Assembly (NCBI GenBank): GCA_027315005.1
Contig: DAHUZT010000114.1
Span: 62,001 to 126,000 of the forward strand
Length of the DNA: 64,000 nucleotides
Origin: Acidimicrobiaceae bacterium
GTDB lineage: Bacteria > Actinomycetota > Acidimicrobiia > Acidimicrobiales > RAAP-2
Reading direction: 5' to 3'
The translations under genes were made by a program, and so were the position numbers. Positions 1 to 64,000 of the stretch are shown here, in pieces (within the stretch, counting starts at the first letter, position 1; each line of letters starts with the position of its first letter). The notes under the pieces are model-generated. The model was not told the origin of the DNA. It ran no database searches and saw only the letters and a program-made list of their open reading frames with translations.

Positions 1-500
1 GCCGGCGACCCGAGGCCTCCGGCACCGAGCAGGAGCACCTTCGAACCGAGGAGCTTCAGCTGGCCCTCCTCCCCCACCTCGGGAAGCAGCAGTTGACGCT
101 GGTAGCGGTTCCGCTGCTCGGGCGTGAGCGTCTCGGGCACCGACCAGGACCGGTGCTCGTCCTTCCACCGGTTGAAACCGCCTCGGAGGGAGGTGACGTC
201 GGTGTACCCCAAGTGCTGGAGGGTCTGGGCGGCGAGGGCGGAGCGCGCGCCGGCTGCGCAGTAGACGAACAGGTGGCTCGATTTGTCCGGTATCCGCCCC
301 TCGACGGAGGGCTCGAGGGTCCCACGCGGGATGTGGATGGCGCCAGGAAGCGCGCCCTGGTCATACTCGTCTGGCTCGCGTACGTCGAGGACCACCGCGC
401 CACCCGCAGCGATCTCCTCCTCGGCCTGAGCGGGGTCGATCTCACGAATTCCGGCCTTGGCCTGGGCCAGCATCTCCCTGAACGTCGGCACGTCGATCAC
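1..500 (-). CDS. ThiF/MoeB-type adenylyltransferase with N-terminal rhodanese domain (MoeZ/MoeB-like), truncated at window start
   Basis: Reverse-strand reading from GTG at 500: MIDVPTFREMLAQAKAGIREIDPAQAEEEIAAGGAVVLDVREPDEYDQGALPGAIHIPRG...LFVYCAAGARSALAAQTLQHLGYTDVTSLRGGF (rhodanese, CAAGARS loop), then LTPEQRNRYQRQLLLPEVGEEGQLKLLGSKVLLLGAGGLGSPA (ThiF/E1 nucleotide-binding start). Confidence 0.85.
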   Translation of the reverse strand, partial: MIDVPTFREMLAQAKAGIREIDPAQAEEEIAAGGAVVLDVREPDEYDQGALPGAIHIPRGTLEPSVEGRIPDKSSHLFVYCAAGARSALAAQTLQHLGYTDVTSLRGGFNRWKDEHRSWSVPETLTPEQRNRYQRQLLLPEVGEEGQLKLLGSKVLLLGAGGLGSP

Positions 501-678
501 GGTCCTTCCATCGGCGCCGTTCCTTCTCCCTTCGGGATCCGGAACTCTCTGGCGCGCTTCTCCTCACTAAACACTACCAGAATGGTCAACATTCCCTACT
601 CGCGGTGATCGGCGGCCAAGTGGCGTACCGTCCGCTCGACGGACTCCCGACCGGTAGCCTGCTGCAGGTGGAGGGACG

Positions 679-1299
679 GTGGAGCTGACCGAGGTCATGC
701 GCCGCCGTCGGATGACCCGGAACTTCGGACCCGGGCCGGTGGCCCCCCAGGTCGTGGATGAGCTGTTGGAAGGGGCCCTTCGGGCTCCGTCGGCCGGGAA
801 CACCCAGGGACGGGAGTTCCTGGTCCTCGAGGGCGCAGCCGAGACGGCGGTGTTCTGGGAGACGGTGACCGACGGCGGGTGGCGGGGCAGGTCGCGCCGG
901 TATCCGGGCCTGGCCCGGGCGCCGGTGATCGTCCTCGTCTTCGCCGATCCTGCCGCCTATGCCCGCCGCTACGCCGAGCCCGACAAGGTCCCTTCTGGAG
1001 GCGAGGTGGGCGAATGGTCCGTCCCGTACTGGTTTGTCGACGCCTCGTTCGCCACCATGGCGATGCTGCTCGGGGCCACCGACCGTGGCCTCGGTGCCGC
1101 CTTTCTCGGCAACTTCCGCGGCGAAGACCGCTTACGGTCGGCCCTGTCCGTGCCCGAACATGTCCGCTGGCTCGGAGCCGTCCTGATCGGGTACCCGGAT
1201 CAACCCGATCCGCCATCCAGTTCGCTCCAACGTCCCCGGCGGACGGTGGCCGACAGCGTGCACCGGGGCCGCTGGCGGGGCAGTGACCCCGGAGCGTGA
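679..1299 (+). CDS. Nitroreductase family protein
   Basis: MELTEVMRRRRMTRNFGPGPVAPQVVDELLEGALRAPSAGNTQGREFLVL... matches the nitroreductase FMN-binding N-terminus; GTG start. Confidence 0.85.
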   Translation: MELTEVMRRRRMTRNFGPGPVAPQVVDELLEGALRAPSAGNTQGREFLVLEGAAETAVFWETVTDGGWRGRSRRYPGLARAPVIVLVFADPAAYARRYAEPDKVPSGGEVGEWSVPYWFVDASFATMAMLLGATDRGLGAAFLGNFRGEDRLRSALSVPEHVRWLGAVLIGYPDQPDPPSSSLQRPRRTVADSVHRGRWRGSDPGA

Positions 1300-1379
1300 C
1301 CGGGTCATGGACGCCCCTCACCGCGAGGCCAGCACCGCAAGCCTGGCGCCGTTCGTACGCCCCGCCTGTTGACGCCAGA

Positions 1380-2204
1380 TCACCTCGGGGGGGCGAGCGC
1401 CTCCACGTACACGGTCTCGGGAATGCGTACGGCACTGTCGGGAGCCGGTTCGATCCGAGACGTTCCTCCGGGCATGACCGAGGTCTCGTCGAATCCGGCC
1501 TCGTCGACCACCAGGCACAAGGTCTCCCCATCCCAGGCCGATACGTGGCCGTGCTCCTGAAAGACCTCGCTCAGAGCCAGCATGGCCGTCGGCCGTGCGG
1601 GACGGAGCCGTCGGACCGACTGGTCTCCGGTCACGTACCCGGTGGCGTACAACCCTGCGTCGGGAACGCCCAGCCGTAGGACTCCACCGGGGATGAGCAC
1701 CTTCCTACAGTTGCGAAGGACGGTCAGCCCCTCGACCACGGTCATGTGCTCGAGCACGTGCTCGAGGAAGACCGCCTCAGCCGTGGCCGGTGCGAAGGGC
1801 AGGGGACGACGCAAGTCCCAGGCGACATCGGCATGGGCTCCGACCAGGTCCAGGTTGATCCACCCTGGAAGATTGTTGCCACCGGATCCGAGGTGGAGGC
1901 GCAGGCGGCCCCCACCTTCGACGGTGCGGGCCTTGCGGCGGCTCCGTGGTGCCAGCAGGTTGGTGGCCAGCTGCTTGCCGAGGAGGCGGACCCCCGGGGA
2001 GAGCAGGGGGCGCAGCGCGTCGGCCATCGGGATGGTCGAACTGCCACTGCCAAGGCTTTCCGCATCGCGGACTTCCAGGTACTCCGCGAGGCCCATCGGT
2101 TGGCGCCCGTCCCCGTCATCCAGGTGACCCGTCTCGTCACCGTCACCTGCGTCACCGTCACCTGCGTGGTCGGCGGCGTCGTGGTGATGGTCGGGGTGCT
2201 CCAC
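1380..2204 (-). CDS. Class I SAM-dependent methyltransferase with Asp/His-rich N-terminus
   Basis: RLRLHLGSGGNNLPGWINLDLVGAHADVAWDLRRPLPFAPATAEAVFLEHVLEHMT...VLIPGGVLRLGVPD is a typical SAM-MTase core; GTG start at 2204 proposed. Confidence 0.8.
   Translation of the reverse strand: MEHPDHHHDAADHAGDGDAGDGDETGHLDDGDGRQPMGLAEYLEVRDAESLGSGSSTIPMADALRPLLSPGVRLLGKQLATNLLAPRSRRKARTVEGGGRLRLHLGSGGNNLPGWINLDLVGAHADVAWDLRRPLPFAPATAEAVFLEHVLEHMTVVEGLTVLRNCRKVLIPGGVLRLGVPDAGLYATGYVTGDQSVRRLRPARPTAMLALSEVFQEHGHVSAWDGETLCLVVDEAGFDETSVMPGGTSRIEPAPDSAVRIPETVYVEALAPPR
2136..2165. repeat. 15-bp tandem repeat x2 (gtcaccgtcacctgc) in the methyltransferase N-terminal coding region
   Basis: Exact tandem copies at 2136-2150 and 2151-2165. 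Confidence 0.85.
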
Positions 2205-2233
2205 AGTGAGGAACGAGCCTATCGCCGCCAGGG

Positions 2234-2869
2234 ATGCAGCCGGACGGTGGCATGACCGAGGCGACCGGTGGTTCCCCGCCGGTGCGGATCCGGGAGGGAC
2301 CATGGGACACTGGGCCGGTGGCCAACCTCATCGCGGACCTGCGGCACATGACCGCCAGGTGGGACGACGGACCGCTCGGGCTCTGCCTGCACACCCTCGT
2401 CCGCCTGCCCCTCTACCCGCGCTTCGGTGTGGTGATCCTTCACCGCGCCGCTGCCTGGTGCTGGGACCACCGTCTCCGACCGCTGGCACTGTGGCTGCAG
2501 GTTCGGGCGCTCCACACCGGCGGATCGGAGATCCACCCTGCAGCCCGGATCGGTCCGGGTTTCGCCCTCATCCACACCGAGGGCATCGTCGTGGGCCACG
2601 AAGTCGTGGCTGGCCGGAACCTGGTCCTGTACCAGGGGGTCACCCTCGGCCACACCGGCCGGGGACCGGGTCAGCCGCTGATCGGGGACGATGTCCGGAT
2701 CGGGGCCGGGGCGAAGGTCCTCGGACCGGTACGGGTGGGTGACGGTGCCTGGATCGGCGCCAACGCCGTGGTGCTGGCCGACGTGGACGCCGGAACCACC
2801 GTGGGTGGGATCTGGCGAGAATCCGGGATGGCCGACGCCGACCCGGTCGACCCGACGACCGGGCGATAG
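2234..2869 (+). CDS. Serine O-acetyltransferase-like hexapeptide-repeat acetyltransferase
   Basis: IHPAARIGPGFALIHTEGIVVGHEVVAGRNLVLYQGVTLGHTGRG...IGDDVRIGAGAKVLGPVRVGDGAWIGANAVVLADV: left-handed beta-helix hexapeptide pattern of the CysE family. Confidence 0.8.
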   Translation: MQPDGGMTEATGGSPPVRIREGPWDTGPVANLIADLRHMTARWDDGPLGLCLHTLVRLPLYPRFGVVILHRAAAWCWDHRLRPLALWLQVRALHTGGSEIHPAARIGPGFALIHTEGIVVGHEVVAGRNLVLYQGVTLGHTGRGPGQPLIGDDVRIGAGAKVLGPVRVGDGAWIGANAVVLADVDAGTTVGGIWRESGMADADPVDPTTGR

Positions 2870-2922
2870 GACTCGGATCGGAGCCTGCCGGCAAGGACCC
2901 GGCCCGGTCCAGCGCAAGGAGC

Positions 2923-3729
2923 GTGCATCACCGTGAACGGCACGTCCAGCGAATTCCGGAGGTTGCCATGCGGCAAGCACCACCGCCCAACCGATCGTCC
3001 ACTGCCCTTCCTTTGTCCGGCGAGGCGCCCATAGCCCGGGTGCGACCGCCAGAGGTGCCACAGCGGACGGAGACCCGCCAGAACGTCGGCGCGCGGCGGC
3101 GTCGAGCCGAACTGCTGCCTGGCGACGGGGCGCACGCCCTGCACGTCGTCCCCTGGAGCGATCCGGTCGTCGACGACCACGGCGTGGCCGCCTGCTCCCG
3201 CTACGTCGAGCTCTATTGGCTGGCGATCCTCGGTCCATCCACCACCTGGCTGCTCCGACGCCTCTCCTACGGTCTCGCCCTGCACACCGGTGGCTTCGAC
3301 CTCCCCCTCGCCGAGACGGCCCGGGCCCTCGGGCTCGGCGAGCGCCTGGGAAAGAACTCGCCGTTCCGCCGGGCGCTGCAGCGGCTGTGCACCTTCGAGC
3401 TGGCCCGGCCCGCGGGCCCGGGCTCGTTGGCCGTCCGGACCACCATCCCCACCCTGCCGCTCCGCCATCTGGCCCGGCTGCCCGATCCACTCCAGGCCAG
3501 CCATCGGCGCTGGCAGTTCGAACAGCGTCTGCCCGAGTCCGAACGGATTCGGCGGCGCGCCGCACGCCTGGCGTCGGACCTGGCCGCGTCCGGTACCGGC
3601 CGGAGGGGTATCGAAGCCCAGTTGGGGGCCTGGCAATTCCACCCGGCGGTCGCCTACCGGGCCGCCGAGCAGGCCGATACCGGTCAGCCCGGGTCGCGCT
3701 CGTGGCCGGCCGGGGTGAGCCCCCAGTAG
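2923..3729 (+). CDS. Conserved hypothetical protein (actinobacterial type)
   Basis: Long ORF with VVPWSDPVVDDHGVAACSRYVELYWLAILGPSTTWLLRRL...LAETARALGLGERLGKNSPFRRALQRLCTFELA; protein-like composition. Start may be internal (e.g. MRQAPPP). Confidence 0.65.
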   Translation: MHHRERHVQRIPEVAMRQAPPPNRSSTALPLSGEAPIARVRPPEVPQRTETRQNVGARRRRAELLPGDGAHALHVVPWSDPVVDDHGVAACSRYVELYWLAILGPSTTWLLRRLSYGLALHTGGFDLPLAETARALGLGERLGKNSPFRRALQRLCTFELARPAGPGSLAVRTTIPTLPLRHLARLPDPLQASHRRWQFEQRLPESERIRRRAARLASDLAASGTGRRGIEAQLGAWQFHPAVAYRAAEQADTGQPGSRSWPAGVSPQ

Positions 3730-4673
3730 GCGTCGGTCGGCTCGATCTCTCCGTTGACCACTCGTTGGATCATCGTGCAGATCGGCAGATCGAGGTCGTG
3801 CCGCCCGGCCAGTTCGAGGACGGCCGAGGCCGTCGTCACCCCTTCGGCCACCATGTGCAGCTCCTCCAGGATGTCTGGGAGCGCCCTACCTTTTCCCAGC
3901 TGTTCACCCACCCGCCTGTTGCGGCTGTGTGGACTCATGCAGGTGGCGATCAGATCGCCCATCCCGGCCAGTCCGGCGAACGTGGAAGGGCGGGCTCCCA
4001 TCGCCACTCCCAGCCTGGTCAGCTCTGCGAGCCCCCTCGACATCACCGCCGCCCGGGTATTGTCCCCGACCCCGAGACCTTCGCCAATTCCTGCCGCGAT
4101 GGCGATGACGTTCTTCAAGGCGCCGCCCATCTCACAGCCGACCACATCGTCGTTGACGTAGACCCGGAAGACGCCCCGGGTGACGACCTTCTGTAAGGCA
4201 GCCGCCACCTCGAGGTCCTCGGTGGCCACAACGGCAGCCGCGGCCTTCCCCGCCATGATCTCGTGTGCGAGGTTGGGTCCGGTGAGGGCGGCGGTCGGGT
4301 GCCCTGGGGTCACGTCCTTCACGACCTCGGTCATGCGCCTCAGCGTGCCCCGCTCGAGGCCCTTCGACAGACTGACGACCGGGATCCACGGGCGGATGTA
4401 GGGAACAGCCGCTTCGAGGACACTTCGGAACCCAGAGGTCGGCACGCCCACGATCAGGACGCTGGCGTCGCCGGCCGCCTCCTCGATGCTGGCCGTGGCC
4501 CGAAGTGCACGAGGAAGCTCGAATTCGGGCAGATAGCCGGGGTTGACGTGCTCGTCATTGACCGCCACCACCACGTCGGGATCCCTGGCCCACAGCACCG
4601 TGTCGTGGCGCGGAGCCAAAAGGGCCGCCATCGTCGTCCCCCACGAGCCCGCTCCGAGCACGGCAATCCGCAC
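3684..4673 (-). CDS. gpsA: Glycerol-3-phosphate dehydrogenase [NAD(P)+]
   Basis: MRIAVLGAGSWGTTMAALLA...LSKGLERGTLRRMTEVVKD...TGPNLAHEIMAGK...VGCEMGGALKNVIAIAAGIGEGLGVGDNTRAAVMSRGLAELTRLG. Confidence 0.95.
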   Translation of the reverse strand: MRIAVLGAGSWGTTMAALLAPRHDTVLWARDPDVVVAVNDEHVNPGYLPEFELPRALRATASIEEAAGDASVLIVGVPTSGFRSVLEAAVPYIRPWIPVVSLSKGLERGTLRRMTEVVKDVTPGHPTAALTGPNLAHEIMAGKAAAAVVATEDLEVAAALQKVVTRGVFRVYVNDDVVGCEMGGALKNVIAIAAGIGEGLGVGDNTRAAVMSRGLAELTRLGVAMGARPSTFAGLAGMGDLIATCMSPHSRNRRVGEQLGKGRALPDILEELHMVAEGVTTASAVLELAGRHDLDLPICTMIQRVVNGEIEPTDAYWGLTPAGHERDPG

Positions 4674-4751
4674 CGCGAGAACCTACCGCGGCAACTCGCC
4701 GGGCGTTGCGGGCGTCGGGGGCGCCTCCGACGGCTCGATCCCTCCGACGGA

Positions 4752-6335
4752 TCAATCCTGATGACGGATGAGGGCCCCGATCGCCTCCTCGGAACCCATG
4801 AGCGCAATCAGGGTGCGTACACCGAAACCGGTCCCCCCTTTGGCGAGGTAGCGGCTGGTGTCCTCTGCGCGGGCCGGTCCGGCGATGTCGAGGTGGACCC
4901 ACGGACTGTCTCCGACGAACTCCCGCAGGAGCATCGCGGCGGCGATGGCACCGGCCTGGCCAGCCCGGCCGATGTTGCGCATGTCGGCGACGTCCGAGTC
5001 GATGTGGCTCCGGTAGTCCTCGGGCAGGGGCAGGAGCCAGTTGGCCTCACCTGCCCGAGACCCTGCGGCCTGCACCAACCTGGCCAGATCGTCGTCATTG
5101 CCGAACAGCCCGGCGATCTCCTTGCCCAGAGCGACCACCGCCGCGCCGGTGAGCGTGGCCAGATCGACGATGGCGTCGGGATCCAACTCCGCTGCAAGGG
5201 AGAGCGCGTCGGCGAGCACCAGGCGGCCTTCGGCGTCGGTGTTCAGCACTTCGATCGTCTTGCCGTTGCGGGTGACGAGCACGTCGCCGGGCTTGATGGC
5301 CGAGCCACCGGGCATGTTCTCCGTCAATGGGGCGATGGCGGTGACCCGGAGGCGGGCTCCGAGGGCGGCCGCCGCATCCACGGCTCCGAAGACGGCCGCT
5401 GCCCCTGCCATATCGGTCTTCATTGTCTCCATGCCCGACGCGCTCTTGAGTGAGAGTCCGCCCGAGTCGAAGGTGATCCCCTTGCCCACGAGGGCGATAT
5501 GGGGTGCGCGGCCGTTCGGCTCCAGGGGATCGGAGGGGCGGTACTCGATCCGGACGAGTCGGGGAGGCCGGCTCGAACCACGGGCCACGCCCAGGAGCCC
5601 GCCGAGCCGTTCGGCGGTGATGCGATCCTCGTCCCAGACATCGACGGTCACCCCCGGAACACCCTGGAACCGGGCGACGACGGCATCGGCCAACCGTTCC
5701 GGAGTGAGCGAGCTCGGCGGCTCGTTGACCAGGTCCCGTGCGAACGCCACCGATTCGGCGATGCGCGCGCCACGCCTGGCGCCCCTGGCCGCCTCCCCGG
5801 TGCGGTCGGACTCGGATGCGTGGAGCACGAGTGTGCTCAGCCCGCGGTCTACGTCGTGGGACTTGTGGCGGTCGAACCGGTAGGCGCCCAACATGCCTCC
5901 CACCGCCACCGCCTCGCCCGTCCGATCGGAGTCGATCAACCGGGGCGGAGGAAGGACGAACGCAGCAGTCGATCCGTGCCCGACTGCCCGGACGAAGGCG
6001 GCGGCTGCCCGGCGGAGGGCTTCTGTCCCCCGGTCACCGGCCAAGTTCACCTCGGGCCCGATCCCGACGAGCACGATATCGGGGCCCGGAGGAGACACGG
6101 CCCCATCGCTGAGGAGCGCCGTCTGGCCCACCTTGGCGGTGAAGTCCTGGCGAGAGCTGACCTGCTCGAGGAGATCGGGCAGAAGAGCATCAGGGAGCGC
6201 GTTGAGGGCGTCCTCGCCGACGGCAGGTCGCAGGCCCTCCGGACGGGACATGACCGGCACCCCCACAGCCACCACGTCGGACGAGCCGATTCGACCGGCC
6301 GGGGGGTCCGTACCCTCGCGGACCTCGAGATTCAC
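4752..6335 (-). CDS. pepA: Leucyl aminopeptidase (M17)
   Basis: VGKGITFDSGGLSLKSASGMETMKTDMAGAAAV...NTDAEGRLVLADAL (M17 signature NTDAEGRL). GTG start at 6335 overlaps the upstream gene stop. Confidence 0.93.
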   Translation of the reverse strand: MNLEVREGTDPPAGRIGSSDVVAVGVPVMSRPEGLRPAVGEDALNALPDALLPDLLEQVSSRQDFTAKVGQTALLSDGAVSPPGPDIVLVGIGPEVNLAGDRGTEALRRAAAAFVRAVGHGSTAAFVLPPPRLIDSDRTGEAVAVGGMLGAYRFDRHKSHDVDRGLSTLVLHASESDRTGEAARGARRGARIAESVAFARDLVNEPPSSLTPERLADAVVARFQGVPGVTVDVWDEDRITAERLGGLLGVARGSSRPPRLVRIEYRPSDPLEPNGRAPHIALVGKGITFDSGGLSLKSASGMETMKTDMAGAAAVFGAVDAAAALGARLRVTAIAPLTENMPGGSAIKPGDVLVTRNGKTIEVLNTDAEGRLVLADALSLAAELDPDAIVDLATLTGAAVVALGKEIAGLFGNDDDLARLVQAAGSRAGEANWLLPLPEDYRSHIDSDVADMRNIGRAGQAGAIAAAMLLREFVGDSPWVHLDIAGPARAEDTSRYLAKGGTGFGVRTLIALMGSEEAIGALIRHQD

Positions 6336-6940
6336 CGCGTCTCCCCTGTTGGGGACGCGGAACCGCCTCCGGACGACCGTGTCGGCCGCCTTCCAGCCGG
6401 TTGACTGCGGGCGAGGAGGTGATGCTCGCCCTCGGTCCACCTCCCGAGCGCCCAGAGCAGATCGGAGAGACGGTTCAGGTAACGACCGACGAGGGACCCC
6501 TCGATGGGGGCGGCCACCCATAGCCGTTCGGCCCTGCGCACGACGGTGCGGGCGAGATCGAGGGTCGCCGAGATCCGATTGGCCCCCGGCACCACGAAGT
6601 CGGCCGGCATGTCGATGGTGCGGACGAGACGATCGATGTGCTCCTCCAGAGCCGCGATCATCCCTGCAGTCACCTCGGTCGAGCCGGGGACGAGCTTGGA
6701 CCGATGGGCCGGGTCGGTGGCCACCTCGGCCATGAGCACGTAGAGTTCGCGCTCGAGCGAGGTGAGCAGGGCGTCGAGCTCGGAACCACTGTCCACCTCG
6801 GCGCGGGCGAGGCCGAGCACGGCCTGGGCCTCGTCGACGGTACCGTTCAGCTGCATCGATGCCTCGTCCTTGGCTACCCGCCCCCCGTACAGGCGACCGG
6901 TGGTGCCGTCATCGCCTGTCCTCGTGTAGATCTTCACCAT
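6332..6940 (-). CDS. Cob(I)yrinic acid a,c-diamide adenosyltransferase (PduO type)
   Basis: MVKIYTRTGDDGTTGRLYGGRVAKDEASMQLNGTVDEAQAVLGLAR...FVVPGANRISATLDLARTVVRRAERL. Confidence 0.93.
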   Translation of the reverse strand: MVKIYTRTGDDGTTGRLYGGRVAKDEASMQLNGTVDEAQAVLGLARAEVDSGSELDALLTSLERELYVLMAEVATDPAHRSKLVPGSTEVTAGMIAALEEHIDRLVRTIDMPADFVVPGANRISATLDLARTVVRRAERLWVAAPIEGSLVGRYLNRLSDLLWALGRWTEGEHHLLARSQPAGRRPTRSSGGGSASPTGETR

Positions 6941-7090
6941 GGTCGAATCACCATCCTGATGCTAAACGACCGGCTGCTCCGGCTCGGGCCGCATCATGGT
7001 CACAACAGCAGGTGCTCCCGGCCCGCTCCCCGCCGTTGGCGCACGGCACGATCGCCGGCACCCACCGTCACCGATAGCCTGTATGGGGAG

Positions 7091-10000
7091 ATGAACGCTT
7101 CCGATTCCGCATCATCTGGATCATCGACCGGATCCGCATACCTACGCGCCGTCAACGAGCGGGTCGTCATCTTCGATGGCGCCATGGGGACCAACCTGCA
7201 GTTGGCCGGGCTCACCGCCGACGATTTCGGGGGACCGCAGCTCGAAGGTTGCAACGAGCTACTCGTGGTGACCAGGCTGGATGTCGTGGAGCAGGTCCAC
7301 CGCTCATTCCTCGACGTCGGATGCGACGTGATCGAGACCGATACCTTCGGAGCCTTCGCCCCGGTGCTCGCCGAGTACGACCAGGCCCAGAGAGTCCGTG
7401 AGCTCAACCTGGCCGCCGTCGCCGTCGCCCGTCGGGCAGTCCAGTCGTACTCGACGGCCGATCGCCCGCGGTGGGTAGCCGGAAGCATCGGCCCTGGGAC
7501 CAAGTTCCCGACGCTCGGCCAGATCCGGTACCGAGACGCCCGCGACGCCTACTACGAGCAGGCCCGCGCTCTGCTCGAAGGGGGTGTCGACCTGTTCGTC
7601 ATCGAGACGGTATTCGATCTGCTCCAAGCCAAAGCGGCCATCAACGGGGTGCGCCGGGCAATGGCGGACGTGGGGCGGCGAGTGCCGGTCCAGGTTCAGG
7701 TCACCATCGAACTGACCGGCACCATGTTGCCCGGGACCGAGATCGGGGCCGCCCTGTGTTCACTGGCCGCCATGGACATCGATCTCATCGGGCTCAATTG
7801 CGCCACCGGGCCCGCGGAGATGTTCGAACCACTGCGATACCTGACCGCGCACTCCCCAGTGCCCGTCACCTGCCTCCCGAACGCCGGACTTCCCTCGGTG
7901 GTGGACGGGGCGATGCACTACGACCTCAGTCCGGACCAGCTGGCGGAATACCATCGGCAGTTCGTCAGTGAGCTCGGCGTCTCGGTGATCGGCGGCTGCT
8001 GCGGCACCACGCCATCGCATCTGGCGGCTGTGGTCGATGCCTGCGCCACGCTCGTTCCGACCTCCCGTCAGGTGGAGCCCGAGCATGGTGCCGCCTCGAT
8101 CTACACCCAGGTTCCCTTCACCCAGGACTCGTCGTTCCTCGTGGTGGGTGAGCGAACCAACGCGAACGGTTCGAAGAAGTTCCGTCAGGCCATGCTGGAC
8201 GACGACTGGGACACATGCGTCGCCATGGCCCGCGAACAGGTGAAGGAAGGTTCCCATCTCATCGACGTGTGTGTCGACTACACCGGGGCCGACGGGGTGG
8301 CCGACATGGACGAGATCGCCTCACGCTTCTCGACCCAGTCGACGGTTCCCCTGATGGTGGACTCCACCGAGGCACCGGTTGTGGAGACGGCCCTGTCGTG
8401 GATCGGGGGGCGAGCCGTCATCAATTCGGTGAACCTGGAGGAGGGGGACGACGAGGGAACCCGGCTCGACTCGTTCCTCGCCCTCGCCAAGGAATTCGGT
8501 GCGGCCGTCGTATGCACCTGTATCGACACCGAAGGACAGGCCCGCACCGCCGAATGGAAGCTGCGGGCCGCCCGCGCCATCCGTGACATCGCCGTCGGTC
8601 GTTACGGGCTCCGGCCCGAGGATCTACTCTTCGATGCGCTCGCCCTTCCACTGTCCACCGGCATGGAGGAGAGCCGCAAGGATGGAATCGAAACCATCGA
8701 GGGCATCCGCCGGATCAAGGAGGAGCTTCCGGGCGTATACACCATTCTGGGGCTGTCCAACGTCTCCTTCGGGTTGAACCCGGCAGCCCGCCAGGTGCTC
8801 AACTCGGTGTTCCTCCACGAGTGCGTCCAGGCCGGATTGGACGCCGCTATCGTGCATGCCTCGAAGATCCTCCCTCTGTCGAAGATCGACGAGGGGGCCC
8901 GCCAGATCTGCCTCGATTTGATCTACGACCGGCGGGGAGAAGGCTATGACCCGCTTTCCGCACTTCTGACCCTGTTCGAGGGGGTGTCGCCCACTGCGGC
9001 GGCGGCTACCGAGGACCGTTCGGGTTGGCCGGTCGAGCGGAGGCTCGAACAGCGCATCGTCGACGGGGACCGCAACGGTATCGAGGATGATCTCGATCAG
9101 GCCCTCGAACAAGGCTTCCGAGCGCTGGAGATCATCAATGACCATCTGCTCTCGGGGATGAAGACCGTCGGAGTACTGTTCGCCTCGGGCGAGATGCAAC
9201 TTCCCTTCGTTCTCGGATCGGCCGAGACGATGAAGACTGCGGTAGCCCACCTCGAGCCGCACATGGAGAAGGCGGACCAAGGCGGCAAGGGCGTGATCGT
9301 CCTGGCCACGGTCAAGGGCGACGTGCACGACATCGGCAAGAACCTCGTCGACATCATCCTCACCAACAACGGCTACACCGTCAAGAACCTCGGGATCAAA
9401 GTGGGTATCTCCGACATGGTGGCTGCTGCCGAGGAGTCCGGCGCCGATGCCATCGGCATGAGCGGCCTTCTGGTCAAGTCGACCCTGATCATGCGCGACA
9501 ACCTGGAGGAGCTGAAGCGGCGGGGCCTCTCTGACATCCCGGTGATCCTCGGTGGGGCCGCCCTCACCCGAACCTACGTGGAGCGGGACCTCCGCAAGAT
9601 CTACGACGGTCGGCTCTTCTACGGCAAGGATGCGTTCGAGGGGCTGCGCACCATGGACCGGTTGGTAGAACTGGCCCGTTCCGGGCAAGACGATCCCGGG
9701 TTCGGCCGGATCGCCGGAGGTCGCGAACTCGGACCGCGAAAGAGCGAGCTCCGACGGCAGGCGGCGGCCGAGGCCGTGGCCCGAGGAGAGACGCTGCCGA
9801 GACGATCGCCGGAGGTCGCGACCGACAACCCGGTCTTCAAGCCTCCGTTCCTCGGAAGCCGGGTGGCCAGGGGCATGGCCATCGATGACCTCGCCTCCTT
9901 CCTCAACGAGACCGCACTGTTCCGCAACCACTGGGGCTTCCGGCCGGAAGGTGGAGAGGACGACGATGCCTTCAAGGAACGGATCCGGAGTCTTCTGCGG

Positions 10001-10618
10001 GCGCAGCTGGCCGAGGCCAAGGCCAAGCAGATCCTGGTCCCGCAGGTTGCCTGGGGGCATTTCGCCGCGAACGCCGACGGGAACGATCTCGTTCTGTACG
10101 AGGACGAGAGCAGGACAGCGGAGCTGGTGCGGTTCACGTTCCCCCGGCAGGTGACCGCACCCTGGCTGTGCATCAGCGACTTCTTCCGGCCGGTCGAGTC
10201 TGGAGAACCGGACTGGGCCAGCTTCCAGGTGGTCACCATGGGCTCCCGGGTGTCGGAGGAGACCGCTCGCCTCCGTGCCGATGATCAGTACCAGAACTAT
10301 CTCTACCTCCATGGTCTGGGTGTCGAAATGGCCGAGGCGCTCGCCGAGTACTGGCACCTGAGGATCAGGGAGGAGCTCGGATTCGCCGGAGAGGACGGGC
10401 CCACGTTGACCGGACTGTTCCGACAGAAGTATCGGGGCGGGCGGTATTCATGGGGGTACCCCGCCTGCCCCGACCTCGAGGACAATGCCAAGGTGGCAGA
10501 CCTGCTCGGTGCCGGGCGCATCGGCGTCGAGGTGAGCGACGGCTTCCAGCTGACGCCAGAGCAGACGACGACGGCCATCGTGTGTCACCATCCTCAGGCG
10601 AAGTACTTCGTGGCCTGA
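7091..10618 (+). CDS. metH: Cobalamin-dependent methionine synthase
   Basis: Hcy-binding domain ([10 protein letters not shown]...[12 protein letters not shown]), pterin-binding domain ([14 protein letters not shown]), B12 domain ([22 protein letters not shown]), activation domain (...[14 protein letters not shown]). ATG at 7091. Confidence 0.97.
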   Translation: [1175 protein letters not shown]

Positions 10619-10686
10619 GCCGGCAGCTGCCCCTATCGAAGTGTCCGGACCGTCGCTACGATGGTTGGGAGCAGGGGGTGGGGACA

Positions 10687-11145
10687 GTGCACGATGAACT
10701 GGCAGTGGTCGAACTGGCCGTACGGGTCGAAGGGGTGCTGGCCACCTTCATCGCTCTCCTCGCCTTGGTGCTCGTCCTCACCAAGCTGAAGCGCAGGCAC
10801 GACCAGAGGATCAGAAAGGCTGCGAGCGTGGGGTACTTCGACGCAGACGCCGCCCGCTTCGGGCCGTCCTGTGCCACGGGCGAGCCACTCCGGCCCGCCG
10901 GCGCCCGAAATCTGCCGCGGTTCGGCTTCCCAGCCGGTAACGGTCAGGGTTCGCACCTCCCGCCCCCGCCCTTTTCGGTACCCTCTTCGGACATGCCTCG
11001 AGCCAGATCGGTGCGATCGGGGCAGACGGATCGTCTCGTCGCCCCTCCGCCCGTCGATCCAACGCGGACCAACCCTCGATTGCCGCTCCGAGAGCACCGA
11101 GACCCGACGCAGCTGGAGGAGCGCCCCGACCTGCCGGCGGGCTAG
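10687..11145 (+). CDS. Small predicted single-pass membrane protein, unknown function
   Basis: GTG start; VEGVLATFIALLALVLVLTKLKRRHDQRIRKA (TM segment plus basic stretch) followed by a Pro/Arg-rich tail. Confidence 0.5.
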   Translation: MHDELAVVELAVRVEGVLATFIALLALVLVLTKLKRRHDQRIRKAASVGYFDADAARFGPSCATGEPLRPAGARNLPRFGFPAGNGQGSHLPPPPFSVPSSDMPRARSVRSGQTDRLVAPPPVDPTRTNPRLPLREHRDPTQLEERPDLPAG

Positions 11146-11183
11146 GACGAACACCTGAGCGCCCGCCGATCGTACGGGTCGCA

Positions 11184-11909
11184 TCAGAGAGCCAGAGTCT
11201 CACCGCCGTCGACGACGAGGGCCGCCCCGTTGACGAAACCTGCTGGCTGTGAACACAGGAAAGCCACCACCCGACCGAAGTCGCCCGGGTCGCCCATGGG
11301 TCCCACCCCTCCGAGCTCGCGCATCCGGTCGGTCGCATGCGGCCCAGGGCAACACAGATTGAGGGTGACGCCCCGTGCCTCCTCGGCCAGATCGTGGGCG
11401 GCCGTCTTCACCCAGGCCCACAGTCCGGTGCGTGCGGTGTTGGACAGGGCCAGCCGGGGGATGGGCTGAACCACCGAGTAGGAGGCGATGCAGCAGATCC
11501 GACCCCAACCTTGCCGGCCCATGACCGGCACCCCCGCGCGGACCAGCCGTATCGACGAGAGCAGGTTGGCGTTGAGCGCCGACTGGAGATCCTCGTCCTC
11601 CACATCGAGCGCCCGGCCCGGGGGTGGTCCACCGGCGTTGGCCACCACGATGTCCAAGCCGCCGAACGCCTCGACCGTGGCCTCCACCAGCATCCGAGGT
11701 ACCGCCGGATCGGTGACATCTGCCGCCACCGTCTCGACGCGGGTGCCGCCGGCACGCAGTGCCGCTCCCGCCTCGTCCAGCGAGCCGTGGTCGCGTCCGC
11801 AGATCAGGACCTGGGCACCTTCGGCGACCAGGGCCTCGGCAGCCGCCCGCCCCAGTCCACGGGAAGCAGCCGTCACCAGCGCGGCCCGCCCCTCGATCCC
11901 GAGATCCAT
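11184..11909 (-). CDS. SDR family oxidoreductase
   Basis: ALVTAASRGLGRAAAEALVAEGAQVLICGRD...VVANAGGPPPG...; TGATG overlap with the upstream M24 gene. Confidence 0.9.
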   Translation of the reverse strand: MDLGIEGRAALVTAASRGLGRAAAEALVAEGAQVLICGRDHGSLDEAGAALRAGGTRVETVAADVTDPAVPRMLVEATVEAFGGLDIVVANAGGPPPGRALDVEDEDLQSALNANLLSSIRLVRAGVPVMGRQGWGRICCIASYSVVQPIPRLALSNTARTGLWAWVKTAAHDLAEEARGVTLNLCCPGPHATDRMRELGGVGPMGDPGDFGRVVAFLCSQPAGFVNGAALVVDGGETLAL

Positions 11910-13063
11910 CAGACGTCCACCACCACCAGATCATGGTCCACACGGTTCACCGGTTCGGGCATCCCGTCCCCACCGATGACCACGATGTCCTCCAGCCGCA
12001 TGCCGAAGCGTCCCGGAACGTAGATGCCGGGCTCGACCGAGAACGCATGACCGGGGACGAGCGGCTCCCGGTTCCCCACCACCAGGTAGGGGTCCTCGTG
12101 TTCCTCGATCCCGATGCCGTGGCCGGTACGATGGATGAAGTGGTCCCCGTACCCGGCGTCCTCGATGACTGAACGGGCCGCTCGGTCCACGTCCTCGGCG
12201 GGTACACCCGAGCACGCGGACCTGACCCCGGCCTCCTGGGCGAGACGAAGGACCTCATAACATTCCGAGATCTCGGGGTCGGGCTCGCCGGTCACCACCG
12301 TGCGGGTGATGTCCGAGCAGTAACCCACGTCGTCCCCGAGGGACCAGGAGCCGCCGAAGTCGCATACGACCGTCTCTCCTGCCCCGATCACCCTCGAACC
12401 CGGCTCATGATGAGGGCTCGCGGCATTGGGGCCGCTGCCTACGATGGCGAAGTTGACCCGGCGGTGACCCTCAGCGAGCAGCAAGGCACCGATCTCGTTC
12501 GAGACCTGGGCCTCGGTTCGGCCGACCAGGTCGATGTCGCCTGCCTGCAAGGAGGCGGCCACCCGGTCGGCGGCCGCTCCCGCCAGCCGGAGCGCCTCGA
12601 CCTCCAGAGGGTCCTTGACGGCGCGGATGGGTCCGGTCACGGCCGACGAACTGGACCAACGGGCCGAAGGGAGCCGCTCCTCCAAGGCGAGCAGTGAGGT
12701 CGCCCAGGTGCGATCGGAGATGGCCAGGTGCGATCGCCCCAACTTGTCGGACAGCAGGCCCGTGACGAGTGACAGCGGGTTCTCGTCGTCCGCCCAGGCT
12801 TCGATCCGGAAGAGATCGCCTTCGGTGGGCACCCGCGGCGCCTCGAGGGCAGGGACGACGAGCACCGCTTCCCCATCACGGGGCAGCACGAGCACGGTGA
12901 GGCGTTCCAGGGGCATGGCCGTGTACCCGGTGAGCCACGGAAGGTCGGCCCCCAGGGAGAGCAGCAGTGCACCCACCCCCACCTCCTCCATCCGGGTCAG
13001 CACTCGGGAGATCCGAGAGCGTCTCGCTTCGACGGCGCCGGTGGCGGACGCATCCATGCTCAC
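11909..13063 (-). CDS. M24 family metallopeptidase (Xaa-Pro aminopeptidase-like)
   Basis: Creatinase-like N-terminus plus CDFGGSWSLGDDVGYCSDITRTVVTGEP...HRTGHGIGIEEHEDPYLV...FSVEPGIYVPGRFGMRLEDIV. Confidence 0.92.
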   Translation of the reverse strand: MSMDASATGAVEARRSRISRVLTRMEEVGVGALLLSLGADLPWLTGYTAMPLERLTVLVLPRDGEAVLVVPALEAPRVPTEGDLFRIEAWADDENPLSLVTGLLSDKLGRSHLAISDRTWATSLLALEERLPSARWSSSSAVTGPIRAVKDPLEVEALRLAGAAADRVAASLQAGDIDLVGRTEAQVSNEIGALLLAEGHRRVNFAIVGSGPNAASPHHEPGSRVIGAGETVVCDFGGSWSLGDDVGYCSDITRTVVTGEPDPEISECYEVLRLAQEAGVRSACSGVPAEDVDRAARSVIEDAGYGDHFIHRTGHGIGIEEHEDPYLVVGNREPLVPGHAFSVEPGIYVPGRFGMRLEDIVVIGGDGMPEPVNRVDHDLVVVDV

Positions 13064-14805
13064 ACCAGTGCCGCCGGCTGTAGGCCGGAACCTGATGCGA
13101 GGCAGGATGCGGCAGCAGCCTCACGTGCGTGGTAGCTCGATCGGGTGAGCGGGGATGCCTGAACGTGGGCGAATCCCATGGAGGCAGCCGCCCGGGTGAT
13201 GACGTCGAATTCGTCGGGGGTCCACCACCGGGACACCGGTAGGTGCCTGGTGCTCGGACGCAGGTACTGGCCCACCGTGACGATGTCCACGCCCACGGCC
13301 CGTAGATCGGCCAGCGCCGAGAGCACCTCGTCCATCTGTTCGCCCATCCCGACGATCAACCCCGACTTGGTCGTCAGGCCGGCGTCTTTGGCCCGGGCCA
13401 GCACGGCCAGGCTCCGGGCATAGCCGGCCGAGGGTCGAACGGCTCGCTGCAGGCGAGCGACGGTCTCCAGGTTGTGATTGAGCACGTCGGGAGAGGCGTC
13501 GAAGATGGTACGCAGCGCGACACGTTCGCCCTTGCAGTCGGAGATGAGCACCTCGACCACCGTCGAGGGTGAGCGCTGTCGAATGGCGGCAATGGTGGCG
13601 GCGAAGGCGCCTGCTCCGCCGTCGGACAGATCGTCGCGCGCCACGCAGGTGACAACGGCGTGTGCCAGGCCCATGCGTTGCACGGTTTCCGCCAACCGTG
13701 CCGGTTCCGAGGTGTCGAGCGCCAGGGGGCGTCGGGTGTCGACCTGGCAGAAGCCGCAGGCGCGGGTGCACCGAGATCCGTTGATCATGAACGTGGCGGT
13801 CCCATCGGCCCAGCACTCGTAGATGTTGGGACAACCGGCCTCCTCGCACACCGTGACCAGATCATTGCGACGGAGCTCCTGGCGGAGATCGAGGAACCCG
13901 CTCTCCATGCGCGCGGGGACCCGCATCCAGGTTGGTTTCCGGGCGGTGGTGCCCAATCCACCGGCTGGCTCGATACCTGCTCGACGCAGCCGACGGTCGA
14001 GGGACCGTTCACCCCTGGTGTCCCCGAACGCCACCGCAACCGGTTTCGGATCATTGGTACCCCTCGGCTCCGGCAGAGGGTGGACTCGGGACGACCGGGA
14101 GCTCGAGGTCGCCGGGCTATCCCGCCGAGAGCCGGCGTCGGTCACTCTCTGGACGTCCTCGATCGGGCCCCAGGTGGCATCCGCCGAGGCGATGACCGCA
14201 TCGAGCACCTCGGGTATGGTCGCCGGAATGCCTTCCGCCTCGAGTGACGTCACCCCGAACCCGACGATGCCGCAAGGCACGATGTGTTTGAACATGGCGA
14301 GGTCGGTTGTGACGTTGAGGGCGAACCCGTGGGTGGTGCGACCCTTGGAGGTCCGGACCCCGACGGCGCAGACCTTGCGCGGTCCGGTCCCCGATTCGGT
14401 GCTGCCACCGTCCGGTCCGATCCAAACTCCCGGAAAGCCCTCGAGCCGACCGACACTTCCGGGGGGAGACCCGAGCGCCAGCAGTGCGTCGATCACCATC
14501 TGCTCGACGAGATGGACGTGTCCTACCCCCCGCTCCATCCCGGAACCGATGGTGAGCAGCGGGTAGCCAACGAGCTGGCCCGGACCGTGGTAGGTGACAT
14601 CCCCTCCTCGGTCCACGTGCACGAGCTCGGCTCCGACCGCGGCCGGATCGCAGAGCACGTGGTCGGGATCACCGCTTCGACCGATCGTGTAGACGGGCGG
14701 ATGCTCGAGGAGCAACAGATAGTCCTCGTCGCTCCGCGCGCTCAGGGCGCGCTGCAGGTCCCACGCCTCGCGGTAAGGGACCCGTCCCAGCCAGCGGACC
14801 TTCAC
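13060..14805 (-). CDS. lipB-lipA: Bifunctional lipoyl(octanoyl)transferase LipB / lipoyl synthase LipA fusion
   Basis: LipB half: RGGDVTYHGPGQLVGYPLL, RKVCAVGVR, THGFALNV, HIVPCGIVGFGVTSL. LipA half: RKPTWMRV, CEEAGCPNIYECW (CX4CX5C), CTRACGFC (CX3CX2C radical SAM), GLIVGMGE, VTVGQYLRPS, RSSYHA. One uninterrupted ORF. Confidence 0.92.
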   Translation of the reverse strand: MKVRWLGRVPYREAWDLQRALSARSDEDYLLLLEHPPVYTIGRSGDPDHVLCDPAAVGAELVHVDRGGDVTYHGPGQLVGYPLLTIGSGMERGVGHVHLVEQMVIDALLALGSPPGSVGRLEGFPGVWIGPDGGSTESGTGPRKVCAVGVRTSKGRTTHGFALNVTTDLAMFKHIVPCGIVGFGVTSLEAEGIPATIPEVLDAVIASADATWGPIEDVQRVTDAGSRRDSPATSSSRSSRVHPLPEPRGTNDPKPVAVAFGDTRGERSLDRRLRRAGIEPAGGLGTTARKPTWMRVPARMESGFLDLRQELRRNDLVTVCEEAGCPNIYECWADGTATFMINGSRCTRACGFCQVDTRRPLALDTSEPARLAETVQRMGLAHAVVTCVARDDLSDGGAGAFAATIAAIRQRSPSTVVEVLISDCKGERVALRTIFDASPDVLNHNLETVARLQRAVRPSAGYARSLAVLARAKDAGLTTKSGLIVGMGEQMDEVLSALADLRAVGVDIVTVGQYLRPSTRHLPVSRWWTPDEFDVITRAAASMGFAHVQASPLTRSSYHAREAAAASCLASGSGLQPAALV

Positions 14806-14844
14806 GGTCGACCGGACCGATCCGAGCTGGACGACAGCAGTTGG

Positions 14845-16206
14845 CTAGAGCTCACCGGCCCAGTCGCGTTCGTCGAGGATACCGGCGAACCGTGCCAAAT
14901 ACCGGGCAACGTAGGCCCCGTCTACGGCACGGTGGTCGAAGCTCATGGCGACCAGTCCGACGGAGTGGATGGTGATCGATTCCGTCCCGTCGGGTAGCTC
15001 CACCACGACGGGCTTGCGGGAGACTCCGTCGGTCGAGAGGATGGCCACTTGAGGCTGGTTGATGATCGCTCCGGTGATCAGCGTGCCGAAGGGTCCTGCG
15101 TTGGTGATGGAGAAGGTGCCACCGCTGATGTCGTCGAGACTCAGCCGCTTGGTCCTCGATCGATCGGCGACGTCGCGGACACGCCGGGCCATGCCCCGCA
15201 GGTTCAGCTCTTCAGCATTGTGGACGACGGGGACGATGAGGCCCTCGTTGTCGAGGTCGACGGCGATGCCCAGATTGATGTCCCGATGCACGATGAGGGC
15301 GTCATCACCGATCGACGAGTTGAGGTTCGGAAATTCGGCAAGAGCCTCCACCGCAGCTCGGGCGGCGAAGGCCAGATAGGTGAGGCCGAACCCCTCTTCG
15401 GCCCGGAACCGCTCACCGAGGGTCCGGCGGACCTGCTCCACCCGTTCGTAGTCGATCTCCTTCACCATCAGGGTGTGGGCCGAAGTGGCCTTGGAGCGAA
15501 CCATGTGCTCCGCGGTACGCCGGCGGATATTGGTGAACGGGACGACGATGTCCCGCTCCGCGGGCGCCGGGGCCAAAGGAGTCACGGTGGCCTGCTGTCG
15601 TTCAGGTTGTCGGCGGTCACGTCCGGCCGGAGGGGATGCGGAGGCTGAGGTGCTCGGGGCCGGTTGCCGACCTGCGATGTTCGGCACCGGAGTGGGTCGT
15701 ACGACCGATCCGGACGCGGCGAGGTCGATCGCCTCCTCGACGTCGGCCCGGGTGATGCGACCTCCGAGACCGGTCCCTTCGATGCCGGCGGGGTCGAGCT
15801 CGTGCTGGACCAACAACTTGCGCACCACCGGGGACAGCACCGGCGCGCGACCATAGGTGTCGGAGCTGCCGACCGGGCTACCGCCGTCGGCCTTGCCACC
15901 GCCGTCTGCTGCGGGCGCCGGTACGTCTTGGTCCGCTGGTACGTCCCGCGTCCCGACAGCGTCCGAGGCGGCACCGTCACCGATCACCGCCAGCCGGGCC
16001 CCGACATCGACGGTGTCACCCTCCTCCACGATGATCGCGGTGAGTACACCGGCTGACGGTGAAGGCACCTCGGAGTCCACCTTGTCGGTGGACACTTCGA
16101 AGAGGGGTTCGTCCCGCTCGACCGTGTCGCCGACTGACTTGTACCACTTGGTGATTGTGCCCTCGGTCACCGTCTCTCCGAGTTGCGGCATGGTCACGTC
16201 AGCCAA
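14845..16206 (-). CDS. 2-oxo acid dehydrogenase E2 component (dihydrolipoamide acyltransferase), single lipoyl domain
   Basis: MADVTMPQLGETVTEGTITKWYKSVGDTVERDEPLFEVSTDKVDSEVPSP; peripheral subunit-binding domain; C-terminal catalytic MSFDHRAVDGAYVARYL. Confidence 0.94.
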   Translation of the reverse strand: MADVTMPQLGETVTEGTITKWYKSVGDTVERDEPLFEVSTDKVDSEVPSPSAGVLTAIIVEEGDTVDVGARLAVIGDGAASDAVGTRDVPADQDVPAPAADGGGKADGGSPVGSSDTYGRAPVLSPVVRKLLVQHELDPAGIEGTGLGGRITRADVEEAIDLAASGSVVRPTPVPNIAGRQPAPSTSASASPPAGRDRRQPERQQATVTPLAPAPAERDIVVPFTNIRRRTAEHMVRSKATSAHTLMVKEIDYERVEQVRRTLGERFRAEEGFGLTYLAFAARAAVEALAEFPNLNSSIGDDALIVHRDINLGIAVDLDNEGLIVPVVHNAEELNLRGMARRVRDVADRSRTKRLSLDDISGGTFSITNAGPFGTLITGAIINQPQVAILSTDGVSRKPVVVELPDGTESITIHSVGLVAMSFDHRAVDGAYVARYLARFAGILDERDWAGEL

Positions 16207-17719
16207 CGTGCAGCCCCCTTCCGGTCAGGGCCAGCATCGTCTCACCGAACGACTCGGACAGCGACGGATGTGGCTGGATGTACTGCGCGACCTCCTCGGC
16301 CGTCGCCTCCCAGTTGACAGCGAGATAACCGGCACCGAGCTGCTCGGTCACCCACGGTCCAACCATGTGGACGCCGAGCACCCGCCCGGTCGTCCCGTCG
16401 GGTCGCCGTTCGGCGACGACCTTGACCAGGCCGTCGGTGTCGCCGATGATCCGGGCACGGCTGTTGCCACCGAACGGGTCCTTCTTCACGATCACCTCGA
16501 ACCCTGCGTCGCGGGCCTGGAGTTCGGTCAGGCCGGCGAATGCCACTTCAGGATGGCAGTAGATGGCCCAGGGCACACGGTCGTAGGCGACCGGAACCAC
16601 CGGCTCACCGAGGACTCCCTTGATGGCCACGATGGCTTCGGCAAACCCCACATGGGCGAGCTGCGGGGTCCCCGCTGCAACATCCCCGACCGCGTACACC
16701 CCGTCCGCTCCGGTTCGCATCACCTCGTCGACGACTACGAACCCTTGGTCGTCGAGCTCGACACCCGTCCCGGAGGCCAACAGCCCCTCGGTCCGGGGGC
16801 GTCGACCCACCGACACGACGGCGGCGTCCACGGCCAGCTTTTCGCCTCCGTCATAGGCGATGACCGTCCCGCTTCCCGAGGGGTCCGGTGTGTGGCCCTC
16901 GATCCGTGACCCGGTCTTCACGTCGATCCCCCGCTTGCGGAAGGAGCGGGAGACGGCCCGTACGACATCTTCGTCGCAACCGGCCAGGATGGTGTCGAGG
17001 GCCTCGAAAATGGTGACCGCGCTCCCTAGATCCGAAAGGAACGAGGCGAACTCGCAGCCGATGGCACCGCCACCGATCACCGCTACGGACGCCGGCAGCT
17101 CGTCCAGGTCCAGCACTTCGTCGGAAGTCATAACAAGTCGCCCGCGAACCTCGAAGCCGGGGATCGTCTTCGGCACCGAGCCTGCGGCCAGCACGATGCT
17201 CGTTCCGGTCAGCACGGTGGTCGTCCCTCCGGGGCCAACGACCTCGACCTGATGCCCCCTGAGCAGCCTGCCCCTCCCGGGGAAGGTGACGACGTTCCGA
17301 CCCTTGAGCAGCCCTTCGAGACCATGGAACAGCTGATCCACCACCTGGTCCTTGCGGGCCTGGCTGACCGCGAAGTCGACGCTGACCCGACCTCGGTGTT
17401 GGTCTCCCACGGGACCGCTCGACGCACCGACACCGAACGCCGCGGCGTTGCCCACCGTACGGGACACGGTCGCCGTCTCCAGGAACTCCTTGGCGGGCAC
17501 GCAGCCGCGATGGAGGCAGGTCCCCCCGACCTTGTCGAGCTCCACGATCGCGACGGACAGGCCCGCGGACGCTCCGTAGAGGGCGGCGGCGTAGCCACCC
17601 GGCCCACCCCCGACCACCACCACATCGAACGTACGGTCTTCTTCACCCTCCGGCCGGCTCTCCCCCGGTGCCGATCCATCGCCTGTCACCTTCGGTACCG
17701 TGGAAACCACCTCCGTCAT
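16199..17719 (-). CDS. lpdA: Dihydrolipoamide dehydrogenase (E3)
   Basis: VVVVGGGPGGYAAALYGA...GGTCLHRGCVPAKEFL...GGGAIGCEFASF...HPHPSLSESFGE; overlaps the E2 start. Confidence 0.94.
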   Translation of the reverse strand: MTEVVSTVPKVTGDGSAPGESRPEGEEDRTFDVVVVGGGPGGYAAALYGASAGLSVAIVELDKVGGTCLHRGCVPAKEFLETATVSRTVGNAAAFGVGASSGPVGDQHRGRVSVDFAVSQARKDQVVDQLFHGLEGLLKGRNVVTFPGRGRLLRGHQVEVVGPGGTTTVLTGTSIVLAAGSVPKTIPGFEVRGRLVMTSDEVLDLDELPASVAVIGGGAIGCEFASFLSDLGSAVTIFEALDTILAGCDEDVVRAVSRSFRKRGIDVKTGSRIEGHTPDPSGSGTVIAYDGGEKLAVDAAVVSVGRRPRTEGLLASGTGVELDDQGFVVVDEVMRTGADGVYAVGDVAAGTPQLAHVGFAEAIVAIKGVLGEPVVPVAYDRVPWAIYCHPEVAFAGLTELQARDAGFEVIVKKDPFGGNSRARIIGDTDGLVKVVAERRPDGTTGRVLGVHMVGPWVTEQLGAGYLAVNWEATAEEVAQYIQPHPSLSESFGETMLALTGRGLHVG

Positions 17720-17862
17720 CAGGGGAGAACGTGCCTACCGATCGCCATCAGCCTATCGGGCGCGCACCGGACGACGACCACACCACGGTCGTCGTCCACC
17801 AGGGATTGCCAGTGGTCCCGAAACGACGGAGAACAGCTGACCTGCGGTCCGAACCGATGAGC

Positions 17863-18759
17863 TCAGGACAGCACGCGCCGGCGAAAGTTGCGGAGGCCGA
17901 GGCCGAGGAAGAGCACCAGGAATCCGAGCAGCACCGGATAGATGATGTAGAGATGCATGTGGGGCGCATCGGTGAATGCGGCCCGCATTCCCTCGTTGAC
18001 GTAGATGAGCGGGTTGATGAGGACCACGGTCTGCAACCAGTGCCAAGCTCCCACCTTGACCGGGGCGAGCCGGGTCCATTCGTAGTAGGTGCCACCGAGG
18101 AAGGTCACCGGCAGAATGATGAATCCGAACATCAATCCGATGTTCCGGGGTTCGAAGCTCGTGCCGAGGAGCAGACCGAGCGAGGCCATGGTCACGCAGG
18201 CCAACGGGATCAGGGTGACGATGACCCACCAGGTCAGGTTCAGATGCGCTTCCACCCCCTGTGCGTGCACCACGGAAGCGATGGGCAGGACGATGATGGC
18301 GGAGATCAACCCCTGGACCGCCCCCGACAGCACTTTGGCCAGGGCCACCAGCCAGATGGGGCATGGAGCCTGGACACGATCCTCGATCTCCCTGGTGAAG
18401 CCGAACTCCTGGGACATGATCAAGGCCACCGATTGAACGCCCTGGAAGAGGATCGAGATTCCCACCACTCCGGGCACCAACAGCGTGGCGAACGCAGATT
18501 GGGCGGCGGGACCGGCCCCGCCGATGCCCTGCCCGATCTTCGGGAACACATAGAGGAAGACGAAGCAGAGCAAGAAGGGTTGTACCAGCACCCGGATCAC
18601 GAACTCGATCAAGTGCTTGCGCAGCACCACGAGGTCGCGAAGCACCAGAGCCCACAACGCCGACCTCGAAGCGTCGAAGGTGGAGCGGAGAGGAACGTCT
18701 CCGATTCTTGTGGCCGGCGCCTTTCTGGCGCCGGAGCCGGTACCGGTGGTGACGCCCAT
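17863..18759 (-). CDS. ABC-2 type transporter permease
   Basis: Multiple hydrophobic segments; adjacent to and overlapping the ATPase gene; ABC-2 permease-like sequence (DrrB-like). Confidence 0.88.
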   Translation of the reverse strand: MGVTTGTGSGARKAPATRIGDVPLRSTFDASRSALWALVLRDLVVLRKHLIEFVIRVLVQPFLLCFVFLYVFPKIGQGIGGAGPAAQSAFATLLVPGVVGISILFQGVQSVALIMSQEFGFTREIEDRVQAPCPIWLVALAKVLSGAVQGLISAIIVLPIASVVHAQGVEAHLNLTWWVIVTLIPLACVTMASLGLLLGTSFEPRNIGLMFGFIILPVTFLGGTYYEWTRLAPVKVGAWHWLQTVVLINPLIYVNEGMRAAFTDAPHMHLYIIYPVLLGFLVLFLGLGLRNFRRRVLS

Positions 18760-19751
18760 CAGTCCCGCAACTCCTTACCGGTCAGCTTGATGAAGACCGT
18801 CTCGAGAGTCGGCTCGCTTATCGAGAGGTCGGCAACCGGAAATCCGGCGTCTTCGGCCGCAGCCACCACCCTCGGCAGCAGCCGGTCGCTGCCCTTGACG
18901 TCGAGCTCGACGGTGCCTTCAGTGACCCGCGAGTGGGTCACGCCAGGGATCCCAGAGGCCAGGATTTCGGCCAGATCGTCGGGTTGGCCAGAGGTGGTGA
19001 CCGTGATGATCGTGTCGGCGTCGACCTGCTGCTTGAGCATGTCCGGGGTGTCGAGGGCGAGGATCCGGCCCTTGTCCATGATCGCCACCCGTCCACAGAG
19101 TTGGTCGGCCTCTTCCATGTAGTGGGTGGTGAGCATGATGGTCTGTCCCTCGCCGTTCAGCTCCTGGAGCGTTTCCCACAGGGCAAGACGGCTCTGGGGG
19201 TCGAGCCCGGCGGTGGGCTCGTCGAGAAAGAGCACCGCGGGCCGGTGAAAGATCGCCCGGGCCACCATGAGTCGTTGGGCCATCCCGCCGGACAGCGCGT
19301 ACACCGAGGCCTCGGCCCACTTCTCGAGCTGGAACTTGGCCAAGAGGTCCGACGCCGTGCGGCGCGACTGCGCGGCCGAGATGCCAAAGAGCCTGCCGTG
19401 GAAGTAGAGGTTCTCCCAGACGGTGAGCTGGCGGTCGAGGGTGTTCTGCTGGCTGACGATACCCAGGATCTGCTTTGCCTGCGCTGGGTGCGCCACGACG
19501 TCGATCCCTCCGACCGTCGCCCGGCCCGAGGTCGGGATCACCCTGGTGGTGAGCATGCCGGCCGTCGTCGTCTTGCCCGCCCCGTTCGGACCGAGCAACC
19601 CGAAGATCTCGCCACGGCCCACAACCAGATCGAGGTGGTCGACTGCGCTGAAATCGGCACCGTCGTAGATCTTGGTCAGCTCGACCGTCCTGATGACCGG
19701 GTCGTCGCCCGATCGCGGTGCGGCAAGGACAGGTTCCATCGTGGCGGTCAC
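18759..19751 (-). CDS. ABC transporter ATP-binding protein (DrrA-like)
   Basis: LLGPNGAGKTTTAGML (Walker A), LSGGMAQRLMVARAI (signature), VLFLDEPTAGLDPQSR (Walker B). Confidence 0.93.
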   Translation of the reverse strand: MTATMEPVLAAPRSGDDPVIRTVELTKIYDGADFSAVDHLDLVVGRGEIFGLLGPNGAGKTTTAGMLTTRVIPTSGRATVGGIDVVAHPAQAKQILGIVSQQNTLDRQLTVWENLYFHGRLFGISAAQSRRTASDLLAKFQLEKWAEASVYALSGGMAQRLMVARAIFHRPAVLFLDEPTAGLDPQSRLALWETLQELNGEGQTIMLTTHYMEEADQLCGRVAIMDKGRILALDTPDMLKQQVDADTIITVTTSGQPDDLAEILASGIPGVTHSRVTEGTVELDVKGSDRLLPRVVAAAEDAGFPVADLSISEPTLETVFIKLTGKELRD

Positions 19752-19787
19752 CGTCGACCGCCCTTCCTCGACGCAATCACCCGAGGT

Positions 19788-20555
19788 TCACTTGGGCGGC
19801 ATCCGGATCCCGCCGTCCAGCCGTATCACCTCGGCATTCAGATAGCTGTTGGTGGCAATGTGAGCGACCAGCTCTCCGTACTCGGCGGGAACTCCGAGCC
19901 GCATTGGGAAGTTGACCGACCGACCGAGTGCCTCCCGCTGCTCGTCGGGGAGCATCGCCAAGAGCGGGGTATCGAACAGTCCCGGGGCGATGGCCACCAC
20001 CCGGATACCCACCACGGCCAGGTCCCGGGCGGCCGGAAGGGTCATCCCGACGACCGCCCCCTTCGAGGCCGAATAGGCCAGTTGACCAATCTGGCCGTCG
20101 AAGGCGGCCACCGATGCGGTGTTGACGATAACCCCTCGTTCTCCGTCGATTTGAGGCTCGGTGGCGGATATGGCCGAAGCCGCCTTGGTCATCACGTTGA
20201 AGGTGCCGATGACGTTGAGGTTCTGGATGAACTGGAACGGCGCCAGATCGTGGGGTGATCCGTCACGGTTGATGACCCGACCGACCCAACCTGTGCCGGC
20301 ACAGTTGACTGCGATCCGGAGATTTCCTCCTTCTGCTGCCTGGTCGACTGCCTTCTGGCAGTCCGCCGGATCGGTTACGTCACCGGCGACTACGTTGGTG
20401 CCGGCACCGAGCTCCGCCACCACCGCCTTCGCCCCTTCTTCGTTTCGGTCGAACACCGTCACCCGTACACCGAGCTCGGCGAGCTTGCGTGCCGTGGCGG
20501 CACCCAGACCCGAGGCACCACCAGTCACTACTGCCGAGCATCCCTGGATCTCCAT
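19788..20555 (-). CDS. SDR family NAD(P)-dependent oxidoreductase (3-hydroxyacyl-CoA dehydrogenase type II-like)
   Basis: MEIQGCSAVVTGGASGLGAATARKLAELGVRVTVFDRNEEGAK...YSASKGAVVGMTLPAARDLA... Confidence 0.9.
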   Translation of the reverse strand: MEIQGCSAVVTGGASGLGAATARKLAELGVRVTVFDRNEEGAKAVVAELGAGTNVVAGDVTDPADCQKAVDQAAEGGNLRIAVNCAGTGWVGRVINRDGSPHDLAPFQFIQNLNVIGTFNVMTKAASAISATEPQIDGERGVIVNTASVAAFDGQIGQLAYSASKGAVVGMTLPAARDLAVVGIRVVAIAPGLFDTPLLAMLPDEQREALGRSVNFPMRLGVPAEYGELVAHIATNSYLNAEVIRLDGGIRMPPK

Positions 20556-20634
20556 GCCAGCAGGTTACGGGAGAGCCAGTCCCCAGCCAAACCCACCCAG
20601 AATGGAGCAGTCGCGACCGGATCGGGGGCCTGCC

Positions 20635-20679
20635 ACTGGGCCGCCGCCTACTGGGCCGCCGCCTGCTGGGCCGCCGCCT
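20635..20679. repeat. 15-bp tandem repeat (about 3 units, [a/g]ctgggccgccgcct) spanning the rnhA 3' end and stop codon
   Basis: actgggccgccgcct / actgggccgccgcct / gctgggccgccgcct at 20635, 20650 and 20665. Confidence 0.85.
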
Positions 20680-21106
20680 GCTGTGTGGCCATCAGGTCGA
20701 CCAGGTCGTTCATCCGGTCACCGGAATGTCCCTTCACCCATTGGAAGATGACCGACCGGTCGTCATCCAGCGCGAGGGGGAGGAGGGCCTTCCAGAGATC
20801 CTGGTTGGCCACGGGATTCCCCTGCGAGTTCCGCCAGCCACGGCGATTCCAGCCGTCCCACCACCGCTGTCGGAAGCAGTTGACGACGTAGGTCGAGTCG
20901 CTCACCACGCAGACCGGCCCGGCAAGCGTCTCGAGCGCCCGCAGCACGGCGGTGACCTCCATCCGCTGGTTTGTCGTCTCCGGCTCTCCTCCGCTGTCCG
21001 ACGCACCGCCGTCGACCGCCCATGCCCATCCCCCCGGTCCCGGATTTCCGAGGCATGAGCCGTCGGTGTAGACGACGGTACGTGTCGGGTCGCGATCACT
21101 GTTCAT
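20648..21106 (-). CDS. rnhA: Ribonuclease HI
   Basis: VVYTDGSCLGNPGPGGWAW...TTNQRMEVTAVLRAL...VVSDSTYVVNCFRQRWWDGWNRRGWRNSQGNPVANQDLWKALL...FQWVKGHSGDRMNDLVDLMATQQAAAQQAAAQ. Start ATG at 21106; the longer ORF in the track is an upstream extension. Confidence 0.94.
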   Translation of the reverse strand: MNSDRDPTRTVVYTDGSCLGNPGPGGWAWAVDGGASDSGGEPETTNQRMEVTAVLRALETLAGPVCVVSDSTYVVNCFRQRWWDGWNRRGWRNSQGNPVANQDLWKALLPLALDDDRSVIFQWVKGHSGDRMNDLVDLMATQQAAAQQAAAQ

Positions 21107-21187
21107 GACCACAGCTTGCCCGTTGATCACCACCTTGCGCACCGGAGCGCTCTTTCGCCCGACCGGCGACCGTGGGACGATGGACAG

Positions 21188-23974
21188 GTGCTCTTCGACG
21201 GCGTTAGCCACCAGTTGCCGGACGTCGATCCATCCGAGACGGAGGAATGGCTGGCGGCCTTCGATGACATCGTCGACGGGCCGGGCCGTTCGCGGGCACG
21301 CTACCTTCTGATGCGGATCCTCGAGCGGGCCCTCCAGAGGCAGGTCGAATTCCCGGCCACGGTCTCCACCCCCTACGTCAACACCATCCCGGCGGACGAG
21401 GAACCGGAGTTCCCCGGTGACGAGTATCTCGAGCGGCGTATCCGGGCGTACATCCGTTGGAACGCGGCGGTCATGGTGGTACGGGCCAACGTCCGCTCGG
21501 AGTCCATCGGCGGCCACCTGTCCACCTATGCCAGTTCGGCCGCACTGTATGAGGTCGGCTTCAACCATTTCTTCCGGGGAAAGGGTGGCGGGCGCCCCGG
21601 GGACCAGATCTATTTCCAGGGACACGCCTCGCCCGGCATCTACGCCCGCGCCTTCGTCGAAGGGAGGCTGTCCGAGAGCCAGCTGGATGCATTCCGTTTC
21701 GAGGTGGGGGGCGATGGCCTCTCCTCCTACCCGCACCCGCGCCTCATGCCCCACTTCTGGGAGTACCCGACGGTCTCCATGGGACTCGGACCGATCAACG
21801 CAATCGGGCAGGCCCATGTGGCCCGCTACCTCAGAGCACGTGACATTGTGGACACCACAGACAGCCGGGTGTGGTGCTTCGTGGGGGATGGCGAGTTCGA
21901 TGAACCCGAGACCTTGGGCGCCCTCGGCATGGCCGGTCGGGAACACCTGGACAACCTCACCTTCGTGGTGAACTGCAACCTCCAGCGCCTCGACGGCCCG
22001 GTCAGGGGCAACGGCAAGATCATCCAGGAGCTCGAAGCGCTCTTCCGGGGAGCGGGCTGGAACGTCATCAAGGTGATCTGGGGCCGCACCTGGGACCGAC
22101 TCTTGGCTCTCGATGTCGACAGCCTCCTCCTGAACAAGATGAATGCGACGGTCGACGGTGAATTCCAGAAGTACGCCACCGAATCGGGGGCCTACATCAG
22201 GGAGCACTTCTTCGGGCCTGACCCGCGTCTCAAAGCTCTGGTGGCCGATCTCGGCGATGATGCCTTGCAGGCCCTTCCCCGGGGCGGCCATGACTACAGG
22301 AAGCTCTACGCCGCCTACCGGGCGGCCACAGAACAGGTGGGCGCTCCGACCGCCATCCTGGCCAAGACGATCAAGGGCTGGACGCTCGGGCCCGAGATCG
22401 AAGCCCGCAATGCGACCCACCAGATCAAGAGGCTGACCAGGGCGCAGCTGCTCACTCTGCGGAACCGGCTGTTTCTCCAGCAGGAGATTCCCGACGAGGC
22501 CCTCGACTCCGACCTTCCTCCCTACTATCGCCCCGATCCCGACTCGAAGTCGGGGCGCTACCTGGCGGCGAGACGCGATGCGCTCGGCGGTCCGCTGCCA
22601 CTTCGCCTCGACCGGTCGCGACCACTCGACCCCCCACCTCAGGCCACGTTCTCCGATCTACTGGCCGGGTCGAGCAAGCAAGCGGCCTCGACGACCATGG
22701 CTTTCGCCCGTCTGCTGCGCGCGCTTGTCCGTGACCCGTCGGTGGGTCGACGAATCGTTCCAATCGTTTCGGACGAGGCCCGCACCTTCGGGCTGGAATC
22801 GATCATCAGCGAGGTGGGGATCTATGCCCCCGAGGGCCAGCGGTACACCCCCGTGGACGCCGGGCTAGCGCTCCATTACGCCGAGAGTGCCGACGGCCAG
22901 GTCCTAGAGGAGGGCATCTCCGAAGCGGGGGCCACCGCCTCCTTCACGGCGTTGGCCACCTCGTACGCCACCTGGGGCGAGCCGATGATCCCTTGTTACC
23001 TCTTCTACTCGATGTTCGGCTTCCAGCGGGTCGGCGATCTGCTCTGGGCCCTGGCCGATGCCCGGGGACGCGGATTCCTCCTTGGTTGTACCGCCGGTAG
23101 GACGGCGCTCAATGGCGAAGGGCTCCAGCATCAGGACGGACAGTCACTCCTGTTGGCCTCGGCCGTGCCGAGCGTCGCCGCCTACGACCCGGCCTTCGCC
23201 TACGAGCTGGCCGTCATCGTCGAGGACGCCATCAAGCGGATGACAGGTCCGAATGCGGAAGACCGCTACTGGTACCTCACCCTCTACAACGAGAACTATC
23301 CGATGCCCGCGCTCGCTGTCGACGGTGAGGAAGCCGACCGGATACGAGGCGGGATCATCGCCGGTATGTACCGGCATCGCCCCCGAAGCGCCCCCGTGCA
23401 ACATGACGAGATCGTCCCCCCTCCGCCGAATTCACCGAAGGCGGGGAAGAAGGCGAAGACCAGGAAGCACCGTGGCCCTCCTCACGCCACATTGCTCTTC
23501 TCCGGGCCCACCTGGCGCGCGGCCACGGAGGCCAAAGACCTGCTGGCTGACGACTGGTCCGTGGACACCGATCTCTGGTCGGTGACCTCGTACAAGGCCC
23601 TGCGCGAGGACGCCCTGTCCGCCGAGCGCTGGAACCGGCTGCACCCTTCGGCTCCCAGGCGTACCCCGTTCGTGACCGAGTGCTTGTCGGGTGGGACTGG
23701 TCCGGTCGTCGCGGTCACCGAGTACATGCGCTCTGTCCCCGATCAGGTCGCACGATGGGTCGCCCGGCCGTACACGTCGCTCGGGACCGACGGCTTCGGA
23801 CGGTCGGATACCCGCGAGGTGCTGAGGCGATTCTTCGAGATCGACGCCGCGCACCTGGTGATCGCAGCTCTCTCCGGACTCGAACGGGACGGCTGGCTTC
23901 CGGGGGGGACCACCGACAAGGCTCTGGCCCGTTACGGGGTGGACGCCGGATCTCCCGACCCGTGGTCTGCCTGA
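21188..23974 (+). CDS. aceE: Pyruvate dehydrogenase E1 component, homodimeric type
   Basis: ANVRSESIGGHLSTYASSAALYEVGFNHFFRGK...GDQIYFQGHASPGIYARAFVEGRL...WCFVGDGEFDEPETLGAL...NCNLQRLDGPVRGNGKIIQELE. GTG start at 21188. Confidence 0.95.
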   Translation: MLFDGVSHQLPDVDPSETEEWLAAFDDIVDGPGRSRARYLLMRILERALQRQVEFPATVSTPYVNTIPADEEPEFPGDEYLERRIRAYIRWNAAVMVVRANVRSESIGGHLSTYASSAALYEVGFNHFFRGKGGGRPGDQIYFQGHASPGIYARAFVEGRLSESQLDAFRFEVGGDGLSSYPHPRLMPHFWEYPTVSMGLGPINAIGQAHVARYLRARDIVDTTDSRVWCFVGDGEFDEPETLGALGMAGREHLDNLTFVVNCNLQRLDGPVRGNGKIIQELEALFRGAGWNVIKVIWGRTWDRLLALDVDSLLLNKMNATVDGEFQKYATESGAYIREHFFGPDPRLKALVADLGDDALQALPRGGHDYRKLYAAYRAATEQVGAPTAILAKTIKGWTLGPEIEARNATHQIKRLTRAQLLTLRNRLFLQQEIPDEALDSDLPPYYRPDPDSKSGRYLAARRDALGGPLPLRLDRSRPLDPPPQATFSDLLAGSSKQAASTTMAFARLLRALVRDPSVGRRIVPIVSDEARTFGLESIISEVGIYAPEGQRYTPVDAGLALHYAESADGQVLEEGISEAGATASFTALATSYATWGEPMIPCYLFYSMFGFQRVGDLLWALADARGRGFLLGCTAGRTALNGEGLQHQDGQSLLLASAVPSVAAYDPAFAYELAVIVEDAIKRMTGPNAEDRYWYLTLYNENYPMPALAVDGEEADRIRGGIIAGMYRHRPRSAPVQHDEIVPPPPNSPKAGKKAKTRKHRGPPHATLLFSGPTWRAATEAKDLLADDWSVDTDLWSVTSYKALREDALSAERWNRLHPSAPRRTPFVTECLSGGTGPVVAVTEYMRSVPDQVARWVARPYTSLGTDGFGRSDTREVLRRFFEIDAAHLVIAALSGLERDGWLPGGTTDKALARYGVDAGSPDPWSA

Positions 23975-24028
23975 GCGGCAGGTAGCGCCGGTCGGGCGCC
24001 GACCCCCCTACGCCCCTACACTCCTGGC

Positions 24029-24616
24029 ATGGCTCACGGCCTCCGTCTGACCGGCGACACCGAAGCCGACTGCCTCCTGACCGAGGATCCGCTGGCCCTG
24101 CTGATCGGCATGGTGCTCGACCAGCAGATTCCCCTCGAGCGCGCGTTCGCCGCTCCGAGACAGCTGAGGGACCGGCTCGGCCGTGAGCTGGATGCCGGCG
24201 AGCTGGCCGCCATGGAACCTCGGGAATTGGTCGATCGATTCAGCGAGAAGCCGGCTCTACACCGGTTCCCCAAGTCGATGGCCGGGCGGGTCCAGGCGTT
24301 GTGCACCGCTGTCGTCGAGCGGTTCGACGGGGACCCGGCAGCCGTGTGGAGCAGCGTAGGTGACGGTGAGGAGTTGCTCGGCCGGGTGGAGTCGCTCCCC
24401 GGATTCGGGGAGCAGAAGGCCAGAATCTTCGTCGCCCTGCTGGGTAAGCAGCTCGGTGTGCGACCTGCTGGATGGCGGGCTGCAGCGGAACCCTACGGTG
24501 AGCCGGACACCTTCATGTCGGTGGCCGACATCGATTCCCCCCAGGCACTGGTCAAGGTCCGGCAGTACAAGCAGGAGCTGAAGGCAACGGCCAGGGCGAG
24601 TGCTGTCACCCGGTGA
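24029..24616 (+). CDS. HhH-GPD family base-excision DNA glycosylase
   Basis: LLIGMVLDQQIPLERAFAAPRQLRDRLG...LLGRVESLPGFGEQKARIFVALLGKQLGVRP: HhH (LPGFGEQKA) glycosylase fold. Confidence 0.8.
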   Translation: MAHGLRLTGDTEADCLLTEDPLALLIGMVLDQQIPLERAFAAPRQLRDRLGRELDAGELAAMEPRELVDRFSEKPALHRFPKSMAGRVQALCTAVVERFDGDPAAVWSSVGDGEELLGRVESLPGFGEQKARIFVALLGKQLGVRPAGWRAAAEPYGEPDTFMSVADIDSPQALVKVRQYKQELKATARASAVTR

Positions 24617-24674
24617 TGACCGGGTCTCTTGGGGACGGGAGCAGGTGACCGGGTCTTTTGGGGACGGGAGCCAC
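24617..24674. repeat. 29-bp-period tandem duplication between the glycosylase stop and thiE
   Basis: tgaccgggtctcttggggacgggagcagg (24617-24645) and tgaccgggtcttttggggacgggagccac (24646-24674). Confidence 0.9.
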
Positions 24675-25352
24675 TGGGATATCGGCGCCCGACGCCTCTA
24701 TCTCTGCACGCCGGACCGGCCAGACCTCGAAGAGTTCGTCGCCGCGTGCATCGACGGTGGCGTCGATATCGTCCAGCTACGGGAGAAGCACCTCTGCGAC
24801 GAGCGCCTTCTGGAACGGGCCGAGGTCGTCCAGGCGGTGTGCCGCGGCCGCCGGGTCCCCTTCATCGTCAACGACCGACCCGATCTGGCCGCAGAGATCG
24901 GGGCCGACGGGGTCCATGTAGGCCAGGACGACACCTCTCCGGTGGACGCCCGACGGATCCTGGGTGAAAGGGCGATCGTCGGCCTGTCCACCCATGAGCC
25001 CGACCAGCTGGCCGCGGCCTGCGGGGAGGGATCTTCCGGCGCCGATCCCGTACCGGTGGACTACCTGTCTGCCGGACCAGTGACCCCGACCCCCACCAAA
25101 CCAGGGCGCCTCGGAACCGGTGTCGGGTACATCGGTGCGGCCGTCAGAAGGTCCCCCTGGCCGGTGTGGGTGACCGGCGGCGTCGAACCCTCGACCGTGG
25201 GCCCACTGGTCGAGGTCGGCGCCCGTCACTTCGTCGTCGTTCGATGGCTGACCGACGCTCCCGATCCCGAGACGCGGTCGCGTCAGCTCCGCTGCGCCAT
25301 CGACGACGCCATCGACGACGCCATCAGCTGCCCCGGTGACGAGGGACACTGA
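24645..25352 (+). CDS. thiE: Thiamine-phosphate synthase
   Basis: RLYLCTPDR...ACIDGGVDIVQLREKHLCDERLLERAEVVQAVCRGRRVPFIVNDRPDLAAEIGADGVHVGQDD...GLSTHEPDQ...VDYLSAGPVTPTPTKPGR. GTG at 24645 proposed; the alternative is 24600. Confidence 0.9.
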   Translation: MTGSFGDGSHWDIGARRLYLCTPDRPDLEEFVAACIDGGVDIVQLREKHLCDERLLERAEVVQAVCRGRRVPFIVNDRPDLAAEIGADGVHVGQDDTSPVDARRILGERAIVGLSTHEPDQLAAACGEGSSGADPVPVDYLSAGPVTPTPTKPGRLGTGVGYIGAAVRRSPWPVWVTGGVEPSTVGPLVEVGARHFVVVRWLTDAPDPETRSRQLRCAIDDAIDDAISCPGDEGH

Positions 25353-25391
25353 GCCTGCCGCCCGGGGGGACCGGCGCGGCGACCCCGTCGC

Positions 25392-26006
25392 CTACGAGCT
25401 CACGACTCGGGAGCCGGGCGGGAGTGCCACCGCGGGCGAGGTCCCCACCCCGGAGATCACCAGCCGGACCGACGAGCTGCTGACTCCTAAGAAGACCTCC
25501 GACACGTAGCGACCCGAGACGGTGAAGGTGAAGTGGCCGGTCTGACCGGAACGGCGTATGGAGAACGAGTAGGTCGAACCGGCTTGCTGGATGTTCCGTC
25601 CGAGGGCGGCATAGGACAAGTAGCCACGCGCCGGATCGAGGGCCTTGGCCCCCTGGCCCGCCTGACGGAAGAAGGTGAGATGAGCCGGAACCGCATTTGA
25701 GGGCACGCTCCGGCTCTGGTACTCGAACGAACCGATCACGTACACATAAGTCCGTCTGGCTCCGGATTCGACGTACCCACCGAGACGGTCGGGCGCCTGG
25801 TACACGAGGTGATCGGTCTGGTTTCCCTGAGGGGTACTCTCGGTCACCACCTGGGTGTACCCACTGGCCTTCAAGGTGTTGGCGACCGCTTTGGGGAGCG
25901 GTACCCCCGAAGGTGCCTGGGAGACACCGAGGACTGCACCGCCCACTCCGAATACGACGACCAGCCCGAGCAGGAGCCAGCCGGTGAGAAATCTCGGCTC
26001 ACGCAT
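25392..26006 (-). CDS. Hypothetical exported/membrane-anchored protein
   Basis: N-terminal TM/signal segment FLTGWLLLGLVVVFGVGGAVLGVS; remainder Ser/Val/Gly-rich extracytoplasmic-like. No family recognised. Confidence 0.6.
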   Translation of the reverse strand: MREPRFLTGWLLLGLVVVFGVGGAVLGVSQAPSGVPLPKAVANTLKASGYTQVVTESTPQGNQTDHLVYQAPDRLGGYVESGARRTYVYVIGSFEYQSRSVPSNAVPAHLTFFRQAGQGAKALDPARGYLSYAALGRNIQQAGSTYSFSIRRSGQTGHFTFTVSGRYVSEVFLGVSSSSVRLVISGVGTSPAVALPPGSRVVSS

Positions 26007-26029
26007 CTCGTCGCCGCCCTGACCGCTTC

Positions 26030-27145
26030 TCAGATCCCGATGCGCTGGGCGAGCTGTTCACGGTGATATGCCGGATCGCCCAACATGAGCTCCGAAGACT
26101 TCGCCCGCTTGAAGTAGAGATGAGCCGGGTGCTCCCAGGTGAAGCCGATCCCGCCATGGATCTGGATGGTCTCGGCGGCGGCGTGGAAAAAGGCCTCGGA
26201 ACAGTACGATTTCGCCAGGCTCGCCACGACTGGAAGCTCGTCCGAGTCTTCCGCTGCCGCCCAGCCGGCATAGTAGGCGGCCGACTTGGCGGACTCCACC
26301 TCGAGGAGCATGTCGGCACACTTGTGCTTTATCGCCTGGAAGCTGCCGATCGGACGACCGAACTGGATGCGGGTCTTGGCGTAATCCACCGAGATGTCGA
26401 GGCAATGCTGGGCACCGCCGACCTGCTCGGCCGCCAGCGCCACCGCCGCCAGATCGAGGGTCTTCGTCAGCCCGGTGCCGGCCTCGCCGTCGGCCCCGAT
26501 AAGACGGGCCGGGGTGTCGACGAACTCGAGCCTGGCCTGCTTGCGGGTCTGGTCCATGGTTGGAAGGGCGGTCCGGCTGAGCCCTCCGGCCGTCCCGTCC
26601 ACAGCGAAGAGCGAAAGGCCGGCCGACGTCCGGCCCAACACGAGGACCAGGTTGGCGGTGTGGCCGTCGATCACGAACGACTTGTGGCCGTTCAGCTTCC
26701 ATTGTCCTTCCGAATGCACTGCCTCGAGCGTGATGCCGTCGGCATCCCAGCGGCCAGTGTCCTCGGTGAAGGCCAGGGTGGCGATTGTCTCTCCCGAGGC
26801 GATACCCGGAAGGAGCTCCGCCTTGGCCTCGTCGTCTTCGGAGGTGAGGATGGCATTGGTACCGAGGGCCACGGTGGAGAAGAAGGGTGCGCAGAGCAGC
26901 GACGCCCCCATCTCCTCGAGCACGACGATCAGCTCGACGTAGGTGAATCCCGATCCCCCGAACTGTTCGGGGATTGTGAGGGACTGGAGGCCGAGCTGTT
27001 CGGCCATCTGCGTCCAGACCCCCCGGTCATAACCTTCCGTGGTCTCCATGAGCCGGCGGACCTCCGTCTCGGGCGACTTGTCCTCCAGAAATCGGCGTAC
27101 CGATCGGCGGAGCTCGTCCTGCTCATCGCTGAAGGCGAAATTCAT
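26030..27145 (-). CDS. Acyl-CoA dehydrogenase
   Basis: MNFAFSDEQDELRRSVRRFLEDKSP...LAFTEDTGRWDADG...IQFGRPIGSFQAIKHKCADM...IQIHGGIGFTWEHPAHLYFKRA. Confidence 0.93.
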   Translation of the reverse strand: MNFAFSDEQDELRRSVRRFLEDKSPETEVRRLMETTEGYDRGVWTQMAEQLGLQSLTIPEQFGGSGFTYVELIVVLEEMGASLLCAPFFSTVALGTNAILTSEDDEAKAELLPGIASGETIATLAFTEDTGRWDADGITLEAVHSEGQWKLNGHKSFVIDGHTANLVLVLGRTSAGLSLFAVDGTAGGLSRTALPTMDQTRKQARLEFVDTPARLIGADGEAGTGLTKTLDLAAVALAAEQVGGAQHCLDISVDYAKTRIQFGRPIGSFQAIKHKCADMLLEVESAKSAAYYAGWAAAEDSDELPVVASLAKSYCSEAFFHAAAETIQIHGGIGFTWEHPAHLYFKRAKSSELMLGDPAYHREQLAQRIGI

Positions 27146-27258
27146 CCTTGCTCACTTCCTCTGAGAACCCTGCCTGTCTACCAGAAGCAGCGAGACCCTG
27201 ACCAACGAGTCGCCATGGGAAAGTAGGCTCGGGTCCGGACGGACCGGGGAGGTTCCCG

Positions 27259-27873
27259 ATGGCAGTAGCCACCAAGGTCGACTATGAAGACGCTGCGGTG
27301 GAGGTTCATCGCCTGGTGGTCGGCCCTGTCGACAACAACGTCTACGTGATCCGTTGCCGTGCGACCGGAGCGTCGCTGCTCATCGACGCCGCGAACGAAC
27401 ACGAAAAGCTGCTCGAGGTGTGCCGGGCGCTCGACGTGCGACGGGTTGTCGAGACCCACGGTCATTGGGACCACATCCAGGCGGTCGAGGCCGTGCGGGC
27501 GGCCGGGATCGACGTGGCGGTCACCGACGCCGACATGCTCCCCTCATACGATCAGCTGCTGGAAGACCGGTCGGTTCTCACGGTGGGTCGCCTCCGGATA
27601 TCCACCATCGCCACACCCGGACACACCCCGGGTTCGATGTGCTTCGCGGTGGAGGGGACGCCTCTGCTGTTCACGGGCGACACCCTTTTCCCCGGGGGCC
27701 CCGGCAACACCTCCTTCGAGAACGCCGACTTCGACACCATCATCGAGTCGATCGACGGTCGGATCTTCACCGAGTTCGGTCCGGACACCCTGGTGCTGCC
27801 CGGCCATGGCGCCGGAACCACCATTGGTGCCGAGTCACCGCATCTCGACGAATGGGTATCCCGGGGCTGGTGA
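27259..27873 (+). CDS. MBL-fold metallo-hydrolase
   Basis: NVYVIRCRATGASLLIDAANE...VVETHGHWDHIQAV...STIATPGHTPGSMCFAV...LLFTGDTLFPGGPG. Confidence 0.9.
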   Translation: MAVATKVDYEDAAVEVHRLVVGPVDNNVYVIRCRATGASLLIDAANEHEKLLEVCRALDVRRVVETHGHWDHIQAVEAVRAAGIDVAVTDADMLPSYDQLLEDRSVLTVGRLRISTIATPGHTPGSMCFAVEGTPLLFTGDTLFPGGPGNTSFENADFDTIIESIDGRIFTEFGPDTLVLPGHGAGTTIGAESPHLDEWVSRGW

Positions 27874-27924
27874 TCGCTGCCCGCCCGCTCCACCTCCGCT
27901 GGCGCGAATCGGTCGGCGACGGGA

Positions 27925-30120
27925 TCACACCGCAGTCGAGGGACGGCGCGGCTCTCTGATCAGCTCGATCTCGGGAGGGAGCCCGACGATCGACAACCCC
28001 CCGGCTACCTCTGATCCGACCTCGATAGTGACGTGCGATCCGGCCAATGGGATGCCCGCCACCTTCAGGTAGTCGATCTCCTCCGGAAGGTTGGGCGAGA
28101 GCCAAGTCCTGCCGTACGGCACCCACGGGTCCAACCGCAGCAGGGTCCGGAGGCAGAGTAGGGGTGAGGCGGCGGACCAGGCCTGAGGTGAACACGAGGT
28201 GGGGTAGCCGACCGGCACGGTCAGCTCTGAACGGTCGAGCCCGCTGAACAGCTCCGGGAGTCGTCCACCGCCCACGGCAGCGGCGTCGAAGAGCCCGAAG
28301 ATGAGTTTCTGGGCGGCCGCATCGAAGCCGTAGCGGGCCAGGCCCGCCGCGACGATGGCCGTGTCGTGCGGCCATACCGAGCCACAGTGGTAGCTGATCG
28401 GGTTGTAGCCCCCACTGTCATCAGCCAGAGTTCGCAGGCCCCATCCGGTGAACATGGTCGATCCGATCAAGCGCTCCGCCACCCGCTGGGCCTTGTCCTC
28501 GTCCACGATTCCGGTCCACAAGCAGTGCCCGATGTTGGAGGTGAGTGAGTCGATCGGCCGCTTGTCGCCGTCGAGCCCGACTGCGAAGAACCCACGGTCC
28601 TCGAGCCAGAAATCCCGGTTGAAGGCGGCCTTCAAATGTGTGGCTTTGGCCCGAAACCTCTCGTAGACCGCGGTGTCCCCCACCTCGAAGGCGAAATGGG
28701 CGGTCGCCAGATAGGCGCCGTAGGTGTATGCCTGCACCTCGCACAGGGCGATGGGGGCGGTGGCGACCGACCCGTCCGCATAACGGATCCCGTCCCAGCT
28801 GTCCTTCCAACCTTGGTTGGCGAGCCCGCTCCCTGTGCCCCGCTGATATTCGACATAGCCGTCGCCGTCGGCGTCTCCGAACCGCTCGATCCATTCGATG
28901 GCCCGAGCCGCATTGGGAAGCAGCTCGTCGACCAACTCCCGCGCCACGCCCCAGCGACGCATCTCACCGAGAAGCATCACGAAGAGTGGAGTGGCGTCGG
29001 CCGTTCCGTAGTAGATGCTTCCCCCGCCGAGTGACAGCGAGGCCGCGTCGCCGAATCGCATCTCATGCAGTATTCGCCCGGGCTCCTCGTCGCGACGCGG
29101 ATCGACGTCCTCCCCCTGGAACCGGGCCAGGGTCTGGAGTACGCCGCGGGCCAGATCGGGGTCCACCAGGAGCGCCATCCAGGCGGTCAGCAGGGAGTCC
29201 CGACCGAAAACGGTCATGAACCACGGTGCTCCCGCCGCGACCACCACCCGTTCCGGATAGTCGGGGTCGAAGATCCGAAGAGCGCCCAGGTCCTCGGAGC
29301 TCCTAGCGATCACCTCCTTGATCCCCGGATGGCTGGTCTCCACCTGTGGAACCCGCCTGCGCCATTGCGCCAGTCGCTCGGTGGGAGTGGCCCGGTCGAC
29401 CGGCTGGCCGCAGCGGTAACGCGGGGCGGTGGGTTCGCCATTGAACACGGGTACCACCTCGATACAGGCCGTCCATTCCGAACGGGACGGAACGGTCACC
29501 GTGAAGGTCACCCGATCGCCGGTCACCATCGATGCGCCGGAGAAGCGCAGCTGGACTCCCCGCACCACGCCGGACCGGCGGTAGGAGTAGGTGAGCGTCG
29601 GCTGGCCCGTCCAGGTGGCGCCGTCTGAGGCGCCGGGTGGTTCGGACACCTCGACCGTGACCTCTCCCTCGGGTGTGGCGGCTCCAACCCGCCCCTCCTT
29701 GACGGCGAACAGGTCGGCGAAGTCGGTGCCGACCAGGACATCGACGGTGCATGACGCCGGATCGTCGGCGACGTTCCGGATTCTCAGATCCTCACGCATG
29801 CCCAGGCCGACATACCGGTCACGGAACACCATCAGCGTGGAGTCGGCAAGTCCGGCAGAGGGCGTGCACCGGGACACGAACGTCGCCGAGAACGGGGCGT
29901 CGCTGGTGGCGGCCAGCGGCTCGACCGGCACGCCGTTGATCAGGATCTCGAATCGGGAGAGGATACGGGTGTCGCGTACGAAGAGGCCCTGGGTCGTGTC
30001 CGGGACGATGTCCCCGGCAGATCCGCTGATGACGAAGGTCGACTCGTCGACCAGGGTGACCACGCCGCCCACCGTTGCCCATTGGGCCACCGGGCCGGCG
30101 TAGTTCCACGGGTCGGCCAT
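27925..30120 (-). CDS. Glycogen-debranching-like amylo-alpha-1,6-glucosidase family protein
   Basis: N-terminal domain (TFVISGSAGDIVPDTTQGLFVRDTRILSRFEILING) and six-hairpin glycosidase core (PWFMTVFGRDSLLTAWMALLVDPDLARGVLQTLARFQG...GNQGWKDSWDGIRYADG-like ...YNPISYHCGSVWPHDTAIVAAGLARYG). Confidence 0.88.
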   Translation of the reverse strand: MADPWNYAGPVAQWATVGGVVTLVDESTFVISGSAGDIVPDTTQGLFVRDTRILSRFEILINGVPVEPLAATSDAPFSATFVSRCTPSAGLADSTLMVFRDRYVGLGMREDLRIRNVADDPASCTVDVLVGTDFADLFAVKEGRVGAATPEGEVTVEVSEPPGASDGATWTGQPTLTYSYRRSGVVRGVQLRFSGASMVTGDRVTFTVTVPSRSEWTACIEVVPVFNGEPTAPRYRCGQPVDRATPTERLAQWRRRVPQVETSHPGIKEVIARSSEDLGALRIFDPDYPERVVVAAGAPWFMTVFGRDSLLTAWMALLVDPDLARGVLQTLARFQGEDVDPRRDEEPGRILHEMRFGDAASLSLGGGSIYYGTADATPLFVMLLGEMRRWGVARELVDELLPNAARAIEWIERFGDADGDGYVEYQRGTGSGLANQGWKDSWDGIRYADGSVATAPIALCEVQAYTYGAYLATAHFAFEVGDTAVYERFRAKATHLKAAFNRDFWLEDRGFFAVGLDGDKRPIDSLTSNIGHCLWTGIVDEDKAQRVAERLIGSTMFTGWGLRTLADDSGGYNPISYHCGSVWPHDTAIVAAGLARYGFDAAAQKLIFGLFDAAAVGGGRLPELFSGLDRSELTVPVGYPTSCSPQAWSAASPLLCLRTLLRLDPWVPYGRTWLSPNLPEEIDYLKVAGIPLAGSHVTIEVGSEVAGGLSIVGLPPEIELIREPRRPSTAV

Positions 30121-30295
30121 CACGCCACCGTACCCGCACGGTGGAGCCGGACGGTGAGCCGGACGGAACCACTCGGGCCGGTCGGTCCGAGTGAACCGCT
30201 TTATCACTATCACCGTAGGGGAAAATCCAACGGCGGGCTAGCATGGGAAGCGTGCATCCGCTGTCACAGCCGACCGAACTGGGCTTCACCCCGGC

Positions 30296-31051
30296 ATGAG
30301 CGAAAGCCCGCCCCCGCTGCTCCAGACCGTCGACCTGTGGGTCGAGGCCGAAGGGACTCCGATCCTCCGCGGTGTCGAACTGACCGTTCGGGCGGGACAG
30401 GTACATGCGCTGATGGGTCCGAACGGCTCGGGCAAGTCCACCCTGGCGAACGTGCTCCTAGGCAACCCCGCCTACAAGGTGACCGCGGGGTCCATCCTGT
30501 TGAAGGGCGAGGACGTCACGAACTGGCCGGCCGATGTCCGGGGCAAGGCCGGGATGTTCCTCGCTTTCCAGGACCCGGAGACGATCGAGGGGGTTCCGGT
30601 GATCCAATTCCTCCGCCAGGCCCTTTCGGCCCGCCGCGGGATGGATCTCTCCGTGCTCGAGATCCGGTTGATGATGCTCGAGTGGATGGAGAGGCTGGGA
30701 ATGGACCCTGCTTTCGGTGAACGTCACCTGAACGATGGGTTCTCCGGTGGCGAAAAGAAGCGGAACGAGATTCTCCAATTGGCCATGCTCGAACCTGAGC
30801 TTGCCGTCTTGGACGAAACCGATTCCGGCCTCGACGTCGATGCTCTGCGCTCCGTGGCCCGGGGGGTGGGGACCGTACGGTCGGATCGTCCGGATCTGGG
30901 CATCCTGGTGATCACGCATTACCGACGGATGTTGGAAGAATTGTCGGCCGACCGTGTGCACCTGATGGTCGATGGGGTGATCGTGGCCGAAGGTGGGGAC
31001 GAGCTGGCCCGACAACTCGAGTCCGAAGGATATGAGCCATGGCGGAGCTGA
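30296..31051 (+). CDS. sufC: Fe-S cluster assembly ATPase SufC (copy 1)
   Basis: ALMGPNGSGKSTLANVLLGNPAYKVTAGSILLKGEDV...FSGGEKKRNEILQLAMLEPELAVLDETDSGLDVDALRSVARGV...VITHYRRML. Confidence 0.94.
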   Translation: MSESPPPLLQTVDLWVEAEGTPILRGVELTVRAGQVHALMGPNGSGKSTLANVLLGNPAYKVTAGSILLKGEDVTNWPADVRGKAGMFLAFQDPETIEGVPVIQFLRQALSARRGMDLSVLEIRLMMLEWMERLGMDPAFGERHLNDGFSGGEKKRNEILQLAMLEPELAVLDETDSGLDVDALRSVARGVGTVRSDRPDLGILVITHYRRMLEELSADRVHLMVDGVIVAEGGDELARQLESEGYEPWRS

Positions 31052-32337
31052 CCGACTCGACATCGAGGTCGGGACGGATCGAGCCTGCAGAGGCACCGAA
31101 CTGCGACTCGCTCGATGTTGCGCTGCTGCGCAAGGACTTTCCTTTGCTCGGGATCGAAGTGCACGGCCACCCGATCTGCTACCTCGACTCGGCGTCGTCA
31201 TCCCAACGGCCGATTGCCGTCCTCGACGCCATGCGCAATTACGAGGAGACCACCCACGCCAACGTCCACCGGGGCGTTTACGCCATCGCCGAAGAGGCGA
31301 CTGCGAGGTTCGAGACCGCACGGATGAAGATCGGCGCGTTCATTGGCGCACCGAATCCGGGCCGAGAGATCGTGTTCACGAAGAACGCCACCGAGGCAAT
31401 CAATCTTGTCGCCGGCACCTGGGGACGGGCCAACCTCGGTGAAGGCGACGTCGTCGTCCTCACCGAGATGGAACACCATGCGAACATCGTCCCCTGGCAC
31501 ATGCTGGCCTCCGAACGCCGGTTCACCATTCGGTGGATCCCCATCGACGACCGGGGTGAGCTGATCCTGGACGATCTCGACCGGCTGCTGGAGGGGGCCA
31601 AGCTGGTGGGTGTGACGTGCATGTCGAACGTGCTCGGGACGCTCAACCCTGTGGCCGAGATCTCCTCGGCCGCCCACGGCGCAGGGGCGCTGGTCATAGC
31701 CGATGGGGCCCAGTCCGTTCCCCACCAGGTCACCGACGTCGTCGCGCTCGGAGTCGACTTCATGGCGTTCAGCGCCCACAAGATGCTCGGCCCGACCGGT
31801 GTCGGCGTCCTGTGGGGCCGCGAGGCCATACTCGAGGAGCTCCCGCCCTTCCTCGGAGGAGGTGAGATGATCCTGGATGTCCGCAAGGACGGGTTCACCC
31901 CGAACGACATACCATGGCGATTCGAGGCGGGTACGCCTCCGATCACCGAGGCGATCGGCATGGGTGCGGCAGTGGACTACCTGACCGCGGTCGGAATGGA
32001 CCGGGTGCGGGCCCACGAGATCTCCCTCTCCTCCGCCGCGCTCGCACTCTTCGAGGAGCGGTTCGGCGACGATCTCCGGATCTTCGGACCACGGGAACCC
32101 TCGGCTCGGGGAGGTGTGATCTCCTTCGCCTATCGGGACATCCACCCCCACGACATCTCCCAGGTGCTCGACGAGTACGGAATATGCGTGCGTGCCGGGC
32201 ACCACTGTGCGAAGCCGCTCATGCGGCGTCTCGGAGTCAGCGCCACCGCTCGTGCGTCCTTCGCGCTCTACAACGACGGGTCCGACCTGGTTCGGCTGGC
32301 GGACGCGCTCGAGCACGCCGGAGCGTTCTTCGGATGA
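31039..32337 (+). CDS. sufS: Cysteine desulfurase SufS
   Basis: YLDSASSSQRPIAVLDAMRNYEETTHANVHRGVY...GREIVFTKNATEAINLVA...FMAFSAHKMLGPTGVGVLWG (PLP Lys)...RAGHHCAKPLMRRLGV. Confidence 0.95.
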   Translation: MAELTDSTSRSGRIEPAEAPNCDSLDVALLRKDFPLLGIEVHGHPICYLDSASSSQRPIAVLDAMRNYEETTHANVHRGVYAIAEEATARFETARMKIGAFIGAPNPGREIVFTKNATEAINLVAGTWGRANLGEGDVVVLTEMEHHANIVPWHMLASERRFTIRWIPIDDRGELILDDLDRLLEGAKLVGVTCMSNVLGTLNPVAEISSAAHGAGALVIADGAQSVPHQVTDVVALGVDFMAFSAHKMLGPTGVGVLWGREAILEELPPFLGGGEMILDVRKDGFTPNDIPWRFEAGTPPITEAIGMGAAVDYLTAVGMDRVRAHEISLSSAALALFEERFGDDLRIFGPREPSARGGVISFAYRDIHPHDISQVLDEYGICVRAGHHCAKPLMRRLGVSATARASFALYNDGSDLVRLADALEHAGAFFG

Positions 32338-32401
32338 ACGCCGGGAGGTACTGTGGCGGCGTGGGAAGCGTTCGACAGCCGAATCGACCGGGTGATCACT
32401 G

Positions 32402-32917
32402 ATGTCCGCTCTCGAAGGTCTCTACCGGGAGATCATCCTCGACCACTACCGTTCCCCCCGCAATCGTGGCGAATTGGCATCGCCGCCGGCGCTGCGGGTC
32501 GAGGGCTTCAACCCGTTGTGCGGGGACGAGATCGTGGTGACAGTCGACCTCCAGCGCGGGATCCTCTCCGACATAAAGTTCTCTGGGACCGGATGCTCGA
32601 TCAGCCAGTCCTCGGCCTCGTTGATGTCTGCCGCGGTCAAGGGGAAGCCGGTGCCGGAGGTTCGGGATCTCATCCGTACGTTCAAGAGCATGATGTCGAT
32701 CCATGAGTCGACGCTTCCGGCCGGGCCGGACGGTGTGGACAATCCGGATGGCTCATCGGGCGACAACACCGAACCCGACGTGATCGACGTCGACGCGCTC
32801 GGCGAACTCGCAGCCCTTCAGGGGGTGGTGAAGTTTCCGGTGCGGATCAAGTGCGCCACCCTTAGCTGGAACACCCTCGCTCAGGGCCTCGACCAGGGCG
32901 ACCAGGAGACCGCCTGA
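32402..32917 (+). CDS. sufU: SUF system NifU-like scaffold/sulfurtransferase SufU
   Basis: LYREIILDHYRSPRNRGEL...NPLCGDEIVV...SGTGCSISQSSASLM...FPVRIKCATLSWNTL. Confidence 0.93.
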   Translation: MSALEGLYREIILDHYRSPRNRGELASPPALRVEGFNPLCGDEIVVTVDLQRGILSDIKFSGTGCSISQSSASLMSAAVKGKPVPEVRDLIRTFKSMMSIHESTLPAGPDGVDNPDGSSGDNTEPDVIDVDALGELAALQGVVKFPVRIKCATLSWNTLAQGLDQGDQETA

Positions 32918-33037
32918 AAGCTCCACCCGCCGAACGGGCTCGAGCGGGCAATCACGTCGCCCTTCTCAATCTCCAAGAAGATCGACCAGTCCGTTGCCCA
33001 CCGAAGCGCCTGCCGGAATCTCCTGTTCGGTCCATCG

Positions 33038-33544
33038 CTACTCCCCGTCCGGGGAAATCACGTATGGCCGTCTTGGGTGCGACCCGGCCCCGCCGTGTCC
33101 GCGCTCGCCTGCTTCGAGCAGCCGGCCGATCTCGGTGACCTCCGCCTCGACCGAGTTGGCGAACCACTTGGCGGCCACCTGGTCGTGAATCCAGCCGAGC
33201 CGCCCGTGCCCGAGATCGAGCTCTTCCACGTGGCGAATGCGTGTGCCTCCCTCTATGGCATCGATCTCGAACCATGCGTGGATGCCCCGCGGAACTCCAT
33301 GCTCCAGTGTCACGTCGATGCTGCGGGGTCGTTCCCACCGGTACCGGGTAATGACCGAGCCGGCGAAGCGACCGAGGAACCTCCCGTCTTCACGGGCCAG
33401 CATGCCGTCGGGGGTGTCGGCCAGCTTGGTGACCCAGACCATCTTTGTATCGGCCTTGGCGTACTGCGCCGGATCGAGCACAAAGTCGAATACCTCGTCG
33501 GGCGTCACACCCTTCGCCACCGTCGTGCCTTCACCCTTGACCAT
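33038..33544 (-). CDS. SRPBCC family protein
   Basis: Polyketide cyclase/START-like pattern: TPDEVFDFVLDPAQYAKADTKM...RVEELDL-like ...GWIHDQVAAKWFANSVEAEVTEIGRLLEAG. Confidence 0.75.
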   Translation of the reverse strand: MVKGEGTTVAKGVTPDEVFDFVLDPAQYAKADTKMVWVTKLADTPDGMLAREDGRFLGRFAGSVITRYRWERPRSIDVTLEHGVPRGIHAWFEIDAIEGGTRIRHVEELDLGHGRLGWIHDQVAAKWFANSVEAEVTEIGRLLEAGERGHGGAGSHPRRPYVISPDGE

Positions 33545-33648
33545 GAGCCTTCCTCCTCTTCATTCTCTTCATTCGAATCTCGCTTTTCGGCGATACCGGA
33601 CCGGGGGGATCGAGTCTGATGCTGACCCATTCACACGCGGACCGTGTT

Positions 33649-34467
33649 TCACGTGGTGGCCAGCCGTCGCATCGCCTTCTGGTAGGCGATGGGGACGAGC
33701 GTTCGGGCCATTGGAGCCAGCAGGGGTAAGAGGGCGGCATTGATGTCCACCTTCGGACCGCCCATCCGATCGGCAACCAGGGCAGCCACGCCGTCTGCGG
33801 TGCGACGCACCATCCTCGGCGGCAGGGAACCACCGTCCTCATTGCCCGACAATCCCATTGCCGTGGGTACCCAGCCCGGGTAGAGGAGGTGGACGTGCAC
33901 CCCACGGGGGGCCACTTCGTGGGCAACCGATTCGGAGAAAGCCGAGACGGCGGCTTTGGACGCTGCGTAGGCACCTTGTCCAGGCTCGGGGGCACGGGCC
34001 GAATCGGAGGAGACGTTCACCACGACACCGGATCGCCGCTCGATCATGCCGGGCAGGACGGCCAGGGTGCCGGCCACCGTGGCGAAGAAGTTGACGTCGA
34101 ACACCTGCCGGACGGAAGAGGTCCCGCCACCTCCGGTGGCCGCGAGCATGAGGTCGATCCCGGCGTTGTTGATCAGGATGTCGATGCTCCCTCGTTCCTC
34201 CTGAATGCAGTCCAACGTGTCGCGGAATGTGTCGGCGTCCCCCACGTCACAGATCTGTGTAGTGCTTCCCGGTGATCGTCCGGAAAGTTCTGCGGCGAGC
34301 TGGTCGAGCAATGAGCGACGACGAGCAAGCCCGATCACCGATGCGCCTCTTTCGGCCAGGGTCAGGGCCACCGAGCGCCCGATACCCGACGAGGCACCGG
34401 TGACCACGGCCAGTTGGCCGTCATAGCGCCGGACCGACCGAGTGTGATGTCGCCGGTGTCGTGTCAC
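33649..34467 (-). CDS. SDR family oxidoreductase
   Basis: GQLAVVTGASSGIGRSVALTLAERGASVIGLARR...ILINNAGIDLM...YAASKAAVSAFSESVAHEVA. GTG start at 34467 proposed. Confidence 0.9.
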   Translation of the reverse strand: MTRHRRHHTRSVRRYDGQLAVVTGASSGIGRSVALTLAERGASVIGLARRRSLLDQLAAELSGRSPGSTTQICDVGDADTFRDTLDCIQEERGSIDILINNAGIDLMLAATGGGGTSSVRQVFDVNFFATVAGTLAVLPGMIERRSGVVVNVSSDSARAPEPGQGAYAASKAAVSAFSESVAHEVAPRGVHVHLLYPGWVPTAMGLSGNEDGGSLPPRMVRRTADGVAALVADRMGGPKVDINAALLPLLAPMARTLVPIAYQKAMRRLATT

Positions 34468-34625
34468 GGTACAGACCTTACGGTCCCATCGGACCCACTG
34501 GGGATCGATCTCAGCAAGGAAGGCGCTGAACGGCCCGGGCGTCACCTCAAATGGTGCTTCTCGGGCCGCGGCGGCTCGGGGTCCGCCGCGATCCAAACCG
34601 GTGCCGACCGGAAGGCTGAATGCCG

Positions 34626-36989
34626 TTATGGAGAAGCCACCGTCGATGCCGCACTCGATCGTGACGGCGGCGATGGACAGCCCGCCGGCGAGTCGATGGG
34701 GAAGGCGTGATCGTCCGTGTCTGCGAGTCGCTCTTCGATCTCGCTAGGCAGAACGGGTTTCGAAAAGATGAATCCCTGCCCCGAATCGCACTGTTCGATT
34801 CGCAGGCTCTCGAGCTGCGACATGTCTTCGATACCCTCGGCCAATGTGGACAGTCCGAGGGCTCGACCCAGTTCGACCAACGTGTGGATCAACGCGGCTG
34901 CATCGGGTCGACCGTCCATATCGGCAACAAACGACCGGTCGATCTTCAGGATATCTACCGGAAACTGGCGCAAGTAAGCCAGCGAGGAGTAGCCGGTTCC
35001 AAAGTCATCGATCGCGATCATCACACCGAGCTCCTTGAGCTTCTCCAAGCGGCTCACAGTTGCATCGGCGTCTCGCATGAGGGTTGACTCGGTGACCTCG
35101 ATGATCAGCGACCCTGGTGCGAGACCAGTGGCGGCGAGGGCTTCCCTCACATGTTCGACGAAGGAATCGTTCTCCAATTGTCGCATCGCCACGTTGACTG
35201 ACATCGTCGTCTCGTAACCTCGGGCCTTCCAGATGCTCGCCTGCCGGCAAGACTCCAGAAGAACCCATCGGCCCACGTCGACGATCATCCCACTGTCCTC
35301 GAGCATCGGGATGAAGTTGTCAGGTGAAATGACGCCCCGAGTCGGATGATTCCATCGGAGGAGAGCCTCCACTCCCTTCAACCGAACACTCTCCAGCTCG
35401 AAGATCGGCTGGTACAAAATGAAGAACTGATGCTGCGACAGCGCTGAATCGAGGTCAGCCTTGAGCTTCAACCGATCAATGGCGGCCGCCTGCATTGCTG
35501 GTTCGAAGAGGACGGCGCAGTCCCGACCAGCCGCCTTGGCCCGGTAAAGAGCGATATCCGCGTCTCGCAGCAGCTCCTGAGCTGACAGACGATCGCCGGC
35601 AGCGATGCCGACACTCGGGGTCACCGTGATCGGAACCTCGGAATAGGGATCAATGACGAAAGGTTCCCGGAGAACCTCCCTGACCCGTTCTGCGATCGTC
35701 TCCGGTCCTGCTGACAGCGACGGTCCCTCGGCAAGGATCACGAATTCATCTCCACCAAGGCGTCCCACGGTGTCGCTGGCTCGCAGCATTCCCACCAGGC
35801 GGTCGGCCACCGCCCGGAGAAGCTTGTCCCCGACCTCGTGACCCATTGAGTCGTTGGTATCCTTGAAGTTGTCGAGATCGATGAAGTAGGCGGCGACGGG
35901 ATCGAAGGTTCTACGGGTTCTGGCGAGCATCTGCTCCGCACGATCCAAGATGAGCTGCCGGTTCGCAAGCCCGGTCAGGGGATCGTGAAGTGCGCGATGG
36001 GCGAGAAGGGCCTCAAACTCCTTTCTCTCGGTTATATCGCGGATGTTGGCCACATAACCCTCGATCGAGGGCCGGTCCAGCTGGTTGGCGACAACTGCCT
36101 CCACCTCGCGCCAGGTGCCGTCCTTCCTGAGCATCCTGAATTGGAGGCTTGCGGTTTGTGCCGATGATTGAAAATGAGCGCCCAGCTGGCTGGTCACTCG
36201 ATCACGATCGTCAGGATGCACGAATGCAGTGGCAGGTTGACCGATCAGATCGTTGGGTTCGAAGTCGAGCAGCTCGACGATTGCGGGACTGACGTAGGTA
36301 CAGATGCCGTCTCCGTCCATTGCCATCGTGGTGTCAGACGAATTCTGGATCAGCGAACGATACCGGTCCTCGACCAACTGCTTGGATGCATCGGCGCGCT
36401 CCTTCTGTTCCATAGTGGCTGCGGCCATGCGAATGATGAAGAGTAGAACGAAAGTCCCCATGAGAGCCAGGGAATTCCCTTGACTGGTCGACATCATCGA
36501 CGGCACCCAATGAAGCCACACAGCGACTTGTCCACACGCAATACCAACAACACTCCACAGGGCCGTCAACCGCCAGATGCGTGAGCCCCCGTGGGCGACG
36601 TTCTCCAGGGCAAGGAACGCATAGGCTCCCCAGAGCACCGGCCCCCATCCGGTCAGGTAGATGACCAACGTCAGTGCCGACGCCTGCACGGCAATTCGGA
36701 TGTTGAGATGAAGCCGTGACTTCCTGGCTCCGCAGAGGTGGTCGACCTCCAGGTTGACGATGGGCACGGCGATGAAGACCCCAAGCCAGAGCCAAGGCGA
36801 TTCTTGGGCTGCAACGCCGAATCGCATCAGCAGGAAGATCACGATCAAAGAGATCGGTCCCATCAGATATGCGAGGAGCTTGGGATTGATCCAGTTGGAT
36901 CGTCCATTCGAGACAGGGCGCGCATCCTCGGGCTCGATGGATGCCCGCTGATCTTCGATGGCTGATCGACCGACAGCCGGTGCGCTCAT
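34626..36989 (-). CDS. Membrane-anchored PAS-GGDEF-EAL c-di-GMP signalling protein
   Basis: N-terminal hydrophobic helices; PAS (YRSLIQNSSDTTMAMDGDGICTYVSPAIVELL); GGDEF (RLGGDEFVILAEGP); EAL (VEALLRWNHPTRGVISPDNFI...DDFGTGYSSLAYLRQFPVDILKIDRSFV). Confidence 0.95.
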   Translation of the reverse strand: MSAPAVGRSAIEDQRASIEPEDARPVSNGRSNWINPKLLAYLMGPISLIVIFLLMRFGVAAQESPWLWLGVFIAVPIVNLEVDHLCGARKSRLHLNIRIAVQASALTLVIYLTGWGPVLWGAYAFLALENVAHGGSRIWRLTALWSVVGIACGQVAVWLHWVPSMMSTSQGNSLALMGTFVLLFIIRMAAATMEQKERADASKQLVEDRYRSLIQNSSDTTMAMDGDGICTYVSPAIVELLDFEPNDLIGQPATAFVHPDDRDRVTSQLGAHFQSSAQTASLQFRMLRKDGTWREVEAVVANQLDRPSIEGYVANIRDITERKEFEALLAHRALHDPLTGLANRQLILDRAEQMLARTRRTFDPVAAYFIDLDNFKDTNDSMGHEVGDKLLRAVADRLVGMLRASDTVGRLGGDEFVILAEGPSLSAGPETIAERVREVLREPFVIDPYSEVPITVTPSVGIAAGDRLSAQELLRDADIALYRAKAAGRDCAVLFEPAMQAAAIDRLKLKADLDSALSQHQFFILYQPIFELESVRLKGVEALLRWNHPTRGVISPDNFIPMLEDSGMIVDVGRWVLLESCRQASIWKARGYETTMSVNVAMRQLENDSFVEHVREALAATGLAPGSLIIEVTESTLMRDADATVSRLEKLKELGVMIAIDDFGTGYSSLAYLRQFPVDILKIDRSFVADMDGRPDAAALIHTLVELGRALGLSTLAEGIEDMSQLESLRIEQCDSGQGFIFSKPVLPSEIEERLADTDDHAFPIDSPAGCPSPPSRSSAASTVASP

Positions 36990-37137
36990 AAATCACCTCT
37001 GTGCTGGCTCCTACAGGGGTTGTGTCGACGTGATCGTCGTGCAACTTGAGCTTCAGCCGCGCCGCGGCGGCTCTGGCCGGCTAGTAGCGCCACCTCGACC
37101 GAACTGAGGAGGAGCAGCCGACGGTGTGGCTCAGTGT

Positions 37138-37890
37138 TCAGGCGTACTCGGCGTACCCGGTACGGTCCACCAACTCGGCCAGTTCGCGCTCGCCGGTCGC
37201 TACGATCCGACCGTCCGAAAGCACGTGGACCACGTCCGGGCGGAGTACGTCGAGCAGCCGGCGGAAGTGGGTGATGGCAAGCACTCCGAGGTCCCACTCA
37301 GTGGTGGCCTCCTCGACCCGCCGGCCCACGGCCTCCAGCGCGTCGACGTCGAGCCCGGAGTCGATCTCGTCCAATATGGCGAACCTGGGACGGAGCACAC
37401 CCATCTGCAGCGTCTCGTTCCGCTTGCGCTCGCCCCCGGAGAGATCCATGTTGAGGGACCGCTCGAGAAATCGTGCGTCGAAACCGATCCGGTTCGCCTC
37501 GGAGCGGAGACGTACCCTCACCCGGCTCGCCTTCTCCCCGGCACCGATCTCGCCGGCTGGGATTTCCGGGCGGGAAGCCGCCAGCGTCCTGGCCAGGGAC
37601 ACCCCGGGTACCTCGATGGGTTGCTGCATGGCCAGGAAGAGCCCGGCCCTGGCGCGCTGCCAGGTCGGAAGCGACAGGAGGTCGATACCGTCGAGGGTGA
37701 CCGTGCCACCGAGGATCTCATAGCCAGACCGGCCCATGAGCACATGGGCCAGTGTGCTCTTGCCCGATCCGATCGGGCCCATGACCGCATGTACCTCGCC
37801 GGTACGGACCGTGAGAGAAATGCCGCGAAGGATTTCCCGGCCGGGGATAGCCACCCGGAGACCTTCGATGCGGAGCTCGCCGGTGCTCAC
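37138..37890 (-). CDS. sufC: Fe-S cluster assembly ATPase SufC (divergent copy 2)
   Basis: AVMGPIGSGKSTLAHVLMGRSGYEILGGTVTLDG...LFLAMQQPIEVPGVSL...NMDLSGGERKRNETLQMGVLRPRFAILDEIDSGLDVDALEAVGRRVEEA...AITHFRRLL. Stop-start overlap with the Rieske gene. Confidence 0.93.
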   Translation of the reverse strand: MSTGELRIEGLRVAIPGREILRGISLTVRTGEVHAVMGPIGSGKSTLAHVLMGRSGYEILGGTVTLDGIDLLSLPTWQRARAGLFLAMQQPIEVPGVSLARTLAASRPEIPAGEIGAGEKASRVRVRLRSEANRIGFDARFLERSLNMDLSGGERKRNETLQMGVLRPRFAILDEIDSGLDVDALEAVGRRVEEATTEWDLGVLAITHFRRLLDVLRPDVVHVLSDGRIVATGERELAELVDRTGYAEYA

Positions 37891-38234
37891 CCGACCTCCA
37901 CCCAGACGGCCGTGCCTTCGATCCGGACGTCATAGACCGGCACCGGCTTGGTGGCGGGCAAAGAACACGGCTGGCCAGTTCGGAGATCGAAGGTCGAGCC
38001 ATGCTTTGCACATTCGATCTCGAACTCCTCGGACCAGACCTCACCGTCGGCCAGTGAGAAGTCCTCATGGCTACACCGGTCGCCGATGGCGTAGTAGTCG
38101 TCACCGATTCGGATGAGCGCCAATCGCAGACCCTCCACGTCGAACCGGCGTGCCTCACCCGGAGCGAGTTCATCCACGGAGCAGAGCCGGATCCGATGAA
38201 CGGCACGTTCCAGCGGGACGCGCATTTCAGCCAT
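37887..38234 (-). CDS. Rieske-type [2Fe-2S] ferredoxin
   Basis: AIGDRCSHEDFSLADGEVW...IECAKHGSTFDLRTG (CxH...CxxH). Confidence 0.92.
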   Translation of the reverse strand: MAEMRVPLERAVHRIRLCSVDELAPGEARRFDVEGLRLALIRIGDDYYAIGDRCSHEDFSLADGEVWSEEFEIECAKHGSTFDLRTGQPCSLPATKPVPVYDVRIEGTAVWVEVG

Positions 38235-39519
38235 GCCGCCCGCCGGCGCGCTCCGCCAGGGCCCGGCCCACCAGGGCGCGGGCAGATGGAACGGGTACCT
38301 GTTCGGCGATGTCCTCGAAGAACCCCTCGACGATCAGCTGCTCCGCCATCTCCGGCTCAACCCCGCGTGACTCGAGGTAATAGTGCTGGTCCTCGTCCAC
38401 CGGTCCGACGGTCGAACCGTGGCTGCACCGAACGTCGTTCTCCTCGATGTCGAGGTTCGGCACCGAGTCGGCCTGCGCCCCTTCGTCGAGGACGAGATTG
38501 TGATTGGTCTGCATGGCGTCAGATTTGACCGCTCCGCGCTCTACGCGGATCAGTCCGCTGTACACCGAATGGGACTGGTCGGCCACCGCTCCTTTGAACA
38601 GCAGGTCGCTCCTGGTCCGCGGAGCCCGATGGTCCTGGATGGTGCGGAAATCGAGCATCTGGTGACCACGGCCGAAGAACGCCGCGCGCAGCTCGCTCGC
38701 CGCGGATTCGCCCACCAGGGACGAATCCGTTCGGACCCGGGCGTACCCGCCACCGAGGGCGACCGTGAAACTCCGCAGGACCGCATCGGACCCGACCGTG
38801 CTTGCCTGGTGGCCCAGCTGCCACTGCGAGGGACTGAGCGCTTGTAGGAAGACATAGGCCAGCGCGGCACCTCCGGACACCTGAAGCTCGGTGACCGGAA
38901 CGACCAAGCTGGTCGGCTCGGACGCGTCGGTGCGAATGGTGGATCCCCCGTCGTCGATCGAGGTGAGCAGACCAGAGTTCAGGTCGACCACCAACTCGAT
39001 CACGCTGAGTAGGGAGCCTTCCTGCGCCCTGACCACCGTGCGCGGGAACACCACTCGGCCCGCCGCACCGGTGACGACATGGACCACCACGACCGGAGGC
39101 CCAACTTCGACCCCGGCGCCACTATCGATGAACAACGGGTCAGGGGAGAAGGCATCGTTCAGCAGATCGAAATCCTGCGGATCGGTCATGACCGAGCCGA
39201 GCAGCTCCTCGGCTCCCGGATGCTCCCGGATCCGCCCGAGGAGCACGTCATGTTCGTCGGACTTCCAGCTGACGGCAAGGGTCCCGTCGACAGTGACCAG
39301 GATGCCGGACATCGGACCGAGATCGTCCGCCAACTCTCGAGCCCGGCTCGCGACAACAGGCACGGATCCCCTATCGGTGCGATCTGTCGACCCGTCGGAC
39401 GGGACGAAGCGGTCGAGTTCGAGTTGGTCGATCCGGCTGTACCGCCAGATCTCCTCCTTCTCGCTCGGACGGGGCGAGGACGCGAAGGACTCGGCCGCTG
39501 CTCGGCGGCGGCGTTGCAA
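38227..39519 (-). CDS. sufD: Fe-S cluster assembly protein SufD
   Basis: EEIWRYSRIDQLELDRF...VYSGLIRVERGAVKSDAMQTNHNLVLDEGAQADSVPNLDIEENDVRCSHGSTVGPVDEDQHYYLESRGV. Confidence 0.94.
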   Translation of the reverse strand: MQRRRRAAAESFASSPRPSEKEEIWRYSRIDQLELDRFVPSDGSTDRTDRGSVPVVASRARELADDLGPMSGILVTVDGTLAVSWKSDEHDVLLGRIREHPGAEELLGSVMTDPQDFDLLNDAFSPDPLFIDSGAGVEVGPPVVVVHVVTGAAGRVVFPRTVVRAQEGSLLSVIELVVDLNSGLLTSIDDGGSTIRTDASEPTSLVVPVTELQVSGGAALAYVFLQALSPSQWQLGHQASTVGSDAVLRSFTVALGGGYARVRTDSSLVGESAASELRAAFFGRGHQMLDFRTIQDHRAPRTRSDLLFKGAVADQSHSVYSGLIRVERGAVKSDAMQTNHNLVLDEGAQADSVPNLDIEENDVRCSHGSTVGPVDEDQHYYLESRGVEPEMAEQLIVEGFFEDIAEQVPVPSARALVGRALAERAGGRHG

Positions 39520-39671
39520 CCACGGAGGCCCGGAGAGCCTGGCGGAACTGTCAGCGGTAAAAGTGGACAGCGAAGTGGCCTCTCGCGTGACGAGGCCCGG
39601 ACCACGAGCCTCGAAGCCCCAGCCTACCGGGTCCGGCTGTCGGCCCGATTCGATCAGCCTACGCTCGTGCC

Positions 39672-40544
39672 ATGACTCCTCCGCCGATTGGCTCGCACCG
39701 TTCTCCAGCCCTCCCGTTCGTCTCGGACGTCCTCACCATCGAGATGGACGGCCCCTTGGCCACGGTATGGCTCGACCGCCCAGAAAAGCGCAACGCCCTT
39801 GGACCGACGTTCTGGGAGGACCTCCCGAGAGCGATGGAGGCGGTGACCAGCGATCCGACTATCCGTGCCGTCGTCGTCGCTGCACGAGGCCCCCACTTCT
39901 CAGTCGGCCTCGATCTGGTGGCGATGGGGGACCTGACCGGTGGACCGGACCGGGGTGCGGCCCCACTTTCACCGGCAGCGCGGGCCCGGTCCGCACGGGA
40001 GCAGATCGTCCGGCTTCAATCGTCTGTGACTTCGGTCGCCGACTGCCCGCTGCCGGTGATCGCCGCCATCCAAGGCTATTGCATCGGTGGTGGGGTCGAC
40101 CTGGCCGCCGCCTGCGACATCCGCCTGGCAAGTGCAGATGCGGTGTTCTCGGTACGGGAGACCAAGGTCGCCATCGTGGCCGATCTGGGCAGCCTCCAGC
40201 GCCTGCCACGCATCATCGGGTCCGGGCACGTCGCCGAGCTGGCCTTCACCGGCCGGGACATCGGTGCCGCACGAGCCGAGGCCATCGGGCTGGTCAACTC
40301 GGTGAGCTCCGACCCCGAGCACCTTCTCGAAGACGCGAGAGCGCTGGCGACCGAGATCGCCGCGAACTCGCCACTGGCCGTGCAGGGAACCAAGGCCGTG
40401 TTGGCCGCAGGGGATGGCCGGAGTGTGGCGGACGGATTGGACTACGTCGCCACCTGGAACGCGGGGTTCCTGATCTCCGATGATCTGGCCGAGGCCATGG
40501 CCGCATTCGTGGAGAAGCGGCCGGCCGTGTTCTCCGGACACTGA
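39672..40544 (+). CDS. Enoyl-CoA hydratase/isomerase (crotonase) family protein
   Basis: VWLDRPEKRNALGPTFWEDLPRAM...FSVGLDLVAMGDL...PLPVIAAIQGYCIGGGVDLAAACDIRLASADAVFSVRETKVAIVADLGSLQRLPRIIG. Confidence 0.92.
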   Translation: MTPPPIGSHRSPALPFVSDVLTIEMDGPLATVWLDRPEKRNALGPTFWEDLPRAMEAVTSDPTIRAVVVAARGPHFSVGLDLVAMGDLTGGPDRGAAPLSPAARARSAREQIVRLQSSVTSVADCPLPVIAAIQGYCIGGGVDLAAACDIRLASADAVFSVRETKVAIVADLGSLQRLPRIIGSGHVAELAFTGRDIGAARAEAIGLVNSVSSDPEHLLEDARALATEIAANSPLAVQGTKAVLAAGDGRSVADGLDYVATWNAGFLISDDLAEAMAAFVEKRPAVFSGH

Positions 40545-40602
40545 GGCGATCCGGCCACGAGATCTCGACGACGTCGCTCTGATCGACTCCGCCGGGGTCC
40601 GA

Positions 40603-40947
40603 TCAGTGCCGATGGCGCCACCAGCGCCGGTCCTTGGATTCCCTGCGCTCGTCATCGCGCCTTGCCTCGGCGACCGCTTCGGGCCCGATGGCGTTCACGA
40701 TGTCCTCGGCCTCATCGAGCACCTTGGCCGCTTCGTCACCGGGAACGTCGGGCATCGGTTCGAGAGGTGGCTCGACCAGGGAGCCGTGAGCCCAACCGAC
40801 GTCGGCCAATCGGGGGGCGTAGGAAGGGCAGTTCTCCGGGCAGCGCCACGGCGCCTCCGGTGCCAGATCCAGGACGCAGAACCGAGCCACCTCGCCAGAG
40901 TCGTAGGTGCGGCTCTGGAAGTGTTTGCATTCCTCCCTCATCGGCAT
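40603..40947 (-). CDS. Small conserved-looking Cys-motif protein downstream of sufB, unknown function
   Basis: MPMREECKHFQSRTYDSGEVARFCVLDLAPEAPWRCPENCPSYAPRL: four cysteines in CX16CX11CX3C; same strand as sufB with a ~100 bp gap. Confidence 0.7.
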   Translation of the reverse strand: MPMREECKHFQSRTYDSGEVARFCVLDLAPEAPWRCPENCPSYAPRLADVGWAHGSLVEPPLEPMPDVPGDEAAKVLDEAEDIVNAIGPEAVAEARRDDERRESKDRRWWRHRH

Positions 40948-41048
40948 GGCGAACTCCTGCCTCTCAATTGCCCGTCCCCACCATCGGGGACGGGATCACC
41001 AGCCTGTTCCGCTCCCGAGCACACCGAGCCCTGCCAGCTCGCTTGCGA

Positions 41049-42455
41049 TCAGCCTACCGAGCCTTCCATCTGGAGCTCGATGAGCCGGCTCCACTCCACG
41101 GCGTACTCCATCGGCAAGGTCCTCGTGATCGGCTCGATGAAGCCATTGACAATCATGCCCATGGCCTGGGTCTCCGAAAGCCCCCTGCTCATCAGGTAGA
41201 AGAGCTGGTCATCGCCGACCTTCGAGACCGTTGCCTCGTGGCCGATCCGCGCGTCGCGCTCTCTGACCTCCATGTACGGCTTTGTCTCCGAGAGAGCCGT
41301 CTCGTCGAGGAGCAGGGCATCACATCGAACGAAGCTCTTGGACTCCTTGGCACCTTCGTCCACATGGATCAATCCTCGGTAGGTTGTGATGCCCGAGTCC
41401 TTGGAGATGGACTTCGACACGATCGTGGAGGTGGTTTCGGGAGCGGCGTGGATCATCTTGGCCCCGGCATCCTGATGTTGGCCACTGCCCGCATAGGCGA
41501 CCGAGAGCACCTCCCCCGAAGCCTTCGGACCGACGAGGTACACCGACGGATACTTCATGGTGAGGCGCGAACCGATGTTGCCATCGATCCATTCGACGTG
41601 CGCCTCGGCCTCGGCACGGGCACGCTTGGTGACCAGGTTGTAGACGTTGTTCGACCAGTTCTGGATGGTCGTGTACGTGATGCGGGCACCTTCTAAGGCC
41701 ACCAGCTCCACGACGGCAGAGTGGAGCGAGTCGGTGGTGTACACCGGGGCCGAACAGCCTTCGATGTAGTGCACCTGAGAACCGACATCGGCGATGATCA
41801 GGGTCCGCTCGAACTGGCCCATGTTCTCGGCGTTGATCCGAAAATACGCTTGGAGCGGTTGGTCCACGACCACCCCGGGCGGAACGTAGATGAACGAGCC
41901 TCCGGACCATACCGCCGAGTTGAGGGCGGCGAACTTGTTGTCGCCCGGAGGGATGATCGTCCCGAAGTACTTGCGCACGAGGTCGGGGTGCTCACGAACC
42001 GCCGTGTCCATGTCGCAGAAGATGATCCCTTGCGCCTCCAAATCCTCGCGATTGCGATGGAATACGACCTCGGACTCGTACTGGGCCGTCACCCCGGCCA
42101 GGTATTTGCGTTCTGCCTCGGGAATTCCGAGCTTCTCGTAGGTGTTCTTGATGGCGTCGGGTAGCTCGTTCCAGTCCTCCACCTGCCCCGAGGTCGGTTT
42201 GATGTAGTAGTAGATGTCCTCGAAGTCGAGATCGGGCATGTTCACGGCGAACCAAGCCGCCATCGGCCGCTTCTCGAATCGCTGCAGGGCACGGAGGCGG
42301 AAGTCACGCATCCAGTCCGGCTCGTGCTTCATGGCCGACATCTCGCGGACGATCGCCTCGGAAAGGCCCTTCTTCGGTTTGAAGACGTAGTCCTCCTCGT
42401 CGGACCACCCCAGCTTGTACTTTCCGAGATCGAGTTCGGCGGTTGTCATGGGCAC
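41049..42455 (-). CDS. sufB: Fe-S cluster assembly scaffold SufB
   Basis: FKPKKGLSEAIVREMSAMKHEPDWMRDFRLRALQRF...WSGGSFIYVPPGV...HYIEGCSAPVYTTDSLHSAVVEL...SFVRCDALLLDE...ATVSKVGDDQLFYLMSRGL. Start 42455 or 42449. Confidence 0.96.
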   Translation of the reverse strand: MPMTTAELDLGKYKLGWSDEEDYVFKPKKGLSEAIVREMSAMKHEPDWMRDFRLRALQRFEKRPMAAWFAVNMPDLDFEDIYYYIKPTSGQVEDWNELPDAIKNTYEKLGIPEAERKYLAGVTAQYESEVVFHRNREDLEAQGIIFCDMDTAVREHPDLVRKYFGTIIPPGDNKFAALNSAVWSGGSFIYVPPGVVVDQPLQAYFRINAENMGQFERTLIIADVGSQVHYIEGCSAPVYTTDSLHSAVVELVALEGARITYTTIQNWSNNVYNLVTKRARAEAEAHVEWIDGNIGSRLTMKYPSVYLVGPKASGEVLSVAYAGSGQHQDAGAKMIHAAPETTSTIVSKSISKDSGITTYRGLIHVDEGAKESKSFVRCDALLLDETALSETKPYMEVRERDARIGHEATVSKVGDDQLFYLMSRGLSETQAMGMIVNGFIEPITRTLPMEYAVEWSRLIELQMEGSVG

Positions 42456-42569
42456 TCCCGGAGCACCGTCCGGGCGGACGGCCGATTTCTCCTATACAGA
42501 TAGTAACAACTCGGCACGGTGGGGGGAACGGCACCGATCGCCAGGGAGCGGACGTCGTACCATCCACTC

Positions 42570-44786
42570 ATGGACCAGATCGGATCGTCGTCGCCAGACT
42601 CCCCTTCGAGACCTGCGCGGCGGCTCACCCGTACGGTCCACCCTGCGCCCTCGGCGCCTCGACGGCCGGTCGAGCTCGTCGCCCACGGCGACGTCCGTGT
42701 CGACGAATGGCACTGGCTGAGGGACCGGGAAGATCCCGAGGTCATTGCCCACCTGGAGGCCGAGAACGCCTACACCGCCGACATGATGTCCGAGTGCAGC
42801 GATCTCACCGAGACCCTGTTCACCGAGATCGTCGATCGGATCGAGGAAACCGATCGGTCCGTCCCTGTGCAGAAGGGACCGTGGCTCTACTATGGACGGA
42901 CACGTGAAGGCGAGGGCTACGGAATCCATTGCCGATGCCCGGCTTCGCCTGGACCCGGCCCCATCCCTTCGACCCTCGGAACTGTCGGGGAGCAGGTTCT
43001 GCTGGACGAGAATGCGCTGGCCGCGGGTCACGACTATTTCGCTGTCGGGACGCTTGAGGTGAGCCCGGATCATCGTCTGCTCGCCTACTCGACCGACACC
43101 ACGGGTGGCGAACAGTTCACCATGCACTTCGTGGACCTCGATTCGGGGACCGAGCTCGACGAGTCCATCGAGGACACGTCCTACGGCGCTGCCTGGGCGA
43201 ACGACAGCACCACCGTCTTCTACGTGCGGGTCGACCGGGCCATGCGTCCCCACCAGCTGTGGCGCCACCGGATAGGTGGGGATCCGGGCGGGGACGTCCT
43301 CGTGTACGAGGAGCGGGACGAGCGTTTCTACCTGGGGGTCGAGCGCACCAGGGACGACGCGTTCATCCTCGTCGTACTGGAGTCGAAGATGACCACCGAG
43401 GTGCAGGTCGTACGCGCCGAGGAGCCAGAGTCCGATCTCACCGTGATCGAGCCTCGGCGGCAGGGCATCGAGTACGCGGTCGACCACGATCACCGGAGCG
43501 CAGGGGGCCACGACGGTGGCCGGTTCCTCATCGTGACCAACGATGGTGCCGACGACTTCCGCTTGGTCGAGGCGCCCGAGGACGAACCGGGTCGAGCACA
43601 CTGGAGCGAGTTGATCCCGGGCCGTCCGGGGATCCGCCTCCAGGGGATCGACGCCTTCGCCGACCACCTCGTGGTCTACGAACGCGAGGAGGGTGAGACG
43701 AGGATCCGGGTGATCGACGCCGAATCAGGCACGTCGGTTCGCGTGGCCGGCCCCGACTCACCCTCGACCGTCTGGGGCGGTTCCAACCCGGAGTACCGGT
43801 CACGGACCCTGCGCTACGAGTACACCTCCCTGGTCACGCCGCACTCGGTCTTCGACCTCGAGCTCGACTCGGGGACGAAAAGCCTACTCAAGCGCCAGCC
43901 GGTGCTCGGTGGGTTCGAGTCGGAGCGATACCGCACCGAACGGGTCTGGGCCTCGAGTGCCGACGGAACCGAGGTACCGATCTCGCTCGTCTACCGGGCC
44001 GACCTTGTCGGACCACCCGGCGGGGGGACTCCGGCGCCCTGTCTCCTCTACGGTTACGGCTCCTACGAAGTCTCCATCGATCCGATATTCTCCTCGTTGC
44101 GGCTCAGCCTCGTCGATCGGGGATTCATCTTCGCAATCGCACACGTACGGGGCGGCGGCGAGTTCGGAAGGCGGTGGTACGAAGGAGGGCGGCTGGCGGC
44201 GAAGCCGAACACCTTCTCCGACTTCATCGCCTGCGCCCGGACGCTGGTGGACCAACACCGGACCGCACCCGACCGGTTGGTGGCCCGGGGTGCCAGCGCC
44301 GGGGGGCTGCTCATGGGGGCAGCAGCCAATCTGGCCCCGGAGCTGTTCCGGGCGATCGTGGCGGAAGTCCCCTTCGTCGACTGTTTGACCACCATCCTCG
44401 ACGAGACGCTTCCGTTGACCGTGCTCGAATGGGAGGAGTGGGGGAACCCGGTGATCGACGCCACCGTGTACCAGCTGATGAAATCGTACTCGCCCTACGA
44501 CAATGTGCGAGCGGTGGATTCCCAAGGTGTTCCGCTTCGCTATCCGGACATCCTGGCCACTGGCGGCCTTTCCGATCCCCGCGTCGGGTTCTGGGAGCCT
44601 GCCAAGTGGGTCGCCAAGCTCCGAGAGACCAACCCCGACAACCGGGTGCTGTTGAAGGTCGAGCTGGAGGCCGGGCACGGCGGCCCGTCGGGCCGTTACG
44701 AGGCCTGGAGGGACGAGGCCTTCATCTACGCCTTCATCCTCGATGCCCTGGGACTGGCCGATACCGCTGCCACCGGCACGGAATGA
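42570..44786 (+). CDS. ptrB: S9A family peptidase, oligopeptidase B
   Basis: WHWLRDREDPEVIAHLEAENAYT...APCLLYGYGSYEVSIDP...LVARGASAGGLLMGAAANLAPELFRAIVAEVPFVD (GASAGG nucleophile)...VELEAGHGGPSGRYEAW. ATG at 42570. Confidence 0.93.
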   Translation: MDQIGSSSPDSPSRPARRLTRTVHPAPSAPRRPVELVAHGDVRVDEWHWLRDREDPEVIAHLEAENAYTADMMSECSDLTETLFTEIVDRIEETDRSVPVQKGPWLYYGRTREGEGYGIHCRCPASPGPGPIPSTLGTVGEQVLLDENALAAGHDYFAVGTLEVSPDHRLLAYSTDTTGGEQFTMHFVDLDSGTELDESIEDTSYGAAWANDSTTVFYVRVDRAMRPHQLWRHRIGGDPGGDVLVYEERDERFYLGVERTRDDAFILVVLESKMTTEVQVVRAEEPESDLTVIEPRRQGIEYAVDHDHRSAGGHDGGRFLIVTNDGADDFRLVEAPEDEPGRAHWSELIPGRPGIRLQGIDAFADHLVVYEREEGETRIRVIDAESGTSVRVAGPDSPSTVWGGSNPEYRSRTLRYEYTSLVTPHSVFDLELDSGTKSLLKRQPVLGGFESERYRTERVWASSADGTEVPISLVYRADLVGPPGGGTPAPCLLYGYGSYEVSIDPIFSSLRLSLVDRGFIFAIAHVRGGGEFGRRWYEGGRLAAKPNTFSDFIACARTLVDQHRTAPDRLVARGASAGGLLMGAAANLAPELFRAIVAEVPFVDCLTTILDETLPLTVLEWEEWGNPVIDATVYQLMKSYSPYDNVRAVDSQGVPLRYPDILATGGLSDPRVGFWEPAKWVAKLRETNPDNRVLLKVELEAGHGGPSGRYEAWRDEAFIYAFILDALGLADTAATGTE

Positions 44787-44886
44787 TCCGGCGACGGGGA
44801 CGGGGCCCGGAGAACACCGGGTGACCGCCGCACCGATGGAACCGGCCCGCAGACGAGCCCCGAAGACCACCGCCAGGAGGTCCGTG

Positions 44887-47800
44887 CTAGGGACGGCCTC
44901 CGACGATGTTCACCACCACCCCTGGGCTCGTGGCGCTGGCGCCCCTGGCATCGACGACGACGCTCTGGAGGGTGTAGGAACCTCCTCGAAGCCCGTTGAG
45001 GTGTGTTGCCCTGGCGATCCAGCCGTACGGGGTCAGTTGGGCGGTGCCGATCGAACGGCCCACTAGGCCCTGCCCGCTCAGCTCGAAGCGGACCGATCTG
45101 ATGGGAGCCGGACCGAAGGCCACCGCATCGAGCACCGAACCCTGAGTCAGGGCACCGGCGGAGGGGACGAGGACCTGGGAGCCCAGCGGTGGGTTGTCGA
45201 CGGTGACTGCAATCGGTGCACTTGTCGCGGTCGACCCGTTGGCCGAGACCGCCACGCTCTGTAAGCGGTAGGTCCCGTTCGGCACGGTGGCCGAGTCGAA
45301 TCCGGCCAGGTAACCATCGGTCGTCGCGGTGGCCGCGGCGATCGTCTTCGACCCCTGCAGCTGTCCACCGGACAACACGAAGTGCACGGAGCGGATGCCT
45401 GTCGGGCTCGAGGCCGAGGCGTCGAGCACCACGTCACCCTGCAGGGCCGCGCCATTCGCCGGGACGACCACCGAGGTCGTGGGGGTGCTGGAGGGTTTGG
45501 CCGGGCACCACGCGTTGGAGGGAACCCCCGCGCACGGGTCGGGCATCGTCGGCAGGCTGGTCGGCACCGCTGTCAGGATGGGGGCATTGGAGGCCGGGGT
45601 GGGGTACTTGTCCTGGGTGGGTGTGCAGGACTGGCCGAAGCTCGAGGCGAAACCGGTGTCGCAGAGGACCTGGTTGATCAGCGAGCTGGGGTTACCCAGT
45701 TGGCTCGACGAGACGGTCTGGGTGGTCGGCGTCCCACAGGTCGGCTGGGTCTGCTCGAGGTTCGACGGTGAGCTCCCGTTGGGCATGACGTTGCCGGCGA
45801 AACAGTTCTGCGGCTCTCCGGTGAAGAAGGTGATCTCGCCGAAATCGCCATTGCTCGGGTTTCCGAAGAAGCCGTTGTTGGTGTAGGTGTTGTTGAGTAG
45901 CGCATCGCCCTCCGGGTCGTAGATGCAGGCGCCGAGCGCAAGGTGACCACCGGACCCTGTGCACACCCCGGGGCCTCCCGGACTGGTGTCCGGATAGGGA
46001 ACGAAGAGGGTTCCCCAAGCTCCGTTGTTGGCGAAGACGTTGTTCATCACCGTGTCATTGGTCGCACCTGAGACGGTCATCCCCGTCCCGGTGGGTTGAG
46101 CCACCGCCTGGTAGCCGGGAGCGTTGGGGTTATTGTTGTTGTGGACGTCGTTCTGCATAAACACCCAACACGAGGTGGTATGGGTGAGCGCGCTCACCCC
46201 GCCGTTGGGGCAGGTGCCGTTCTGTGGGGGCGGCGGGTCTCCGACGCTCTGGGTGTTGGTGTCGAATCCGTCCTCGTTGTTGTCGAACTGGGAATGGTCG
46301 ACGGTCAGGATGCCTCCGGAGTTGGTCCCCGAGTAGCCGAGGGCACTGTTCTCCATCCAGGCGTTGTGGATCCATGCGTCGCACTGCTGCTGGCAGGCAC
46401 CGATGTACATACTCGAGTCCTCGAAGTTGCTGGCGTAGATCTGGTTCCAGACTCCGGGACCGGCGGCGCTGTTGGAGAAGATCCCGTAGTTGCCGTATCC
46501 GTGAACGCCGTGGACCTTGCCGTCGAACGTGGTGGTGGCGCTCAGGTAGCTACCCGAGTAGCCGGCCATGCCGATTTGACCGGACCCTGAGCCGCCGTTC
46601 CACCAGATCTCGTTGCCACCATTTCCGTTCACTGCGAGGAAGTTGCAAACGGTGAGGTTCTGGATGCTCACGTTGTTCGCCTTCCAGACAACGATGCCGT
46701 TCTGTCCGACCGGACCGGTCTCGCCTGCCACGGTCGGACCGAATTGCTGGTCGGCCGGATTGCTGCTGCACGCGGGCGATCCGGGCTTCGTCCCGTCGAC
46801 GATGACCGACGACCGGTTCATCCCGCGTATGTGGAGGTCGGGCGTCGAGATCTGCACCCCACCGTACCAGCCACTGCCGACGTTTTGGGAGGTCGGCGGC
46901 GAGGTCAGGTCGGCATGGGAGTGGTAGTCCCCCGGGCCGATGAGGATCCAGTCGCCGGGACGGGCCGCGTTGACCGCAGCTTGGATGCTGCGGTACTTCC
47001 CACGGTGGCCGTGGTAGCTCCCGACCAGGAGGACCCGCCCGCCGACCGTGGCGCCAACCGGTGCCATGCCCACCACCTTCTCCTTCGGGCCGTGCGACAG
47101 GTTCGTGGTGTGGCCGAAGGAGCCGGCGTTGCCGAAGGAGTAGATCGTCCCGTCGGCTGCGACCTCCCAGTAGCCCTGGCCGTCGGGGGTGGTGGCCATG
47201 CCCACGATGTGCGAGGCCGGAGACCGGCCCGCCGCCGAACCGTACGAACCGGCGTCACCGAAAGGCACCACGTCGCCGTTGGCAGCCACCAGCCAGAACC
47301 CACTGCCGGTGACATCGGCGGAGATGCCCACCACAGCGGATGTGGGCGCCGCACCGCCTGCTGCCGGCTTGAGCTGGGTGGCATCACCGAAGGCGAACAC
47401 CGAGCCGTCCCGCGCCACCAGCCAGTAGCCGTTGCCGGTCGGGGTCGCAGCCATGCCTGCAATAGGTGAGGTGGGTGAACCGGACAGCGAGCCTCGCTGG
47501 CCGGCATCTCCGAACGGGTAGACCTCTCCAGCCGCCGAGACGAGCCAGTACCCCTGACCGTCGGGGGTGGCGGCCATGCCCACGATGGGCGAGGAGGTCG
47601 GCTGCCCGGACAGCGAGCCGAACGACGAGGCGTCGCCGTAGGTCAGCACAGCGCCCGACGAGGTCACCAACCAGTATCCCTGGCTGGTGGGCGTGGCAGC
47701 CATGCCCACCACCAGGGAGGGCGGTGGACCCCCAGGTCCTCCGGGGGCGGGGGCGTGGAGGCTGGCCGCGCCATACGCGGTGACCCGACCGCCGCCAGTG

Positions 47801-47967
47801 ACCTCCCAGTAGCCGCCCGTCGACGTCTGGGTGGAGGAAGGCGCACGGCTCGTCGACGGACTGTTCGGCGTGGCCGCAGCGGCTCCCCCCTGGGCGATGA
47901 CCAGGAGACCGACCACGATGGCCGCCGCAGAGCCAGCAGATCGGTGAAACAACCCTCGCCTGTTCAT
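44887..47967 (-). CDS. Large secreted protein: six propeller-like repeats, parallel beta-helix region, C-terminal Ig-like domains
   Basis: Signal peptide (MNRRGLFHRSAGSAAAIVVGLLVIAQGGAAAA); six GYWLV..DG.V..FGDA..GS.....VVGMA.TP.G repeats; YRSIQAAVNAARPGDWILIGPGDYH (beta-helix entry); two C-terminal V.VPANGA..QG.V.LDA.AS... Ig-like repeats. Confidence 0.9.
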   Translation of the reverse strand: MNRRGLFHRSAGSAAAIVVGLLVIAQGGAAAATPNSPSTSRAPSSTQTSTGGYWEVTGGGRVTAYGAASLHAPAPGGPGGPPPSLVVGMAATPTSQGYWLVTSSGAVLTYGDASSFGSLSGQPTSSPIVGMAATPDGQGYWLVSAAGEVYPFGDAGQRGSLSGSPTSPIAGMAATPTGNGYWLVARDGSVFAFGDATQLKPAAGGAAPTSAVVGISADVTGSGFWLVAANGDVVPFGDAGSYGSAAGRSPASHIVGMATTPDGQGYWEVAADGTIYSFGNAGSFGHTTNLSHGPKEKVVGMAPVGATVGGRVLLVGSYHGHRGKYRSIQAAVNAARPGDWILIGPGDYHSHADLTSPPTSQNVGSGWYGGVQISTPDLHIRGMNRSSVIVDGTKPGSPACSSNPADQQFGPTVAGETGPVGQNGIVVWKANNVSIQNLTVCNFLAVNGNGGNEIWWNGGSGSGQIGMAGYSGSYLSATTTFDGKVHGVHGYGNYGIFSNSAAGPGVWNQIYASNFEDSSMYIGACQQQCDAWIHNAWMENSALGYSGTNSGGILTVDHSQFDNNEDGFDTNTQSVGDPPPPQNGTCPNGGVSALTHTTSCWVFMQNDVHNNNNPNAPGYQAVAQPTGTGMTVSGATNDTVMNNVFANNGAWGTLFVPYPDTSPGGPGVCTGSGGHLALGACIYDPEGDALLNNTYTNNGFFGNPSNGDFGEITFFTGEPQNCFAGNVMPNGSSPSNLEQTQPTCGTPTTQTVSSSQLGNPSSLINQVLCDTGFASSFGQSCTPTQDKYPTPASNAPILTAVPTSLPTMPDPCAGVPSNAWCPAKPSSTPTTSVVVPANGAALQGDVVLDASASSPTGIRSVHFVLSGGQLQGSKTIAAATATTDGYLAGFDSATVPNGTYRLQSVAVSANGSTATSAPIAVTVDNPPLGSQVLVPSAGALTQGSVLDAVAFGPAPIRSVRFELSGQGLVGRSIGTAQLTPYGWIARATHLNGLRGGSYTLQSVVVDARGASATSPGVVVNIVGGRP
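47045..47822 (-). repeat. Six ~42-aa coding repeats (GYWLV-x-x-x-G-x-V-x-x-FGDA... type)
   Basis: Counted units in the translation: GYWEVTGGGRVTAYG / GYWLVTSSGAVLTYGDA / GYWLVSAAGEVYPFGDA / GYWLVARDGSVFAFGDA / GFWLVAANGDVVPFGDA / GYWEVAADGTIYSFGNA. Boundaries approximate. Confidence 0.85.
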
Positions 47968-48107
47968 GGTCCCCCCCTGTACACGTCGCGACGCCACTCA
48001 TCTTGCTCTGTTCCAGCCTGCTCTGTTCTAGGTCTTCACCAGTCCTACAGTCAACTCGCTTCAGCACGACCTCGCTGGGTGTCGGCCGGTGGCTGACCGG
48101 TCAGCGG

Positions 48108-49394
48108 TCAGCCGGGCGGAGCCGAGCCGGCGTTCGATGTGGTGAACGTGGCGAAGAATGGGGTGTGCAGCGGGCTCGGGAGCTCGACGTCTGCCTTCCC
48201 GACCTTCATCGAAGCCGCCGGGCTGCCCAGTTCCACTTGAGCATTGCCGGTGACCTGGATCACCTGGGTGTTGCCTGCCTGGAGGGTGCCGGTCCACAAG
48301 ACGGACCCCGAGGAGAGCGAGGTGGCGTACACCCAGCACGGACCGGTGGCGGCGACGGTGACCTGATAGCTGGGACCGGGGACGGGATAGGTCCCCGTCG
48401 TCAGCGTGGACGTCGACGAGGTGATCGTGTTCGGAGACCCTAGGGCCGGGGATGGTCTGGTGCGCTTCTTCGACGTGGCAGTTCCTCCGGTGCGATGGGC
48501 GTTCGCGGCCGGAGCGGTGGTCGTGGATGCGTTTGCTGCCGGGTGCGGAGGGTTGGTCAGATGGGCGGAGCTGGACCTCCTGCTGCCGATGTAAGCAAGC
48601 GCGCCGAGCACGACCAGCACCGCCAGCAGGGCGACGACGGCACCACCCCGTCGCGATCCCCTGTTCATCGACTCGAGCGCGTGTTGCTGGGCCCGATCGA
48701 CGCGCCGGATGGGATTGGGGTCGGCGACCAGGGCTTCTGGTGTGGCCTCGCCATTCGCTTCCGCAGGCTTCGAGTCGTCGAATACGAGCGGCACACCCGG
48801 TTCGGGCAAGGAACGACTGGACCGTGCCGGCATTGGCGGTACCCGACCGGAGGGATTCGGACCGAGGGTTGCACCCAAACGCTGAGGTTCTAGACCCCGC
48901 GGGGAAGCATCCTCGGGGATGAACGCCCCGGGCCTGCGATAGAAACGCTGACCGGACGAGGTCTGTCCGGTGACGCCGGTGGGAGGTTGATCCCCGGCCG
49001 ACCAGGTCGGGTGCCCGGGGGACTCCGCTGCGGGGGACTCCGCTGCCTCTCCGAACTCCGAGGGGGATACCGGAGGTGGAGCGGGCTCGGCATGGGCATC
49101 GAATTCGCTGGTTCCGGGTGTCGCCGGCCCGGTCGGGTCGGGGCGCGTCGCTTCCTCACTCTCGGCCGCGATGGGGCTGGAGATGACCGCCGGGGGAGCC
49201 GTCGCGGCCCGGGCGATCGTGGCCGGACCAGGTCGTTCAGCCCGATCGGCGAAGTGCTCCAGGGTGCCGAGGGCCGTGTGGTACTGGCGGACCGAGCTCA
49301 GTTCGTCCCCTCCGGGTCTCCGCATGATGAGCACGAGCCCCACGACGACCACGACCACTGCGGCGGCGGCTACAACGAGCAACATGCCATCCAT
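48108..49394 (-). CDS. Membrane protein with C-terminal RodZ-like (DUF4115-type) extracytoplasmic domain
   Basis: N-terminal TM (MLLVVAAAAVVVVVVGLVLIMRRPGG), second TM (GGAVVALLAVLVVLGALAYIGSRR), C-term YQVTVAATGPCWVYATSLSSGSVLWTGTLQAGNTQVIQVTGNAQVELGSPAASMKVGKADVELP. Confidence 0.75.
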   Translation of the reverse strand: MDGMLLVVAAAAVVVVVVGLVLIMRRPGGDELSSVRQYHTALGTLEHFADRAERPGPATIARAATAPPAVISSPIAAESEEATRPDPTGPATPGTSEFDAHAEPAPPPVSPSEFGEAAESPAAESPGHPTWSAGDQPPTGVTGQTSSGQRFYRRPGAFIPEDASPRGLEPQRLGATLGPNPSGRVPPMPARSSRSLPEPGVPLVFDDSKPAEANGEATPEALVADPNPIRRVDRAQQHALESMNRGSRRGGAVVALLAVLVVLGALAYIGSRRSSSAHLTNPPHPAANASTTTAPAANAHRTGGTATSKKRTRPSPALGSPNTITSSTSTLTTGTYPVPGPSYQVTVAATGPCWVYATSLSSGSVLWTGTLQAGNTQVIQVTGNAQVELGSPAASMKVGKADVELPSPLHTPFFATFTTSNAGSAPPG

Positions 49395-49516
49395 TCAACC
49401 CGACCGGCGCTCCCGGCGGGGATCAAGTCCCCTATCGTTCCCCTGTCCGCGGCGACGAATTCCCGGTCACCAGCGAATTCCGGGACAGGACCGGAGGGCG
49501 GAAGTTGCCGCTCCGG

Positions 49517-50320
49517 TCAGATGGCGGTGATCGAGGTCAGCCCTCCGTCGATGGTCAGGTGGGTTCCCGTGATGAACGAGGCCTCATCGGAAAGGAGGAA
49601 TCGAATGGGCCGCGCGATCTCATCGGGGCTCGATACCCGGTGAAGGGGGGTACGCTCCTCCAGCCGCCCCCGAAATCCGGGGAGGAGGTCGAACGCCGGC
49701 GCAAGCATCGGGGTGTCCACTGCGCCTGGGCAGACCGCGTTGATCCGGAAACCCTCACGACCGAAGCGCTGGGCGATCGATCTCGTGACTCCGAGGACAC
49801 CACCCTTCGAGGCGCAGTAGGCGGTGAGCAGGCTGCTTCCGAAGAGGCCTTCGATGGAGGAGATGAGGACGGCAGCAGATCCGGGACCGGCCTTGGTGAA
49901 CGGTTCGATCGCCGCCTTGGCCAGCATCGCCCCGGCGCGGAGGTTCACGTCCAGGGTCGTGGCCCACATCTCGTCGTCGATGGAGTCGACCTCCATCGGT
50001 CCCGCCACGCCGGCGGCATGAACGAAACCTCCGAGTGACCCCAGTTCCGTGGCGACCACTGGTACTCGCTCCGCGAGGGCCGACGAGTCGGTGACGTCGA
50101 TCCGTTCCCAGTGTGCAGCGATTCCGTACTGTTCGGCGCAGGCCGCGGCAGTTGCCTCGGCCGCTTGACCGTCGAGATCCCAGACAGCCACAGGGCGACC
50201 CACTTCCGCCAAGGCCAGCGCTGTCGCCCGGCCTATCCCCGATCCTCCTCCGGTCACGAGGACGCCACTGCTCGGCGACCCCAGCCGGTCGGATCTTCCT
50301 GTGGTGCGATCGCCGATCAC
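49517..50320 (-). CDS. SDR family oxidoreductase
   Basis: GVLVTGGGSGIGRATALALAEVGRPVAVWDLDG...YCASKGGVLGVTRSIAQRFGREGFRINAVCPGAVDTPM. Confidence 0.92.
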   Translation of the reverse strand: MIGDRTTGRSDRLGSPSSGVLVTGGGSGIGRATALALAEVGRPVAVWDLDGQAAEATAAACAEQYGIAAHWERIDVTDSSALAERVPVVATELGSLGGFVHAAGVAGPMEVDSIDDEMWATTLDVNLRAGAMLAKAAIEPFTKAGPGSAAVLISSIEGLFGSSLLTAYCASKGGVLGVTRSIAQRFGREGFRINAVCPGAVDTPMLAPAFDLLPGFRGRLEERTPLHRVSSPDEIARPIRFLLSDEASFITGTHLTIDGGLTSITAI

Positions 50321-50322
50321 GT

Positions 50323-50874
50323 TCAGGTCCGCAACCCGAAGCGTGGCTCCAGTGCGGGCTCGATGTCGTCACGGAGTGGGTTCACCCGGTCGCGCTCGGA
50401 CAGGATCGGATCGGCCAGTCCCCAGTCGGCGCCGATGGCGGGGTCATCCCAGGCAACACCCAGCTCGTCGTCGGGGTTGTAGTAGCCGTCGACCAAGTAC
50501 CAGAGGGTGAGATCGGTCAGTGAGGCGAACCCGTGGGCGACTCCGGGCGGGATGAAGACGCCCCGATCGCTCTCCCCATCAAGTTCGAGCTCCAGGGTGG
50601 CACCATCGGTCGGTGAACCCCGCCGCAGGTCGTGGAGTATCACCCGGGCGGTCCCCCTCAGTACGTACCAGTAGTCCGCCTGGTGGAGGTGGTAGTGAAG
50701 GCCGACGATCGCCCCGCCCTGCTTCTCCGAGCGGTTGGCCTGGACCATCTCCCGGCCCTGGGGAAACCAACTCCTCCTGTAGGTCTCCACGAACCGCCCC
50801 CGCTGGTCACCGTGGGCGTCCGGTTCGACGACGATGACGTCGCGGATGATGCTCGATGCTTCGATCTCCGGCAC
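50323..50874 (-). CDS. rfbC: dTDP-4-dehydrorhamnose 3,5-epimerase family protein
   Basis: DQRGRFVETYRRSWFP...MVQANRSEKQGGAIVGLHYHLHQADYWYVLRGTARVILHDLRRGSPT...GVFIPPGVAHGFASLTDLTLWYLVDGYYNPDDELGVAWDDP. Confidence 0.92.
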   Translation of the reverse strand: MPEIEASSIIRDVIVVEPDAHGDQRGRFVETYRRSWFPQGREMVQANRSEKQGGAIVGLHYHLHQADYWYVLRGTARVILHDLRRGSPTDGATLELELDGESDRGVFIPPGVAHGFASLTDLTLWYLVDGYYNPDDELGVAWDDPAIGADWGLADPILSERDRVNPLRDDIEPALEPRFGLRT

Positions 50875-50877
50875 TGG

Positions 50878-51384
50878 TCAGCCCCTCTTCGCCTCGTGTT
50901 CGCGCCGGGCAACAGTAGCGAATCCTCGCCGGAAGAACAGTAGCGGTGCACCCTCCGCGGTCCCGAGGTCGAGCACCTTCCCGATGATGAGCTCATGATC
51001 ACCGGCGTCGTGGGCAAGCTCCAGCCGACAATCGACCCACGCCAACGAACCATCGAGCACCGGAGCACCGGATATCGGAGCCGGGTTCCACGTCACGCCG
51101 TTGAACTTGTCCCCACCCGAAACGGCGAAGCCAAGGCAGAGGTCCTCTTGGGTATCGGCCAGTACGTTCACGCAGAACGAGCCGGTCCGAGCGATGCGCG
51201 GCCAGCTCGTCGACGAACGGGCGGGTGCGACGGCGACGAATGGAGGATCGATCGACAACGAGACGAAGCTCTGACAGGTGAACCCGAGTGGAAGACCTCC
51301 ATCGATGCCAGTCACGATGGTCACACCGGTCGTGAACCTGCTCATGGCGTCCTTGAACAGCTCGGTGTCGACCGTTGCGTTCAC
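50878..51384 (-). CDS. Flavin reductase family protein
   Basis: DTELFKDAMSRFTTGVTIVTGIDGGLPLGFTCQSFVSLSIDPPFVAVAPARSSTSWPRIARTGSFCVNVLADTQEDLCLGFA. GTG start at 51384 overlaps the upstream stop. Confidence 0.92.
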   Translation of the reverse strand: MNATVDTELFKDAMSRFTTGVTIVTGIDGGLPLGFTCQSFVSLSIDPPFVAVAPARSSTSWPRIARTGSFCVNVLADTQEDLCLGFAVSGGDKFNGVTWNPAPISGAPVLDGSLAWVDCRLELAHDAGDHELIIGKVLDLGTAEGAPLLFFRRGFATVARREHEAKRG

Positions 51385-52265
51385 ACCCGGCTCCGTCCAA
51401 CACGCTCCACGACCCCCAGGGTCACACACGTCCCTTCGGCGGCGGCACGCACCTCCACTGGGTGTTCACCGCCGGCGGCCAGATCACCTGCCGCCGACAA
51501 CAACTCGTCGATCACGTCGTCGGTGAGCGAAGGGTCGTAGTGGAAGAGGTCCACCCTCCTGGCACCGGCCGCCTGTGCCACCTTCACCGCGTAGGAGGCT
51601 GTCGAATGGCCCCAGTCTGGTCGATTGCGGAACGCCTCTTCGGTGTACTGGGCGTCGTGGATCACCAGATCGGCATCGCGACACAGCTCGACCACGTTGT
51701 CATCCACAGTGTCACCGTCGGCCGGTGCCTGGTGATCGGAGAGATAGGTCAGCACCTCGCCCTCGAACTCGATCCGATATCCGAGGGTCCGTTCGAAATG
51801 CGGAACGGAGCGGACAGTGACACACAGGCCGCCGAGTTGGAAGTCGACGGGATCGGACAGATCGTGGAACCGGACCGACCCTTTGAAGTCCACGATGCCG
51901 ACCGGGAAAAACGGAGGCTGGACGGCACTGGCCAGAACGTCGTGAAGTGAGGAGCCGTCCTGGGCAGGTCCGTAGATGTCGAGCGTACTGCCGACATCGT
52001 GCATCGGCCCGAAGAACGGAAGGCCGAGCACATGGTCGTAGTGGAGATGAGACAGCAGGACGTTTGCTCCGAGGGGGGCACCTGGCTCGGCACAACGGCC
52101 CGCCAGGTCGACCCCGAGGGCGCGCATTCCAGTACCCATGTCGAGGATCAGCGGCGGTTCCCCCACCGCTTCGACGAGTACGCAGGACGTGTTGCCCCCG
52201 TACCGTCGATGCTCGTCGGAGGAACAGGGGCACGACCCCCGGACTCCGTAGTAGGTGATCTTCAC
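51381..52265 (-). CDS. MBL-fold metallo-hydrolase (PhnP/phosphodiesterase-like)
   Basis: MKITYYGVRGSCPCSSDEHRRYGGNTSCVLVE...LILDMGTGMRALG...LLSHLHYDHVLGLPFFGPM...LVIHDAQYTEEAF. Confidence 0.92.
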   Translation of the reverse strand: MKITYYGVRGSCPCSSDEHRRYGGNTSCVLVEAVGEPPLILDMGTGMRALGVDLAGRCAEPGAPLGANVLLSHLHYDHVLGLPFFGPMHDVGSTLDIYGPAQDGSSLHDVLASAVQPPFFPVGIVDFKGSVRFHDLSDPVDFQLGGLCVTVRSVPHFERTLGYRIEFEGEVLTYLSDHQAPADGDTVDDNVVELCRDADLVIHDAQYTEEAFRNRPDWGHSTASYAVKVAQAAGARRVDLFHYDPSLTDDVIDELLSAAGDLAAGGEHPVEVRAAAEGTCVTLGVVERVGRSRV

Positions 52266-52364
52266 CGAAGAGCAGGCTAGTCACCCGGTAGGAGATGGAC
52301 CGAATCGACGGACCTCCATGCACCGGGACGCGATGTTGGTGCAGGCGCGGAGTACCCTCCGGAC

Positions 52365-53234
52365 ATGGAGCTACACCGGGTGACCGTAAACGGGATCGAG
52401 ATCTCCTTCTTCGAAGACGGGCCGGTATCCGGACCGCTGGTGCTCTGCTTGCACGGATTCCCCGACACGGCCCATACCTGGCGCCATCTCATGGCGCGAT
52501 TGGCGAGTGCCGGGCATCACGCCGTGGCGCCGTTTCTCCGAGGGTACGCACCGTCGTCCGTGCCGGCCGACGGTGCGTACGACACCGGCACCTTGGCCGT
52601 CGATGCGTGCGCCTTGCACGAGGCGCTCGGCGGTGGGGACGACGCGGTCCTCGTCGGACACGATTGGGGCGCGCTGACTGCGTACTGCGCAGCGGCATAT
52701 CAGCCGGAACGGTGGCGGCGGGTGGTCACGGCAGCTGTCCCACCACAGAGTGCGATGGCGGAGTCGTTCTTCTCCTACGACCAGCTCCGGCGGAGCTGGT
52801 ACATCTTCCTCGTCCAGACCCCTCTGGCAGAGCATGTCGTCACCCTCGACGGACTCGCATTCATCGACCGCCTCTGGTCCGACTGGTCGCCCGGCTTCGA
52901 CGGGAGCTGGGACGTGGCTCGGGTGAAGGAGTCCCTCGGTGAACCCGAGCACCTGTCTGCCGCACTGGGCTACTACCGCGCGATGCTGGCCGGACCGCCC
53001 TCCGACCCCGGTGCCGCAGCCGCCCAGGCCGCAGGGGCCGCTGGTCATCCCCAGCCCACGCTCTACCTACACGGACGCGGTGACGGCTGCATGGGCATCG
53101 ACAGCATCGGTGGGGTCGCCGACGCTCTACCCGAGGGCTCTGAGATCGTGACCGTCGAGGGAGCAGGGCACTTCGTCCACCTCGAGAGGCCCGAAGAGAC
53201 GAACGACCGATTGCTCGCATTCATCGACGGTTAG
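52365..53234 (+). CDS. Alpha/beta hydrolase (epoxide hydrolase-like)
   Basis: LVLCLHGFPDTAHTWRHLMARLASAGHHAVAPFLRGYAPSS...DAVLVGHDWGALTAYCAAAYQP...ETNDRLLAFI. Confidence 0.93.
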   Translation: MELHRVTVNGIEISFFEDGPVSGPLVLCLHGFPDTAHTWRHLMARLASAGHHAVAPFLRGYAPSSVPADGAYDTGTLAVDACALHEALGGGDDAVLVGHDWGALTAYCAAAYQPERWRRVVTAAVPPQSAMAESFFSYDQLRRSWYIFLVQTPLAEHVVTLDGLAFIDRLWSDWSPGFDGSWDVARVKESLGEPEHLSAALGYYRAMLAGPPSDPGAAAAQAAGAAGHPQPTLYLHGRGDGCMGIDSIGGVADALPEGSEIVTVEGAGHFVHLERPEETNDRLLAFIDG

Positions 53235-53283
53235 CCGCATCGTGCGATGGCGGATCGGCGGTGCCAGTGCTCCGGGGACCTGC

Positions 53284-54057
53284 TCAGAAGGGGAGGCTCA
53301 GAACGCCGTCCCCGTGCCGCACCACCAGTCCTTCGGCCACCAGCGCGGAGACGACGCGCCTGGCGCGGTCGGGATCGTCGGGCCATCCAACCACTGCGGG
53401 GGCGGCTGCATCGGTGATCTCCCCGACCCGTAGCGAGTCGATGAGCCGGCCTCGACCCTGGCGGTCGGACCCCTGGAACTTCCCCTGTGCAGACGAGGTG
53501 CCGGCCGATCCCGTCGAGGGATCGACCCCCCCGGCCTCCGACCATGCACACGCCGACCGTATGGGACAGCGATCACAGCGGGGACGACGTGCCACGCACA
53601 CCTCCGCGCCGAGATCGAGCAGAGCCTGGCCGAAGGTCCATCCCTTCCCTGGCGGAACCATGGCATCCACTATTGACTGGGCCTCACGGCGCTCGAGGGG
53701 CTTACCGGAGACAGCTCGGGACAGCACCCGTCCGGCGTTGGTGTCGACCACACCGACATCGTGGTCGAACGCGAATGCCAGCACGGCTCTGGCCGTGTAC
53801 TCGCCCACCCCCGGCAAGGCCAGAAGCGTGTCGAGCGTCGAGGGGACCTGACCCCCGTGGTGATCCACCATGGCCGTCGCAGCACCATGGAGACCGCGGG
53901 CCCTGCGGTTATAGCCGAGCCCACTCCACAGTTGCAGCACACGTCCGAGTGGTGCGGTGGCACAAGCAGCCGGAGTCGGAAACTCGCCGAGGAAGCGCCC
54001 GTAGGCGGGGACCACCCTCGCCACCTGGGTCTGTTGGGCCATCACCTCGCTAACCAA
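53284..54057 (-). CDS. mutY: A/G-specific adenine glycosylase MutY; the real N-terminus probably extends beyond 54057
   Basis: SEVMAQQTQVARVVPAYGRFLGEFPTPAACATAPLGRVLQLWSGLGYNRRARGLHGAA...LPGVGEYTARAVLAFAF...VVDTNAGRVLSRA...CVARRPRCDRCPIRSAC (CX6CX2CX5C). Upstream in-frame sequence encodes ...ASTIGRAIEAWGTAGGSTSRRPGLPWRSTREPWGVL. Confidence 0.9.
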   Translation of the reverse strand: MVSEVMAQQTQVARVVPAYGRFLGEFPTPAACATAPLGRVLQLWSGLGYNRRARGLHGAATAMVDHHGGQVPSTLDTLLALPGVGEYTARAVLAFAFDHDVGVVDTNAGRVLSRAVSGKPLERREAQSIVDAMVPPGKGWTFGQALLDLGAEVCVARRPRCDRCPIRSACAWSEAGGVDPSTGSAGTSSAQGKFQGSDRQGRGRLIDSLRVGEITDAAAPAVVGWPDDPDRARRVVSALVAEGLVVRHGDGVLSLPF

Positions 54058-54251
54058 GACGCCCCAAGGCTCACGGGTCGACCGCCAAGGGAGTCCCGGA
54101 CGCCTGGATGTGGATCCTCCCGCCGTCCCCCAGGCCTCGATCGCCCGACCGATCGTGCTGGCGCGGACCGGATCGTGCGGCAGCCGAACGACCTGCGGCG
54201 AACCCGAGCCGGCCCGGTTTGGTGGACACGCCGCCGACGGGACCGGTGTTC

Positions 54252-54764
54252 TCAGGACCAGACGTCCCCGGTGTAGGGCCTCTGTCGCGCCGGTGCAAAA
54301 TCACGCTTCCAGACCATCACCTTCCGCCTGAAGAAGCAGATCTCATTCCCCAGCTGGTTGAAGGCCTTGGTCTCGACTGTCACCACACCACGGTCTTCGC
54401 GTGACTTCGACGCATTCTTCGAGATCACCTTGGTCTCAGCGTAGATGGTGTCTCCGTGGAACGTGGGGGCCCGGTGCACCAGTGATTCGACTTCCAAATT
54501 GGCGATGGCCGCTCCACTGACGTCGGGAACGCTCATCCCGAGGACGAGCGAGTAGACCAGGTTGCCGACCACGACGTTTCGCCCCTGGACCGTCTCGTTC
54601 TCGGCGTACCAGGCGTTGATGTGCAGCGGGTGGTGGTTCATGGTGATCATGCAGAACAGGTGGTCATCGGCCTCGGTGATCGTCTTTCCCGGCCAATGCC
54701 GGTAGATGTCCCCAGGCTCGAACTCCTCGAAATACCGGCCAAAGGGACGGTCGTACACGGTCAC
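54252..54764 (-). CDS. MaoC-like dehydratase, mesaconyl-CoA hydratase-like
   Basis: RYFEEFEPGDIYRHWPGKTITEADDHLFCMITMNHHPLHINAWYAENETVQGRNVVVGNLVYSLVLGMSVPDVSGAAIANLEVESLVHRAPTFHGDTIYAETKVI. Confidence 0.88.
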   Translation of the reverse strand: MTVYDRPFGRYFEEFEPGDIYRHWPGKTITEADDHLFCMITMNHHPLHINAWYAENETVQGRNVVVGNLVYSLVLGMSVPDVSGAAIANLEVESLVHRAPTFHGDTIYAETKVISKNASKSREDRGVVTVETKAFNQLGNEICFFRRKVMVWKRDFAPARQRPYTGDVWS

Positions 54765-54816
54765 GGCCCGATGCCCCCAGTCTCTCGGAGGCTGTGCGCC
54801 CCCCGTTGGCGACGCT

Positions 54817-55248
54817 TCACTCGCGGACCAGTGACGGACGTGTGGTGAACCCGAGGACCCAGTCCGGTTGCGACTCGCCGTCGATGGCCATCCGCCACAG
54901 AAAGCGGGTACCCGGGGTCAGGGGGAGAGGACCCAGACTGACTGCCAGCGCGACGTCGATGGGAGAACCCTCGGGGATGCCCGGGGGCCTCCCGACCGTG
55001 AACTCCCCCCGCACCTCGACGGGATGCTGGCCTTCGGGCGTGTCTACCAGCACCGGACCCCCGTCGGCGTCCTCGAGGAAGAGCTCCCAATGGTGAGGGG
55101 CCTCGGCTTCGTGCCAACCGACGTCGATCTTGAGGGCAATGGCCGATGGCACGGGGTCCGGACCGGTCATGCTCCACCCGCCTCCGAGCACGTACAACTT
55201 GCCGTCCGAGACCTGCGCCGCGTCGCACAGCATCATGGTCACTCTCAC
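54817..55248 (-). CDS. Conserved hypothetical actinobacterial protein (DUF6941-like, tentative)
   Basis: MRVTMMLCDAAQVSDGKLYVLGGGWSMTGPDPVPSAIALKIDVGWHEA... Confidence 0.65.
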   Translation of the reverse strand: MRVTMMLCDAAQVSDGKLYVLGGGWSMTGPDPVPSAIALKIDVGWHEAEAPHHWELFLEDADGGPVLVDTPEGQHPVEVRGEFTVGRPPGIPEGSPIDVALAVSLGPLPLTPGTRFLWRMAIDGESQPDWVLGFTTRPSLVRE

Positions 55249-55332
55249 GGGGACCGAGACTACTGCCCCGCGAACACCGGCCCGGAAGCGGACGACCCCG
55301 GAGCCGAGGCGACCTCCCGATAGCCTGACCGT

Positions 55333-55980
55333 ATGCCGTTACGAGGGCTCAGGGACGACGTATACCGGCGCCCCCTTGCCACTGCGCTCGACCGTCTCGG
55401 TCTCGGTCCCGGATGGATCTGTGCTGACATCGGTGCAGGTGGAGGCGACGTATCCGTGGCACTGGCCGAGATAACCGGACGCACGGGAAGGGTCTATGCC
55501 ATAGACAGCGATCCCTTGGCACGCGACGAAGTCGCCGCCGTGGCCGCCGCTCACAGCCAGGTCCTGGCCATAACCCAGGCCGCCGAGGACCTCCGGCTCC
55601 CCGAGGCGGTCGACCTCGCCTTCTGCCGCTTTCTGCTGCTGCACGTGGTCGATCCGGCGCTCGTGCTCGCGAGGATGGCCGGTGCCGTCCGGCCAGGCGG
55701 CTGGGTGGTGGCGCAAGAACCCGTCACTTCCGCCGGACGCATCAACGGACGACCGTTTTCGATGCCGTCCGCGCGCCATCCGGATGTGGGGGCGATACTC
55801 CCCTCGCTGGCCCGTGACATCGGGCTGATCACCGCTGACGCCTGGGCGGAAGCACCGGCGTCAGCCGGCCCGGGACCGGTGGCCGACTACCTCGAGTTGG
55901 TCACGCAAGTGGACCCGGGAGACGACCCGGTCGTGCTCCCACCACTCGTCACCGTCGTCGCACAGGTGCCGTCGGGTTGA
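55333..55980 (+). CDS. Class I SAM-dependent methyltransferase
   Basis: GLGPGWICADIGAGGGDVSVALAEITGRTGRVYAIDSDPLARDEVA...AVDLAFCRFLLLHVVDPALVLARMAGAVRPGGWVVAQEPV. Confidence 0.9.
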   Translation: MPLRGLRDDVYRRPLATALDRLGLGPGWICADIGAGGGDVSVALAEITGRTGRVYAIDSDPLARDEVAAVAAAHSQVLAITQAAEDLRLPEAVDLAFCRFLLLHVVDPALVLARMAGAVRPGGWVVAQEPVTSAGRINGRPFSMPSARHPDVGAILPSLARDIGLITADAWAEAPASAGPGPVADYLELVTQVDPGDDPVVLPPLVTVVAQVPSG

Positions 55981-56040
55981 TCCGACGACGAGCGGCGGTT
56001 CGCACGATGGGTGCCAGGTCCGGGCCGGTACGCTGTGCTG

Positions 56041-57696
56041 GTGAACAGCAAAGACCCACATCTCCCCGACCTCGCCGCCGCAGCCGGCGCGGTCACCGTC
56101 GCCCAATCGGTCGTCGCCGCCGGCATCGAGGCCCTGGCCTCCGCTGGTGGGCCCGATGCGGCCCAGGTACTCGCCTATGATCTGGCCCACGCCGCAGCCG
56201 GCATCCGTACTGCCGAGGCCGCTCTCTCCTACGGTGCGCTCGGCGACATCGAGGCCCGGATCGCGTGCGCATTTGCCGCCGATGCGGTCGCCGACCTGGC
56301 CGCCCGTACAGTGGGTCGGAGCGCCGAATGGAACGTCGCCTCCGACTGGATGGCGCCGGCCGACGCCTTCATGGCGACCTACCGAGCTGCAGGGTTCCTG
56401 GCGTCACTCGCCGATCTCCCCGGAGAACGCCACCTGGACCCGGACTACGAGTTGGTGCGGGAGACCTTCCACCGCTTCGCCGCAGAACAGATCCGGCCGC
56501 GTGCCGAGCACATCCATCGGGCCAACACCGACATCCCCGAGGAGATCATCTCGGGGATGGCCGAGATGGGTGGTTTCGGGATGTCGGTGCCGGAGCAGTA
56601 CGGCGGTTTCGCAACCGGTGGCGAGGGCGACTATCTCGGGATGGTGGTAGCGACCGAAGAGCTGTCGTGGGGTTCGCTCGGGGCGGGTGGCTCGCTCATC
56701 ACCCGTCCGGAGATCCTGACCCGGGCGATCGTTCACGGCGGGACCGAGGAGCAGAAGCAGCACTGGCTTCCGAGGCTGGCGTCGGCCGAGGTCATGGGGG
56801 CGGTGGCGGTCACCGAACCGGACTTCGGATCGGATGTGGCCGCAGTGGTGACCAGCGCGACCCCGACCTCGGGAGGTTGGCTGGTCAATGGGGTCAAGAC
56901 ATGGTGCACCTTCGCCGCCCGGGCCGACGTGCTGTTGTTGCTGGCCCGCACCGATCCCGACCGCACGAAGGCTCACCGGGGCCTGTCACTGTTCCTCGTC
57001 GAGAAGCCCCAGGCGGACGGGCACGGATTCGTCTTCGACCAGCAACCAGGTGCCGGTGGCCTCCCGGCCGGACCGGCCGGGAGGATCGAAGGTCGTGCCA
57101 TCGACACCCTCGGATACCGCGGTATGCACTCCTACGAGGTGGCCTTCGAGAACTGGTTCGTGCCCTCGGCCAACCTGATCGGCGGAGAGGCCGGGCTCGG
57201 ACAGGGCTTCTACCTCCAGATGCAGGGCTTCGAAAACGGCCGGCTGCAGACCGCGGCCCGGGCGGTCGGTGTCATGCAGGCGGCCTACGAGGCCGCGCTC
57301 GACTACGCGCGCAACCGGGTGGTCTTCGGTTCGCCGATCGTCGGGTACCAGCTGACCCGGACCAAGCTGGCTCGGATGGCGGTGCTCATCCAGGCCTCAA
57401 GGCAGTTCACCTACGAGGTGGCCCGCCTGATGGGCAAGGGGTCCGGAGCGCTCGAGGCCTCGATGATCAAGGCCTACGTGTGCCGGGCGGCCGAGTGGGT
57501 CACGAGAGAAGCGCTCCAGATCCACGGGGGTATGGGCTATGCCGAGGAGTTCCCGGTCAGTCGCTACTTCGTCGACGCACGGGTGCTCTCGATCTTCGAG
57601 GGCGCCGACGAGACACTGGCCCTGAAAGTGATCGCCCGCCGCCTCGTGGCCGACGCGTCTGCCACGAGGGGCGGCCGAGCATCGCGGCTACGGTGA
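56041..57696 (+). CDS. Acyl-CoA dehydrogenase with N-terminal extension, (2S)-methylsuccinyl-CoA dehydrogenase-like
   Basis: ~140-aa N-terminal helical extension then ACAD: SLITRPEILTRAIVHGGTEEQKQHWLPRLASAEVMGAVAVTEPDFGSDVAAVVTSATPTSGGWLVNGVKTWCTFAARADVLLLLARTDPDRTKAHRGLSLFLVEKP...IDTLGYRGMHSYEVAFENWFVP...EALQIHGGMGYAEEFPVSRYFVDARVLSIFEGADETLALKVIARRL. GTG start at 56041. Confidence 0.9.
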   Translation: MNSKDPHLPDLAAAAGAVTVAQSVVAAGIEALASAGGPDAAQVLAYDLAHAAAGIRTAEAALSYGALGDIEARIACAFAADAVADLAARTVGRSAEWNVASDWMAPADAFMATYRAAGFLASLADLPGERHLDPDYELVRETFHRFAAEQIRPRAEHIHRANTDIPEEIISGMAEMGGFGMSVPEQYGGFATGGEGDYLGMVVATEELSWGSLGAGGSLITRPEILTRAIVHGGTEEQKQHWLPRLASAEVMGAVAVTEPDFGSDVAAVVTSATPTSGGWLVNGVKTWCTFAARADVLLLLARTDPDRTKAHRGLSLFLVEKPQADGHGFVFDQQPGAGGLPAGPAGRIEGRAIDTLGYRGMHSYEVAFENWFVPSANLIGGEAGLGQGFYLQMQGFENGRLQTAARAVGVMQAAYEAALDYARNRVVFGSPIVGYQLTRTKLARMAVLIQASRQFTYEVARLMGKGSGALEASMIKAYVCRAAEWVTREALQIHGGMGYAEEFPVSRYFVDARVLSIFEGADETLALKVIARRLVADASATRGGRASRLR

Positions 57697-57700
57697 GCCG

Positions 57701-58441
57701 GTGGAGTACTCCGACCTGATCGACGCTGCGGAGGGCGAGACCGACACCCTGATGCTCGCCATCGAGTCCGGGGAGCTCGACGACGTGGTACCGACCTGCT
57801 CCGAGTGGGAGATCGCCGATCTGGCCCGGCACGTGGGTGACTTCTGCGGATTCTGGACCCACGTGCTCTGCGAGGGAACCGGCCGCCCGAAGCCCGAGTT
57901 GGGCGATCCTCCCGAAGACGACCGGCTCCCTGGGTGGACAGCTCAGTGCGCTGGGCATCTGTTCGCCGAACTCCGGGCCACCCCGGCCGAATGCGAAGTC
58001 TGGACCTTCTTCGATGCCGATCAACATGCCCGATTCGTGGCTCGACGCGGCGCACACGAGCTCGCCGTTCACCGCACCGATGCCCAGTGGGCGCACGGCG
58101 CGGTCGATCCCATCGGTGCAGAGCTCGCCGCTGACGGGATAGACGAAGTCCTAGACGTGCTGGTGAACGCTCGCGGTGACCGCAGTCCGGGCACAGGAAG
58201 GGTGATGACGCTTCGCTCGTCCGATCTCGGGTCGCAGTGGTTCATCACCCTCGATCGGGACCACGTCGCTGTGGAACGACGATCAGAGGACGACACTCCG
58301 CTCGAGGGAAGCAACCTGGTCGTGACGGGTACTGCGTCCGACCTCGAGCTCACCCTCTACCATCGGCCGACCTTGAGCCCGGTCGATGTGCACGGTGACT
58401 ACACCGTCCTCGAGGAGTGGCATCGCAGGTTCACCTTCTGA
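57701..58441 (+). CDS. Maleylpyruvate isomerase/MDMPI-type (DinB-like, mycothiol-associated) family protein
   Basis: VPTCSEWEIADLARHVGDFCGFW...CEVWTFFDADQHARFVARRGAHELAVHRTDAQ. Confidence 0.8.
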   Translation: MEYSDLIDAAEGETDTLMLAIESGELDDVVPTCSEWEIADLARHVGDFCGFWTHVLCEGTGRPKPELGDPPEDDRLPGWTAQCAGHLFAELRATPAECEVWTFFDADQHARFVARRGAHELAVHRTDAQWAHGAVDPIGAELAADGIDEVLDVLVNARGDRSPGTGRVMTLRSSDLGSQWFITLDRDHVAVERRSEDDTPLEGSNLVVTGTASDLELTLYHRPTLSPVDVHGDYTVLEEWHRRFTF

Positions 58442-58450
58442 CTGCGTCGA

Positions 58451-59401
58451 TCACCCGGCCCCGGTCTCTGCCGAGTGGCTGAGACCCGCCCGTTCTCCCC
58501 GGACGACGAACTTGGTGGCCATCTTGCGTGACGCCTCGTCGATCATCTCGTCACCGAACATGACCGCGCCGGTCCGATCGTCCTCGGTGGCCTTCCGGTA
58601 CGCCCGGAGGATGTTCCACGCCCGGTCGAACTGCTCCTGGGTGGGCGAGAAGACTTCGTTCAACACTCCAACCTGGTCGGGGGTGAGGGCCCACTTCCCG
58701 TCATACCCGAGGACGCGGGTGCGCTGAGAGAATTCGCGCAGTGCGTCGAGCTCACGGATCTTGAGGACCGGCCCGTCGATGACCTGTAGCCCGTTGGCCC
58801 GGCCCGCCATCAGGATCTTCGAGAAGACGTAGTTGAAATGGTCACCCGGGTACTCCGGAATCGCCACGCCTCCGGTGAGAACGGGCATCTCCATGGATGC
58901 GGCAAAGTCGGCCGGGCCGAAGATGATGGTCTCGAGACGCGGGGACGCCGCGCAGATCTCCTCGACGTTGATCAGCCCGCGGGTGGTCTCGATCTGGGCC
59001 TCGATGCCGACATGGCCGACACTGAGCCCGCACCGTTGCTCGACCTGGCTGAGTAGGAGGTCCAGTGCGACCACCTCGGAGGCCGTCTGCACCTTTGGCA
59101 GCATCAACTCGTCGAGACGCTCGCCGGCGTTGGACACCACCTCGATCACATCCTCGTAGGTCCACTGGGTATCCCATGCGTTGACACGCACGCAGAGCAC
59201 CCGGTCATCCCATGGGAGGTTCTTGATGGCGTCGGCAACCTTCGAGCGCGCCGACTCCTTCTCGAGTGGGGCCACCGAGTCCTCCAGATCGAGGAAGCTC
59301 ATGTCAGCGGGTACGGTCGGGGCCTTGGCCAGAAAGCGCTCGTTCGATCCGGGAGACGACATGCACGAGCGGCGTGGCAGGTTTCGGGAACGTTCGGACA
59401 T
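58451..59401 (-). CDS. HpcH/HpaI aldolase/citrate lyase family, L-malyl-CoA/beta-methylmalyl-CoA lyase-like
   Basis: RRSCMSSPGSNERFLAKAPTVPADMSFLDLEDSVAPLEKESAR...DELMLPKVQTASEVVALDLLL...VGIEAQIETTRGLINVEEICAASPRLETIIFGPADFAASMEMP. ATG at 59401. Confidence 0.92.
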   Translation of the reverse strand: MSERSRNLPRRSCMSSPGSNERFLAKAPTVPADMSFLDLEDSVAPLEKESARSKVADAIKNLPWDDRVLCVRVNAWDTQWTYEDVIEVVSNAGERLDELMLPKVQTASEVVALDLLLSQVEQRCGLSVGHVGIEAQIETTRGLINVEEICAASPRLETIIFGPADFAASMEMPVLTGGVAIPEYPGDHFNYVFSKILMAGRANGLQVIDGPVLKIRELDALREFSQRTRVLGYDGKWALTPDQVGVLNEVFSPTQEQFDRAWNILRAYRKATEDDRTGAVMFGDEMIDEASRKMATKFVVRGERAGLSHSAETGAG

Positions 59402-59741
59402 GACCACATGGTACGACGAGAAGACATTCACCCCAAACGGCACATCGGAATTGAGCGGGGTGTAGTCAAACGGCAGGGATCCGCCAGCGCGAAACGGGGG
59501 CGCACCAGTCTGAGGTTGTTCAACTACCGCAGATGGAGGACCCCCGTGGTGACCGACGTCATCTCTGTTCGAAAGCGCGGCAATCACATCGAGCACAATC
59601 AATATCTCAACAGAGTCAAGCTCCAAATTCTCTACAAGTTTGTCTTCGGGCCAGCTACCGTGGAATCGGCACTCCAGAAGCAGCACCCTGTCTCGTCATC
59701 CCGTGGTGCCTGTCAGTAAACGGTGTGCAACCCGATCGGAT

Positions 59742-59758
59742 AGATCGACGGTCGATCT
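59742..59758. promoter_or_regulatory. 17-bp near-palindrome (8-bp arms, 1-nt spacer) AGATCGAC-G-GTCGATCT in a long intergenic gap; candidate operator
   Basis: Perfect inverted repeat read directly from the sequence; function is inference. Confidence 0.35.
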
Positions 59759-60114
59759 GTTGGATCTCCGAGGCAGAGCGCAGCGGGGATCGCATCAGGC
59801 GCAAAGAGGGCCACAGTCTGGTGCGGGGGTAGACCCGAAACCCTATGGCCGGTGACGGTCGAGCACAGAGGATGTGCGGCTCGAGAAACGTGAACGCTGC
59901 ACTTGTCTTCTGACCCGGACCCAGGCGGGCTCAAGCGAAAATCGCAGTCAAGTGGAATCCGGTGCGATCTCCGGCGATATTTGGAACTGATTCGGCTTCG
60001 TAGGTCAAACATCGTTCAGGGCGCGTCCCAGCCGACGGCGAGGTAGCTGCTCATCATCGACAACTGTTCAAACTCCCAGTTCAGGGCCTTGTCACCTCTC
60101 CGCGCGGCCTCTTC

Positions 60115-61407
60115 CTAACCTCGCTCCGCGTCGGACCGGCCGGCTGTCTCGCTCCCCAGCTGATCGGGGGTCAGCTGCTCGGAGATCAGCCGGTCGAACC
60201 GGGACGGATCGTCCCCGACGAAGCTCCGGCAGAGCGGAAGCCCTTCTACGTAGCAGGTCAGGTAGGCCCTCCATGTCGGATGGGTGAGGAACTCCACGGC
60301 CTTCCGCGCCCGGTCGGGGGACAACAGAGCCCAGTCCGCTAGCTCGTCTGCCACCGTGTCCGGATCGGCTCCGTCCTCGTGCAGCCGGAAGGCGGCGTTC
60401 TGACGGGCCGCACCCAGAGCCTCCGACGCCTCGGCCACCATGGCCACCACGTCCGCGTCGTAGGGAATGCCCAGCGGGCGCAGGTGTTCGGCCACCATCG
60501 GCTCGGGCCTCTGGCCGACTGCGACCTCGAGGCCGAGGTCGGCCAGTCCTTCGGCAAGCAGGCACTGCGGAGTACCGACGAGAAAGATGCTCTCCTCCCA
60601 CCAGTGGCGGATTCGGACCAGTCCCACCTCCTTGCGGGTGTGCTCGGTGTGGTGGCCCGGATAGGACTCGTGCGCGACCAGGTGGGCGAGCCCGGTCGAA
60701 AGGACGGGAAGGTCGGTGTTGACCGCAACTCTGCTCACCAGCCCACCGAGGTAGTAGTTGAAGCCCGACCACGGCTGGCCGTCCACCAGCACGAACTCCA
60801 CCTGCTCCCCCTCCGGCAGTCCGAACAGGCTTCGGGTCCGATCGCGCAGGTCATCGGCCAACGAGGTGATCGCCGCATCGAGCCGGTCGGGGGGAACGGC
60901 CTGGGCCTCGCGCCAGTTGACGAGGCGTTCGACCAACGATCCGGTCCCGGGCAGCACGTCCTCGAGCTGGCGATGAGCGTCCCGGATCGTCTCCTCGGCT
61001 ACCCGGGCGGGACGGATGCCGTAGCAAGCCTCGACCTCGTCGGCGTAACCGATCGGCTCCCCGGCGAGCTTGCGGGCGCTGGTCAACAGCCCGAGCGTCT
61101 GGGCCCGAAGCCAGTGGCGCCGGGAGTATGGGCGACCGCGGCCACCCGGATCCGATCCGGTCGCGCCGTCGAGAGGCTCGCCGGCGTCCAAGTCGGCGAG
61201 CAAGGCCCGAGCCTCGGCGACAAGTCGTTCTGGAGGTCGAAGCGCCTCCGCTCCCACGAGGGCGGCGAATCCGGGAGGTCCGTAGTAGGCATCCACCAGT
61301 CCCTCGATGTGCCGACCGAGCCGCAGGCCCAGCATCAGGTAGCTGACAACCAGGCCTCCGGGCTCATCACCGGCACCGGCACCGCTGCGGGGCACGGGAC
61401 CGGTCAT
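60115..61407 (-). CDS. DUF885 family protein (metallopeptidase-like HESYPGHH motif)
   Basis: LVDAYYGPPGF...YGIRPARVAEETIRDAHRQLEDVLPG...LVAHESYPGHHTEHTRKEVGLV...CLLAEGLADLGLEVAVG. ATG at 61407 proposed. Confidence 0.82.
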   Translation of the reverse strand: MTGPVPRSGAGAGDEPGGLVVSYLMLGLRLGRHIEGLVDAYYGPPGFAALVGAEALRPPERLVAEARALLADLDAGEPLDGATGSDPGGRGRPYSRRHWLRAQTLGLLTSARKLAGEPIGYADEVEACYGIRPARVAEETIRDAHRQLEDVLPGTGSLVERLVNWREAQAVPPDRLDAAITSLADDLRDRTRSLFGLPEGEQVEFVLVDGQPWSGFNYYLGGLVSRVAVNTDLPVLSTGLAHLVAHESYPGHHTEHTRKEVGLVRIRHWWEESIFLVGTPQCLLAEGLADLGLEVAVGQRPEPMVAEHLRPLGIPYDADVVAMVAEASEALGAARQNAAFRLHEDGADPDTVADELADWALLSPDRARKAVEFLTHPTWRAYLTCYVEGLPLCRSFVGDDPSRFDRLISEQLTPDQLGSETAGRSDAERG

Positions 61408-61411
61408 CAGC

Positions 61412-62104
61412 TCATGAGAGGTTCGACCGGAAGAACTCGGTGGCGCGTTCCCAAAGGAGCTCGGCCGATTCGCGATGGTACGCCTCGGGACGGTCCTCGT
61501 TCGCGAAGGCATGCCCGGCGTCGGCATAGATGTGGAGCACGGCGTCCTTGTCCAGACGGGTCAGCTCGCGCTCGAGCTCCCTCGCCGCTTCGGGAGTGAA
61601 GAAATCATCGTGCCCCGCGGCGTGGCACTGCACTTTGGCTTCGAGCCGGCGGTAATCGGGTTGCACGTCGGGCCAGGGGATCAACCCGTAGGCGGGCACC
61701 ACCGCCTTGACCGCGTCCGGCCGTTGGGTGGCGAGGACGAGGGCGAGCCCGCCCCCCATGCAGAAGCCGATCACCCCAACGTGGGATCGGCCGGTGCGCC
61801 GACTCAGCTCGTCAACCGCCCCGCTCAGATCGCGTGACGCGGTGTCCATCTTCAGTGCCATCATCGCCTTGCCCGCATCGTCGGGCTCGGTGAGTGGGAC
61901 GGTGGTCCCGTGGTAGAGATCCGGAGCGAGCGCGGTGAACCCGGCGGCCGCGAAACGATCGCAGGTACGCATGATCTGGTCGACCAATCCCCACCATTCC
62001 TGGAGGACGATGATGCCGGACGTGGATCCGGAACCGCCCTGAGGGACAGCCAGATAAGCCTCCCCGGTGCTCCCATTACTCGGAAATTCGATGCGTTCGC
62101 CCAT
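61412..62104 (-). CDS. Dienelactone hydrolase family protein
   Basis: GIIVLQEWWGLVDQIMRTCDRFAAAGFTALAPDLYHG...VGVIGFCMGGGLALVLAT...HIYADAGHAFANEDRPEAYHRESAELLWERATEFF. ATG at 62104. Confidence 0.93.
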   Translation of the reverse strand: MGERIEFPSNGSTGEAYLAVPQGGSGSTSGIIVLQEWWGLVDQIMRTCDRFAAAGFTALAPDLYHGTTVPLTEPDDAGKAMMALKMDTASRDLSGAVDELSRRTGRSHVGVIGFCMGGGLALVLATQRPDAVKAVVPAYGLIPWPDVQPDYRRLEAKVQCHAAGHDDFFTPEAARELERELTRLDKDAVLHIYADAGHAFANEDRPEAYHRESAELLWERATEFFRSNLS

Positions 62105-62205
62105 GTTTGCGACCATAGTCGGCCGCGACAAGTCCCAGCTCACACACCGGTTGGACACCCAAAGCTTGTGGTCGTGGGCTACATCGACTAGACAGTGGTC
62201 CCGTT

Positions 62206-63426
62206 ATGCCTCGCGCCGAGCACATCTCGACGGTTGGGCCAAACGCCTCCCCCCACCCCCGGAGTCCGTCACGCCGGAAGCTGCGCGCCCTGTTGGCCGT
62301 GGCATGGCTCGTTGGCGTGGCCTCGTCGGTGGTGGTCACGGCGGAGCCGGCCGCCGCCAACCAGATAGCCAGCGACAAGGCCGAAGCATCCGCCATCTCG
62401 GCGAAGCTCCAAGGCATCCAGGCCCAGGAACAGGCACTTTCCGGGCAGGTGGAACAGGCGGATTACCAACTGAGCCAGATCCAGTCGGAGATCTCGGCAA
62501 ACCAGGCCAAGGTGGTGAAGGACCAGGCAGCGGTCGACCGGGACGTGCTTCAGCTCCGGACCGAGGCCATCGCCAGCTACACCAGCAGCGGCGAGAGCAG
62601 CCAGGCGACGGTGATGTTCTCGTCGAACGTCAACGTGTCGGGGATCCGGTCCGAGTACACCTCCATCGCAAACGGAAACGTCACCACCGTCATCGACCGA
62701 CTCCATTCCGCGCAGAGTCAACTCCAGGCGGCGCAGTCGACCCTCAAGCAGCAGTCGAGCCGGGCCGTCGCCACCCGTGACGGCCTCCAGAGCGCCGAGA
62801 ACCAGTCGGCCGCGTTGCTCTCGCAGTACAATGCCACGCTGAACAGCGTGAACTCGCAGATCCAGACCCTGGTGGCCGCCCAGCAGGCCGCCCAACAGCA
62901 GGCGGCGGCGGCTGCGGCGAAAGCGGCGTTCACCGCCCAAGTGGCTGCGTCGCAGCAGGCACAGGCCCGGTCCCAGCCCCGTGCCCAGATACCTACCGGA
63001 AGCGCTGCGGGTGGAGCTGGTGGTGGGGGCGGACCTGCCCCAGGCTCCGGCCCGCTCCCGAGCCTGGCCGGCGGTGCGGCCGGAGCGGTCCAGGCGGCCG
63101 AGTCCCAACTCGGCGTCCCGTACGTCTGGGGTGGTGAAACTCCCGGGGTCGCCTTCGACTGCTCCGGGCTGGTGCAGTGGGCCTACTCCCAGGTCGGGAT
63201 CAGCCTGCCTCGGACCTCCGGAGCCCAGTTCGGTGCCACCATCCAGATCCCGCTGTCCGACATCCAGCCCGGTGACCTGCTCTTCTACGGTCCCGGTGGC
63301 AGCCAGCACGTGGCCATGTACGTCGGTGGCGGCATGATGATCGAGGCGCCGGCGCCAGGCCTCGGAGTGCACATCACCCCGGTGCGCACGGGCGCTGGTT
63401 TCGCCGGGGTCGGCCGGGTCCAGTAG
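62206..63426 (+). CDS. Secreted NlpC/P60 (C40) cell-wall hydrolase with N-terminal coiled-coil
   Basis: Signal peptide; coiled-coil QLSQIQSEISANQAKVVKDQ...; LGVPYVWGGETPGVAFDCSGLVQWAYSQVGISLPRTSGAQF...PGDLLFYGPGGSQHVAMYVGGGMMIEAP. Confidence 0.94.
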   Translation: MPRAEHISTVGPNASPHPRSPSRRKLRALLAVAWLVGVASSVVVTAEPAAANQIASDKAEASAISAKLQGIQAQEQALSGQVEQADYQLSQIQSEISANQAKVVKDQAAVDRDVLQLRTEAIASYTSSGESSQATVMFSSNVNVSGIRSEYTSIANGNVTTVIDRLHSAQSQLQAAQSTLKQQSSRAVATRDGLQSAENQSAALLSQYNATLNSVNSQIQTLVAAQQAAQQQAAAAAAKAAFTAQVAASQQAQARSQPRAQIPTGSAAGGAGGGGGPAPGSGPLPSLAGGAAGAVQAAESQLGVPYVWGGETPGVAFDCSGLVQWAYSQVGISLPRTSGAQFGATIQIPLSDIQPGDLLFYGPGGSQHVAMYVGGGMMIEAPAPGLGVHITPVRTGAGFAGVGRVQ

Positions 63427-63596
63427 ACCCGTCGATCCGGACACCGGTGGGTCCAGCGGGGCCGGCAGAGGATGCACCTGCGTGGCGCCCTCACCCCGTC
63501 TGAGTGCTGGTGCATACTGGGTGAGCCCCGATCGGCTCCGGTGCACTCCGGCACCCATCGGACCGGGTCCGCCATCCCCATGAGAGCGCGCACGCC

Positions 63597-64000
63597 ATGA
63601 GACCGATCCCCGTCGCCTTCCACATCTGGTTCCTCGAGGTCCACACCTACGGGATCGGCCTTGCCCTCACCTTCTGGTTCGGGCTGCGCTACACCGAACG
63701 TCGTCTTCGCCGGTCGGGATACTCCTGGCAGTGGGTGACGGCCATGTTCGTCTGGGTCATCGTTGCAGCCATCGTTGGCGCACGCGCGATGCACGTCCTG
63801 GCCAACCTGTCGTATTACTCGCACAACCCCGCTCAGATCATCGCCATCTGGCAGGGTGGCCTGTCATCCTTCGGGGGCCTCATGCTCGGCGTCCCGACCG
63901 CAATCGTGATCACCCGGCGGCGCTGCCCAGAGCTGTCCATCCTGCGTTTCGCCGACCTGATGGCACCGGTGCTCATGGCTTGCTGGGGGATCGGTCGGCT
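63597..64000 (+). CDS. lgt: Prolipoprotein diacylglyceryl transferase, N-terminal part (truncated at window end)
   Basis: MRPIPVAFHIWFLEVHTYGIGLALTFWFGLRYTERRLRRSGY...ARAMHVLANLSYYSHNPAQIIAIWQGGLSSFGGLMLGVPTAIVI. Confidence 0.85.
   Translation, partial: MRPIPVAFHIWFLEVHTYGIGLALTFWFGLRYTERRLRRSGYSWQWVTAMFVWVIVAAIVGARAMHVLANLSYYSHNPAQIIAIWQGGLSSFGGLMLGVPTAIVITRRRCPELSILRFADLMAPVLMACWGIGR

Follow-up and report, generated by a model that had tools for sequence, protein, structure and literature searches.

A class-wide LipB-LipA gene fusion in Acidimicrobiia, probably encoding a bifunctional octanoyltransferase-lipoyl synthase

The window, that is the whole stretch of 64,000 nucleotides analysed here, carries on its minus strand a single stop-free frame of 581 codons, with a GTG start at 14805 and a stop at 13060, whose product joins an octanoyltransferase (LipB) to a lipoyl synthase (LipA) (Table 1). 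Genes for an E2 acyltransferase and for E3 dihydrolipoyl dehydrogenase adjoin it directly upstream on the same strand, as an earlier sequence-only reading of this DNA had stated; the single lipoyl domain of this E2 is a substrate for lipoylation. The window E2 resembles actinobacterial SucB, but its score with TIGR02927, 350 bits, falls short of the cut-off of 423. At the other end, the fusion gene overlaps a gene for an M24 metallopeptidase, and this gene order is the same in near relatives; the peptidase is likely not part of the lipoate function. A scan for promoters and terminators gave nothing above chance and was uninformative at this GC content.

Table 1. Position of the fused gene, of its domains and residues, and of the adjoining genes
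Feature	Residues	Position	Strand	Basis or remark
E3 dihydrolipoyl dehydrogenase, 8 nt overlap with E2		16199..17719	-	TIGR01350 above cut-off
E2 acyltransferase, one lipoyl domain, 39 nt upstream of the fusion gene		14845..16206	-	Pfam 2-oxoacid_dh, Biotin_lipoyl, E3_binding
Fused lipB-lipA gene		13060..14805	-	open frame, NCBIfam and Pfam
LipB octanoyltransferase domain	1-212	14170..14805	-	NF010925 and TIGR00214; fold match 1w66
LipB motif RGGDVTYHGPGQLVGY	66-81		-	sequence read
Codon of catalytic Lys144	144	14374..14376	-	invariant in 83/83
Codon of catalytic Cys178 (acyl-enzyme cysteine)	178	14272..14274	-	invariant in 83/83
Linker	213-270	13996..14169	-	low conservation; LipA structure match begins at 271
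LipA lipoyl synthase domain	271-566	13108..13995	-	TIGR00510; fold match 5exk
Auxiliary-cluster motif CEEAGCPNIYECW (CX4CX5C)	320-332	13810..13848	-	Cys 320, 325 and 331 invariant
Radical SAM motif CTRACGFC (CX3CX2C)	346-353	13747..13770	-	Cys 346, 350 and 353 invariant
RSS of C-terminal RSSYHA, auxiliary-cluster Ser ligand	555-560 (RSSYHA)	13135..13143	-	invariant
M24 metallopeptidase, 4 nt overlap with the end of the fusion gene		11909..13063	-	open frame and Pfam

Both halves of the protein are recognised as complete enzymes. Pfam assigns residues 11-206 to LplA-B_cat and residues 344-499 to Radical_SAM, and curated models exceed their cut-offs on either side, with NF010925 (170.2 bits, cut-off 155; residues 1-208) and TIGR00214 (124.7 bits, cut-off 83.55) for LipB and TIGR00510 (345 bits, cut-off 310.25; residues 287-566) for LipA. 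In a fold search the halves resembled the Mycobacterium tuberculosis enzymes, namely LipB 1w66 (TMt 0.82) and LipA 5exk (TMt 0.94, 52% identity). The solved LipA aligns from residue 271 of the fusion and the solved LipB stops at about residue 210, so that the true joining stretch corresponds to residues 213-270. The span of the linker, given in the sequence-only reading as about 14140-13945, is accordingly refined to about 13996-14169. All the motifs named in that reading are present in the protein, and the known acting residues of LipB and LipA are 100% kept in an alignment of 83 fused homologues. The Cys/Lys dyad of LipB (PMC9307952) and the role of the LipA RSSY serine as a ligand of the auxiliary cluster (PMC12246082) have been described. 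The M. tuberculosis LipB (1w66; TIGR00214 / NF010925) shares with the window protein the whole domain, the dyad, the RGG loop and the fold, but the window protein runs on in frame into LipA; likewise, the M. tuberculosis LipA (5exi-5exk; TIGR00510) agrees with it over the whole domain, in fold, in the two cluster motifs and in the RSSY serine, whereas the LipA N-terminus of the window protein is preceded by the linker and LipB instead of a start codon.

Sampling within the class confirmed the same in-frame fusion in 83 genomes and, as an overlapping set, in 42 named records. The 83 comprise 30 loci from the window genome and its relatives (30/30 of the loci read), 13 that were first counted as doubtful, and 40 further class genomes (40/40) chosen because their match had come in two pieces. 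The doubtful cases, in which internal stops were reported or frames were short, resolved into these 13 fusions, fragments at contig ends and one frameshift inside LipA. Among 148 relatives, a single frame covers residues 2 to about 567 in most matches, and lipB and lipA are fused in every class relative in which the gene could be read whole. The named records include Acidimicrobiales, Candidatus Microthrix, the isolate Acidiferrimicrobium, Candidatus Actinomarina / OCS155 and deep Acidimicrobiia bins, a breadth that indicates a trait covering the class; of the fused records that bear loose labels ("Actinomycetes bacterium", "bacterium"), those included in the tree group with the class. The fusion was also found in complete chromosomes of the class, a search for the LipB+LipA architecture having been proposed for complete actinobacterial genomes. 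Thus, the single polypeptide claimed at the outset, one 581-residue frame in which both domains exceed curated cut-offs, is conserved across the class, which supports it far better than one window could. An assembly or binning artefact might be suspected in a draft genome of 130 contigs; it is nevertheless next to impossible and was rejected, since the independent assemblies of many relatives carry the same fusion, including the single-contig genomes G091, G095, G149 and L043 and the isolate L058.

Outside the class, lipB and lipA were separate neighbouring genes in all 35 loci read (Rhodococcus, Dietzia, Nocardioides, Streptomyces, Nocardiopsis, Kocuria, Actinomyces, Azovibrio, Thiomicrorhabdus and others), so that Actinomycetes such as Rhodococcus, Streptomyces and Dietzia share the order and strand with the window locus but keep two genes. 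None of 20 candidates from other classes of the phylum, picked out of 297 sampled genomes for their long or near-continuous frames, was fused. Long frames around LipA in other classes were rejected as fusions, as no LipB or LplA domain occurs in the three that were scanned, which had no separate lipB nearby.

Within the class, no convincing fission was found in more than 80 genomes. In L126 (G332), on a contig of 1.65 Mb, the linker is in frame and a frameshift lies inside the LipA domain; this is probably an indel error, or else a damaged gene, rather than a re-split pair. The fragments in G318 and G276 end at contig ends and were rejected as well. No LipB-LipA match was obtained in 16 of 247 class genomes, nor in 7 of the 175 of good quality, and these 7 would reflect either assembly gaps or a loss of lipoate synthesis.

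The phylogenies fit one fusion event, which we place near the root of the class, within an older E2-lipB-lipA cluster. In the LipA tree, a branch with an SH-aLRT of 90 sets the halves of the fused proteins apart from the outgroups. The LipB tree unites the unfused Actinomycetota in a single clade (93), and its remainder consists of the fused sequences; both trees are quick ones without bootstrap. The root of the LipB tree and one of its rows (L118) join a long outgroup branch uncertainly, and a single origin is therefore less clear from the LipB half. Of the 81 fused loci that could be tested, 72 (counted by eye) have an E2 gene immediately upstream, no more than about 120 nt away. Rhodococcus and Dietzia also have E2 upstream of their separate lipB-lipA pair, and the cluster thus probably existed before the fusion. 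The stop and the start between the neighbouring lipB and lipA would then have been lost once, before the Acidimicrobiia diversified, and the fusion kept since. In five bins of marine Acidimicrobiia or with a Microthrix label (L048, L049, L051, L053 and L055), only 57-59 nt separate the fusion gene from an upstream E3 gene, and no E2 gene was found nearby; in this branch, E2 appears to have moved out of the cluster.

The linker is the least conserved part of the fused protein in the 83-sequence alignment, with a length of 29 to 99 residues, and residues 226-262 of the window protein (14020-14130) are predicted to be disordered (pLDDT < 50). Its end is partly conserved, with RLxxAGVxPxxGL ahead of KPxW, and this stretch matches the N-terminus of native LipA. 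Such poor conservation would fit a simple tether. The stop or frameshift that might have gone unnoticed in the linker, a possibility raised in the sequence-only reading, did not appear: all the fused loci that were read, from more than 80 genomes, have an open linker. From base composition alone, a stop-free linker has a joint log10 P of about -19 over 24 divergent lineages, and a chance of 0.002-0.005 for each Actinomarina-type member (about 33% GC). These data bear on a neutral account of the fusion, in which the loss of the stop was fixed by drift and the linker is a flexible tether without effect beyond joint expression. The weak conservation and variable length of the linker agree with this account, as does the fact that the parent genes would already have been adjacent and co-oriented, like those of the split relatives. 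However, a neutral fusion should sometimes break in so diverse a class, and this one shows no clear fission and is unbroken even near 33% GC, where stops arise easily. We consider neutrality possible but somewhat unlikely.

Two products might also arise from the one frame, the full-length protein and a LipA started within the linker. The in-frame GTG suggested near 14040 is indeed present, at about 14034 (residue 258), and in-frame GTG or TTG codons occur in the linker of many members, including the window gene. Yet the GTG at 14034 has no Shine-Dalgarno-like sequence ahead of it and its position is not kept in relatives. Across the 83 members, linker starts stand at shifting, non-conserved positions; only 28 have a linker start codon with a Shine-Dalgarno-like stretch, and 4 have no ATG, GTG or TTG anywhere in the linker. 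Internal initiation can therefore not be a general route to LipA, although it may yield additional free LipA in certain species, and we regard a regular pair of products as improbable. The full-length protein is probably the working form.

Taken together, the gene very probably encodes one bifunctional octanoyltransferase-lipoyl synthase, fused once and kept class-wide, with a probable benefit of proximity at the E2 complex. By analogy with the known families, LipB would act before LipA. The LipB half would load octanoate from acyl carrier protein onto Cys178 and transfer it to the lysine in the lipoyl domain of E2, and likewise in GcvH, after which the tethered LipA half would add two sulfurs from its auxiliary Fe-S cluster. 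The fusion would set a 1:1 ratio of the enzymes and hold both active sites close to the same E2 complex, so that an octanoylated lipoyl domain might meet LipA quickly. In E. coli, according to Hassan and Cronan in 2011 (J Biol Chem), LipB and LipA reportedly both co-purify with the 2-oxoacid dehydrogenases; if so, the fusion could be a permanent form of this on-site assembly.

Direct hand-off, or channelling, of the octanoylated carrier protein by the fusion, as suggested in the sequence-only reading, is plausible. Strict tunnelling is unlikely, since a third protein, the lipoyl domain, bears the intermediate; a mere closeness of the sites at the E2 complex claims less and is more probable. 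The bifunctional enzyme might, in a stronger version of this idea, be a true channelling machine: its halves would be packed in a fixed manner, and the octanoylated lipoyl domain would move between the two sites without ever leaving the enzyme. The window protein and an Actinomarina protein, which are 42% identical, gave AlphaFold models with pTM values of 0.90 and 0.92. By the definition of pTM, this suggests a confident relative placement of the two halves and a defined domain arrangement, although a model is no proof of binding; such values would be hard to reach with randomly placed halves, and the absence of a verified fission in the class points the same way. On the other hand, no solved structure covering both halves came up in the structure search, the linker varies in length over the range given above, and the LipA enzymes of other bacteria function as separate proteins. 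We hold this packed machine to be rather doubtful, and we are just as tentative about its broadest formulation, that the ancestral class-wide fusion is a defined two-site enzyme which would lipoylate the neighbouring E2 in a single docking, with octanoyl-E2 never accumulating. Proximity in a bifunctional enzyme is the reading that we prefer.

The two enzymes are known separately, and what is new is the LipB-LipA architecture and its fixation across a class. The closest known arrangement is NF053790 (LplA_LipA_fuse, lipoate-protein ligase/lipoyl synthase), in which LipA is likewise preceded, within the same polypeptide, by a carrier-modifying enzyme; that enzyme is a lipoate ligase, however, and the window protein matches the LipA half only (340.6 bits against a cut-off of 800, profile positions 330-605). 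Among the NCBIfam models matching the window protein, one is for this LplA-LipA fusion and none for LipB-LipA. No account of a LipB-LipA fusion turned up in the open literature that we searched; PMC10332631 discusses fusions of lipoate ligases. Such proteins may well carry a multifunctional label in automatic databases already. The passage of the octanoylated domain from LipB to LipA has been little tested, and a natural fusion kept for so long offers a test case. Moreover, the fusion marks the Acidimicrobiia in a simple way, and it matters for annotation and for surveys of pathways: these usually count lipB and lipA as separate genes, and the whole class may thus be miscounted.

In the window genome, the fusion holds the sole LipA. 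There is one GcvH, and no lipoyl-domain E2 was found besides that of the operon; all remaining Biotin_lipoyl matches lie in biotin carboxylase or carboxyltransferase proteins. The same genome (L002) encodes on contig 42, at 1432-2448 of the minus strand, a protein of at most 339 codons with weak similarity to LplA/LipB (39.5 bits; 23 bits to LplAB, far below cut-off), which by its sequence is possibly a relative of the lipoate ligases.
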